64,000 nucleotides of DNA from the NCBI GenBank assembly GCA_949317995.1, contig OX439036.1, positions 23,472,854-23,536,853 on the forward strand, in the 5' to 3' direction. Numbering within the stretch: the stretch's first letter is position 1; each line of letters starts with the position of its first letter. Origin of the DNA: Acholoe squamosa. Taxonomy: Eukaryota > Annelida > Polychaeta > Phyllodocida > Polynoidae. Positions 1 to 64,000 of this stretch are shown here, piece after piece. The notes under the pieces are model-generated. The model was not told the origin of the DNA. It made no database searches and saw only the letters and a list, made by a program, of their open reading frames with translations. A program made the translations under genes and the position numbers.

Positions 1-29
1 GGGGACAGCCTCTGAAAAAAGTTTAGTTC

Positions 30-1973
30 CTAGAGGACGAGCCTATTTTCAATTCCTATACTAATCCTATATAACAGGCGTCGACTATAGTCGACGCTAG
101 GCCTGCCATGGTGTCGACTATAGTCGACGCTAGGCCTACCATGGTGTCGACTATAGTCGATGCTAGCCCTCAATGGGTTAAGGTTGCCATATAGCTCAGA
201 GTGAATTTTTATCACTCTATCTATGGCTGCCTCCAGACCCTCTCCATGCGAAGTCACATAATGCCGGACCATGTCTCCGCGTCGGGGAGTAACACATCCT
301 ATGCATTTAGCACATTTCTTGCCAACTTCTCGATCGCAGACATATTCCGGCCTGTGGTGCATATGAACCTCCATGAGATGACGAAGGAACTCATCTTTCT
401 CGATGAAGAATTCAACCTCACCTTCACTTTGAGTACAACGTTGAAAGGGACAATCCTTGCGATCCTCCCCGTAGTACTTGTCCAGTTCTTGCGAAGCCAC
501 TCCTCCATATCCTCACGCCTTTCACAGGTTATCCGAGGGGGTAGCCTCCATACGGATTTACTCCCCTTCAGGTGTCCCCTGTGAAGAGGAATGAAGTCGG
601 CAAAGTTGCTATTGGCGTTATCCCAGATAGCTGCCTCTTGCTCGTCAGTCAGAGTGGCGTCCACAACTGGGTCAACCGGCTCCTCTCCCTCGGGGTCGGA
701 TGGTACATCCACAGGTTGCACAACAGGTTGTTGACCTGCGAGAACCTGGGCTATGGGATCTTGAGCGTCTCCACTCAAATCGGCCATTACGTTGTGGAGC
801 TTGACGATTGGCACACCGAGCTCAACCTTTACGGTTGGGACAGCCTGTTTAACTTCCGGAGTTTCGGGTTGAATGTCTACCTCGATAGGTTCAGGTTTGC
901 GTTGGTTAACCTTCTTATTCCGTCTGCGGGATCTGCCATTAGTAGAGGTGCCAGGCTCGGATGCATCCGTCTCGTTGCCGGAGACATCCGAAGCCTTAGC
1001 TCCCTTCTTATTGGCCGAGCGTGGGGACACCCGACAGGTTCAGGTACTGTCGGTCACACTCGTGCTGGTAGAGGGTTCGGTTCCTGACCTGCACCAGGTG
1101 GAGCCTCCTCAGGTACTTCTGCTGTATCTCCCAAAGTAGGAGTTTCAGCAGGAGACATGAGACGCTCCATCCGATCAGCCATTTTGGCCGTTACCTGCAC
1201 GGGTGCTGGCCCGGGGACAAGCTCCGGGTGCGCCAGTGCATACTGCCCCTCCAATAGACGTACTAGGAGGTCTTGTATTACCCCGAGTCTGTCTAATGGA
1301 GACACACCAATCCGGGCCTCCTCTGCCACAATGGTTTGAGATCCATGTACCTAGAGACCTTGTCTGCCTTGACACCGGTGTAACCCGTTTTTTCAGACAC
1401 ATAGGAAGGCCTATAGAAGGTATTTCTACGGAAAGCCATTTCTGCGTCCCAGACGGCTTTACGAAACCATAAATGGACTACCAGTCCTTTGGCCATCTGA
1501 TGGTAATCCACCAACCAGGCTTCCGGAAAGGTATTCACCCAATGCGGGTGAGCACATTCCCAGATCGCGTTGACAACACGCTCGTCAACTTGTCTGGGCA
1601 TCCCATAACGGGTGGGTATCAGCATTTCCTCAGAAATAGCCAACATCCGTTCTTCATAGGGACCGGCTACGTCATGCCACTCAGGACTGTCTGGTAGGGG
1701 TAGCTCTAGGTACATTGGCCTGTCAACCAGAGAAGCAGGTTCCAAAGCACCGGATGAGGTACTCCCACTCAGACGAGGCGGTAGTTGAGGGGGAGGTGGC
1801 ATTAGAGCCCTGTCGTGAGACTGAACTCCTGCCAGCTCTCTACTCAAACTTTTGGATGGAGGGGCTACATAAGGCTCACCTACATCAATTGACTGCTGAA
1901 CAATACGGCGTTCAGGACTCACTTGTCTGAAGTTATTGGATGCGTCATAGAACGATTCTATGTCGCTATCGAC
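30..1973 (-). pseudogene. Decayed retroelement-like coding remnant with C2H2-like zinc fingers
   Basis: Read on the minus strand, four open stretches follow one another in different frames: about 1973-1325, 1329-1054 (ends in a stop), 1087-490 and 500-180. Frame changes near 1330 and 490 and stops near 1054 and 1040 show the unit is broken. The last stretch has a C-x4-C ... H-x4-H group and then a canonical C-x2-C-x10-H-x4-H zinc finger. The middle stretch is basic and then acidic/proline-rich, as in a Gag-like or DNA-binding protein. I see no reverse transcriptase, integrase or transposase motif, and the window edge may cut the unit off. It ends directly against TRIM A. The family is not recognised; a retroelement Gag or transposon accessory protein is the best guess. 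It could also be a decayed host zinc-finger gene. Confidence 0.4.
80..174. repeat. 33-bp tandem repeat, 3 copies, each with a 16-bp palindrome
   Basis: Units begin at 80, 113 and 146. Each starts with the palindrome GTCGACTATAGTCGAC, the last one with one change. The 33-bp period equals 11 codons and stays open on the minus strand inside the zinc-finger remnant, giving an 11-residue repeat with the core VDYSRHHGRP. Confidence 0.85.
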
Positions 1974-1997
1974 TGTAGAGGTCGGTGAAAATGTTCT

Positions 1998-2069
1998 TGG
2001 AGAAACCGGGACTCGAACCCGGGGCCCTCCAACTTCGAAGCGGCTGCTCTTCCTCTGAGCTACTTCCCC
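1998..2069 (-). tRNA. tRNA-like gene in TRIM A 3' LTR
   Basis: A 72-nt unit reads as a cloverleaf on the minus strand: acceptor GGGGAAG/TTTCTCC (with wobble pairs), D stem GCTC/GAGC, T stem CCGGG/CCCGG and a consensus B box GGTTCGAGTCC. The A box region (TAGCTCAGAGG) is intact in outline. The anticodon stem is imperfect and the loop reads TTCGAAG (formally anticodon CGA). A run of four T follows 7 nt downstream on the minus strand (plus-strand A run 1988-1991), a Pol III terminator. It is probably not a working translation tRNA. Confidence 0.6.
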
Positions 2070-2382
2070 TTGCCTGACATTTCCACCTTCCATCCACACC
2101 TGGATCGGTATGATACACACTAGGGGGCAGTGATTACCCGGAGACCCGCCCCTGGGGGTCTGCCACCGAGTACAGGGAAATACTGCCCCTACACTCCTCC
2201 CCATCAGCTTCAACCAACACTGCTCCTCCAACCTAACTGCCAGCAGGTGACTAGTTTACCCCTAGCAGGCTGAAGCGTTATCTGTATCATACCGGCCCAG
2301 TTCCCGAGTCCTCAATCGGTCGCGATCACGTTAAGACATGAGCAGGCACACATATCTTTGATCTCATGATTGCGTTAGGATG

Positions 2383-2398
2383 CTCGGTTTCTCCACCA
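2383..2398 (-). promoter_or_regulatory. Primer-binding site of TRIM A
   Basis: On the minus strand TGGTGGAGAAACCGAG begins one base after the 5' LTR end. It starts with TGG, complementary to the CCA of a mature tRNA. The first 14 nt are perfectly complementary to CGGTTTCTCC + A + CCA, the 3' end predicted for the tRNA-like unit in the element's own LTRs. Confidence 0.8.
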
Positions 2399-2423
2399 CT
2401 GTAGAGGTCGGTGAAAATGTTCC

Positions 2424-2495
2424 TGGAGAAACCGGGACTCGAACCCGGGGCCCTCCAACTTCGAAGCGGCTGCTCTTCCTCTGAGCTACTTCCCC
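2424..2495 (-). tRNA. tRNA-like gene in TRIM A 5' LTR
   Basis: This is the same 72-nt tRNA-like unit as at 1998-2069 and is identical to it in sequence. The A box, B box, discriminator A and downstream T4 run are all preserved. In element orientation this copy lies in the 5' LTR, so Pol III would start inside the LTR and stop before its end. Confidence 0.6.
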
Positions 2496-2619
2496 TTGCC
2501 TAACATTTCCACCTTCCATCCACACCTGGATCGGTATGATACACACTAGGGGGCAGTGATAACCCGGAGACCCGCCCCTGGGGGTCTGCCACCGAGTACA
2601 GGGAAATACTGCCCCTACA

Positions 2620-3640
2620 ATAGTGTCTTCTCTCAGCTAACAAAAGTAACATGATGTATCGAATCTGTAGAAGTTAATACAGGTGTTTCAGGTAAAGGTG
2701 AAGTTTTATAAATTCTAAGTAAAATATCATTTGGTACATAGACTTTTTTTTCAATAACTTCTTTTTAGTGTAAACACACCTTTTCCAAGACTAATTACCC
2801 AGAATGCTAAGTAATTTTATCTTGATTATCTACTACATATGCAAACCCTTGCCTCTCTACTAATTCTCAGAGTCTGAGAAATTAAATGTGAATGTTGGTC
2901 GTTTTGGGATCACTAGCATATAGTGTGGATGCTTTCTGAAAGTATAATTTTTTTCAGGGTCCTGAAGAACTGGTTCCATTAATGCTGGTTGGGCAATTCT
3001 TTGCCAATTCAACAATTTTTATACAGCAAATGTATAGAAAAGTATCCTTTGCCCACCTATATCAGTAAACCTGACCATTACACATAAAACCAAACACATA
3101 AGGTGAACTTCCTGGCTATTTTTATGGGGTTAGACACTTACCTGTTCAGCCATGTAAATTTCAGGGGAAAATGTGTGAAAACAGGTGAAAATTACACTTT
3201 TTGAATGACAACCCAACTTTGAACAGCTCTGTAGACCTTAATAATTGGAGTATCAACAAAAGAATAAAAGTGCCCTCCGAAATCCCTCCAAAATTAATCT
3301 GAACTCATCAAAAGTAACATATATAACAAATTTCTATCCTGTAATGATGTTCATAGCAAAAGAAGCTAAAAAGAACATTTTTGTTCCATTCACATTCCAT
3401 AGACAACAAAATGTTACAGGGTGGAAGGATATTGATAAAGGCACTAATTATGCTTCCAACCATGACATAATATGTGCAGGTTTGTTGTGTTTTACACTTA
3501 TTTTTCATGAAAAATTGATTTTGTGGAATCTCACCTTATGACCCCTTAAAGAAAATCATGCTGTATGAAATTAGCCCAGCAAAGCAATGCTTGGCAACAT
3601 TTAGATACATAATCAGGGTGGTCTCACTGTTAAGAATCAC
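2620..3640. other. AT-rich stretch, no gene seen
   Basis: There is no coding pattern, recognisable repeat or RNA gene. Short open frames near 3245-3541 have no family resemblance and look like chance in AT-rich DNA. Confidence 0.5.
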
Positions 3641-3704
3641 CAAGTACCCACTATGTGTCCTTGCTGTACCTCAAACTATCTGAAATACACCCCTTGTCAA
3701 CAGC

Positions 3705-4255
3705 AAACCATCACAAATTGTTCACATTCTTGCCAGGCACCACAGGGTGTTGACATAAATAAATCTCCACGCAATGTGCTACAAAATGTCCACAGAGCAC
3801 ACATTTTCCACACAAACCATCACAAAGTGTCCATGGGGACACACATGTGACCTGAAATAGGTCCCTTTTCGCAGATCCTGTCACATATTAACCTGTGGAC
3901 AAAATGTAATTTGTGGACACTTTGTGTATATATCTTGTGGATTAGATGACCATACACTGTGGACAGAACGTGTTGTGTGGATACTTTGCGATCAAAACTT
4001 GTGGTCAAAATGTGTTTGTGGATAATTTGGGATGATAGATTGTGGACAATTCGTAATTTGTGGACACTTTGTTCAAGTTGAATGTGGACAGTGTGTTTTT
4101 TTATGGATACTCTGTGGTAAAATCCTGTGGACTAAAAGTGGTTTTGGAAATTTTGTTATGAAGGTATGTGGACAGAATGTGTTTTGTGAACAATTTGTGA
4201 TGATAGGTTGTGGACAGAGTGTATTTTGTGGATACATTGTCATTGTTGGGTCCTC
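3705..4255. repeat. 42-bp minisatellite with inverted arm (foldback-like)
   Basis: From 3894 to about 4251 a unit starting TGTGGACA recurs at 3958, 4000, 4041, 4083, 4126, 4167 and 4209, a period of 41-43 bp (about eight copies). To the left, 3705-3855 carries the same motifs in reverse complement, for example CCATCACAAAGTGTCCA near 3819 against TGTGGACACTTTGTG. Opposed arrays of short units like these resemble the arms of foldback transposons. Divergence between units is substantial. Confidence 0.75.
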
Positions 4256-4258
4256 GAG

Positions 4259-4375
4259 GGGGTGCTCGAGGGGGTGGCGGAAAAAAATGTCAGGGGTCCA
4301 AACTAAAACTCACCAACTCCCCCTGTTGTTAAAAAATGAACACTCCCTAACCTTGGAAAAGTTACGAACTTTTTA
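4259..4375. repeat. Fragment of G/C-tract MITE
   Basis: It resembles the right end of the elements at 4841-5085 and 7233-7495: a short C-rich block, CACCAACTCCCCCTGTTG, then an A run and AATGAACACTCCC. The left end is missing. Confidence 0.45.
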
Positions 4376-4840
4376 CTAATTTTCTCTCTTGACTTGGTCA
4401 AGCTAGCTTGTCTGAATAGGTTAGTGAATGTTACTATAAAGCACCTAGCCATTGTTAGTAAAATGTTAGTCCTGTGTTAGTCACATGTGCTAACTATTAG
4501 GTAAGTTAGGGGTTTGACTAACTTATATTAGATTCATTTTTTTTCAGTGCACGTATACACATGGCCAAAAAATGGTGTTTCTTTGTTGGAGGGATACATG
4601 TGTTAGTCATTTTAGGGTGGCTTGTTCTCCTGTACGCACTTCTATTTTTTGGAAGTCTAAATTAATTTACAGCGCCACATTCAAAAGATTGTCAACAAAC
4701 TAACTTCTCTATCAGAACAGAAGAATTCACATAGGAACTACTTTTCCACATTCCAGTATTGTGTTTATGTGGAAAACTCCCAGGGAAAACTGCAGACGGA
4801 TTTTATCCAGGGATTTTATAGGCCAGTACGGGCATGAAGA

Positions 4841-5085
4841 TTGGTGGTCATTTTTTAACAACAGGGGGGTCGATGAAATTCCGTGCCTGCACGGCGAAAT
4901 TTTTTTTGTCCCCCCCCCCTGAGGGGTCTAAAATTTTTCCGTCCCCCCCCTTTTATTCTATAGGCCTAGTTGCGCGCAGGCTTTTTTACCCAAAAGGGGC
5001 GAAAGATGTCTTAATTTTTTTTGTCCCCCCCCCCCAAACCCACCAACCCTCCTTAAAAAATGACCACTCCCTTACCACAGTAGAA
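4841..5085. mobile_element. MITE with poly-C tracts, copy 1
   Basis: It opens with GGTGGTCATTTTTTAACA and closes with the inverse AAAAAATGACCACTCC. Between them lie long C runs and the phrases GGGGTCTAAA and CCTTTTATTCTAT, shared in order with 7233-7495. Non-coding; the family is not identified. Confidence 0.65.
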
Positions 5086-5155
5086 ACTAAAACATTTTTT
5101 TTTTTTTTTTTGGGGGGGGGGCACCGCAACACACCGCAAACGGACTGATTGAAGG

Positions 5156-5340
5156 TTGATTGATTGCTTTGTGTTTTACAGCACTTTAGCGGCACTAAGT
5201 GGCTATCCCATGCTTCACAGGTTGATAATTTAACAGAGGAATGTGTCAGTGCCTGCGCATATGTGCACCACACACATCCTGAGTGGATAGGAAAGAGGAG
5301 ATATAGACCCTTTTAAGTGGGCTAGGGCTAGGGAAGCCCG
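5156..5340 (-). mobile_element. SINE copy 1, 3' end type A
   Basis: It is bounded by a 14-bp direct repeat GGACTGATTGAAGG (5142-5155 and 5341-5354), a clear target-site duplication. Read on the minus strand it starts CTTCCCTAGCCCACTT, carries the roughly 100-bp head shared by all family members, then a type A 3' part (about 5175-5240) and a tail of ATCA repeats. The head is not recognisable as tRNA, 5S or 7SL. Confidence 0.85.
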
Positions 5341-5354
5341 GGACTGATTGAAGG

Positions 5355-7200
5355 GGTTCCAAGTGCGAAGATTTGGGAAACTCGGCGGGGGGAAGGGGGG
5401 GGGGGAGGTGCTCATTTTTCAACACCTGGGGAGGAGGGGGAAGGATGTTTGGCTCCTTATTTTAAATTATCAATATCTTTGTTTAAGCGGATGCGCAGCA
5501 ATTCTTTTTGCTTCCCCCACGTTGGAAGGGTAAATTGTTCAGGCCAGGGGCAACGTAACATATTTGTAGTTGGGCCTAAACATGGGCATTGATTGGGGGG
5601 GGGCACAATACAGAAAGAAAAAAAAAAGAAAATAAAACACAAAACCAGGTTCTTGGGACGTAGACCCCAGACTTTTTTTATAACAAATATCTAACCTAAA
5701 ATTGCTGTATTTTTAAAGCAATGTGTTTGAGAATATTTAGAAATTTTACCATGACATTTAGACATTTTAGGACATTTTCAGTTTATAGGCCTACCGGGTA
5801 CTGATAGAAGGCCATCCACAAATGATGTCATGTTGGAGGGAGGAGGGGGGGGGGGGTCATCACAGGCCCAGCGTGACGGAATTAATTTTCCGTATACCCT
5901 TGGCATTGCAAAATTGGCCAAAAAAGAAAAAAAAAAATATGCCCCCGGGGAGTGGGTTAATGGTCAAACTTTGCATTTCGTCATTTAGTCCCTATAGGTC
6001 TAGATTACAAAGATACAGAAATATAAGGTCACACTGACCTTCCAAAATTCGTCTTAAAAGGACCCTTTTTGACAATGAGAATATGTAGCTCAGCTTGTAG
6101 GCCCAATCACGGCCCAGCGAGGCCCGTGCAGCGCCCAAAATGGCCCCTTTGAAACCCCTTTCCCCCGGGCCCTTTCCCTTGGAAAAAGTTTGGCGAGTGC
6201 CCCCCCCCCCCCCCCGGGCGCGGCGCACAGCTGATGAGCAGCACTACTGCCCGAGTCAGAGCACACCACGCGGCCCACTCACACACCGACGCTGCCGGCT
6301 CAGTCTGCGACTATTTTAATACCAGTCCCATTCACGACTGGCAACTCATTTTCTCGCTAGAATCTACCACCACTTGCTGTCTTCAGCCAACTTCAAGATC
6401 TAGTGTTGTAGGCTAGATATTAGCTCTAGACAGCACAGTGTTGTCAGTTTGGAGGTTCTCTCCTTTTTCCAACTGTGCGGCCTCCTCGCTCATCCCCCAG
6501 GCACCTGCTGCAGCTCGGAGTCGGAGCACACAGCTGTCAGTTTTACCTCGACCGCTGCTCTCACCACAAAGCCGGTAGGTTATCATCATCCTCTCCTTTG
6601 TATATTTCATTCAGGCTGGCATAGCTATACTACAGCCTTTAGGCTAGCTAATGGGCATAGGACTTGGTCTTGGAGTCTTTATTCCATTGTCAAGGATGTC
6701 CCTGGCCAGGACCTGGGCCTACATGTCATATTAATGCTGTGTCAACTACAGCAGCCTGTAACATTGTATGCAGCCGGCTGGGTTAGGGTATTGTGCCACG
6801 CCCTCAAGGCCTCATATTGGGGTGGCAGATCAGCGTTGGGCGTAGACGGAACAGACCAGCGTAGCTCACTATCGTGGATCAACCTCGGCCAGCTGACTAC
6901 GTTGGGCGGGGTTGGGGGGGGGGGGGGGTAGTTGGGAAAATACAACGATCGATGCCCATCAGCATGGGTTCGTGGTTATGCAGGTTCATGTAACATATAT
7001 ATTCTTAGACACATAACACCGAGGCCCAAACAAGGAGTTTAGATATCCTTAGCCCAATGTAAAGTCTAGGGAAAATTGAGGACTGAATTATAAAGGATGG
7101 GTCTAAATCCATAAAATTTACCATTAAAATCGACAGGGTGACAAGTCACTTGGCCTGAAAAGGGGACAGCCATAAATTACGTTACCGTACTTTTATAACC
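5355..7200. other. Unique and low-complexity DNA; GC-rich block near 6.1-6.6 kb
   Basis: There are several poly-G, poly-A and poly-C tracts. The 6090-6600 block is GC-rich and ends in a plausible splice donor (GCCG/GTAGGT, 6571-6580), so a non-coding first exon is possible but unsupported. No protein family is recognised in any frame. Confidence 0.35.
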
Positions 7201-7232
7201 ATTATCACGACCCCCCCCCCCCCCCCAACCTT

Positions 7233-7495
7233 TTGCTCTTAGGGAGTGGTCGTTTTTTAACAAGGGTGGGGGGTGAAATTCCATGTGTGCGCAGCGAAAC
7301 ATGATCCGTCCCACCCTCCAAGGGGTCTAAATTTTTCCTCCCCCCCCTTTTATTCTTTAGTGGCGCAAAGGCTTTTTCGCTCAAAAGGGCCAATTTTTTT
7401 TTTGTCCCCCCCCCCAAGGGGAGTCTGAAATTTTATTGTCCACCCCCAAACCCACCACCCCTCCCTGTTGAAAAAAAATGACCACTCCCTTACTA
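7233..7495. mobile_element. MITE with poly-C tracts, copy 2
   Basis: It begins with GGGAGTGGTCGTTTTTTAAC and ends with the inverse AAAAAAATGACCACTCCC. The internal order of C-rich blocks is the same as in the 4841-5085 copy. The inverted ends are about 18 bp with few mismatches. Confidence 0.7.
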
Positions 7496-7639
7496 TAGCA
7501 ATGTATCATAGGATACTTGGGACCCACCCCCGCCCTATGATTTCATTTTATAGTCCTATGGATGGCCCACAAGCATGACAAGGCACAGGCACCATCATCA
7601 CTAGGCCTATTAAATATAAGTAGCTTGTTCTGACAAGAA

Positions 7640-7760
7640 CATGGAAGAAAGAAGATAGTGACATAAGACATGGTTCTTGAGATCGACAATGATGTGACAT
7701 GGGGCTTAATGACAAGGAAAGGAGAATCAGTGACTTGTGAGTGACATGGGCTTTCTCAAA
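7640..7760. repeat. Diverged GACATG-rich repeat
   Basis: It contains repeated phrases such as TTCTTGAGATCGACAATG and GTGACATGGGCTTTCTC, related to the 51-bp minisatellite at 12889-13075. Irregular spacing, no coding sense. Confidence 0.5.
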
Positions 7761-7896
7761 ATTCGACAATAGAACCTGGGGCTTCAACCCAACCCCCTCC
7801 TCCAAAAACACGGAGGCCTTTAGCCTGATTTGATCAATTTTCCTTATTCTATTATAAATGAGCATCCATCACACGAGAGGCGAACTTGTAATGAAC

Positions 7897-8024
7897 AAGT
7901 AATCAATGGATAATTCATGACAAGTGTGTGTTAGTGAAGGATAATTACACGAGGCCGTAGGCCGAGTGTATGCTAATTAGCCTTTGCTAACACACACGAG
8001 TCATGAATTATCCATTGACTACTT
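7897..8024. mobile_element. Palindromic MITE-like element
   Basis: The left arm (7897-7934, AAGTAATCAATGGATAATTC...) is answered by its inverse at 7986-8024 (...GAATTATCCATTGACTACTT). The arms are about 38 bp with few mismatches. The middle also folds partly. There is no coding content. Confidence 0.65.
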
Positions 8025-8208
8025 ATTTTATACCACGAAACCAATAAATAATCAATAGAATACCAATAAATTCAAGTTGAAAACAAAAATTATTCCCCCT
8101 CCCCGGGACTTGAAGCCAGCCATAGTGTGTGTACACAGGTACATACACCTCCTCGTCGCCCGGCAGCGGACAGCGACAGCGACAGCGCACATGGCGAAAA
8201 AAAGATGT

Positions 8209-8280
8209 GCCTGGACCGGGACTCGACCCGCGTTCCTCTGACGGCTGAGCGCAATGCGCTAACCACTAGACCACCGCGTC
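8209..8280 (-). repeat. tRNA-derived sequence with Pol III terminator (SINE head)
   Basis: On the minus strand it carries an A box like that of tRNA-Glu (TGGTCTAGTGGTTAG) and a B box GGGTCGAGTCCC, followed 5 nt later by seven T (plus-strand A run 8197-8203). The acceptor ends do not pair, so it is more likely a SINE head or tRNA pseudogene than a functional tRNA. Confidence 0.55.
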
Positions 8281-8547
8281 TCCTCCTTCAGCGCCCGGCA
8301 GCCGTTGGTTAGATACTGTGCGCGACTGGCCTGGTTATGGGTCAAGGTGCTGGACGCGTTCACACTACACTACTGCTGGGTGGCTTTATATCATAGAAAC
8401 ATGGTTCTAACCAAGCTTCTCTCATCAGTCCCTGTGGGAGTTGGACTAAGGGCCTGAGACTGCAGGTTCGACCCCTACCATGGCAATGAAAAATTCCGCA
8501 GGTTTTAACATGTAACATATGACATGGAAGGACATGAGAGGCGTGTG

Positions 8548-8595
8548 GGTTATCCATGGATAACCGCATTGCATGCGGGTTATCCATGGATAACC
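8548..8595. repeat. Two 18-bp perfect palindromes in direct repeat
   Basis: GGTTATCCATGGATAACC occurs at 8548-8565 and 8578-8595, each its own reverse complement. They are separated by GCATTGCATGCG, which makes a 30-bp repeat. Confidence 0.9.
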
Positions 8596-8599
8596 GCAC

Positions 8600-11500
8600 G
8601 CATTACAAAATTGATGTTACAGCCTACAGGGTGTGCAATATCGACAGGTATGTGCATGGGAATATCCAGCAAAAAGCACTGAGTAACCCAGAAATCGTGG
8701 TATAAACATCCCTAAGGTTTGTTTGTAAAATTGGTAGGCTTGTAAAAACGCTCAAGAACTGGCTCTGCCAAAAGCTCTGGCATCATACAGTGGATACCAG
8801 TATATCTATAGATGGTGGATCTACAGGTATTATCTATTAGGCCTATATAATATTATAGTTAGAAAATACTTAAATAGACCTAAATCGTGAGACGTAATTT
8901 ATGCGGGAATTTATGATTACCAATAATAATATGGGCGTCCCCCTTGGGCGCAATGAAATGGGATTAGGCGTGGATGCACCCAGTACCAGTGGTGTGATAT
9001 GTCTGTTTATATGGAGTAGCTCAGTCTAGTATACCAGAGGTCATTGGGTCATTATGGGAGCTGCTCCCAGTAGCCGTGTCTGGGTAATACGATATGATAA
9101 AGGCCTCCTGCTGGTAGTGGTAGTATAGAGTGGGAGTCTACTGGTACCCCGGGGGGGGGGGGCACTCAGCCTCGGCTTGGGTACCAACTGTGGTACTGAC
9201 CCCGAGGAGCTGTGGCTGTTGATGCATCAAAAAAGGATGGGGGGGGGCGGACTGTCCATGATATATGACGTTATATCAGGGGGGGGGGGGGGCTTCTGAT
9301 AGCTGTTAAAAGTGTTAGTATTCATAAGCCCTCCCAAACTTATTTCAAGCTGACTCTGAAAGAAATGGTGGGCTGTAAAGGCAGTGTAGCTTTAATATTT
9401 TAAGGAGACTCTCAAATGGCCAAAAAGAGGATGCTGTAGTTTCGCAGTTGGTACCTACAACCAAGGAGTCAGCAGCTCCCCCACCCCCTCCTCGCGACTG
9501 GTACTCACTTAGTACTCACTGTGGCATATGGCCCCGGGCACATGGCCCAGTTGTTGTAACATACTTGTGGCACCATAACATATGGACGCCAGCTGGCACC
9601 AGTCTAATTAGTATTGTAGACGTACCTCCATATGTCATAATCCCAATACAAGTCTGTCTACTTCAATCATATACTTGTGCACTGACTGCGTGGGTCAAGA
9701 TCCAGTTCGTCCAGGTTACTGGTGGCAGATAATGATCTGAATTTCTACAGTGGTATAAGCATTAATGGAACCTCTTCACCGTTTGTATTAATGTCAGGTA
9801 TGTGTGCTTGTGTATAATTACCAGTGAAGGACAACCAGGTGCATGTTTCCAGGTCAATATATTCCAAGCTAAGCTATGTGGCCCGGTGGACATTTCACAA
9901 AAGTCATCTTCATAAATATTCAATATTGTGAAACGCCCTCCAGATTGGTTCTCAGCCTTTAGCTCCCGGGCTTCAGCCAATAAAGTTTGGTATACCGTAG
10001 GCCATAACAGACATACCGGCAAATTGGATGTAAAAAGGTGGGTGGTGAGACTTGTTCACTTTTACAAGGTGGCTATAGCTACTTGCTTTAAGCCTCTGAT
10101 TATGATATATGATTATGATGTGCCAGGTAGATAATGCCATTAACTTGTATCTTGTTACAAGTGAGTGAATGAGAGTTGAATCATTCTTCCATATCTCCTC
10201 TGAAAAATGACGGGAACTGTACAAAGTCTAGCAGTAGACTACAGCGATAATCATATGATATAGCGTCATTGGCTCTGGGTTCCCCCTGAGTCTATACCAC
10301 GGGATAGGCGGTCGCGCGATGTAAGATATGATCGCCATATTTAAATTGTCAATTAAAAGTATTGTCTATACATTCTATGTACAATATCTTTTCTAGGGAT
10401 CATTGACACTTCACTGAAAACCCCATATGTACATCCTTTTCACCATCCTGAAAACAGCACATAAAAAAGATAACCCTAAAGTGATTGATAACCAGTGAGA
10501 CACTTCTCCATATACCCTACTCCCTTCTCTCTTTATTCCTACAATCCCATCCTCATCAAAGACAATCGTCAGAATTCAACACGGTTGTCACACCTACACA
10601 AATATGGGGATCCCCATACTATTTTTATAAAATGCGGGAGAAGTGATGGATGCCATAGAATCAATTAACTCAGACCCTGGACCTTCTGTGCCTTAAAGCA
10701 CAAGGTATAATTTTCTCAGTACTACAAGGAGACTTAAAAAAATTGTTTCATTAATTTACTATAGCACCAAGTTGACGCAGCCTTATTGCACTGGAGCCTA
10801 CACGTACCCATATGATAGACACAGGTTCAGTACTTTCATGGTCGGAGAATAAGTGTCAATAGAAGTGAGCTCAATTTTGCCAAAATGTCAGTTATAACCT
10901 TGTGGCACTGAGGCGAGGATAGGTCATCCAGATTTGCTTGGGACATCCATTCCAACAAAACAAAATATAATTAAACCCCACCTAAATGCCGCATCCCCTC
11001 TTTTAGGAAGGTCTCTAAGGTACAGTAAGTCTTGGAATTTTGTGTATAAGAAGCGTCTTATACGCGAGGTACTAGGGTAATTCCTCACCATTCCACCATA
11101 TTCCATCGTGTCTAAAGCACTATATCCGCCCATTAGAGATCGGCAGGTGTGTGGTATAGGTGAATGGGGAGAGGAGTGGGTGAATGCGATCAAGTGAATG
11201 AGAATGAATGGCTGTATCAAATAACTGAAGGCTGTGATCCTATCTGATGTGCCCCTCTGTTGATGTCTACCCTTCACCCCCCCTGCCCACACACATACTT
11301 CTATGTAATCCCAGAGGGGGAGTCCCAAGTAAGTTATTAGCTGATTTAGAAAAAAATAACGGCCGTCTTCAATTTTAACCAGGGCATTGACGACAACCAC
11401 CAGTTCATTCACCCCTTTCCAGCTTTATTTTTACCATCAGACACAGGCTTCAAGGACGAGTCCGTAATGAAATGTACATGCCCAGCTATCGGTCAAACTG

Positions 11501-12840
11501 TTCTTTCCTGAATTCAATTATCAGTATGGACTATTATTACTATATTAAAGTTAATTATTCCTATGTGTATACCAATAGTACGTATCTCCGCTCAGATAGG
11601 TCTTAAATTGCGGAATAAATACATATTGGATGTCTCATTTGGAGGGCCATGAGCTATTAATGTCAGGATAGTATACTAGACACAGTCATGCTAATCTTGG
11701 ACGTGTCAGAGATCTAGATTTATAACGTCGTCCCCTGTGAAAGGTAACTCAGTGGCCCGTGTACACTCCCTCCCATTCAGCTCCCTTCTGGCTACAAGGC
11801 AGAATACATTCAGAGTATTTCCCTTGAAGTTAAAACTTCCCAGTATAATCAGGGACCTGAAAAACAGGTCCGTGGTATAATAATTTAAGGTGAAATCAGG
11901 TGGCCGTAGTTGCCCGTTTTAGCGCACCTGTGGTAATGAATTTCAGCCTATGATTTGAAAAGTGTTACGTATGGGACCTGTGCTTATTTTAAGCATGGAA
12001 ATGTATGAAATTGTAAATTTTAAAGCTGCCATACTAAGCTGGGCTAAACCGAGAGCTGCCCTAATTTGAGGGCCTGTTGCCGAAACGGATCACTACGGTA
12101 TTCCGTCACTTGAGTGCGCGGGAAATTATATCTCACGGTCTAGACGTTTACTGAAAGTCGTCTGCTCTATTTTAAAGTTAAACTTTTAGGTAGCACCTCG
12201 AGAGAATCTCTTGTTAAAGTTTACTCCGTGTGCTCGGGTTACACAAGCGTCCTTGGTGTTCAACTGCCGGTGGATGTATTGTACACTAGATACTATTAAA
12301 GGTAGGGGATTAAGGTAGGTACAATTCACTGCATGTGCAAAGAGGGAAGAGAGAGGCAGAGGGGGGGGGGGGGGTGTCAGTCTACATGTACATGTAACAC
12401 AAACCCTCAGACTCCTCTCTATTTTTGCTAGGAAAACATTGTAACTGGACCATGCAGGAAGGATATTTGTTTACTGAGAAGAGTTGAGAGGAGTGCTTTC
12501 GTGGAGCTGGTTTACTGTGATTTTTTCATCTGAAGTAGCATTGGAGTTAAAGGTGGTGTCGATAGAGGAGTTGGGGTAGGATGGTCTGAGACTTTAGTGT
12601 TGGACTGCTATAGAGAACCCTAAAGAAGGGGGGCGTTATCCATCGATAATTCAATTTGCACTTATTACATAAATCAAAGTTTACGGGGTAAAATCTCCAA
12701 GACAAGTTCCTTCCATAACATGTCTCAATTTATTGTGCATGTACTTAAGTAAAAAGAGACAGCTGGAAAGACTTGATTCCTCTGCCCCACTTCTACCCAT
12801 TCTGTACATTCCTGTAGGTGGCCTGGGAATGTGTATACAT
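8600..12840. other. No gene seen
   Basis: Mostly unique sequence with poly-G tracts near 9151, 9281 and 12361. A minus-strand open stretch at 10924-11412 (162 codons) shows no family features. A short hairpin GGACCTG-AAAAA-CAGGTCC lies near 11850-11868. Confidence 0.45.
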
Positions 12841-12869
12841 ACTGTTAGGACCCCAGACGGGTAAAATCG

Positions 12870-13075
12870 ACAAGGAGACAAGGCCACTTCTTAAAATCGA
12901 CAAGGGACACAGGGTTGAGAGACAAGGGACAATGCACCGTTCTTAAAGTCGACAAGGGACATGGGCTTAGAGACAAGGGACAAGGCCACTTCTTAAAATT
13001 GACAATGGACATAGGGTTGAGAGACAAGGGACAAGAACCATTTCTTAGATTCGACAATGGACATGGGATCCCCCT
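12870..13075. repeat. 51-bp minisatellite, about 4 copies
   Basis: TCTTAAAATCGACAAGGGAC-type units start at 12889, 12941, 12991 and 13043 (period 50-52). Related but less regular sequences occur at 7640-7760, 31975-32065, 32295-32345 and 36340-36520. Confidence 0.85.
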
Positions 13076-13347
13076 GTCTAGGGCCCTACTGTTGGACAGT
13101 AACTCATGTACAACTTTTCTTGTTCCCAGAATTTATCCCATTTTGTGACTTACTAGGAATATTAGGTGAAGGAAAATATCAAGCACAAGTCGGCCGATGT
13201 TTAATGCCATCATTCCCCAGCCCTGATCCCGGGCCCTGATAGTTGACAACTGCAACTGCAGAGTGTACATGCAGTGCGTCCAATGACGCCCCCCGCCCAT
13301 CCATGCCACAGGCTTGAACTGGACAGCATACTGGGCTACTGAGTAGA

Positions 13348-13525
13348 GTGAGTGAGTAATAGATGTTTAACGCCATTTCGACAGCTAAGGTCATATTCAT
13401 GGCGAGAACGACATTACACAATTCACAGAGGAATGTGTTGGTGCCCACGCATATGTGCACCACACACATCCGAGGGGATCACAAAGAGGAGATATAGACC
13501 CTTTTAAGTGGGCTAGGGAAGCTTA
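13348..13525 (-). mobile_element. SINE copy 2, 3' end type B
   Basis: It is flanked by a 12-bp duplication CTACTGAGTAGA (13336-13347 and 13526-13537). On the minus strand the shared head is followed by the type B 3' part (TTAACGCCATTTCGACAGCT in plus orientation) and a tail of CTCA repeats. Confidence 0.85.
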
Positions 13526-13770
13526 CTACTGAGTAGATACGGTACTGAAGGTGGCAAGGGACGGGCCGCCTGTCACGAGGGCAAAAAAAAAAGTATTTCA
13601 GGTAACACGCTTGAAAATATTTAGGTAGCGTAGGTTGATTTCTTTTTCATTTTATAATTTCTTTTTGTCAAACTGGTACAAATGACTTCTGATGTGTGTC
13701 GTTGACTCAGCATGAGTCACGAATCACAAAATGGAGTAAAAATCACCCAAAACCAAATTTATACTTCATC

Positions 13771-14685
13771 TTAAGGTGGGTCGCTACCATTGAATCAAAG
13801 ATTCTAGATTTTCTTCATTTTTCTCCCAGGGGTTCAAGAAATCATCTAGAATAAGAATATGAAAAGAAAAGTAGGGGGTCCCGAGCTACTTTTTTTTTCT
13901 ACAGATTTTTGAAAAATAAGGGTATTTTAATCTTCACCTAGAAATTAGAGAAAATGTGTCTCAGATTTGAGATTTTTTTTCTGTCATAATTATCTGATAC
14001 AGAGATATGAAACCTCACATGGTAAACAGTCTGACATCCTTATTTATTAAGAATATTTGATTTTAAGTCCACAGCATGGCATTCTGGGTAAATTTCTCAT
14101 TTTTCGGAAAAGAGGGGTAAATTTTCTATTATTTCATAGTAAAAACAAATAAAATTCATATTTTCAACCACTAGATTTTTCTTAAACTTCTTCAGAATAT
14201 TGTTCAGATAATTTGCCTTTTAATAAGAGTAATTTTGATATGGGGTCCCATGCATTATTTTATAGTTTTGGCCATGTGAATTAAAAAAGTATTGAAAAAA
14301 TGACCAGAAATCCATTTTCAAAGCACTGCATGTTGGGTAAAATATGCAAATCCTTGTCATTGGACTGCTTCGTTATATGCTCTTGGTCACTGTGAATAGC
14401 CTACCACTTCTAGAGCATTGTCTTGGTATTGTAAGTGTTATAATTCTGAGGTGCAAAAGAATGTTAGAGAATCATGAGAAAAATCGAGATTTAAATGTCC
14501 CAAAATTTCAAAGTGTCATAAAACACACAATTTTGAACAATCGGAGCCATCCCAAAATTTTTGTGCACATTCAGGGCTGATATAAGTATGTGGATACCAA
14601 AGATGGGCAGATTCTGATGAAGATAACCTATATGCACAGGGACCTACACAGTAAGCCCAAATTCAATAGTAGCGACCCACCTTAA
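13771..14685. mobile_element. 915-bp DNA transposon remnant with TTAA ends
   Basis: TTAAGGTGGGTCGCTACC at 13771 is answered at 14665-14685 by its inverse. The inverted ends match over about 21 bp with one mismatch (GGTGGGTCGCTAC[C/T]ATTGAAT), each flanked by TTAA. TTAA target duplication is typical of the piggyBac superfamily, but the terminal bases here (GGTGGG) are not the usual CCC, so the family is uncertain. The interior is AT-rich, and its longest open stretch is 78 codons without a transposase motif. It is probably non-autonomous. Confidence 0.75.
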
Positions 14686-14689
14686 ATTG

Positions 14690-15580
14690 AAGAATAAAAG
14701 CTAGGAGTTGCTACATACGGTCGGGTTACTGAAACACTCTTTTTTTTTAATAAGTAAATGGCACAATGTCTATGCATTGACCCTTTCGATGGAAATGTCA
14801 CATAGGATTGCAAAATATTATGCTAGATACAAATCCCTATATATGCAGGCATATATACTGTGACGAGAATGCACGGTGCCGACCACTCCCATACCTTGCC
14901 GGGCTGCCCCAGCCCTCCCCCCACAACCCCCCCTGGGGATCTGCCACTGTTCACGGGAGCCCACATCAATCTCACAAATCTACACAAAGACAACTTATAT
15001 GTCATAGTCAGGGAGGTGGACTGGAAGTTTAGGCACCCCTACCAACCTTTGTTTAGTCTGTATTCTTTAGTTTAGGGGTATATTTTGATGAAACAGTGGC
15101 AGCACTCCAGCTTCCTTCTTCACCCTGTCACTTGTGGACAGGGACTGAAGTAACCGGTCCCGCACGCGGGGCCCTTTCTACCCAAGCTTTGTAAAATATG
15201 CCTTATTTGCACAAAGTCACTCAATTTAAAGTAGCACTTGTTAGAAATGTACAATCCTAAGTTTCATCAACGTTGCATCAACGCGGGGACGTGTATAACC
15301 ATAAGCTCATGAACGTAGACTTGGTAGTTCCCTTATTTCACCTCTGATCATCAGCACTATGGTTAGATATGACTTTAATTAAAGTAGCCTCATTAGTTTT
15401 ATTGACAAAATATATGTACAAGCCATTGTATTTTTGAGTCAACTGACAGCCTGATCTGGACTGGGAAAATGGAGGCAGTGGCCATTTTGGCCCCAAGCCA
15501 GTCCCCAAAATTTGCACCCCCAGTATGGCCAATTCTGGACATATTTACATAATTCAAGTAGCGACTAATTAGGGGTCATA
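14690..15580. other. No gene seen
   Basis: Mixed unique sequence with C-rich patches near 14900-14940. No repeat family or coding pattern was recognised. Confidence 0.4.
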
Positions 15581-15743
15581 GACCAACATGGCATTGTTGC
15601 ATTTTTAAGAAATTGTCTCATTATTCCATAAATTCAGGATGAAATTCCAGCCAATCAGGGCAGCCCTGTCAGGCCCTATGGGGTCCTGTTAGGCCCTCCC
15701 CCATTGGCTGGGGCTGGTCAGGTGGTCAGGCCCAGCCAAGCTC

Positions 15744-15751
15744 TATATAAG
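15744..15751 (+). promoter_or_regulatory. TATA box
   Basis: TATATAAG is preceded by CCAATCAGGG (near 15653) and CATTGGCTGGG (near 15702). A Pol II start would fall near 15775. Confidence 0.55.
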
Positions 15752-15882
15752 CAGTCTGGCAGAACCAAACTGGCTCTCACCACACACACTGCCAACTAGG
15801 AGCAATTCACCACCAGCTCGATCACCACCCCACTGCTAAACAAGGAGCAGTCTCCATCATCTCACTGCCAACCAGGAGCAGT

Positions 15883-16160
15883 CTTCACACCTTCCCGGGT
15901 CCACCCCACTGGATCTGAACAACTTTAACATGAGTCCGAGTCACTCAACCGAGCACCGTATTGCACCTTCCCTGGTCCACCCCACTGGAACCGAACAACT
16001 TTAATATGAGTCTGAGTGACTCAACCGAGCACCGTGTCGCACCTTCCTGGGTCCACCCCACTGGAACCGAACAACTTTAACATGAGTCCGAGTCACTCAA
16101 CTGAGCACCGTGTCACACCTTGCGGTCCACCCCACTGGAACCGAACACCTTTAACACTCA
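15883..16160 (+). repeat. 76-bp tandem repeat, about 3.7 copies
   Basis: CCACCCCACTGGA starts at 15901, 15977, 16053 and 16127. Units share GAACAACTTTAACATGAGTC and CTCAACCGAGCACCGT and are about 90% alike by eye. Confidence 0.9.
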
Positions 16161-16614
16161 ACCTTACACCGTCATCTCTCGGCCGAAGTCGTTCAACTTC
16201 TACGGACCATCCTTAAATCGGCTGCAGGAGTCGTCTAACTTTACGTTTGGGCTTAGCGGAGACTTGGCCCCTATCCATGGTTTATCACATACGTGTGGGC
16301 TTAGCGATGTCCTGGCCCCCTCAACTTTAACTTTATCTACGTTTGGGCTTAGCGGTGACCTGGCCCCTATCCATAGTTTATCACATCTGTGTGGGCTTAG
16401 CGATGTCCTGGCCCCCTCAACTTTAACTTTATCTACGTTTGGGCTTAGCAGAGATCTGGCCCCTATCCATAGTTTATTACATCTGTGTGGGCTTAGCGAT
16501 GTCCTGGCCCCCTCAATTTTAACTTTATCTACATTTGGGCTTAGCGTAGACCTGGCCCCTATCCATAGTTTATCACATATGTGTGGGCTTAGCAATGTCC
16601 TGGACAAATACTGA
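16120..16614 (+). CDS. Possible small repeat protein made of 32-residue units
   Basis: An open stretch of up to 164 codons ends in TGA at 16612-16614. Four 96-bp units (16243, 16339, 16435, 16531) keep the frame exactly and encode 32-residue repeats with the core FGLSGDLAPIHSLSHLCGLS. There is a TATA box about 380 bp upstream and AATAAA 15 bp after the stop. The opposite strand is also open over the same stretch, as expected when the period is a multiple of three, so coding is not proven. No family is recognised. Confidence 0.25.
   Translation: MRSTPLEPNTFNTQPYTVISRPKSFNFYGPSLNRLQESSNFTFGLSGDLAPIHGLSHTCGLSDVLAPSTLTLSTFGLSGDLAPIHSLSHLCGLSDVLAPSTLTLSTFGLSRDLAPIHSLLHLCGLSDVLAPSILTLSTFGLSVDLAPIHSLSHMCGLSNVLDKY
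16243..16613 (+). repeat. 96-bp tandem repeat, about 3.9 copies
   Basis: Units start at 16243, 16339, 16435 and 16531 with a constant 96-bp period. Each contains GGGCTTAGCG twice, so the unit itself is an older half-length duplication. Confidence 0.92.
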
Positions 16615-16628
16615 GCACTTCTTTTATT

Positions 16629-16634
16629 AATAAA
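16629..16634 (+). terminator. Poly(A) signal of the LTR-like unit
   Basis: AATAAA lies 15 bp after the stop of the repeat reading frame and about 850 bp downstream of the predicted start site. Confidence 0.45.
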
Positions 16635-17080
16635 ATGTATTGAACTGTATTTCCCTTGTCGTCATCTGTCCTTGACCTAGTGTTGATGCCATCCTAGTGG
16701 TCCGAACTTGGAGCCCCTTGCAAGTTCTCCCTTTTCTACTTAAGAACACAACGAGAAGTATATACTAGACCCCCTTTTGCGGGAAATTCCGCTACAATAC
16801 CATAATGCATCAGCAGGTCGATGTACCTTTAGACCTGCTCAATTCTCAGCAGTATGCTCTCCAGTCAAAGTCTGTGCCCCGGGGTCTGTGCCCTTTACCT
16901 TCATGTGACACAAGGGATGGAGTCAATCTACCATAAAGGCAACCATCACGATACTATTACAGACTCCCAGGGGTATACTAGTAGCTAGCAGCTAGTAGTA
17001 GATGTCTGCATGACTAAGCCTGCATATAAAGGGTAGTTTAACTGTAATAACTTGACGTTAATAGCAGACCTAGGTAGGAG

Positions 17081-17250
17081 TGAGTGAGTAATAGATGTTT
17101 AACGCCATTTCGACAACTAAGGTCATATTCATGGCGAGAACTACATTACACAATTTCACAGAGGAATGTGTCAGTGCCCGCGCATATGTGCACCACACAC
17201 ATCCAGAGGGGATAGGAAAGAGGAGAAATAGACCCTTTTAAGTGGGCTAG
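17081..17250 (-). mobile_element. SINE copy 3, 3' end type B
   Basis: It is flanked by a perfect 15-bp duplication AGACCTAGGTAGGAG (17066-17080 and 17251-17265). Head and type B tail match copy 2. Confidence 0.9.
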
Positions 17251-17265
17251 GGAAGGCCGGAGACC

Positions 17266-18085
17266 TAGGTAGGAGAACCAAAGAAAATGTTTAATCCAAA
17301 TCACACTTTGCTCTATCTGGCCATACGTTTGGTTTATACCTTAACATTCATATCATGATTTGATGATCATTTTTAAAATCATATCTGAGTTTTATCCAAA
17401 CCAGAATTACAAAGTCTCTAATCGGCTTCCACCCACTCTATACAAACCTTTCAATGTGCCTATTTTTGTCTACAGTACAAGCTGTTAGGGAGGGTTTGAG
17501 AGTGGGGGGGGGGGTGTTGCGATCTGCTGATGGGCACTTGATCCTAGCTTCACTTCAATGTGTACCGGTAGTATATATAGGATGCAATTTGACCCCTGGA
17601 TGCCAGTCAGTGCTGGAGTGCAGGTGAGATCAGAATAGACCTGCAGCAGACGGTGGTGGACAGTATATTCTACCTTTATGTAAGTACCATATTGTTTCAT
17701 AAGTGTTACAGGCAATATTGCATTTACCACTATTCAATATGCTGCCATTACCAACCTACTATAGGTGGCACCAACCTATATATACTATAGGTGATGTAAC
17801 TGACCTCTGGTCTGGTATAATATTACTAGACTAGACTGGTTTGACACACATGGTAACTGGGTGAAGTTCTCTAGTCATTTTCTACTCGTGGCTGCCTCAT
17901 GGTTTTTATTGTAGCTACCATGACTTGCTACAGTAAATTTTGTGTCACTTTTTGATAATGCTATACGTTAATGTTTTATATTACTGCTGCTGTGTCATGA
18001 TGATGAAGAATTTGACATAGATATAAAGACAGGACAGCTCTATACAATAAAGAACACATGCTATGGTATATGGACTTAGCAGGTT
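17266..18085. other. No gene seen
   Basis: Unique sequence with one poly-G run near 17502. No coding pattern. Confidence 0.4.
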
Positions 18086-18089
18086 TGAT

Positions 18090-18400
18090 TATTAGCCAAT
18101 GAGAGAACCCCAATCTATTAATTGCAGTCCTTCGGGGGCCAACTGGTACCCATCTGATAGGTCTTTAATATCAGTAGAACTCACTGGTAACAAGCTCCAG
18201 CAATGGCGGCGCCCATGTGACAACCTGCTACCTCGGAATAGAGCAGTAGAATATTTTGGGAGACGTTGGCCAACATAGAAATTTAGCCTCGCCATTGTTT
18301 CAAGGTGAAAAATCGTCCCAACTCGTATGAGGATTGAACCCCGTCCGCAGTGGTGGTAGGCGAAGGCCTTAGCCATAGCGCCACACTGAACGGTGATGAA
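18090..18400 (-). mobile_element. tRNA-derived SINE
   Basis: On the minus strand there is an A box TGGCGCTATGGC (near 18378) and a B box GGTTCAATCC (near 18337), followed by a roughly 220-bp body to about 18090. A T5 run follows the tRNA part. Direct repeats at the ends were not found. Confidence 0.5.
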
Positions 18401-18612
18401 ATCCAATGCGAAAGTAAATAAATTCTAACCTGAGGTCCTAGTGGTACGTTTCCATTCAGTTTTCGTCTTGATTCCAAGCTTGTCATGTTATAATATTAAA
18501 ATCCCAAGAAGTATTCGATCCATAGACGAGGAATGCGTGCTAATTTTCTCCATTTTCTTCGACATAAATAAGAATCCATTGATTTTTCCATCGTACGCCC
18601 GTGGCCGCTCTG

Positions 18613-19118
18613 CGCGAAGCCATTGTTTTTGTTCCTTGCCGGGAGAGGTACCGCTGTGTATACAGTCACTTTTTGTATGGAATCCAACCATGACACGTCT
18701 TTAAATTAATACATACATATCCTTAGACATTCTAGATGAGTAATCCATGCTTGATATGTCCGATATATTCGAAATAAATAAGAATCCATTGATTTTCCAA
18801 AACGGTCCGAAATTTTCGGCGTCTTCCTCGTTCGGCGAGCGGATGACCTATATCTACATCCGGGCCACTGACACACTTTCGCTGGACAAGGAGGCAGGTG
18901 GGAAAGGCCGGACAGCGACTCGCGTACGTTGGGAAAATCAATGGATTCTCTTTTATTTTGAATATATTGGACATAATACGTATGGAGGGATCATCTAGAC
19001 TATCTAAGGATATGTATGTTTTATTTTGAAGACTTGTCATGGTTGGATTCCATACGAAAAGTGACTGTATACACAGCGGTACCTCTCCCGGCAAGGAACA
19101 AAAACAATGGCTTCGCGA
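18613..19118. mobile_element. Foldback element with about 190-bp inverted arms
   Basis: The outer arms 18613-18738 and 18992-19118 are nearly perfect reverse complements (for example CGCGAAGCCATTGTTTTTGT against its inverse). A second inner pair, 18756-18802 and 18925-18977, continues the fold, which leaves a centre of about 120 bp. A third direct copy of the inner motif (AATAAGAATCCATTGAT) lies just outside at 18565-18590. No transposase is encoded. Confidence 0.8.
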
Positions 19119-19119
19119 A

Positions 19120-19178
19120 GAGTCTATGCTGGATATACCTGAGCCGCGGAGCGGCTCGGGTATATCCAGCATAGACTC
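19120..19178. repeat. 28-bp near-perfect hairpin with 3-nt loop
   Basis: GAGTCTATGCTGGATATACC (19120-19139) continues as TGAGCCGC, then the loop GGA, then the full inverse to 19178. The only irregularity is a T:G pair at 19140/19158. It adjoins the right arm of the foldback element. Confidence 0.92.
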
Positions 19179-19179
19179 C

Positions 19180-21265
19180 CCTAGGGCTCCAACATCCATG
19201 ATCTATTAGCTTAATATATTACAGGCGCATTCATATTTTCTTTGCCGTGATTAGGTATGGTTCAATATATTTCAATTGATATGTTTTAGATGAAGCCATG
19301 TAAATTAAAAGCTGACTATAAGTGTGCTCAAAATCCGGAGCAGGCACCAATAGATATGGAAAATATATTGCAGGTGCACTCTTTTGTTCAAGGTTATATT
19401 TGTAAAGAGTCAAATAAACTTTTTCGAAATTCTTAATTTTTCTATGTGGTGGGGTTTGAGATTGATTGAAGTGGCACCTAATGTCCCTACTGAGTCTACA
19501 TGGTGCCACGGATTGTCTGCCTGCACAGAGCTAAAATTCAAAGCTCTCTTGATTTACATGTCTCTTACGAAAAGAAAATGAATAATGAAAATACAATAGA
19601 TATCATCATGTGATGCGCCTATCCTTTGGCTTTAATTCAAGACTATCTTTGAGGCTGAGTAATTTATAGTAAGGTTTCTACACGCACATATGTAAAGACC
19701 TGTCTGGATACTACAAATATCGGCGTTTGGGACACAAGTTTCGCGGCCGTTTGTAACACCCTAACATTAGCCTTCCTATTACCTGTTCATGTAGTGTCTG
19801 CGCGTCCCGCCTCGGGCGCTTTAGGAGGCAGACGACATTTTCGGCACACATGTTATTACACGACTGTAACGTCGAGATAGCGCAGCGGCGGAGGGGGTGC
19901 CAGGGTTCAGGTTGGTGGTTCAGTTATGCTTGTTTGTTGAGATCATAGAACTGATTAATATTACTGAAACTTTCCAGGCGACTTAGTCCCAGCAGGGGTG
20001 TGGTGATTGTGAGCCATATGCTATGGTTATTTGATGTTGGGGTCGGTTATGACAGTTGTTAATACTCTTCGACAGCTAATTTCATAACCATGAGAATAAA
20101 AATACATTTGATATCATTTTGATTAATAAAGGTTTAGTCTTGGGAAGCCCGGGATGGGAAACCCAAGTGTCAGTTGACAGGTTTGGAGCTTTGCCTTCTG
20201 AAGGCAGGAACAATCTTGGCTCGACTACTAGAATGAATACTGATGTAAAAAGACCCCCTCCCCCTTTTTGTACATTGCAAGTCTAATAAGACTCTGCTCT
20301 GCTCTCAAGTGACGGGATGAAATGCTTTTGAATGGCCTTTGTGACCTACCGGTAGTCACTGGGCGCGACTCAGTTAAGGACCGAGTCGCTGGGACTGGCA
20401 TACCTAAAACTTTCAGGTGCTCTAGAAACGGCACGTTTCTAAGAATAACATTTGATAGAAATAAATCCCCAACAATCAGCTTATGGTATTGACAAGAGTA
20501 CCACCTTAGTTTTGCTGTCTGTGAGTGGGAAGAGCGTCTTTTGTTGGAAACTTTTAGATCGCACCCTTTTCCAAGATTTGGCACATGCCATGTGGGTTGC
20601 ACAGGTAGCTATCAGTGGGTGCATTTTCTGTCAGACAGGAAGTCAATCTCCACTCTCCAAGCAGATTCTCATGAATAACATTATTTCATGAATAACACCT
20701 CTGTTGTGAGACCTGAAACCACATCCAACATGGCCGACCGTGGCAGCTAAACTTGCTATGAAGGCTAACAGATTTGCGAGAACCAAATAATCTGGGCCCC
20801 GGTATTAAAGGTTTCTCACAAAATGGCAACAAACATGTCTTAAGAAGCCATCTTTAAGAGAAAATCGACATAAAAAATTTATGTCCTACAATTCCAGCCA
20901 CCTGACAAATGAGCCCTATGCAGGAAGCCTGACTCTCCCGTCAGGTAAGAGTCAGCGCCCGCCGTACAATTGTGACCCGGCTTTGTGATTTGATATCCAG
21001 GGCAGAACCATTTTAGTTTTTGAATCTACTTTAGACATAACTGTAGTCACTTGGACAAGTATAAAAATCAGGTCTACCACTCGGAATTCCCCCTTCAATT
21101 TAGCTCAACTTATTATTAGGGAGACCAAGATCTAGTGACTGAATTGTGAAAGGGGAAGTATAGCTAAATATCGCTAGCTACAGCCAGCCCTGCCTTAATA
21201 TAGACCTAAAAGTGTACGAGTTATGAAGGAGAATATAAGCTCAGCTAGTCTTCTGTATAGCCTTA
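19180..21265. other. No gene seen
   Basis: Mostly unique sequence. A weak A-box-like stretch near 19876 lacks a convincing B box. No coding pattern was recognised. Confidence 0.4.
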
Positions 21266-21268
21266 AGT

Positions 21269-21411
21269 TACCGTATTGGCCTGTGTACGCGCCCGGGCGC
21301 TCATTAATTTCAAATATTCGAGACTTATATTATAGTGTATTTTAACATTTTAACACCCCTGTACCCCCGGCGCTCATTCAAGACCCGGCTCTTATAGAGG
21401 CCAATATGGTA
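21269..21411. mobile_element. 143-bp MITE
   Basis: TACCGTATTGGCC at 21269 is answered by GGCCAATATGGTA at 21399-21411. The interior has CGCTCATTAATTTCAA and CTCATTCAAGACCCGGCTC. A related right end (GCCAATACGGTAAG) occurs at about 24397-24410. Confidence 0.65.
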
Positions 21412-21414
21412 TAT

Positions 21415-23490
21415 GAAGTGTGGGGAGAATGTAGGTAGTCCTCTCCATGCAGGCATGGGTTGTGATGGAAAGTAGTCCTCTCAGCATAAAGATAAACTAT
21501 ACGAGTTGTGAAGGAGCAGTAATTTCCCCCTGTGTGAACTGAAACTATGTGAATTGTGATGTAAAATGGAGCCAAAGTAAGTTCTCCCTGTAAAGATTTT
21601 AACTATAACAAGTTGTGATAAAGAATTTAGCTTCAGTCAGATGGAGAGCGCTGTTGCTTGTCAGTCTACTCTTGTCTTCTCTGTACTGAAGCCGACCGGC
21701 AGATGACTCATGTGTAACCAAAGAGACTACCTAGCTGCCTGGTGTAACATAACCTGCTGCCTTTGTTGTGGCAGAGACTATTGTACAACATAGGAGTCCA
21801 CACTCTGATGTCATTCTGAGTAAGTCTAACAATCTATTAATGTAGACTGTGTTGTATGACATAGCTGCTCATGCAACTCTTAAGGCGACCAATTTTAATG
21901 GTTAATGTACCAGGGAGTGCATGTATTGGTATGTCTCATGTTTTATTATGGGGGACCGTACCCTGCTGTGGAGTTATGTTGTCATAGAGAACGGCCCCAC
22001 ATTCTTTACGTTGGAGTTTTGGTGAAAAATTAAGAAAAGGGCAGTAATTGGAATGTGTTTAATTTGAGAGTACTGTGAGGAACTTCAACATTTTTTGAAC
22101 GAGCAATTTGTAGGAATTGTTAAAATGTGATGATTAAAGTATAGAAAAGTAGAGGTCTCTTGAAGGTGTCCAAATTGTCCATAGAATTCCATAGTAAATC
22201 GACTTTTTTCTTACTGCATGTAGGAATGTCATTTTCAGTCAGATGTTAGGATATGCCATCAGCAGTATCTTTGAAATTTTATGTTTTTTTGTATGAATAG
22301 TTTCAGAGATATTCTCAGTTTGTATTTGATTTTACGACCTTGCAGGGAGTAGCAATTGTACTTGCCGTGTATGTAGTCTACCCAAACAAGCACTTAGGTA
22401 AAAGGGACTGATTGGTTCAAGCTCCTCCTTATTACACTGGGGGGTCGTTAAGTACTCAGTCTTATCTCTCCCATCATGTCAGACTAGTCAGATAGGTATC
22501 AGACCGGAGACAACATACCAGTACACACACAAGCCTAACTCAACTGATGTGACAATATAATGTGCCTATCGATGCATAATCATGGACATTAGACAATTAT
22601 ATGGGGAGAATATGGTATTACTGAACATCATTGCCTATTTTTCAGGTGACAAGTGGTATTTGATCAATAACATATTAAACTCATTACCCCCTGTCATTAT
22701 GGCTTTGAGCCGCCGCTCGTATCTTGGCGTAATGACGATAAAGAAATACATCACCTGATAATTGGTGCATAATACTTTTTATACGATGTTATAATTAGGG
22801 TGGGTTACATTTTCTTTTATGTTGGTGGTGGTTATTTAGAGAGCTCCATTTTACATTTATATATGATAGAGAAAATGTGACTGCTGGTGGTTATCGAAGA
22901 AGGTTACACGATCTTATCGAGCAGAGCAATCCTTGACAATACTATACCCCATTATATACGGTAGATCTGAACTACATTATATTGTACATATAGCTAAAGG
23001 ATGGACCTGGTCTCTCCCCCTTTCATTTTAACCTGTATTATACTTCAAAGGTGTTTGAACATCAGACAAACATGTTGCTCTCTCTCAAGCATGTACATCG
23101 GAAGGTGCATGCAATGCCCTCCTGGCTGGAAATCCTCTTCCGTCTGGTTTCGTAAGGTGGTGGATGTAGGTCACTGAGGTAGCATGTTATAGAAAGTTAT
23201 TTATGTCATTAGAGTCTGAAGCATGAATGTCCCAGCTTGATAGGTGGTAGCTGGACGTGTATCTTAACATGTGCATGTATAGAACTACTTTGAGAATCAG
23301 GAGAGACAGGGTAATGGTCTTAATAAGAGAATAGGGAAGGAGTAGAGAAGAGGAGTACACATGGTTCATTGTTTTTAATAATTGTTTAATGTTTTACTGG
23401 GTAGATTGGTATTAGATTGGTTAAGGGAGCCATGGGTGGTAGTACCCTGGAGGAGTTCCTCTGGATAAGTAACGGCAGTGGTAGGAGAGT
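21415..23490. other. No gene seen
   Basis: Unique AT-rich DNA. No long open frame and no recognised repeat. Confidence 0.45.
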
Positions 23491-23499
23491 TATCGTAAA

Positions 23500-24045
23500 G
23501 GCCTGTATAAGCGCCTGCCACCCTCTTTTTGTGATGCCTTATTTTGTTAGTCCTTATAATGAATACAGATATTCTGGCATAGATATCGGCACATCTACTA
23601 TAATAAGGGCAGGAAGCAGGCTTCTCTAATGCCTTTCTTCTATACTTCTCTATTGCAGCCTCTGACGTCACAAGAGACAAATTAACTCTAGTGGTGAGAG
23701 TAAAGAACTGCACGTCTCTAGATTAATGCTACTAATAGATATCTATGAATAGTACTTGCATGTATCTTGTTATTAGTAAAACTAAATATAAGCCCACTGA
23801 GTTATCCTAAATGATATAATCATGTTAGAAACCTTACTTGTATAATTACAAACATGTTTTGCAACAGAATCAACGCATGACCAATGCAGCACAAAATGCA
23901 TTTGGTCTCCTATGACGTCATATACTGCACCTGAGAGGCCTGGTGCCTGCTCCTATACTAGCATATGTACAGATGAGTATGCCAGAATTTTTCTGTTCAA
24001 TAGAAAGACTAACAAAATAAGGCATCATGAAGAGAGGGTTGTCTT
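23500..24045. repeat. Diverged inverted duplication
   Basis: The reverse complement of about 23660-23520 resembles 23910-24045, including the shared block ACTAACAAAATAAGGCATCA and flanking TGACGTCA-like sites. The arms are roughly 70% alike by eye, with a spacer of about 250 bp. In one frame of each arm the residues TNKIRHH are kept. Confidence 0.5.
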
Positions 24046-24157
24046 TTATTTTAAATGGGCACCGGTCCTGAATAAGCACCTAAGGTGCAGGGGTATTGTA
24101 ATTTTTATATCTAACTATAATCTTAGTCTTGAATACACGTGAGTCTTGAATAAGAGC

Positions 24158-24334
24158 GGGCCTTCCCTAGCCCACTTAAAAGGGTCTATTTCTCCTCTTT
24201 CCTATCCCCTCAGGATGTGTGTGGTGCACATATGCGCAGGCACCAACACATACCTCTGTGAAACTGTAATAAAGTTCGTGCCATGAATATGACCTTAGCT
24301 GTCGAAATGGCTTTAAACATCTATTACTCACTCA
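24158..24334 (+). mobile_element. SINE copy 4, 3' end type B, nested in a MITE fragment
   Basis: It is flanked by a 13-bp duplication CTTGAATAAGAGC (24145-24157 and 24335-24347). The duplicated site belongs to a sequence related to the 21269-21411 MITE, so the SINE landed inside that older element. It ends with a type B part and ACTCACTCA. Confidence 0.85.
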
Positions 24335-24414
24335 CTTGAATAAGAGCCGGGGTATAGCCTGCTTACAATTAATGGGTGCCTCGGCGCCTATACATGCCAA
24401 TACGGTAAGGTCAC

Positions 24415-25250
24415 CCCCCACCCCCCTTAACAACCATATCCAGGCTACATGAGTGGAAGGTGGCTAAAAGAAGCATAGATGTATGATATAATATCGTTGG
24501 GTAAGAAAAATACCGTAGCCGGTTTATGCAAAATACAATAGGAAGGAGATAGGTGTGACAGAGAAATACCGGTAGTTTTGTTTGAGATGTATGACATATA
24601 TGATAAAATATGTAAGATCTCTTAGCAACATTGAGAGAGGGCTAATCAATGTTTCAGATGTTCACACGTGTCGCGATCTACACAAAGAGTGCTATTCAAT
24701 CAATATCCATCAAACATGCACATCGATGACTCCCGGCGATGACTGCATTTGGTGTGACTGTGAGCTATACGCTGTCCCACCCTGTCTGACACATATAGAC
24801 CGACCCATGTCTCGATCAGAGAAACTCATTGATTAATTGCATCTCCAGTTGCATAATAATATCTAATGTATTCTGTAATCTGACCAATGCCCGGCGCGCT
24901 GTCTACCCTGGGAGGTGGTCTAAGCAATACCCCCCCCCCCACCTCAGTGCTATGATTTAATCATTTCTCAGATTATCTGGCAGATGTATCCACACAGAAC
25001 CTATAACCACGTGTGTAATTCAGTTACATCCAGGGGCATCAGTTTATGTAAAGCTACAGCTGGTTCAGTCTAGTTAGAGCCCTGGTGGGTGGCAAGGTTA
25101 AAATGTGGGGGATATAACTGCATGAGGTCAACAGTGCAGATTTAGTGCACCTAGCCCCATATTGGATTATGTCTGAAATGGAAATTCGTTTAGAGTTCCC
25201 CTCAGTTAGCCCTTACACGTGTGTACTGGTAAATACTAGGATTTTAGGCA
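24415..25250. other. No gene seen
   Basis: Unique sequence with C runs near 24414 and 24930. No coding pattern. Confidence 0.4.
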
Positions 25251-25258
25251 CTGCAGGG

Positions 25259-25532
25259 TGATTCATAAAAAAGTGACGACCCATCTAGAAGTAAATGATG
25301 AATTTAGAAACGATCCTTCTAGAAAAATATGTCTGCACTCATTTGCAGAAAATGCACATTATTTATAATCTTTCAAGTCATAAAGGATATGGATTGAACT
25401 AATACTTATTTAGAATGAAATAGTGTGTCCCAAAGGCTGAAATTCTATCCTTTCTATGAAGTACCAGAATTGACGATTTTCATAATTCTCTGGTCATCTT
25501 CCCCTGCTGATATCGTCACTTTTTATGAATCA
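25259..25532. mobile_element. 274-bp MITE, mariner-like ends
   Basis: TGATTCATAAAAAAGTGACG (25259) is answered by TCGTCACTTTTTATGAATCA (25513-25532): about 20-bp inverted ends with one indel. Ends of the form GGGTGATTCATAAAAAGT resemble Tc1/mariner termini. No transposase is encoded. Confidence 0.65.
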
Positions 25533-25534
25533 TG

Positions 25535-26985
25535 TTGCTGGTCATATATTAGAATAGATCTTTGATATTTTGAAATTGGCGAGAGGGCATTATGCCCAAA
25601 ATTAAACCAGTTATGGAATATGAGAGCGCTATCTATATTTAATATATCTGTGGGGAAAGGGGTTAGGATGACCCAGCTGTTATCAGTGCCTGTGTGGCCC
25701 TGTGCCTGACACCAGACATAGTTGCTGTTATCAAAGTAAATGGACAATTATGTAAGTCCTATATAATGTGAGTGACACGTGGGGGGACAAAGGTGTGCCA
25801 TAGTCACACCATATCGCTTCATGTCTCTCACCACGAGTGTTGCCGGTATGGGGACATTGTCCCATTGCCCCAGTGTCCAAGGGGTACGGTTCAACCATTA
25901 CCATTATATTATTCTAGGTATTCCTTGAACTCCTCGAGATCATGGACACAGGCATGTTGAAGAATGACATTATGAAAAGTTTCCCCTCTTATACATTGGA
26001 CCTTGGAGTAGCCCCCCCCCCCCCACGGCCTTAAACTTTCTAGTGGGGATCGGATAACAATGTGGCATGGACATGATGGAGTGGCTCTTGTGCCAGGATG
26101 AAATTTGAACAGGGATGGTAGGGCATTGAGACTAAAACTTACTTTGAGCCTCACATGATAACAGCACAGACAGCTTACACATACATGTATACACACGTTT
26201 CTTGTAATTGGTCAAGAAGAAGGCTGATTATGTTATTTCCATATAGCATCATTCTAATCGCCTATTTCTATTCCAATCATTCAAAACTAAAATTACAAAT
26301 ATTTCTGTCTAACAATGCACAGTTCTTGATAGATAAGTTCCTATTAGAACAATATTCTGATAGATTTATTATTCTGTGAGTGCGTTGTGTTATTTTGCTA
26401 TGGAGCTGTAGTATTGTAGCACGAGCAGGTTATGAATTACATGTCCTCGACTTTTGTATTCCTGCTCTATCTAAGTCATTATGTCACATTTTGGTTCAAT
26501 TCTTTTCCTATAGTGTCCCATGGTGGTATATCTAAGTGGATGCAAACATTCAAAATTATAGACGAAATATTTTCATGGATTTTTGGGCAAATTTGCTTCA
26601 ACATTTCTTCCTTGCACCCATTATTGCCATACTTTTGCCATTCACTTCTATAGGTAAATCATGTCCGCTTTTTCTATCTGCTCTAGAGCTTCCAGTTTCT
26701 GTTTTATGGGTTTCCTTTCTTGATGCCATTGGATTGAATGGTTCTATATAAGACAAGCATAGGTTTTGAAAAATTCCCACATTTAATGTGGTTTTGAACA
26801 CTGCTAAAATAGGCATTCTCAAACTTTTCATTTAGCAATGAGGTATCATTTTCCCTTGACAGATTAATAACAGGTAATTCAAAAGTGGCCGGTCATATTT
26901 GCTCAAGTAGGTTCAATAAGTTCAAGTAGTTAGCCATCATCAATTGGGTGAATACCGAATAAGGTCGCCCAGTCAACTTCAAAGA
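25535..26985. other. No gene seen
   Basis: AT-rich unique DNA with one C run near 26012. Short open frames show no family traits. Confidence 0.4.
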
Positions 26986-26993
26986 AATCAAGC

Positions 26994-27052
26994 AGGTACA
27001 TGTGTCCTCAGGTACACGTGTGCTCAGGTACATATGTCCTCAGGTACATGCC
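26994..27052. repeat. 16-bp tandem repeat
   Basis: About three and a half copies of CTCAGGTACATGTGTC-like units, alternating TGTCCTCAGGTAC and TGTGCTCAGGTAC. Confidence 0.7.
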
Positions 27053-27081
27053 CTGATGATCAAATATATTTAGTTAAGGTG

Positions 27082-27375
27082 TAGGAACAATTCCCTGTCC
27101 TTTCAGATCAGTATAGTATCAGGGGAGTACATAGATTACACTGGGTGGCCACACATAGTTAGATTGTGTTTAGGAATGAGTCCCTATGTTTGTAGATCAA
27201 TATAAGACGAGTAGATAGATAGGAATAACGCTGGGTGGCAACACATAGTTAGATTGGATTTAGGAATGAATCCCTGTGTTTTTAGATCAATATAAGGTGA
27301 GCAGATAGATAGAAATTACACTGGATGGCCAAAGATACTTAGATTGGGTTTAGGAACGATTCTCTGTGTTTAAGG
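27082..27375. repeat. 90-bp minisatellite, about 3.3 copies
   Basis: TAGGAAYRAKTCYCTRTG recurs at 27082, 27171, 27261 and 27351. Each unit also has AGATCAATATAA and ACACTGGRTGGCC. Confidence 0.88.
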
Positions 27376-28029
27376 TGTGTCAACCTATGTGTAGTTCTAT
27401 TGTTAATTCTGTTCTTCCATTGTTCTACATTATAGTTTTATTGTTCGGCCTATTGTTCTATCGTTCAAAAGTTCTTTAAGTTCTATATGTGTGAGCAGGC
27501 AGGTAGGAAGGGGCATTGATTCATGTGGATATTAAATCCTTCATGATAATAAACTTTGCCTTATAATAATGGACATATGCACTCAGTTTTGATATATACA
27601 CATATAGTTACATGGACTGCTATAGAATTAGACTGCTCTATATTTTTTTTCTTATTGATGTCGGGTTCTTTTCTTGAATGTTGTACTAGAACCCTAGATG
27701 ATCTTATCATCCATATATCCTTAGGACCGTATGGTGAAAATCTGGTAATATTTACAACACTTTTACGCTCTACCTGCTAGCCACCTTCATTCCATAAATG
27801 ATAGCAGCAAGGATGAAACTGCAACCGATAAAGAAAAATTACATTGAAATGAAGGTTCCCATTTTCAATTGCATATGTGTGAAAGATCTACCATATTTGT
27901 ATCTTGGAGATATACTGATGCAGAACTAGAAACCACTCCAATCAATCGATTCGCAAACATTGGCTTTCTCAGACCAAAGCTCAACAGGCGGCAGGGGCGA
28001 GGCCAGCTGCCTTACCCGGACCAGAATGC

Positions 28030-28400
28030 AGAAGAAAAGCAGCACTAAATCAGTTAGGAAACAGTGTGATGTGGCAGTAGTTATTCAGTGTGAAAGCAGC
28101 ATCAGAAACAGTATTGTATCAGCATCTACTGGCATTCTACTGCTCAGTACCAGAGAACTTGCAGCATAGGTACAGTAGTAGCACAGTAGTATTAGCAGCA
28201 TGCAAGCAGTATTGAATCAGTTGTCCCAATTATGTAAATTAGATGGCAGCAGTTGAACAGTATCTACTTATTCAATGCTGCATGACCATATATGGGACTG
28301 GGGCAGTGCTCAATCAGCACTACTGCATGACTGCTGCTATAGCAGTAGTTAAGCAGTAGATCATACTGAAAACTACTGCTGGGGGGCAGGTTGAAGGATA
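28030..28400. repeat. CAGTA-rich low-complexity stretch
   Basis: GCAGTA, AGCAGT and their inverses recur at short irregular spacing, for example around 28160-28210 and 28330-28380. It appears to form the body or tail of the adjoining tRNA-derived SINE. Confidence 0.5.
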
Positions 28401-28447
28401 AAAGAAGCAGCCGCTGTTCTAGTACTGGCACTACCAATACCTCTCTA

Positions 28448-28527
28448 GGTGGTCCTTGCTAGATTTGAACTTGGGATCTTTGGATTACTCTACCTATGCA
28501 TTAGCCCACTCAGCCATGTCCCCATCT
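28448..28527 (-). repeat. tRNA Ser/Leu-type SINE head
   Basis: On the minus strand the A box TGGCTGAGTGGGCTAATGC and B box AGTTCAAATCT are well spaced for a long-variable-arm tRNA. Minus-strand transcription would run into the CAGTA-rich stretch. Confidence 0.55.
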
Positions 28528-28534
28528 GCTATGT

Positions 28535-30025
28535 GGAGCTGTCATTACTCCCTAGTAGTGCATGCAACTCATGTAGGAGGGGGCTAGGGCAGTATTGATT
28601 CAGTAGTACTGGGTATCTCTTACCATAGCAAAAGGGTAAGAGTAAACATATCTATAGAGTGCTGCTATAGTATAATGCCTTTCAGTTTACTGATGTTAAG
28701 ATGGTGAAACAAGCACTTTGTAATTATCAATGATACATGTTTACTATGTAAAAAAAGTGTCATGATGGGGACCAAAAGAATACTTGATGATTCAGTATAT
28801 TTGTGCCCTATATAAAGTCGGTGAGTAATTCCTCACTTTCATACACCCCAACATCCATGTGTATTAATTACTGGCACTGGATAAGATATTCATATGCAAA
28901 GGGGTGAAATATGCTTGTCTCTACAAACAGTGGATAGTTTCACTTTTACATTACTGAATCTTTTAATTGCTGTTCACAACCATACTGACATTCACACTAT
29001 AGACTGTCTTAGAAGCATCAGGTAAATAATCCATGAATGGACAGAGTCATGCTTGTGGTGCCTCTAAACCAATAGCTTCAGGTGGATAAAATATACATGA
29101 ACTGCAAGCGCTTTTTGTTCGTTGTGGAATTGGATCCCTGACACCTTTTCACCTGTTTATCCTAAAGTTCATACGGAGGACGAGTGCAGACTTCTGCTTT
29201 GTAGTGCTGCTAACAGAATGCGATCCCAAGCAAGATAATGCAAGAGTTGACAGACAATGGAAATGGATGGGTGGGTGGATGGGTGGGTTTACTAGGTGAA
29301 TGGGACGGAAAAAATAATTCTAGCAACTTGGCAGAAATGCAATCTAACATAATTAAAGACTCAATGTATATGTTCAATATATATGAAACCTGTATTAAGT
29401 ACGACATTGGGCATTAACATCATAACACTCTGCTCCTTTATTCACCAATTGCAGCCTTCGTACACAGCTATCTATAGATGCATTGATGTGGTGTGATGAG
29501 GTAGTGTGGGGTCTAGGGGTCAGCTTGTTGTCTATTATCTCATCATTCAGCCTGCTATAACAGTGTAGAGGTGGTAGACGGCTCTCACACTACCGAGTGG
29601 GACGTCCTCCGTGTCAGTGAGTACATATTATATACACAGTCAGATTATAAACAGCATTTATAATGCTACCGTTCAGTTCGTCCATGCATATGACACATAG
29701 ATTTTATATCAGTGATTGTATATAGCCCTGTGCAGGGTAGCCACATCATACATGTGCATGTGTTTGATCAGTTTCCCTGATTTTTATCATCAATTTTAGT
29801 TGTGGTAGTGATCATTTTTTATTTCCATCAGAATATTCTCATTTTGAAGGTTGGAGGAACAATTTTGTATGCTAGAAATAGTCTTTGTGAAGCAAAAATG
29901 TTAAGAATATATAATAAAAATGTGTAATTCTATCCAAATCAGATCCAGTTAACCCCTGAACCCTTATAACACCCTGTCAATATGTGGATTGTTTTGACAT
30001 ATACCTTCCATATTACATTTTCTGA
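28535..30025. other. No gene seen
   Basis: Unique sequence with a short GGAT/GGGT microsatellite near 29265-29290. Confidence 0.4.
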
Positions 30026-30056
30026 TACCTGTGTAGAGGTCGGCGGAAAACGTCTT

Positions 30057-30128
30057 TGGAGAAACCGGGACTCGAACCCGGGACCCTCCAACTTCGAAGC
30101 GGAAGCTCTTCCTCTGAGCTACTTCCCC
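30057..30128 (-). tRNA. tRNA-like gene in TRIM B 3' LTR
   Basis: This 72-nt cloverleaf-like unit has acceptor GGGGAAG/TTTCTCC, B box GGTTCGAGTCC, anticodon loop TTCGAAG and a T4 run 6 nt downstream on the minus strand (30050-30047). It agrees with the TRIM A units in the acceptor, T arm and anticodon loop. Confidence 0.6.
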
Positions 30129-30431
30129 GTCTGACATTCTCTACCTTCCACCTACATCTGGATCGGTATGACACAAGGGGGCAGTGTTCACTGGCTGACC
30201 AGCCCCTGGGGGCTGGTGCTACCAGGGAATGGGGACAGATAGCATACCGCCATGGACTCACAGCCAGAGCTGGCCCCTACACTCCTCCCCACCAGCTTCA
30301 GCCAACCCTACTCCTCCAACCCAACCTCCAGCAGGTGACTAGTTTACCCCTAGCAGGTTGAAGCGTTAACTGTGTCATACCGGCCCAGGTACCGAGTTCT
30401 CGTAGTCCCCCCTCACACGGGTCAGGACCAA

Positions 30432-30447
30432 CTCGGTTTCTCCACCA
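30432..30447 (-). promoter_or_regulatory. Primer-binding site of TRIM B
   Basis: TGGTGGAGAAACCGAG on the minus strand, one base inside the 5' LTR and identical to the site in TRIM A. It pairs perfectly over 14 nt with the CCA-tailed 3' end predicted for the tRNA-like units in the LTRs. Confidence 0.82.
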
Positions 30448-30472
30448 GTGTAGAGGTCGGCGGAAAACGTCC

Positions 30473-30544
30473 TGGAGAAACCGGGAATCGAACCCGGGAC
30501 CCTCCAACCTGCAGGCGGAAGCTCTACCGCTGAGCTACATCCCC
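30473..30544 (-). tRNA. tRNA-Cys-like gene in TRIM B 5' LTR
   Basis: This is the most canonical of the four tRNA-like units: GGGGATG acceptor, A box TAGCTCAGCGGTAGAGC, anticodon loop CTGCAGG (anticodon GCA, Cys), B box GGTTCGATTCC and a T4 run downstream (30467-30464). The CTGCAG loop is typical of tRNA-Cys. It differs from the partner LTR's tRNA at eight positions, four of them in the anticodon loop. Confidence 0.65.
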
Positions 30545-30699
30545 AGACCTGACGTTCTCTACCTTCCACCTACATCTGGATCGGTATGACACAAGGGGGC
30601 AGTGTTCACTGGCTGACCAGCCCCTGGGGGCTGGTGCAACAGGGGAACGGGGACAGATAGCATACCGCCATGGACTCACAGCCATAGCTGGCCCCTACA

Positions 30700-32790
30700 C
30701 CTGTTTCGATCCCGCGCCCATTGCCTTTTGAATTAAACTCGAGTAATTATTTTTTTCAATGAATAGCTCTGCATTCTGTAAACTCAGTTGTAAAAATCAA
30801 TTTTCTCAAAATATTTCTAGGCACAAAAGGGTTAAGTAAGTCTGGATGGTAAAGTATATGTTGTTAGTTTATCTAAAGTATTAAAGTTATCGGGGATGCT
30901 TGTGCCAACAAGCACTTGCCCACATACAAGGCACTTCAGTGTCTGTATCCACTTATCAATAGCCAACTCATCGTCCCATCAGTTAATAGATGGGGGCATG
31001 TGTACGGAAAACAGCTACCAGTAGGTTATTACTTAATGGATGTCAAAATATGGAAACCTGGTCTTGATGAGGGTCAGAGAGTATGTGTTTTTACTAGCTA
31101 ACATGAATGGACCAAAGATCCCTTCTCTGCCTCTTGTCTCCTATATTGACTGCTTCTCAAGGCAGGATGGCATAAATGCCTCCTGAGTCCTGTCGGGCCA
31201 GGCCATGCAGGTTTCTTTCTACCTGTAGACATTTGCAGTGATAGGTAAAGTTAGTAGGCTTAAATAAGGAGCCTAATGATCATAATATAACCAACCAAGT
31301 TCTTATACATGATAATTCATGTGGCTGCACTCTATCTAACAGACTGGGATAAATTATATGGTTTGAATCCTATTTATTTAGATGGAGTCGATCTTGATAT
31401 ATGTCTTTTAACACATCAGGGATGGAGAACGATTGCACACGGATTTATGTAGATAACACGGTCGCCTGAATTGAGCACATTTATACCCACTGCCTCCACT
31501 CATGATGTGCACATGACTTAATGCATATATCGTGCCTATATGCATAATACCTATGGATAGTTCCGGATCAAGCCGGTCCTCTGATATGATGGACGCAGCA
31601 TGCCACCTGTGGAGGTAGTTTCATTCTCTACAGTCAGCTTAACCTAGACCCTGTATTACTTGCCAAAAACCAACTCTGGACAATGCTACGCCAGTGTAAT
31701 GCACGTACCTGGAACTGTATTTGATATAGTTATAAAGGATATAATATATAATGCAGTATGTTTCCTTTAAGGAATCCACTTAAGGCTATAAATTGTACTT
31801 GGCAGCATGCATTCCTGTAGCTGCAGTGCATACATGCGATCAGAGAATCGAAAGGAGTTGTCTGAATAGCATTTGATTGAATTCAATTGATAATCTACCT
31901 TTGTCCCTTAACATAACTGGCATTATATCTGCCTATAGGTTATCATCATCATACTCGTCATTGGTCATTAATTCTTAAAATCGACATGTGACATGGGCCT
32001 CAGTGACTTGAGGCAAAATTTAGTAACATGTGCTTTCTTAAATTTGACATGGGACATGGTAGGACGAGTTGGGATCTAAGTGACCAGGCATGGGATTCTT
32101 CCAGAAATTCGGAAATTTGAAATTCAAAAGGTCACTTTTGTGACTTGCACAGATCCACTTAGAAAATATTTTAACATTGATGGGGGGGGGGGGGGGTCTT
32201 AGATGTTTGAAGGGCCTCATTCCATAAAATCACTCTCAAAATACCACCCGGAAGAGGAATTTAATCACCCTCTTGGATATTTCTTCGAACCCCTGAGTGA
32301 CATATGACATGAGAATGTTTCTAAATCGACATGTGACATGGCCCCCCTGCCCCATGCAAGACCACCTTATTTATACAAGGGGTTGAAATTGAGAAAAGGA
32401 TGACACTGAAAACAACACTTACACTACCTTATACCCCAGGCCTAACCACCACGATCAGATGGGCATGGGAAGTAGGTCGTGAGATTGCCAAAGTAACCCA
32501 ATGCCTCAGGCCATTTTTAAAGGTATTATTATTATCATCATTTTGACAGCTTGTCTGACCTTGTTCAAGGTGCATGACCTAAGTTTATTAAGGTCACAAC
32601 CTTCCTCTTCTCAGAATAGAGGACTAAGTTTTCATTCTTGATTTATGTACTCCATTGGCCTTTGCCTTTCCTTATCTGCTTATCGAATATGTACCGCGTT
32701 CTTTCAGTAAAACTCAGGGTCTAAGAAAGTATATTATCCAGGAAAAGTCAATGAAATAAAATGCGAGATTATTTTGCAGGAACCATGGTC
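30700..32790. other. No gene seen; GACATG-rich repeat at 31975-32065 and 32295-32345
   Basis: Unique AT-rich DNA. The two GACATG-rich patches (TTAAAATCGACATGTGACAT and relatives) belong with the 51-bp minisatellite family. A poly-G run lies near 32180. Confidence 0.45.
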
Positions 32791-32792
32791 CT

Positions 32793-32968
32793 CAGGGGCG
32801 GATCCAGGGGAGGCCTAGGGGGCACGTGCCCCCCACAAGACCCCCTAAAATTGGGCCAGGCTATAACTCTTAACTATAGGAAACTTAGCCCGAAACCCTG
32901 CTTGTGCCCCCCATACCAAATTCCTTGGCTGTGCCCCCCCTAGACCACCCCTTCTGGGTCCGCTCCTG
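32793..32968. mobile_element. 176-bp MITE with CAGGGGCGGATCC ends
   Basis: CAGGGGCGGATCCAG at the left is answered by CTGGGTCCGCTCCTG at the right. Both ends are flanked by GTCCT (32788-32792 and 32969-32973). Ends of this kind are common in non-autonomous DNA transposons of invertebrates. Confidence 0.75.
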
Positions 32969-33268
32969 GTCCTAAGTATCAATTATCATCCAGAGTTGAC
33001 CGGCATATAGGATGGCCATAGGCCTACCAGGCCTGCTCTCTTTATTTTAAAAAAGTATTGTACGGGAAGGGCATGATTTGACAAACCCATTTTACAACAC
33101 CATAGTTAGGCTAAACATAGTCATAAACTGAACTCATAAGATGGTCCATATGGGTATCATTTTCAATTAATATCCCCAGCTGAATTCCTCAAATATAGCA
33201 TAATCCAAGGCGCACTAGCCAGTCTGCCCTCTCCATTCCTATATATACCTATCCTGAATTTAACCCGG

Positions 33269-33788
33269 CAGGGGCGTAGGAAAAGGGGAGGCCCGTGCCC
33301 CCCCCCCCCCATCATATAGGAGGTGGGGCCTGAGTATGTCTGGGCCCCCCAAAAAAAAGATTTGCCAAGAACTCATAACAAAATGGGAAAAAGCCAACAC
33401 TTTACATCACAAATTAGATTTATATAGTGATGGGATAGGGAATATGCGGGCCTGAGCCTAAAGTCAGATCCAAAATTGACCAAAAATAACCCTTTTATAC
33501 AAATTCTATATACATGTAGTGGTTCGGATCTCCCACGGTTACCCAGTAGGTAACATCACCTTGATGAGCGGAAGTCGTAAGGACCTCTGCCGTCGCGGCT
33601 AAGCCAACAGGGCTTTATATATGAACCCTAGTGGTTATCACCAGATGTTCTTAGGGACTCGGGATGTATGTAGTATATTATACCTCTACATACATATGTA
33701 TGGATGTCATTGCTAACTATTCAAGGTGGTCATGATGGGCCCTCTCTACCCCCCCCCCCCCCATGAAGATTCGCTTCCTACGCCTCTG
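33269..33788. mobile_element. 520-bp DNA element with CAGGGGCGTAGGAA ends
   Basis: CAGGGGCGTAGGAA (33269-33282) is the inverse of TTCCTACGCCTCTG (33775-33788) at 13 of 14 positions. The interior contains C runs and no transposase. A target duplication is not clear. Confidence 0.6.
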
Positions 33789-34042
33789 GAACCTGAAACA
33801 CACAAACTATGTACATTTTGTATTGGCCTAGTGTTCACCAGTTCTCTCCAGGGCGTGACCTCCGGGCTAGTACATTTTGTAACTATATTACATAGCTAGA
33901 TGAAAGAAGGGACTATGTTGGGTGGGTAGAGAGGTGGGAGTAGTGGAAGGCTAAATACATGTATGTCTAACACTCGTGCCCCAGACTGCCCCTGAGACTT
34001 ATCAGTATGGTTTACGCTTGCCAGCAATGACATTAAGTGACC

Positions 34043-34171
34043 TCAGGGGGTTGTTTCATAACATACCATGACTATACACCCTCCAAACCGTGCCAAAATT
34101 CCCATAAGAAACATTGAGAATTCAAGTTGTAGGACTGTGTTTGATCGTAGTGTATTGAGAAATGACCTCCT
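34043..34171. mobile_element. Palindromic MITE (GACCTCC family), copy 1
   Basis: CAGGGGGTTGTTTCATAACA at the left and GAGAAATGACCTCCTG at the right are near inverses. The middle keeps the inverted pair CATGACTA and GATCGTAGT. It lies about 570 bp upstream of the DHCR7 start. Confidence 0.6.
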
Positions 34172-34646
34172 GATTTAACAACTTTTATTTATAAATACAC
34201 ATAAGGTATATGTGCCAAAGCAATTTGGGAGTTGACCTTATTATAATATGTTTTCGCACCTTACGCCAAACTTATGAAATGAGACTTTGTTTCGCTGAAA
34301 CCTTTGTTGAACAAGGAAATTTATAACCCGTGAGGTGCCAAAATAAAGGTTGACTTTCACCTCACCTTTTCCCTACAAAAGTAGACCCATTTCTCTTGTA
34401 CTCTACCATTCCACTTGAGGTATGAGACCGGAACACTTCAGTGTAACAGACAATCATAGTTAGAGAATAGTTATCAGGAATGACCGTTTGTGATATTTCG
34501 CAAAAGGACCCCTGATTTTCTTTTTTTTGTATACACTGATATCGATAAATAAATGGATGTCGATAGTCCTAACTAATCCTAACTATGAAATCACCGTTAT
34601 CACTAACCCAGCTTTGGCTCCTATCATCATAATTCTGGCAAGACTG

Positions 34647-34721
34647 GTAAGTGTCCATTATTAATGTGCACTATTATAGTTTATTGAATTATAATACTTT
34701 GGTTTTCTGTTTCGGTCATAG
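34647..34721 (+). other. Predicted 75-bp intron in the DHCR7 5' UTR
   Basis: A consensus donor (CAAGACTG/GTAAGTGT) at 34647 pairs with an acceptor TTTTCTGTTTCGGTCATAG ending at 34721, 14 bp before the start codon. The intron is unusually short but all signals are good. Confidence 0.5.
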
Positions 34722-34735
34722 ATACTATTTGAACC

Positions 34736-37219
34736 ATGGAGCAGCAACAGCGACGACGCAGTGCTCGGCTCAACAAGGGGGCCTCAAACGGTTCCTCATC
34801 TAATGGACACCATGCAGGAGGTTCTCCAGAACCTAAGAAGTACAGTTTTCTCTACAACCACTTCAACTTCACCCTGGTGCCAGCCTTCCTCATCAGCACC
34901 TGTCCCAATGCAGTTATCCTTCTGTGGTATACGGCCGTGCACTGTGATGGCAGCTTCTTAGCATTAGGCCAGGAACTCTTAAGGAAGGGCATATTCACTG
35001 GGATCGTCCATATCTGGTCCCAAGTGAATTTCTTCTCCCCACTGGCTCTAGCTGTGCTGGGGGTATATTGCCTCTTTGCACTTATCCTCCAAGTGAGCCT
35101 ACCTGGCCCCACTGCCTATGGGCCTCTCACATCCAAGGGTAACACACCTGTGTATAAGGACAATGGCTTTTTCTGCTATGTGGTTACAATAGCTGCCTTT
35201 GGAGTGCTCACCTACGTGCTGAAACAGCGTGGTATGACACCAACCATCGTCTATGACCACTTTGAGGAGTTCCTTGGCACCTTGACTGTTGTTAGCATGA
35301 TCCTATGTGTTGGGCTCTACTTCAAAGGATTGCTAGCCCCTTCTAGCACAGATTCAGGATCTTCAGGTAACCCCATCTTCGATTACTACTGGGGCACAGA
35401 GCTGTACCCACGTATTTTTGGAGTGGACGTCAAGGTATTTACCAACTGTAGGTTTGGGATGACCGTGTGGCCTCTTCTCGTCCTCATCTTCAGCATTAAG
35501 AGTTATGAGATTCACGGTTTCGTGGACAGTGCCTGGGTGTCATGTGTGCTTCACTTTGTCTATTTCACCAAGTTCTTCTGGTGGGAGAATGGCTACATGG
35601 GCACCATTGACATCATGGTAGACAGGGCTGGATACTACATCTGTTGGGGCTGTATGGTGTTCATCCCTGGGATGTATGCTGTGACCAGTCTGTACCTTGT
35701 TAACCACCCAGTTCATCTTGGTGTCCCCCTCAGTGTTGTTATACTCGTCCTGGGATCAGCCTCCACCTGGATCAACTACTGGGCAGATCAACAGAAGCAA
35801 AAGGTGGGTCAATACATTAATGCTATATTTTCTTATATCCTTGAGAGTAATGTACTTGCTAAAGTAAAATTTACTAAGGTTTCCAAAAAAAGTCGTGTGT
35901 TTTATGTAACATGCTGGAAAAAGATTAGGTAGGGTAGGTCAGTTTCCTTTTCTGATTTGGGATTTTTAACTGCTATAAGGACACACGACAAGTCACGGTG
36001 ACTCACAGTGACACATGGGAGACTAAATTGACTAAAGAAAATCACCAAAAATGTATTATTTCTTCAAGAATAGAGCACTAGGTAGGGTTGGATGAGGTGA
36101 AACAACGTTTTTGGGGCCTTACGTTAATTTTCAAACGCCATCTTGGCCTTATTGATCAATGTGGTTTGATATGAATTGGATGCCTTTTATGGGCTATATT
36201 TAGAAATTGGAAGCCATATTTTCACATGAACTATATGTAAAATACAATGCATGTAATGTAGATTGAATAGTTGTATCATGGACCTTGATGCACTGTATAA
36301 TGGGTGTGGACCACTAAATTTGACATGGTGACATGGCTATTTCTTAAAATCGACAGGTGACATGGGCGTTAGTGACATGAAGCAAAAAATTAGTGACATG
36401 ACATAGGTGTTTTCTTAAATTTGACATGGGACATGGTAGGCTCTTAGAGGTGACATGGGACATGGGGATTTAAGTGACATGTGACATGACCATTTCTTGA
36501 AATCGACATGTGGCATGGGGGACCCCCCATCCACACCCCCTGTATAGTATTACAGTATGTAAACTACGGGGTGGCTCCCTGGTGAGTAAGGTAGTAGATA
36601 GGATCTACGCAAACGGCACCTGGTGGCAAAAAATGTAAGCACCAACTTACATGGCATAACCCATCTTCTCACAATAGTGATCTTAGAAGCTGTATACTGC
36701 CGTTATATGCATCCAATTCAGCTGATTGTTCAACAAACATAGACTTTGTAAACCAATGTCTGCAATGAAAAAACAGATGGTCTGATCGGGGCGTGGTTGA
36801 TCTTTCTGTAATAACTTGAAAGGATTGTCTGAAATGAACAATCTACAAATAATTCAAATTTTCTATTCCAGGTCCGAAGTACAAAAGGCAACTGCACCAT
36901 CTGGGGTCGCAAAGCGGAGGTTATCCGCGCCCGTTACCGGCTGGACACAGGAGAAGAGCGTGAGTCGCTCCTTCTGCTCTCTGGCTGGTGGGGAGTAGCT
37001 CGCCACTTCCACTATATCCCTGAGCTGGCCCTGGCCTTCTTCTGGTGCCTCCCTGGGCTGTTTGAGAATGTGATGGCCTACACCTATTTCCTGTGGCTGT
37101 GCATCCTTCTCACACATCGCACCTTCAGGGACGATGTGAAGTGTGGCAATAAGTATGGCAAATACTGGGAGGAATACTGCTCCAAGGTACCATACAAGAT
37201 GATACCCTATGTGTTTTAA
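34736..37219 (+). CDS. DHCR7: 7-dehydrocholesterol reductase, two coding exons
   Basis: An ER-membrane sterol reductase that reduces the C7-C8 double bond of 7-dehydrosterols with NADPH, the last step of the Kandutsch-Russell route. Exon 1 is 34736-35803 (residues 1-356) and ends AAG/GTGGGT. Exon 2 is 36872-37219 (357-471), after TTCTATTCCAG, phase 0. The start sits in ACCATGG. Length 471 aa matches the family (about 430-475). Residues 6-15 form a basic stretch RRRSARLNKG, and several membrane helices follow. Family signatures are GNPIFDYYWGTELYPRI (211-227), SGWWGVARHFHY (393-404) and THRTFRDD...KYGKYW near the C terminus, ending in IPYVF. Wording such as FTNCRFGM, TKFFWWE, RAGYYICWGC and LVNHP is closer to plant DWF5-type enzymes than to the vertebrate protein. 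Lamin B receptor and TM7SF2 are relatives but fit less well. Confidence 0.93.
35804..36871 (+). other. DHCR7 intron, with GACATG-rich repeat
   Basis: 1068-bp GT-AG intron. Reading from exon 1 continues open for about 42 codons into it, without meaning. 36340-36520 is a GACATG-rich repeat related to the minisatellite at 12.9 kb. Confidence 0.8.
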
Positions 37220-37935
37220 TTTACCAACCTATTATATCTACTAGTGATAACATGGACAGCTGCCGTGTAGGCAATACTTGTGGCATTTTGGAAACTAGTG
37301 TAACAAAAGGTCTATATTTGGGTTTAGTACATCTCAGGAGCTTGTGCTAGTGAGAGGGAAAGAGAGAATCTAGAGAGTGCCAAAGCACATTAAGCACTAG
37401 ATTTATGGGTTTTGACCTTTCAGTCATTTGATATGGTTAGAGATACACATACTTTTTCTATGCATAGGCGTATCATTTGTCATGGTATTTCCTAAAGGTG
37501 CAATGTATTCAGCACTACGAAATATGTGGCCAGTATTGCTATATAAACCAGTGAACTACCACGGGCATTTGATCTTTTATAGACAAGGAGTTGACCATCT
37601 GTACAAATGAATAGAGTAAGGTTTGTTAATAAGTCAACAGTGAAGTATGAATTACCTCATGCAGTGAGATAGTTGTACCAATCTTCCATTCATCAATGCT
37701 ATTCATATTGATGTATGATCCACAAAAAGTATTACATATGGGATGTAATCTATGTGCACATATGGTATTATCAGAACATGGACAAATAAGGTGGGGGAGG
37801 GGGTAAGGTGCTCTAGTATAGTGTACCTATTGTATTGTTAACCAAGACAAACTAAGTCAGCTATAGCGATGCCAGCATACCTGTGAACTGCTGTATAACC
37901 CTTGTGACAGGTAAGATGAGATATACATAGCTATC

Positions 37936-38060
37936 AAGGGGCTATTTCTTAACAAACTACGACCGAACCTTTCAGGTCGTACCAAAACTCCAATAGGAGT
38001 AGCATTGGAATTTGCAGTCGTAGGCCTGAAAGCAGTCGTAGTATCTTAAGAAATAGTCCC
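37936..38060. mobile_element. Palindromic MITE (GACCTCC family), copy 2
   Basis: GGGGCTATTTCTTAACA and TTAAGAAATAGTCCCC form the ends. CTACGACC... and GCAGTCGTAG form inner inverted pairs. The whole copy folds on itself. Confidence 0.75.
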
Positions 38061-39036
38061 CAGGTACATTCGAGCTGTATTTGATTATTACCATTAGGTT
38101 GACATTCAACACCTGGTAAAGGCTAGTATGAATAGAGTGGCTACAGATAAGTATGGCAAGTGCAAACTGCCACCAGTAATACTCGATGTCTCTATAAATG
38201 TTGCTTTACAATGGTGGTGACTGCCATTGAATTAAAACAATGATGAACATATAGACACTTGGAAATGAGGATATCTTGACTGACAAGAAACAGGATGCGT
38301 TTTGATCATTTTGCTTATCACTACGGTATGCTGACAGATGATAAAAGCCTAGATGTTGTTATTAATATGTCATATAGCTTAGAATGTATATTGTGATAGA
38401 AGTGAAATGCTAGAATACCGGTAGGCTATATTTGGACCGTGTCTCTAAGCAGGATCGTGTCTCTTGCCACTTTAATACCTTAAGTTTCACAATCACTTGT
38501 AAAAACTATATGCCTTAGGCATATTCAATGTTAAACTGTTTTGTTATATTATTCAGTCATCTTCTTTATATCAACCCCGTAATTATTATCTTTTCATATT
38601 TTTTTGAATGTAAGCAAATATGTGCTTCTTGTTTCCATTTCCATTAGCTCCATTTTCAGACAGTGCCAATATAGATGTTTAGATTGCTGTGGTTTCTTTT
38701 GTAAGTGAGTGCATCCCATGGTTGCACAGGATTGTATTTACACATCGAATCGATTATGTAAGGTAAAGTGAGATAAGAAATACATGTAGAATTAAACAGC
38801 ATTATCATCCGCGCGTGTGATGTGTCCTGGATAATGTCAGGTTTGCCAAATCGTCGTTCTCTGCTAGTATATTCTAGTGTAGAATCAGTAAGCCTTCTAG
38901 TTATGAGGTATGTAAACCTAGTTGTAAGACTTCAGATGCTCCAAGAGTAGTTGACGCTTAGTAAATAATAGTCTTCATACTGCTGGATATTGGCGTCAGT
39001 ATTAGTCAGGTACAGTGTTACAAACCTGTTATAAAC

Positions 39037-39160
39037 CAGGAGGCCATTTCTTAACATACTACGACTGCACCGTCCAAGTCGTACCAAAGTTATCATAAGA
39101 ATTGCGGTGAGATTCCACAGGCCTGTGTGCGATCGTAGTGCATCAAGAAATAGCTTCCAG
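39037..39160. mobile_element. Palindromic MITE (GACCTCC family), copy 3
   Basis: It opens CAGGAGGCCATTTCTTAACA and closes ATCAAGAAATAGCTTCC. The inner pair CTACGACTGCACC and ATCGTAGT is kept, and the arrangement matches copy 2. Confidence 0.72.
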
Positions 39161-39866
39161 TTCGAAAAATACATGTACTGGCAAACAAATGTGGTCTTTA
39201 TTGCAGCATTGTAGCTGTCCAGTTGAACCTGTGTACAATTATCTTTTTCATTGTCTTGGCCATCTTTATTTATCATTTTAACCGTATCTTTTTCTAGGGG
39301 ATCTATCTCTGTTTTCAGGAGATATGAGATATTTTTTTAGGTCACGGATGAAAGAAGAAAATGCACAAACAAAATACTCTCGGAACTAGCATTATAATGA
39401 GCAGAATATCCTGGATGAAAACCTTCCTTGGAAATGTGATAAAGTGCACTCTTGTCAAATTCTTTATGCGATATATACATACTGGATTGAAGCACGGTAT
39501 GTTGATATTGGCTATAACATTCATAGTCAATCCGAATACTCTTCCTAGAATTCAGGAAACGACAAGGTATCCTATTTTGACTGCTTGATATAGATATTTT
39601 GGTCTAGATAGGTGTTATCTGCGTTTTGTGCCATTAGTAGAGAATATAACTATTTCATTTCTTTGTTTTTTTTTGTTTTTTTTTTGCTGTTAAAGGCTTG
39701 TATACGGAAATTGCAGGTAAATGGCGTGTTCCGGTCTCACCAGACTGGCCGCCTGGTTTACGCCTTGTTATTGCTGAAAATTGCCATTTTGTGAATTTAA
39801 TATAGAGGCTTAAAATTCATGGTGATGTTGTAGGTGTTAAAAACATTGTTTTACTTGTGAGACTGA

Positions 39867-39887
39867 AATAAATCAACTGAAAATAAA
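39867..39887 (+). terminator. Possible poly(A) signals for DHCR7
   Basis: AATAAA occurs at 39867 and again at 39882, about 2.65 kb after the stop codon. If used, the 3' UTR would include MITE copies 2 and 3. Other weaker sites may be used instead. Confidence 0.2.
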
Positions 39888-39899
39888 ATCAAGTTATTG

Positions 39900-42800
39900 A
39901 GTTTAAATAATGATTTTATTCGTTCCAATAAGGCCAAATACCAGTACGCGAAAAACGGTGCAGGTATGTCTGTGGTTCATGATACTGACTATGTGGGGAC
40001 CCAACAAATATTACAAATCACAAGGACTAATACCACATTCCTTATCACTCGAAATACCACTATAGCTGGTTGTAGGCAGTGTATATCTTTGTGATTTGGG
40101 ACTATTCAAGGCAGTAGTTTGGGGAGTTTCTTATCATTACTTATTTTCTTGAATGATCATTTTTCTCAAGGATATCCCAAAGATATCTGTAGTAACCTCA
40201 CTTTACAACACACGTCTTTGTGATAATGTGAATCAGTGATAAGGGTTTCCAGTATACAAAAGTTCTATCAACGATATACAGTAGATGGTGTGAGTGCCGA
40301 CCAAGCCAAATTGTCCCTGCTACAGGGGCATGGTGAGTTTCTCTCTTACTTACTTTAGAGTGTACCTCAAGATTTGAAATGCTATAGAAGATGTTTGGTT
40401 CATTTTTCCAATCCAATATTTATGGGATATCTAGATACACTATTTCTCTCTGGATATCTCTGATTTCTAAGCTCTTGGAACAGTTTTTCAATTTCAAAAC
40501 AGTATAATTGTGAGAGGTGTTTCTGCCCCCTCAATAGGTTACATGGACGTAAATGCTGCCCTCTCGTGAGTCATATATGGTATTCAGGCCTGCACTGAAG
40601 GTGATCTGGGTGCTGATTGGCTTAGAAATCATATGCAAGAAATATTGGTAAAATTATGAAAAAAATCACAAGTGACCCCAAATAGTTCCTAAATGGAACA
40701 GTAGATGAGTTTTTATATTTTGCCAAGGTTTGGGGATTTTATCAGGTCTGCAAATGTTCATCTGGCCAATGGAGGTTTTGAGGCCCAAAATAGGGTAGAA
40801 TGGCACTTGCTGTACGTATCGCTCCCTTAGTTAAGATTTTCAGGGTTAAGCCTATCCTATATTCTAACATATTGTGTGTGAGAGATGGTTTAATCTTGCT
40901 ACGGTCGAAAATATTACCAACGAACATTACGGGGGGCTGTTTTTATGTGTTATGCTATATAGAAACATAGAGGAAATGGAATTAGTTCCACGTAACCAAT
41001 AGGCCAAGAGTTCTGCAGGGGCTGGGTGGTGAGTAGCCCCTGTAGCCTAGGGGTCAACTAGGACGCCATCTAGTGTATCAAACTGATAAAACAATTGTAT
41101 AAGGTATCTAAATATTTTGATGTTTGTATCCATTTCAAAAGAAATTGGCAAAGGATCTAAGTTTATACAGGCCTTCTCGAAATGATATTGCCCCTCCAAT
41201 AGTATTGGCACCTTGCATTCCCAATTCACAAGGATTCTCTGGCAATTTTCGCGTTATGGGTTTTGACCTATACTGGTAGAATATTATTAGGTAATTCGTG
41301 TAACAATTACCAACGCCATTTCAGGATTAAACTGAGGACAAAGTGAACAAAGACTCAATAAGGTACTCGTTATATTTTGAGTTTATTGCAGCGGATAAGT
41401 AACACATGTACCAGCTTTTTGTTCTTGAACTCTTCTCTACGACGTTGCTTATTGCAGTATGAGTGCATGTTTAAATAGTATAATGTCTTCAACTCCTGAA
41501 CTATTTCATCAATATTGTTACATTACAATGTGATAAAATGACAAATTTAAGAGCACACCCATTTGTAGACTATTCCCCTCAATATACATTGAGCTTTTTA
41601 CATTTGCAGTGTCACGAATTGAGTTTCTCTCTAGGAGTATTTGACTCAAGGAGTATTACTGTTGTCTTTGCAAAGCACATTCAATGCTCAATACACATCT
41701 CAGGATAGCATTACTTTTTGGGCTTCATTACCTACTCTTTTTAGCATACTACGGTACATTATGCTTTTATAAGTAACATAGTCAATTCTGTATTACATCA
41801 TCCACATGGTTTAAACAAGTAAAACAGGGCAATTCAATCATGAAATGCCATAGGAAGAACATACCATTAAAGTAAGGAATTAATGTCTATGTTCTATCCT
41901 TTTCAACTAAGTCTACTCATAACCCTAGGTCGTAATGCACAGGAAGATCTAGGAAAATTCAATTAGAATAATCTACATTTCAAATTAGATCCAACTTCAA
42001 TTTCTTATACATCACAATTTTGTGGTCAATAATGCAACTAACAAGCCTTGATAACAGTAATAAGGTATTTGTAAACAGGCAACTTCCCGTGAAACTGGTA
42101 ACAGGGGTTGACACTTGTCACGTCTCTCACTTCTCAACCCATAAATTTATCATTGACTAACTGAATCTGATTTTGTTTCTGCATGCATATATAATATGTC
42201 TCCAATAGTGTGTATCACAGTAACTACGATCTACCCACGACTTGGCAACTACTTCTATGGTTTATCCAACTACCGGACGACTCTACTAGTCCATGTTATC
42301 CTCTTTACATGGATATATAACCTACACCCATACGCATTAGTATGTATATATTTATATGAATTAATCATCAGACACCACTTTATTTAATTAATCCCAACTC
42401 ATTCACTCAACTTCAGAACCATTGTTACATTAGAGATGAAACATGCCTAGTCTCTGGATGCATTTACAACAAGGAGGACGACTAGTAATCACGGTAACAC
42501 ACTGGCCAAGGCCTGAGGCTAGATATAGGTACTTCTACAACTACAGGGCGATACTATAGACACTGGGGGAGCTAGGAGAGGGGGGGGATAAGGGTAGGGG
42601 GACAATATCCTATAGATTAGAACCACCAGACACCAACATTACTGTTGTTAATGTCCTTATGTCACAGACTGTACAATGCAGCGCCTTAATCATAATATCA
42701 ACTTAAAACCTCTTCATTGAAATCTCTGATCTGCTGCCATATCTCTTATTATCAGTAAGCAGGGGTACATCATTTGCAGTAATATCTTTTATATATACTG

Positions 42801-43135
42801 CCAACCATGCCCACCAACTAGACAGCACACTCAACTGACAACATTGTATTAGAAGGTATCAATGTAACATTACAGTTGACACCTAGTAAAGTCTTCAGTG
42901 AGCACAACTTGCGTACACTTCAATATTCACGACAGAAACAAACAGGGCAAGCAAGGGGAAAGGATGAACAACAACCATCGTTGCAGCGAAACCATTCGCA
43001 TTCTCTCACACATAAATAATGATAAGTTTCTCCATTCTCTTTCAGGCAGGTAGTATTTAGTTGTATTGCTTTTGCATGGACCATCAAAGCAATGGTGCAT
43101 GGAATGCATAACATCTCACAGAATTGGTCTCATTC
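39900..43135. other. Intergenic between convergent genes
   Basis: AT-rich unique sequence with no coding pattern. TTTATT at 42379-42384 could be the minus-strand poly(A) signal of the SLC16-like gene. Confidence 0.4.
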
Positions 43136-43139
43136 ATAG

Positions 43140-46100
43140 TTAGTCTTCGTAACGATTGTAATTTTGGTACTCATCCCGATTACGCATCTGCATTTCTTCA
43201 GGTCTGGCGTTGTTTCCGTATCCTCCAGTAAGGGGGTCTCCCCGACCTCCTCCAGGCCGCGTGCCAGAGTTATATACCGGCTGGGTAGCCGCACCAAACG
43301 GATTCAGAGGACTTTCTTCTGTCGGCCGCCGCGTCAGGTTGGGTTTTGGCGGACGCTGTGGCGGTCCCGTCTTGGTCTTTTCAGTTGCGGCGTCGGAGAT
43401 AGGCCTCGTTGTGGCGGCATTGGTCATGTTACCGTCGGCGTCTCCGTTGGCGAGACTGGATCCGGAAACGGACTTGCCAATGCGGAAGGTTTGTGTTTGC
43501 TGGCCGGGCTGCTGACCACCGACCGTGGCCCCGGGAATGTCTGCGTAGTTCATCTTGCCGGTCTTTTCACGGTATTTGCCCACCAGCGGAATGGCGGCAA
43601 AGATGACGGCATTCAAGACATAAAGAGCCCCGACCACGTAGAACACGTCGTCGTATGACTTTCTGAAGTCGAAGATGAAACCTGGAATAAGACAGAGTAA
43701 TGTTATAGCTTATGGACACATAGCCTAGCCTAGAATTACAAATATGGAAGTCCAGCTGTAGGCCCATTCAACAATCCTCAGAACAAACAGTCTATCACAG
43801 TTTGTTTTACATGCCAGATCCACCTTTTCGTTTTGGCTATTGCACCTGCTAGAAATCAATCGGTGGCCTGAACTCACTAAACTGAAATATCACATTTAGG
43901 AGCATATGACGACAATTCAGTTAGCCCCTATTCCATAAGAAACTTACAAGGCAAGAGTAACAGAACAGACAACTCTTTAGCTGAATTGTAGACCCTCCAT
44001 GAAGCCATTATACAGACAGAGTAGTATATGAACAGGGAGTTGGCAGCAGGCGTTTTCACAGAGCTACGTCCACTACACCACCGACACTTTAACTGACCAT
44101 GCCGGCCTATTGACTCGACTAATGTGTTTTTGATATATAATCAATATTATCAAATCTAATCTGCATAAAAGTATTATGACACTGTATTTTGGGAACACAC
44201 ATCGACTACTGATGCCCACAATCCACGGCTGCACCCTTTCTGGACTTGTTGCCGGCTTGTTTCATCGTTGAACAACACTAACGCCTGGGCATAGTTGTAG
44301 GTCATTGCGCATTGCAAAGAGCCTAAGTTCATTAATTATTTTCTATAGTTTGCTGATCATCATGTGCATAATTACACCAAATCATGTAAACGGTCCATTC
44401 AACATGATGATAGCTTTGTTAGGTATGTTCTGTATGCAATATATGTTAGGATTATTGTAACCAGAAAGTGACCAGTGTCTCCAACAATATTTACCCAACA
44501 TGAGTGCATTATCTAACAGCCAGAACAGAATAATTCCAAGGAATGGATTACTAACAGTCTTCTCTACCAGGTGGCGCCTAGGTTTAGTCCATTTTTATAA
44601 TAGTTCCTGTGTCTTCCACAGGGTGTCGCACATGTCACAATATCCCACCTAGGCTAGGAGTACTCAGACGTCTTTGAGTGACACACACTACTGGAGAATT
44701 TTTCTTGCCCTTGCTTGCTTGCTATCTGTAAATTGGCATTTATCTCATTTTTTCTGTTCTGTTCTGTTTTGTCATTCATTCTTAATTTAAGCTCCTTTTT
44801 GCCCCCCCCCCCTGTGCACCATCACGAATTTATTTAACTTTCACCAACATCTGATTTCTGTTGAAACAATGACTTGATCACATCTCAAATTGCTTTAGAT
44901 CTTTAGGTAAAAAGAAAAGGAAGAAACAATCATGGAATAAAGGAAAAATACTGACTTTGAATAGGTGGATTGTGTGAAAATGGTAGGTTCTAATGGGTAT
45001 TTTAGTGCAAACAACTGAGAGGGACATGTGGAAAGGCATCTTTTGAAAGAAATGTAAACCAGTACTGATCGAGGAATTTCCCCTATCTCCCTTTGCAAAA
45101 CACTTAAACCTACCTGAGAAGAAGGGGCCGATGAGGATGCCCATGCCTGACCATAGGTTTGTAAATGACCAGGCAATGTCTATCGGGAGTTGTGTAACTT
45201 CTCCCGATGCAGCGTATGTGTACACGATCGTCAAGCCAAGGAATCCACCCATAACTACAGAAGGGAAAGATTAAAACTCACATGGATGGTATATTTGTGT
45301 TTGTATCAAACATATTATATGTTAGTAAGGTGACCATTATAGCATGCAGTTTCTATTATTTGTTACATATCGCAGTTACCTCAAGCTTACTTTAGGCCCG
45401 TGGGAATAATTTACGTGGGAGGTATTGATTTCATTACTGGTCTGTTGTATGATTACCATCAATTATGCATTTATATAATTATTATGTAAGATTCGCTGTG
45501 GAATTGAATTGAATTACCGTTGTGGGAGCAATCCCTATGATTACATTCAATATTTTAACACATCGGTCATATCCCACTTTGCTATTGATTATCTTCACGA
45601 TAAACCCAAATTCTGAATAGCTAATATCTGTAACTAGAGATTTGAAACATTTCCCACCATGTCAATGAATACACAGGGATGTTACTTGAGAACACACAGG
45701 AACCTTTTGAAAAATGATAAATAACCATTATTTTGAAATAACCTCCTGAAAATAAATACTCACCAATAGACATCATCATTATTGACCCATAGTTGATATC
45801 CATGAATGGCCAGCAGAGACAGACAACCGATAGTGCGGCTGCGGCTATGATGTTGACGTATACTAAACGACCTTTTAACTTGTCACCCATGAAAGAAGCT
45901 ATCATGTAAGTAATGCACTCGGCGAAACTAAGCAATGTTATTGCCCATGAGCTTCTTGAAGTTGGTATACCCTTAAGTTCCATATACATGGCCTGCAGAA
46001 AGAGATACATTTGTTAGGTAAAACACATCATTATTCAAGAAAATTGTCAAAATGATATACATGTACTGTACGCTGATAATTCGTAGTTTAACCATTCTTA

Positions 46101-49100
46101 TCCATAATCTATAATTCTAGCACTTCATCTAAAATAATATCTGGGCTACTGGATTTACCCAGACTGATTATGAAATGCACAACTGTACCTACTGTGGTCT
46201 TAGGGGATGTGGCATACAATTATCCATATATAGGCCTAGATCTAGATCAAAAGATTTTTTCTTTTTTTTTCTTAATACCCCATCTCTCCTTCCTTCATAT
46301 CAACTGTAGACAAACCTTCCATCTATCATAGGCTATTTTTAAGAGGCCAACAGGGAATAAAGTCCCCTTTAACAGTCGGAAGAGTCGTACAATGCTCCCA
46401 TTTACAACTTACCAGGTTGAGGAAAGGCATGTAAAACCCAAGGTAACTAAGGCAGTTTCCAAGGTACCAAAGGGCTATTTCGGGCCTGGCCCTGAGTTCT
46501 GCTAACGTGCAACATCGACGCGGCATATCTCGTAGTTCTTGTGCTGCCGTGACTAGTGCTTCTTTCGGGTCTTTAAAGTTATCAGCATCTATGTCTTCTC
46601 CTTCTTCTACTAATCGTTGCATGTTGGGTGAGTCCTAGAAATTAAGTGCACTTTGCAATGTAAATGTCAATAGCTCTATATATTATCTTCCTCAATGAAT
46701 CTGATCACCATGATTAGCATACTAAATGATCGGGTGGTGTAAGTAGTATACGAAAACGCCACATTTGTCCAGGCGGGCCCATGTATAGAGACCCTCTTCA
46801 GTTAAACTTTACTTGTGTCTAACTGCAAGTTATATCTATTTAGAGAAGAATATAATGACATGGCCGATCCAGCCCCTAGTCAATACATGTGTAGGCTATA
46901 TCCTACCCCTATGTGCTTTTAAAATGAAACGCACCAGTTTTACGTAAAAAGAGATTGCCATGAGTATTCCTAGTAATACACCTATGCAGCGATGCCATAA
47001 ATAATCATGTTACCATGTCGATATAGATATTTTCTCGAGACAATTTCTTTTAAAAGCTTTTGTAGTTAATATTGTACATACCCGGGAAGAAAAGTTCCAG
47101 CAGCAGGCCATGCCACTGACAAAGATGAGTCCACTCATAACGCGGAAAGCTAGCCGCCAACCGAAGTTAACAACCAGCCATGCGTTAATGGGGTTAAAAA
47201 TAAGGCTCCCTGAAATGGAAATAAAATATATCAATTAGAAATGGAAATATATCAATCAGACTGGTTGCACAATTAACATCTGCATACTATAATTACATGA
47301 TATATACGCTGGGGTAGGATCTCTTATTTTGCATTTTATGAAAAACGTGGTTATGTGATGTGATGCATCGCTGTAATATACATGTACCAGACAAGTCCCA
47401 AAAATACAATTTCATCCATTCAGGTGTGGAAATTCACATAGAATGCATTAGTGCAGTGATTAAGGGTCCTGAAAATGAAGCATGACATGAGCTTCTTTCT
47501 GCCCAGACCCTTGACCTTATATAGAGGGATCCAAGGCATCCAATCAGGCTGATTAAGGAGTACCGGCCTGACAGCAGTAGCTGGAACAACACCAGGCTCT
47601 TCTCAAAGTCCTACTCAGGCTACTGGTAATCAGTCAGAGACACCTCACACCCCTCCTTCAGGAATGACTATATAGTACATACAGCAATACCTGGCAGGGC
47701 TGTAAGTAATTAGTCAGAGACACCTCACATCCCTCTTTCATCCACAACTATAGTTTATACAGCAATACCTGGTAGGTGCATGACAAGTTATTAGTGACGT
47801 GTGAATCACACTCCTCCTTCAGCTACACCTTTAATCCATACAGTAATATCTGATAGGGTTGTAAGTAGGGGTTACTCTACGAGGACAGTCTTGTAAGCGA
47901 TGTGCTTCCCTAGCCCACTTAAAAGGGTCTATATCTCCTCTTTTCTATCCCCTCAGGATGTGTGTGGTGCACATATGCGTGGGCACTGACACATTCCTCT
48001 GTTAAATTATCAACCTGTGAAGCATGGGATAGCCACTTAGTGCCGCTAAAGTGCTGTAAAACACAAATCAATCAATCAATCTTGTAAGCGATATATATAA
48101 CACAGGGGGCCTTATAGTATAATATATAAGAGGTGTGGAATCCATTGTTCTCCGTGCCCACTGTGGGTTAAGTGATCCATGAGAGACACCCCACACAAGT
48201 AATCAGTCAGAGGCAGCACACACCCCTCCTTCAGTCACAAGTATAGTCTATACAGCAACAACTGGCAGGTGCATGACAAGTAGTTAGAAAGAGACCTCAC
48301 ACCCCTCCTTCAGCCACAGCTATTGTCTATACTACAAAACAGGGCAGTGCGACAGGTATTTAAGATAAGCTGCATTTTGTGCTTTTAAGGCTTACAAATC
48401 AGACCATTATTGAGGTTTTTACATCCTGAACAAAAGACATCACTGTCTGTTAAGGTCTAGAGTTAAATGATTAAAACAGTGAGTCAATTGATTCAAGTTA
48501 CTTCAACCTCACACAAAACATGTATGCTCCAATCCTCTGGTCTGATATTGCATGAGGTTATTTCTTAACATAGACTACCACTGCAAGTCGTGCCACAATA
48601 GAAACAACATTGGTCGTAGGGCTATGTGTGATCGTACTACATTGAGAAATGACCTCCTGACCTATCCCCAATATCGCAAAGGATAGACAGGAGGTGATAA
48701 GGGCTTTGTATAGTAAAGTACAACCTTGAATCCACTGGCGCACAAATGCTGCAATGACTATAGCGTTGCCGGGGTAACTCCTAGCACTGAGTGCCTTAAT
48801 CCTTGTGAACTGCTGCGTGATGGGTTTGGGTGCAGGAGGAAGGGTATGTGATGATGGGGGTGGGGGTGGTACTGGCAATTAGTGAACGGAATAAGCACTC
48901 CAGTGACCATCAGGATGCCCACTGCTAGCTGGCTGTAATTGGTAGTGGGGGTGGTGGTGGGAGGGGAGAAGGGAGTCCCCCACATCCATGAGAATTGTCC
49001 CCTACATGGGTGGCAGCACGTAGGGTTGGCACCATGCACGTGCTTCCTCCAGGCGCTAAGTGTGGGTATCAGGCCATCAATAAAGCCCTGATCACTTAGC

Positions 49101-50023
49101 TCCTGTACCCAGCACCTTCTCCAGTTACACGTACACACGTGCCCCAGCACCTACTCCTCCACGTGCTTCACCCACGTGAGCACTTTGAAGGGGAATCTGG
49201 GTTTTTTTCGGTTTCTTTTTCTGGTACTGTAAATCTATGTTTGCCAGAATAGAAAATAGTGCCCTATAGGCTATATGCAACAATTCTCAAACTTGACCAT
49301 ATTAGATACCCCACCCTAAACACCATTGTTCGCTATGCGGACAGAATGGTGAGGACTCACCATGACCAGGAGGGCATTTTATAACAGAGTTTATTACCAT
49401 TGTTAAGAAATGCCCTACAGACACGTAGAGCCACTACGGATAACTAGGGCTTAATACGCTTACATTTACATGTTGAAGGCGAGTTGAAACATAAATAGAT
49501 ATAAATGGCGAACAAGATATTTTCTATAAAATATAACACACCCTTGACTCCATACCTCCCTCCCTAACATGTCCTCAAATTAAAATTGTACGCAGATCTC
49601 GTGATCTCAGCGCCCCCTCACACAGTCTCCAAACCTGTGTTGTTAGGGCCGCCATCTGATCAAGGCTAGGGGTGGAGGGCGGCCACTCCTGATGAAGATT
49701 CATTATGATCATTCTCCAGGGTCAGCCCAGGGGCTGGATGACGGATCACCATCCTCCCACTATCCCTCAGTGCCCAGACAAGGCTGAGGGGGAGGTGGAG
49801 GCCTGATGACAACCTCGTAGGGTGAGGGTTAGAGAGAGGTGCGGCTGGGGAGTGATGTTTGCCATCTGCATACTTCAAAGGGTGGGTAGGTGAAGGTGGG
49901 AGGCTGGATGGATAATGGTGTCTTCACCGCCCTTAACAGCCCTCTCAATTAGGACGTACGTCATAGATTAGGGCCCCGACAACCAGCCCCAGCGCTGCTG
50001 TAATATTAAGGGGCCTACTCTGG

Positions 50024-50105
<82 letters not shown>

Positions 50106-51782
50106 TCATACTTATATAGGTGTTATCCAGATGCTAATGGTAAATCTAAAACTGTATGTGCCTGTATCGCATATAATAGTTATGCATATACAAATAAATG
50201 CGAGTACCTCAGTTTGGCTCAACCGTTATATTATGCCTTTGATAATCCTTGCCCTAGGGGTAGTATTACCTTCTATTCTTATGAAGCATGTCTGCCTCTA
50301 TGCACAATCCTGTTCCGACTTATTTTGAACATCGACTATACATAATACCATGGAAACAACTAAGGCAGGTTCATAGTTTCAATTACAGCTACCGTTGGAA
50401 TTGGACGGCATCCCACAATAAAGCCTATTGTTAAATGTCCTTCTGAAATGATCAATCTCTTATCATTTTTATTTCATTAACCATTTAAAGGGCGCTAATG
50501 TAGGAGTGGATCTTGTCTATTGCGCCAGTGAAGTGTTTACGAGACTGCTCTCCAGCACTTCATTGGAGCATCATGCCGACACTCCGGGACTTTATCAACC
50601 CCGTAGGGTCGGCATGATGCATGAATGCAGCCTTGGTGAGTTACTCTCCAGGGCTGCATTCTTGCATCATGGTGACCAAAGGGCATGATGCATTATGGAT
50701 GCATTATTGCCTCTTATAGACAGGGTGAGACACTTCTTACCTATTGGGTATCCGCAGAGTAGGATGCTTGTGGCGAGAACGTGGTACTTATGATCCTTGT
50801 CAAAATATTCGCCGATAACAAGCGACGAAGCCATATAAATGAGACTAGATCCGATGCCATAGAGAAAGCTGTGCGTGAAAAACATCCATTCGAGGCCCCG
50901 AACGAAAGACGAACCCAAACAAGAAACACTGAAATAGCATAAAAAGAGCATGGGCTGTCATTTTGAATGGTTGTGGGATCTATGCATTAGGCCACACCAA
51001 AAAAATAAGTTGGTCTACGGATTTTGTTTATTTGAAAAAAAAGGCAAACATCACAAAGAGAAAATTTGTAGAAAGTGAAGCGAGCTTAATCCGTAGACAA
51101 GATTTTTTTCAAAGAAAAAAAATTGTATTTCCGAAAATATGGAGAGGGAAATCCGTAGACCAACTTATTTTTTTTGGTGTGGCCTTATAAGCTCTCTGCT
51201 GAAGTCCTTCCTCAGCGATTATAGTCTGAGAGCAGCAATAATTATGTTAGATATGAATCCCACAGCAAGCATACATGGCCAAAATGTGTACATATTCTGA
51301 TGTATTATTATCTGTATTCCATTAAATATGAAATCCAACTTTTTGTATTGGGATATGATTTTTGTCGGATATATTGTCTGGTATAATAACACTTTATGTA
51401 TATCATTATGCAACTGTATATAAATCAAATTTAGTGTTGGAATACTGATGTCTTCAGGGAATTTGTTGAGTGCCTTTCTGCTATAGATGAGACACACGTT
51501 TCAGTAATAATGTCATAATAATTAGTATCTACTACAACAAACTATATACATTGACATAACGTCCATAATAGCTGGATATGATGACACAGGGCACTAAACA
51601 GCTGAATAGGTGCATGATACTTAATATATAACACCACATTAAATTTTAATGGTCTTACCTGAGGGTCAACGTCCCTATGATTCCTCCTAATCGGTACCCT
51701 TTGTGTCCGAGACATCGGATTAACGCCACCGTCAGTGGCGCACAGGATAACGAGATGCAGAAGGACAGCGTCCCGATCCAAT
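43140..51782 (-). CDS. Monocarboxylate transporter-like protein (SLC16 family), 3' seven exons
   Basis: A major-facilitator membrane protein expected to move monocarboxylates or related small acids with protons; the substrate is not predictable. Exons in gene order are 51782-51659, 50928-50741, 47209-47082, 46634-46413, 45992-45764, 45254-45114 and 43681-43140 (stop TAA). Every junction has GT-AG ends and compatible phases. They give 523 residues. Family marks are WIGTLSFCISLSCAPLTVAL (helix 2), the loop-helix 5 motif EYFDKDHKYH...LLCGYPIGG, NFGWRLAFRVMSG, a long acidic loop, RPEIALWYLGNCLSYLGFYM (helix 7), and GFIFDFRKSYDD...FYVVGALYVL (last helix). A Pro/Gly/Asn-rich tail of about 110 residues follows. 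The first visible exon begins inside a codon, so the helix-1 exon with the DGGWGW-type motif must lie upstream. I could not find it up to 64000. Confidence 0.88.
47627..48345. repeat. 80-bp minisatellite interrupted by a SINE
   Basis: Units with TAATTAGTCAGAGACACCTC and CCCTCCTTCAGCCACA start at 47627, 47707, 47789 and about 47861, then again at 48198 and 48281 after the SINE. The period is about 80-83 bp. Confidence 0.82.
47902..48079 (+). mobile_element. SINE copy 5, 3' end type A
   Basis: It is flanked by a 13-bp duplication TCTTGTAAGCGAT (47889-47901 and 48080-48092). The shared head is followed by the type A part (GGATAGCCACTTAGTGCCGC) and an AATC-repeat tail. Confidence 0.9.
48552..48660. 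mobile_element. Palindromic MITE (GACCTCC family), copy 4
   Basis: GAGGTTATTTCTTAACATAG and TTGAGAAATGACCTCCTG are the ends. The inner segment with GCAAGTCGTGCC is shortened relative to copies 2 and 3. Confidence 0.68.
50029..50103. repeat. TA dinucleotide microsatellite
   Basis: About 37 uninterrupted TA units. Confidence 0.98.
50529..50671. repeat. Cluster of three overlapping hairpins
   Basis: First, TGAAGTG (50529-50535) with CACTTCA (50556-50562). Second, a perfect 13-bp stem GCATCATGCCGAC (50568-50580) with its inverse at 50608-50620. Third, a 20-bp stem 50613-50632 with 50652-50671, one mismatch. The second and third share bases 50613-50620, so they are mutually exclusive. The cluster lies in an intron, 70 bp past an SLC16-like gene donor site. 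Confidence 0.88.
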
Positions 51783-51784
51783 CT

Positions 51785-54700
51785 ATAGATGGAAAAATGA
51801 TTGTTTCAGTATTTGGTGTTATGCTTTGGCAAAATGGACCCTCATCAGGAACCTACACAGGGCGATTTCGGCTATAATATTACAAAGGCTTCCGAATTTA
51901 TAAGCCATCTATTTTATCAGATATAATTTGGCTGACGCTCAAGATAATAAGATAGCAGCAGCCATAGATTTTACTTTGATTGCGACAATATGATTAGTGC
52001 TGTGAAAGAGAAGAACCACCAGAGGTTTGCACAAGACCTTCACCTGACAAGATTCAACCATTTCACAATTGTGCTTATTAGCATAATTGAGAAATGCCTT
52101 TCGGTAAGTTCGGAACCCAAACCCGGATGTGCAAGTAGTATAATGGACAAGGATATTGATTCAGGAGGGTGTTGCTCCTATTGTAAAAAGAGCTGTGAGT
52201 ATGTGCCCTCTTTTCTAAACAAGTCGTGCACTGCTTCACCTAAGTATTTGCACCCACCATAATATTAGTCTGAAAAGTCACCTGCCTTGTTTAAAATAGA
52301 GAGAGCTGCACTATCAGGTACCTACTCATGTCACACGCCCTATAGTTTATTATACTGACTGACTTCTCCCAACTAGGTACCTACTCAAATCCCCCTTTTT
52401 TAGCACTGTACTTGAATGACCACTTGTGAGCAACAAAAGGGACAGGTTATAGCTACATGAAAAGAAAGGACTGGAAACAAGGGCATTTCTAGCCAGCTCT
52501 TCCTTTTACTATAGGAGCAACACCCTCCAGGTATATGTTCAACTATTTAATGCTCTGTGCATGCAATAAAGTATTAGAATAGATATAACTCGGTAATAAA
52601 GCACATCCTGCAAGTCTGTATATACATAACATACAGGAGAGACGAACTAGGCAATGACTGATGATTAAGGCATTGATACATTGATAACCCCAAGTGGAAT
52701 TGACTTAGGGTATTGATCCGCCAGGGTCATCTAGATCAGATAACAGAGATAATGGCGATGCAGATTTGTAATTATAGATACCGGGTACCAGTCACATATT
52801 GAAACTGGACTACATGTAACCGTCCAATTTCACTCTGAGCTGAGAAGGGGCTTTAGCTACTGGAGGATACATGTGCGCCTTGGGGGAGGGGGTTTTGGTG
52901 GGTAGGGGGAGGGCTAAAGGAGGGAAGGGTTAAGGGGTGGAGTGGGTGTTGTTGGGGGTCGTGTTGGCCGTCAGGCAGCCTGCCCCCACTGAGCCTCTGA
53001 GACCCCCACAAACGGCCGCCATGTCCCTCTCCATCCATCTCTCGACCTGACCCGGAAGTGGTCCCCCAGCTGCTGCCCCGGGATCCCCAGAGTGAGGTTA
53101 GAGGCGGCAGTGAACATGGCAACTCTTACATTGCCTCTCTGCCTCTTCCTCCTCTATTTTCCCTCAATATTGAATACGGCAATTCTCACATTGCCTCTCT
53201 GCCTCTTCTTCCTCCATCTTCCCCCATTATTGAACACGGCAACACTTACATTGCCTCTCAGCCTCTTCCTCCTCTATCTTCCTCCCAAAATTGAACATGG
53301 CATCCGCTTCTCTATTCATTCTATGTCTGCGTTCTGCATGCTCATTGCTTGCCTGTCTGCTTAGATACAGTTTCGGCCCCTATGTCTCAGGCCCTGATCG
53401 TCGATGTCTTCATGTCAATTTTAAGGAAATCTATGTACTATGTCACTTAGCCAAATATTGCCCATGTCGCCACGTCAATTTTAGGGGTTTGGAATCATAT
53501 GACTCTTTGCCCCTCGATTCCATCTTGTATTGTATTGTATTTTCTTTTATTTATCCTGGAGGAATACATATCCAATTATAGAATGTATTTGCGTATTTTC
53601 CAGCCGTAGTAGTCATAAATTGATCCGTTAAGCGGGTTTTAAGTGACAAATGAATGTCACAGAAGATATGCAGTACTATGCAAAGGTTGCATAGTCCTGC
53701 ATTTGGTTAGTAACTAATAATGTTTTGTTATTACATAATTTGAAAGAGATGAAAGATAATTATGATGCACTGAAATTTGAGGCTTGTTATACTAGTGTTT
53801 ATAGTGCTGTGTTCTCTGGTGTTCCTAACAGCAGCCTTGATTAATAATACATTTAAAGGTCTGCAAAAAGCAGATAGAAAGAAAGGAGGGGAAAAGAATA
53901 AAGTAGTTTTATTCCCATCTTTCTTCCCTTTCCTTCACTCTTTCCATTTTACTACATCATGCTATAGCGTCATTTTCAGGCCCTGCCCTGATCCCCCTGC
54001 CTACACCCTAACCCCCCCCCCCCCACTCACCCCCAGCCTGTACATTTACATTTGTCAGTTAGGTCGGCGTGGGATGCCACGGCGCACAACGGGGACGTGT
54101 CAAGCTGTCAGTATCGCTCACAGGGGGCGCTCCGATTGGAAATCTATGATGATCGAACAAAGCCCCACTGCAGGGGCTGGCAGGGGTGGGATGGGGTGGG
54201 ACGGAGCAGGGAGACTGGAGGGCCGTGTGAAGGCCGACTATTCATACACGTCAGTCTGATGATGTGCCGCCGTTTTCTTCTCCTGCAGTCGGAACTGGGG
54301 GAAGCCGGGGAATGTGGCCCGCGCTACTTTTATTAGTCAGCGACGCGGCAGAACCAGAGCAACTTCCGCCGTCATGGGTAATGGGCACCCCAACCCATCG
54401 AACACAAAGTCTTCCCCTTCCCACGTGTCTGCAACGTCAGCAAAGTCTCCCAGATTTGTTTGAACTTTGACTTTCAACCTTTAGATGCATTCCTTTATTA
54501 TTTAATGTGTACCGCCTCCTGCTTGTGCATTCTGGTAATGACCACTATACACAAGGCATTCAATTTGTTCAAAGTGGCCTCATTATCATAACAGTGTCTG
54601 TTATAGCTGTACAAGAAACCTGATTTCCCCCCCTCGCACTTAAAACTATACATTTTGGAAGATAGACCATACTTAACACTGAATGGGTTGCAGGCAGCAA

Positions 54701-57290
54701 ATGATGGTGCCAATGATTTCAAGAACTTTATAATCGTCTACCTCCTCTATACCAAGTGTTTCGGACATTGAATTAATGTGCCCTAACCTCCATACAACAA
54801 GGTTTTAAGATATTTTGCCGAAAATTCCAGATGACCCCCCCCCCGAAAAAAGGGGTATTGATGATTGACCCCCGGATGTAGTTAAACACATATAACCACT
54901 TTGTGAGTGAGATCTACCAGACCACACAGTGTTAAAGCTAACTTTTGAATCTACCAGGGATCCTCGTAAAACTGAACAGTGGACCACCACAATTGGAAAG
55001 CATTGAACCAGTGAACTTTTACAAGAAGCCCCAAGTGGCAGTACAGTGGTACACAAATGTACAAGGAATCTCTGTGAAAATAATGACGGATCTCGGGCAA
55101 CTTTAGGATGATGAGAGCCGTTATTTCAACATCTTTTTACAGTGCATGGTCAAAATTTAATATATCCCATTGCATCTGTGGGGACCATTCCTCCATATGC
55201 ACTAAGGCACATGGCTTATTTCCTTACGGAAAAGGTAACTCATTGAATGGGATCATGGATTCCAACTGAACATGAGTTTATAAATATCGTGCAAGTAGAA
55301 TGTCTTTCCAATTGAGGTTAAACTGGGTATCTGCCTCAGCGATAAGTATTATTTATCTAGGCCTGTCCTATCCTCCAGGACACAACCCCCCCCCCCCCCG
55401 CCACCACATGCACTCCGGGCCTCACTTACCAATGTACCCACAACTTAATAGAGCTGCCTTTCTTTGTTAATGTCCATCGGGAAATAGCCGTGTGAGTTTT
55501 ACCTCCAGGGGGTAGAGGGGTGAGGCGTGTAGCCTACATGGGTTCATCCGTCAATTACCGCCTGGCTGTAATGGTAACAGGAATATTACGTCCTCACTAG
55601 CTTCATTACCCGGCATTATGGACACTGGGCAAGAGATCCCCCAGCTTGGCCTGCCAGAGATTGCTTGATTAACTTAAGGCACGACACAAGTCAAATGGAA
55701 GGGTCCCCAGCCGTAATATGGAGTAATATCTCTCCAGGGAGGGGGCAGGGGATGAGGAGCTTGTGTCACTGGAGGGCCGCCGTATGGACTTCTCCTTCTT
55801 CTTCCCAACCTCCCCTTATAGAGACTAGTTGCGTCCTTGGGGAGTTGCTCAGAGCTGGTGGTGAACTGCTCGTTGTAAGGACCTCTTGATCAAAGAGCAG
55901 CTCTCCCTCTCACCCCAAGCTGCTCTCATGTGCTGACTGATAATGACTGGGGCCGCTGACAATGATGGGGTGACATTGATATGAGCAGGGTAAGCGATAA
56001 GGGCGGGGTGGCCTTTTATGGATAGGCCTGGCGGGTATGGTGTTTAAGCAGCATGTGAGATAATCTATAAACACTATTAAGATATGGCTAATAAAGTGCA
56101 TCGGCAGGATATCTAGGCCGAGGCCCTGTATGGGTATAGGCTATGTAGGGGTATCCTTTTGGATTGGCTGTATGCCATATGAGAAATAATTTCACTTCTC
56201 CCTATTCATCCAAGGAAGGGTCCTTGAGTCAACATCGTGGGCGTTGGAGCAATGACTCCCCCCCCCCCCCCATTTCATTCCTGTCTGGTGACGTCAATGG
56301 GCATAGTAAACATGATGTTGATGGTCCAGGTTCACAACCGTCTATGACGTCATAGCGTTCCGTCAAATGTCGTTTTGTCGTGTTTTCAAAACGCCAATCA
56401 CCAACATAGCGCACTGGGAGAGCGGAAAGAGGAGGAGGAGGATCCTATAATAGTCCGGGACATTTGAGTCAAGTCATCAATTCAATTCTCCGTCAGGGAG
56501 CGTTATTGAATTCATCAGGGCCACGCAGTGACGGCGCGGCAGACGCTCTGTGTCACGTGATAAGAGGTGCGGTTAGAGCCCGGCAGGGGGCGGCACTGAT
56601 AGCAGAACTGATAATGGCAGCAGACGACTTTTCGCCGCCCGTCATTATAAATGTTTTCATTATGCCACAACAAAGGGTTCTTCCTGCCGAGACACGGGCG
56701 GCTAAGGCCGGGCCTGGGCCGCCATGGAGGACGGGGAGGGGCGTAATCAGTCTAGGCAGGCTTTCTCTGCCTCCACGTGATAAACGGTGTTCCACCTCCA
56801 ATGGATCTCGCTCTTGTAATTTCAGCCTGTGCCGCTGGATACATGAGGGAGCCACAATCTCAGTGAGGTGTTTCAGAAGCAGGTAATGTTTACAACCGGT
56901 CATAAGGAGATATGATAGCAGTTTTAATAGTGATTGTAGGCTTATAACAGCATGTGTTTCTAAGGCATTACCATTATCTTACTGTGTCTATAACTATATG
57001 ACTGGCGAGAGATGATAATGGTTGCAGTTGTAAGTTTAGAATCTAACAGTTTTAGAAACAGATACTTAATGTTCATTATCATGTCCTGCTTCTGAAACAC
57101 CCCACAGTTACTGCACAGTAGTCTACTGAAACTCCTCAGTATGCTCCTTGATATCCCAACGGTAGGCAATAGGCTTCTCGACACAATACAATTATGGTAT
57201 ACACGGATTACCACACAGAAAGTTGGCCTAAATTAGAGTAGATTATTATTTTATGAACTTTCCTCTGAGAAGGGCCCATTAAACAATATC
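51785..57290. other. Probable 5' intron or upstream region; GC-rich blocks
   Basis: No exon was recognised. GC-rich unique blocks occur at about 52850-53100, 54060-54350, 55490-55640 and 56460-56890, separated by AT-rich DNA. A degenerate repeat of about 65 bp around CTCACATTGCCTCTCTGCCT recurs at 53126, 53190 and 53250. The blocks could be regulatory, which is inference only. Confidence 0.35.
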
Positions 57291-57294
57291 TCTG

Positions 57295-57540
57295 ACCAGC
57301 CTGATTCAACCAAACATTTCCATATACTACCTATGGTGTCCCCTGTATCAACCAAACGTTTCCATATGCTACTTATGTTGTCCCCTGATTCAGCCAACCA
57401 TTTCCATATACTACCCATGGTGTCCCCTGATTCAACCAGACATTTCCATATACTACTCATATTGTCCCCTGATTCAGCCAAACATGTCCATATATATAAT
57501 ACTCATATTGTACCCTCTGTACTCATGTTTCCTTTGATTT
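57295..57540. repeat. 42-bp minisatellite, about 5.5 copies
   Basis: TTTCCATATACTACCYATGG units start at 57316, 57358, 57400 and 57442, with partial units on both sides. The 42-bp period is 14 codons, so both strands stay open, which explains the 76-codon minus-strand frame here. Confidence 0.92.
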
Positions 57541-57732
57541 AGCAAAATATTTGGAACCATACTTCCAAAGACTAGTGGGCCTCTGCCGGCTATTTATTTT
57601 TCCAAACCTATAACCAAACTAACATAACTCTCCCCATCCAACCCAATATTTCCAGGCAATACTTGCGTCATTTATAATGTTGAAAAGATAACATCACCGG
57701 AAGATGATTCATTCAGTGCAAAATATTTGATT

Positions 57733-57737
<5 letters not shown>

Positions 57738-57800
<63 letters not shown>

Positions 57801-57801
57801 C
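57738..57801. repeat. AT dinucleotide microsatellite
   Basis: About 30 AT units with one C interruption near 57786. Confidence 0.97.
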
Positions 57802-57804
57802 ATA

Positions 57805-60800
57805 ACTTATGATATACTAATTTGTATTCAGAATGGTGCGGAAATGCTGGTGGAAAAGTACTTATATAGACGTTGCCGCTAGGACTCTATGTGGCGCGCA
57901 TGCTCACATGACGTCATCAGATCACATGTCACTGCTCGATGTAACATCGATCGATCGTCAGCGATTGCACCGGAAATAGCAGCGAGGGTTCGGATCGGGT
58001 GAGACGGGGGACACCAGAGACGTTTCCGGAACCCAAATCAAAACGTGTGGATCCTCAGCAATGGTCTGTGTTTTTCTTCCACCCAGTCTCTGGGGGAGAG
58101 TGTAACCCGACCCCAGCTCTCCAGGCTGAGGAGCACGGGGTGGTCAAGTGTTTGTCTAGAGAGGCTGGTGATATTATTATATTCAATTAGGAGGGTTGTC
58201 CACTGTTTGATGGGGGCTCATCCCTTCTGTCTGTCGCTATCTGTCCCTGGTCGCCAATTACCGCAGGATCAGGCCAGGACGGGGTGGCTGTGGGTTGGAC
58301 GGTTGGAAATGTCGGTAAAATTGGAGAACGGGATAGGCAAGGGCTTGCCAATCCACTTCAGTCAACTATCCATCTACTATCCTCTACCTCTCAGTGGAAC
58401 CTTTCTGTTACAATATGCATTAAGGCCATTTGGTTGTTAACTATCATTCAGTATCCCCAAAATCTTATTGCATGGTCTTATAGTAGGCCCGTGCCTATAT
58501 ACAAGGAAGAGCTCTCCAGTATAGGAAGAAAGCAAATATCATTTGCTCTCTTTTTTACTTTTCTTCTCTGAAACTTAGGTCTTTTTATGTTGGTCGCATT
58601 AAATTTCCACGTATATTGTAGTCGACCCTATGATATTTATGCAAGATTACCGTTAGAAATAAATTAATTCATCTTCTGAGCTCTAGCTAGCTGCCCACCC
58701 CACCCCCTCCACACTGCTTGGCTAGCCACCCGTCATTAAAGCTAAAACTAAGAGGCCTTGTTATGACCATTTAAATGGCATCACGACTTACTAGTCCATT
58801 CCCCATACACACAGAGCTCCTACCAGTGCAGCTAACCTGTACCACTCATCTCTCCTCCAGTTGCACATTGTCTGACTTCTGCTAATGGGTGCCCAACGTC
58901 TCAGCGACAAAATGACAGCCCCCTCCCCCACTTTCTCTTTCAATCCCACCAGATACTACCCCCCCCCCCCCCCGACAAACACATGGTTATAAGTGGCAGA
59001 TGCCATCCTACTGTTTGTGTTTTTAAAGGCGCCTCTCAAATCGTTTTTATCGCCTTATGTTTTAATTCATCGCACAAACCGCTCATTATCCAAAGAAGAT
59101 TGTACCACAGGAAGAGTTGGCTTCGGGCACTTAGCGGGGTGATAATGAGGGTATACGGCTGTAGGCTAGAGTTATTATCTGTTAGTTGAATGGAGAAAAT
59201 GAACTGATAAGCTTCAGCAAATAGGTTTCTTCAATACTCCACATGCGCCATTACAGTGGCGGATTTAGACGGGCGCGCGCCCCCTCCTTTTTATCCTGTA
59301 CTTAAGAGTTTATTTACCTATTTTTACTCCTAGAATTCAGCCAAAATTAGGGGCTATATAAGGGGTGCGCCCCCTCCTTTTTCAAAATCCTGGATCCTAC
59401 CCTGAGCCACATTTGTCAATGAAGAACACTGTTATAAGATATAGGTCTTCTCAAGGCCAAACTAAGAAACTTAGAAAGCTCAATTGTTATCATTAGTTGC
59501 TCATGTGTTGCTGCCTCTATACGCAATTATATAGAGTGATTATAGAAGGGCCTGAACAGGTTCATGTATTAGCTCTCTCCAAATGGCCAATTCCACAACC
59601 AATCCTCTACAGTGTGACTTGTTTCTCCTGTATGTAACTGTCTGCAGGTCAGTCAATCAGTGACCCCCTGGAGGCTATCACGACTGGGTACTTAACCTCT
59701 GCAGTCCTGGCTGGAACTTCTCCATGTCCTTCACTGTCCTCCACCCACTCAGCAGCACCCAGTCGCCCACGCATACAGCCGCCAACTTACAAGTATGTTT
59801 TTGAGCTTATCTATCTCTTTATCCAAAGGGCGACTTCTACATGCCTTCCTCCGCCCACGCCTCATTAATTCATATTTTTCCCCTCACATATACCGGTCCT
59901 CTAACTTCTAGCATTCTATACATACTGTTCTGCCTATTACCTTGTGTCCACTTATTTGCCCGTATACATGCAATTGCCAGGATTTTGACAGGGTTAGTTA
60001 CAACCCGCATATTGTGTCCACTGAAACAATTTAGAGGATTTAAATCTAAACCTCAATTGCAGAATGCAAAAATACAAATTTCCATGTATAATGGAATCCT
60101 GTCACCATAACCTCAAATAAAACCATGGTTTGCACACCTCTTCTTTACTCACGCCGTTTACGCTCACCATCTGCGTTGATTTCCGCGTGACCTCCGGAGC
60201 TCACGGAGGCAGATTTAAGTCTAAATCGCCGTGATGATGACAGCGTGACGAGCACAATGCCACCCGCCCTGAGCTGCTCCCATCACCCCCACACCCACCC
60301 CCTCAGAAAGGTGCTCCCTGCAGGGACGTGTCACGCCGCCCTGAGTAATCAGAGCGTTAACAAAGCCCGGCCAGCGGCTCACCGAGCAGCTAGGTCTGCG
60401 GCGAGCAGCTCAGCAGAGCCCGAAGAGCAGCTCATCTCGGGCGGGAGGCGGCGGGGAGGACGGCCGTGCGGGGCTGCGGGGAGAGGGGCCAATCACCATG
60501 GCATTGTGTGTGTAAATCGGCTGTCTCCTCCCGTCACCTGCCGCGAGGCTATACCCTCCTCCAGGCGCAGTATATTAATCAGATTTAGCTGTTGAGACAC
60601 TTTGGGTACAACAACAGGCGGCAGGAGATGTACCCCTCCACCGCTACCTCCCGACCCCTCAGTAGAGTTAATTAGGAAGGTGTGACTCAGGGAGGGTTTG
60701 AGGGAGGGGCGGCGGGGTGGGCAGGGGTTGGTCGGCGGCCACCCGGCACGTACATGGAGCGTGCTCCCCCTGCCTCTCCACGGTCCTCTACCGGTCAGCT

Positions 60801-62145
60801 GACTGTCCCCACCCTCCACGTGCTGTACAATGTAATGCCACATCCTCCAGGGGCCTCTAGGTCATCTATAACCTCATAGTAGTCCACCAAACATGTTTGT
60901 CTATTTTAACATGCACCCAGGGGACCTGTCTGCATGGACAATGGTACTGTGCTTACTGGAGCTCACACAAAATGTCACTGCCAATTGGTGGCAAAATAAC
61001 CATTACAGAATACCATTAGTCTCATTATCAACATATATTTTAGGAGAGAAATAGATCTATAATACGCTCGATTTAGTAATTAACAAAGCATAATTCTTGA
61101 GTTCGTTTACTGCATGTTGTATCATAATTATGGACAATCGATTACTGGAGGGGTTGGCATAGGCCTGGTTAAAGTTATTCAAATCCCTGTGAATTCACTT
61201 TAAGAAGAAACATATGTCAATTTCCAGGAATTTCATCTTTTTGAGAGAAGTTAGTGATTCTTCAATAATCTATGACATAGTGATGTGGCTTCACTTCACA
61301 ATTCGAATAACCAATTCACATGACAAACCTGCCCGAATGGAATCCACAGTTATCAACGGGATATTATCTCCGTTATCATCCGCCAAATGGTTTATTAAAT
61401 TGAGAGCATGAATTCAGGAACATGTTTTCCCTCACTCATTCCAAGGTTTAACCACATGCGTGTTTGGAGGCCTGTCAACAAGAACTGAAGTGTCTGACGT
61501 GGGGTGTGTCACTGACAGTGGAGCGGGTCATTAACGTCTTGACGGCTCTCAAGTCGGCAGCCTTTTCAAAGAGTGATTCCGTTTTTCACTTGTCGGTGAA
61601 CTACACTGGGGCTTCGCCACTCTGTGTTAGGGAGTGGGGTTGGGGGTGGGGGAGACCACATGAGATGCCGTCTCTGATGGGTGTGTTTGGTACAGATAAA
61701 CGTCTGGGCTCTTCCAGGGTCGACCCCCTGCTTTGAGTTGCTGCCTAACCTCAGCAGGGGGCGTTGTGGTGTATGGGATCAACAGAGAAGCGCTGCTGAA
61801 GTGGCTGAAACCATTATTTGGTGTGGGGTTCTTTTTTTATAGCACAAACTGCAGCTACAGATTTCTATTGGTGATCACTACAATGAAATAAACCACACAC
61901 ATACATGTATTATATTCAGATATGGTGACTAGCTGAATTCGACGTGCGTACAAATATAATTGTGACTAAACTGAGAAGGTGCCTAATCTGAGAGGGTGTC
62001 ATGGGAGACGATCGTCTACAACATCTAGGTCTTGGTACATATCTGTAACATTCTATATGTATGCTTCCCTGACCCTCTGCCATGTGTGCTGCAGTGGAAT
62101 ATTGCATCAACCATAACAGTAGATAACAGTGTCTCCTCAGGAAGA
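57805..62145. other. No gene seen; GC-rich block 60130-60850
   Basis: No protein family is recognised. 60130-60850 is GC-rich and contains E-box-like CACGTG and several short inverted motifs; it may be regulatory. Elsewhere the sequence is AT-rich with C runs near 58963. Confidence 0.35.
59257..59402. mobile_element. Possible short MITE with CAGTGGCGGAT end
   Basis: It starts CAGTGGCGGATTTAGA, a common invertebrate DNA-element terminus, and ends near TCCTGGATCCTACCCTG. CGCCCCCTCCTTTTT appears twice inside. The inverted match is weak. Confidence 0.35.
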
Positions 62146-62149
62146 ATGG

Positions 62150-62236
62150 GTCAGTGGCCGCGCATATGTGCACCACACACATCCGAGGGGATAGGAAAGA
62201 GGAGATATAGACCCTTTTAAGTGGGCTAGGGAAGCG
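62150..62236 (-). mobile_element. SINE copy 6, head fragment
   Basis: Only the shared head remains (in plus orientation GTCAGTGGCCGCGCATATGT through CTAGGGAAGC). Both 3' variants are absent and no flanking duplication is seen. Confidence 0.8.
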
Positions 62237-62322
62237 CGGCTAAACGTGTGTAAACATAATGCAAAGCCATATACAAACCACTATATCCTATACTGTATAC
62301 ATGACACTAAATGCTTTACATA

Positions 62323-62437
62323 TCCTATACTACTACCTTACACAAGCCCCCATGGTCTAATACCACTACTACCTGACACCAGCCCCCGCATCCTAATACT
62401 ACTACCTGACACCAGCCCCCCCCACGTTCTATACTAG
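62323..62437. repeat. 32-bp minisatellite, short array
   Basis: About three and a half units of TACTACTACCTGACACCAGC, the same family as the large array at the right edge 1.1 kb away. Confidence 0.85.
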
Positions 62438-62439
62438 CG

Positions 62440-63505
62440 ACAGCAGGCCATTTGGAAATAATGAATCTTATTTTTTTGCATTGTGTCATTGGAAAGTAGG
62501 TAGAATTTGCAACATAGATATATGACTTTCAAATGATAATGCAACATCCACATTTTGGTAGGCACTTTCCCATCAATAAGAAAAGTTCACTTTTACCAAA
62601 ACAAACCAGAAATCAAATACTGACAATTACAACTAGATCCAAAAGTATTTGTGCAATGAGAATTAACAAATGTGGAGGAATAGTAGTCTTCTTTGTAATC
62701 CATATATTTTTATTGTTATATGTAGGCATATAATTGAATAAAAGAGTATTTCAATTGTGGAATTATGCACTGTCTTTACTGCACTTGCCTGTAGTCAAAC
62801 AATACCTGCAGTACTTCACCTTAACTATGTCCATAATTACCCAATCACCTAGCTAAGGGCTGCCCGTACACTGGACCACACTCACCCACATTCATACTGC
62901 CACATGGCTACTAGATGGCTATGCACAGTCACTGACAATTATTTCAGTGGTTGATAATAAAATCAGGAACAAATGTGTGAGTTTTTTCTGTCTGTATGCC
63001 CCTCACGCCTCTCACTCAGTTATCTAAATTCAATGGAATTATAGGAAACTGTCAGTGATTAAGTACAAAGTTTCCACCACTGGGGCAGTGTGCCCCACAT
63101 GTACAACTCTTCCAGGAACCAGCTAAGTCTGAATGCCATGTTGTATATCATTTTACAGCCAAAATACTTTTTCATGTTAGGAGGTAGGGTCCTCTGTTTT
63201 ATAATTAAAACACTAGGTAGGAAGTAAGGACATCACCTATTCTGTCAATCTAGATGTGTAAGAAAAACGTATAGGCACATTTTCTAATAGCATTCTCAAA
63301 TTCCAAATTGTAATGCTATTTTAGAGGGATTATCAGAACCATTCTACACACCTCATTCAAAATCTATTGTAATGATTTCTATAGTTGGTAGGTATTTACC
63401 TCTTATCAGATAAGAGTATGAACTTCCCCCAGATAAGAAGTCGTCGTCAGTTGTTTTTTGAATGTTGGTGCAAAAGTAGACTGTGCTGCCCTCTTACGAG
63501 CCTTG
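62440..63505. other. No gene seen
   Basis: AT-rich unique DNA between two arrays of the same minisatellite. Confidence 0.45.
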
Positions 63506-63509
63506 TGGC

Positions 63510-64000
63510 TGCTACCTATACTACTAACTGACACCAGCCCCTATGTCCTAATACTACTACCTGTCACCAGCCCCCATGTCCTATACTACTACCTGACACC
63601 AGCCCCTGTATCATATACTACTACCTGACACCAGTCCCCATGTTCTATACTACTACCTGACACCAGTCTTCATGTTCTATACTACTACCTGACACCAGTC
63701 CCCATGTTCTATACTACTACCTGACACCAGTCCCCATGTTCTATACTACTACCTGACACCACCCCCATGTCCTATACTACTACCTGACACCAGTCCCCAT
63801 GTCCTCATACTACTACCTGACTCCATCCCCCATGTCCTATACTACTACCTGACACCACCCCCACGTCCTATACTACTACCTGACGCCATCCCCCAGGTCC
63901 TATACTACTACCTGACACCATCCCCATGTCCTATACTACTACCTGACACCATCCCCATGTCCTATACTACTACCTGACACCAGTCCCCATGTCCTCATAC
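63510..64000. repeat. 32-bp minisatellite, about 15 copies, runs off the window
   Basis: Units CTATACTACTACCTGACACC followed by AGTCCCCATGTT-like ends repeat with a 30-33 bp period and continue to the last base, so the full length is unknown. Confidence 0.95.

Follow-up and report, generated by a model that had tools for sequence, protein, structure and literature searches.

LTR-encoded tRNA units and primer-binding sites match class by class in a Helenus-like TRIM family of Acholoe squamosa: a candidate case of self-supplied primers

In a family of short LTR elements from the polychaete Acholoe squamosa, the 3' end of a tRNA unit lying within the LTR is exactly complementary to the primer-binding site (PBS) of the same element, and this match recurs in five different sequence classes. 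Judged from the sequences, it is likely (probability about 0.75) that the element supplies its own tRNA primer for reverse transcription. By its element features and the published description, the family appears to be a Helenus with self-matching primer sites.

Two Helenus-like TRIMs, elements A and B, are located on the minus strand of the window, which here denotes the whole 64,000-nt stretch analysed (C2:23472854-23536853 of a 1.48-Gb assembly). Their features, in window coordinates, are the following.

30032..30699, minus strand: TRIM element B, whole, 668 bp, with TG...CA ends, an LTR pair identical at 233 of 249 positions, a 4-bp target-site duplication (TSD), a PBS and a polypurine tract (PPT); the 5' LTR lies on the right and the 3' LTR on the left
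30028..30031, minus strand: element B TSD copy 1, CAGG
30700..30703, minus strand: element B TSD copy 2, CAGG
30449..30699, minus strand: element B 5' LTR, 251 bp, with its end ...CTCTACA at 30449
30032..30281, minus strand: element B 3' LTR, 250 bp
30473..30544, minus strand: element B 5'-LTR tRNA unit, anticodon loop GCA, 3' end CCCGGTTTCTCC-A (Rfam RF00005, 50.5 bits; ARAGORN; sequence)
30057..30128, minus strand: element B 3'-LTR tRNA unit, anticodon loop CGA, 3' end as in the 5'-LTR unit (ARAGORN, Rfam)
30464..30467, minus strand: TTTT, presumed Pol III terminator, 5 nt past the element B 5'-LTR tRNA unit (sequence)
30432..30447, minus strand: element B PBS TGGTGGAGAAACCGAG (30447..30432 on the minus strand), of which the 14 nt at 30434-30447 pair with the LTR tRNA 3' end plus CCA
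30282..30293, minus strand: element B PPT GGTGGGGAGGAG, abutting the 3' LTR
1974..2619, minus strand: TRIM element A, of a second subfamily, with PBS and tRNA end as in element B and no target duplication
2383..2398, minus strand: element A PBS TGGTGGAGAAACCGAG
2424..2495, minus strand: element A 5'-LTR tRNA unit (ARAGORN, Rfam)
1998..2069, minus strand: element A 3'-LTR tRNA unit (ARAGORN, Rfam)

In element B a single base (C, 30448) separates the end of the 5' LTR from the PBS, and no ORF of at least 110 amino acids overlaps the element; element A has LTRs of 220 bp and a PPT similar to that of element B. The original prediction was confined to positions 30432-30544, a span that does hold the PBS and the 5'-LTR tRNA unit, but the whole element extends from 30032 to 30699 with its 4-bp TSD. 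A tRNA unit of 72 nt was identified by ARAGORN and Rfam in all four LTRs of the two elements, always in the element-sense orientation; Rfam matches in the window were to tRNA only, and no 5S rRNA was found in the window LTRs. Between the two LTRs of element B, identity is 89% in the tRNA unit and 96% in the stretches that flank it, a contrast suggestive of recombination between two subfamilies. Among the open frames of the window, those beside or under element A (30-2231, minus strand; e.g. 299-1030 and 1293-2231) had no Pfam match at an E-value of 0.01, and a 398-aa frame at 34736-35932 on the plus strand matched the ERG4/ERG24 sterol reductase family (Pfam PF01222, E 2.3e-35).

The tRNA 3' end CGGTTTCTCCA of element B, extended by CCA, pairs with TGGTGGAGAAACCG over 14 nt without gaps, and CGGTTTCTCC plus A plus CCA likewise forms 14 consecutive pairs with TGGTGGAGAAACCG. 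Within the whole window TGGTGGAGAAACCG occurs twice, namely as the PBSs of elements A and B, and on the minus strand CGGTTTCTCCA is confined to the four LTR tRNA units. The 14-nt pairing with the tRNA 3' end, discriminator A and CCA, first noticed in element B, was thus borne out in both elements. None of the four units is followed by an encoded CCA, so that only a CCA-tailed molecule would fit the TGG in the PBS, in agreement with the earlier suggestion that TGG points to a CCA-tailed primer. Beyond these 14 nt, an A of the PBS stands mismatched opposite C62 and is followed by a G paired with C61; the PBS base opposite tRNA position 62 is mismatched in nearly all junctions that were read. The PBS tail is CCGAG in all five classes, with the LTR units reading mostly CCCGG, and it may have been left over from an earlier primer tRNA.

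Five acceptor classes, each accompanied by a fitting PBS, were distinguished: TTTCTCC-A (the main class), TGTTTCC-A, TGTCTCC-A, TGATCCT-A and TTTCCCT-A. For scoring, 120 loci (L029-L148) were reduced to 103 distinct junctions, 98 of which had a recognisable T-arm (the other 5 were dropped), and the acceptor 3' strand plus discriminator was compared with the eight PBS bases behind TGG. The match was complete in 69 of the 98 junctions, 7/8 in 15, and 6/8 or lower in 14, several of these poor matches looking like LTR ends joined to unrelated sequence or like rearranged copies. The complete matches comprise 49 of tRNA end TTTCTCCA with PBS TGGAGAAA, 9 of TGATCCTA with TAGGATCA, 6 of TGTTTCCA with TGGAAACA and 5 of TGTCTCCA with TGGAGACA. 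One chimeric junction, L140 (an element also represented by L086), combines a main-class tRNA with a TGTTTCC-type PBS. With the relatedness of copies left uncorrected, the mean match was 7.23 of 8 bases as against 6.16 when PBSs were shuffled among junctions, and the highest of 2000 shuffles reached 6.54.

The same association is apparent in the genome at large. The main tRNA end followed by its fitting PBS was found at 750 sites and at none in the reversed control, so the main pairing is not due to chance, and a chance match was ruled out in general by such site counts with reversed-pattern controls. The main tRNA end preceded the PBS of three other classes at just 5 sites. A joint pattern for the TGTTTCC, TGTCTCC and TGATCCT ends with the four-class PBS, in which mismatches among these three classes go uncounted, gave 102 sites, 4 of them with the main PBS. 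Fisher's test on the resulting table (750/5/4/98) yields p = 4e-117 for sites that are not independent of one another. As the copies are related, the real weight lies in the five classes being matched at every base in which they differ; moreover, tRNA end and PBS are about 25 nt apart and can move as a block, so that the independent evidence is the number of classes and not the number of copies.

Two of the classes were anticipated from their primer sites. The PBS TGGTAGGATCACCG predicted a tRNA ending in TGATCCT-A before that tRNA was read, and this end was confirmed in 9 of 11 such loci, 5 with the exact CGGTGATCCTA and 4 with one T-stem base changed; the remaining two, L136 and L138, have no 5'-LTR tRNA unit. 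Similarly, the PBS TGGTAGGGAAACCG predicted the tRNA end CGGTTTCCCTA of the fifth class, and ends of this kind had first appeared, unplaced, in a genome pattern search. For this class, which is represented by counts only, CGGTTTCCCTA lies just upstream of TGGTAGGGAAACCG at 75 sites compared with 0 in the reversed control, and in a wider PBS set covering all known classes the fitting PBS accompanied it at 75 of 77 sites. The acceptor 5' strand GGGGATG occurs together with TTTCTCC (in element B), TGTTTCC and TGTCTCC, and, being common to three classes, it indicates that the PBS tracks the acceptor 3' strand, the strand that a primer would offer. By computed primer-end/PBS duplex energies, the fitting pair is better by several kcal/mol in the majority of combinations, except that the TGTTTCC end binds the TGTCTCC site equally well through G-U pairing. 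The proposal that the element may supply its own primer thus gains support from five classes, some of them one or two bases apart, each with an exactly complementary PBS. The simpler alternative offered alongside it, in which the LTR merely captured the host primer tRNA, fared worse, as capture alone predicts one tRNA and one PBS where five are seen.

In four classes, ARAGORN folded the two most frequent LTR units of each into cloverleaves with a closed seven-pair acceptor stem and with D and T arms; a mismatch occurs at the foot of the anticodon stem in the main and TGTTTCC classes, and in the 5'-LTR unit of element B, with its 5' strand GGGGATG, acceptor pair 6 is a U-U mismatch. Unconstrained minimum-energy folds of main-class units are mostly not cloverleaves. 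The anticodons vary (CGA, GCA, TGC and GTC), and by ARAGORN isotype one class was called Ala and one Asp. A TTTT lies within 20 nt downstream of 159 of the 161 units with intact ends, and among 80 trailers it persists in 79, with variable bases on either side. The tRNA bodies resemble, and seem to derive from, ordinary tRNAs of Ala-like and Gln/Asp-like type.

This resemblance is among the points that favour a host source, according to which the primers belong to the host tRNA set, the LTR units are captured or gene-converted copies serving as Pol III promoters only, and the match between unit and PBS reflects their common source. The misfit between the PBS tail CCGAG and the CCCGG of the LTR units could also indicate another tRNA as the primer. 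Whether a host tRNA matches the site equally well or better, the point on which the original prediction turned, was addressed by a pattern search. This search, for a T-loop with CTCGG and a general-type end behind it, gave 50 places in the genome, 40 of which carry ends of the five classes (24 TTTCTCCA, 5 TGTTTCCA, 5 TGTCTCCA, 1 TGATCCTA and 5 TTTCCCTA). With T at position 62, these 40 places reach a 16-nt fit to their own PBS and so exceed the fit of C62-bearing LTR units. Hence 16-nt fits do exist, but all of them bear LTR-class ends, and two, out of three such places on C2, are tied to elements: the first is contained in a 5' LTR, and the second follows a main-class junction about 0.7 kb further downstream, somewhat more than the 0.4-0.6 kb spacing of LTR units in the elements read. 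The 40 places are scattered over the classes and over T-loop variants in the manner of stray LTR-unit variants, and they may be C62T variants of LTR units.

A further ten T-arm/acceptor ends (nine TTATCCTA, one TTATCCCA) are arranged in tandem with a period of about 1.3 kb at C1:64905932-64921839, an array that may be non-LTR and is possibly a host tRNA array; its ends (nine ..CTCGGTTATCCTA, one ..CTCGGTTATCCCA), however, mismatch every PBS class seen and give a full fit to none. A host source would in addition require five host tRNAs, three of them differing by one base, and we know of no ordinary animal tRNAs with these five acceptor ends. Taken with the points in its favour, a host source of the primers is considered unlikely. 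Five places of the same pattern search, which may lie within or outside LTRs, read CTCGGTTTCCCTA and would fit the fifth PBS over 16 nt.

It is also conceivable, with a considerably smaller probability, that the LTR tRNA and the PBS pair with each other within the genomic RNA, as a hairpin or as a contact between genome ends, and covary for a reason other than priming. A single RNA would contain CGGTTTCTCCA and the PBS at a distance of about 25 nt, and the two could fold into a hairpin of 11 bp; an inverted duplication in L092 joins them at exactly that homology. Such pairing in cis needs no TGG, however, and yet the PBS begins with TGG, the complement of the unencoded CCA; the site directly behind the LTR is, furthermore, the position of a PBS. 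The L092 duplication is one of two foldback joints (L092:354 in the TTTCTCC class; L148, minus strand, 1085, in the TGATCCT class) in which LTR tRNA, CCA and antisense U5 follow one another. In L092 the inverted arm of 227 nt is identical to the element's own LTR and continues into the PPT, and in L148 the antisense piece is short. Both joints carry the tRNA's base at position 62, consistent with a nascent strand that stopped short of this position, though two cases are few. As proof of a CCA-tailed primer these joints were rejected, because template switching within the 11-14 nt of shared sequence also accounts for them; the CCA of the joint could derive from the PBS complement, so that the joints are compatible with primer extension.

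Mosaic elements indicate that tRNA units have been swapped as modules between LTR backgrounds. In L062 and L097 the main tRNA is set in a TGTCTCC-class background comprising U3, U5 and the internal part, and yet the PBS is main-class; the stretch from tRNA to PBS and the sequence behind the PBS are of the background type. These two cases are lightly weighted, as the PBS difference amounts to one base. In L129, L145, L039 and L049, one class accounts for tRNA, U5 and PBS and a different one for U3 and the internal part, with the changeover just behind the PBS, where a strand transfer between two templates could fall. That PBS and LTR tRNA were matched once, by origin in a single past capture, and then inherited as a functionless linked block is barely credible: the two do adjoin and travel together in chimeras such as L129 and L145, but five matched pairs are left unaccounted for, at least about 7 matched base changes would be required, and a single capture with linked inheritance is ruled out by the five matched classes. 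An attempt to date the class switches with a U3 tree (143 columns, 83 rows) was abandoned: the classes intermingle across U3 backgrounds (5 groups, 15 changes), and 44 of 78 forks are open; given this poor resolution and the possibility that tRNA and PBS form one block, the switches were not counted as independent.

The supply of the primer by the element itself could be accommodated in a fuller scheme, to which somewhat better than an even chance is given, in which a Pol III unit with a leaky terminator yields both primer and template, and copying of the primer keeps unit and PBS matched. Pol III would initiate at the LTR tRNA unit, and most transcripts would end at the adjacent TTTT, to be trimmed and CCA-tailed in the manner of a tRNA. 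Some transcripts would pass this short terminator and reach the TTTT of the 3' LTR, providing the genomic RNA. The CCA-tailed LTR tRNA could then anneal to the PBS over the 14 nt whose pairing is seen in the sequence, and would prime a reverse transcriptase borrowed from an autonomous element. If the retroviral rule applies, plus-strand strong-stop DNA would copy the end of the primer, so that the PBS of the new copy is rewritten to its own LTR tRNA, and such rewriting would keep the match through mutation of the acceptor stem or a swap of tRNA modules. The chief problem for such a scheme is the constant mismatch at position 62, which an 18-nt primer copy would erase. Copying may come to a halt within about 14 nt; otherwise the primer, or some further constraint, must differ at that position, and the 40 T62 places with their 16-nt fit are in line with a primer that differs there.

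The family is numerous and appears to have been active until recently. The LTR end, one free base and TGG gave 1127 matches in the genome compared with 140 for the reversed pattern, and a second pattern, in which the main PBS was excluded and the tRNA left free, gave 282 sites with 9 in the reversed control. The sample of 148 loci consisted of 8 from a DNA search, 20 around its best matches (partly overlapping), 30 and a further 60 from the LTR-end/TGG pattern and 30 from the second pattern, and a script detected 62 complete elements of 574-819 bp in it. Identical flanks of 4 bp surround 44 of these 62 elements and identical flanks of 5 bp none, against a mean of 1.5 and a maximum of 7 with shuffled flanks; the 4-bp TSDs argue for insertion of the integrase type. 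With gaps ignored, LTR divergence is 0.0% in 17 of the 62, which points to recent activity. Adjacent, tandem or nested TRIM copies were observed at L025, L026, L032/L033, L087 and L111 and recall the tandem arrays of Cassandra. An autonomous partner sharing the PBS was sought among 47 sites with the four-class PBS after CA, behind an LTR lacking the usual first C of CTCTACA. A recurrent group with ..ACTACA ends accounts for 11 of these 47 sites, and in 10 of the 11 a tRNA unit lies upstream, so the group represents further TRIMs and not an autonomous partner; none was found among these PBS-sharing sites, 11 of the 47 having been examined.

With Helenus as described in the available text of Kojima 2024 (PMC10886601), the family shares TRIM size, an LTR tRNA-derived unit with boxes A and B (both present here, the boxes being named as in that paper), PBS and PPT, the absence of coding capacity and, with animal Helenus, 4-bp target duplications. 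In the same text, Helenus PBSs fit host tRNAs, or in fungi their anticodon loops, complementarity between the LTR tRNA-like sequence and the PBS is stated not to have been found, and self-priming is rejected. Unlike Helenus as reported there, the present family shows an exact 14-nt complementarity with covariation across five classes, and those class representatives that were drawn have closed acceptor stems. Among the matches listed for prior work on a self-encoded tRNA primer, only this paper was noticed on the point, and it is opposed. Cassandra, in the accessible part of PMC7215508, is likewise a TRIM with an independent Pol III unit and terminator in the LTR, and the transcription logic is likely the same; it contains 5S rRNA where the present family has tRNA, and its PBS TGGTATCAGAGC is described as typically tRNA-complementary.

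Tf1 primes in cis with the 5' end of its own mRNA. Self-priming LTR elements of the Tf1 type are named in the consulted part of PMC6934838, and as in these elements the primer here would come from the element rather than from a host tRNA; unlike in Tf1, a tRNA that the LTR encodes and that is CCA-tailed is the candidate. The biv-TRIM of bivalves is also a TRIM of marine invertebrates, which, as far as the same part of PMC6934838 goes, lacks an identified canonical PBS and any description of a tRNA unit in the LTR. In HIV and SIV, the primer that was used dictates the PBS sequence of the progeny, according to the portion of PMC4549124 at hand, a rule that would yield the observed covariation if the LTR tRNA is the primer. 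The retroviral primer there differs in being a host tRNA of which 18 nt are copied, as against about 14 here.

LTR elements and retroviruses are taught as being mostly primed by host tRNAs. If the present reading is true, a primer gene of its own would remove an element's dependence on host tRNA and account for a full tRNA, beyond a promoter, being kept in some LTRs. It would contradict the sole published statement found on this point for the Helenus group, as given in the available text of PMC10886601. With more than 900 tRNA-PBS junctions in one genome (750 + 102 + 75), such units could inflate genome tRNA counts with many false genes. The primer would be decoupled from the host tRNA pool, with several primer 'dialects' in one genome, and the family would constitute a natural experiment on the co-evolution of PBS and primer.
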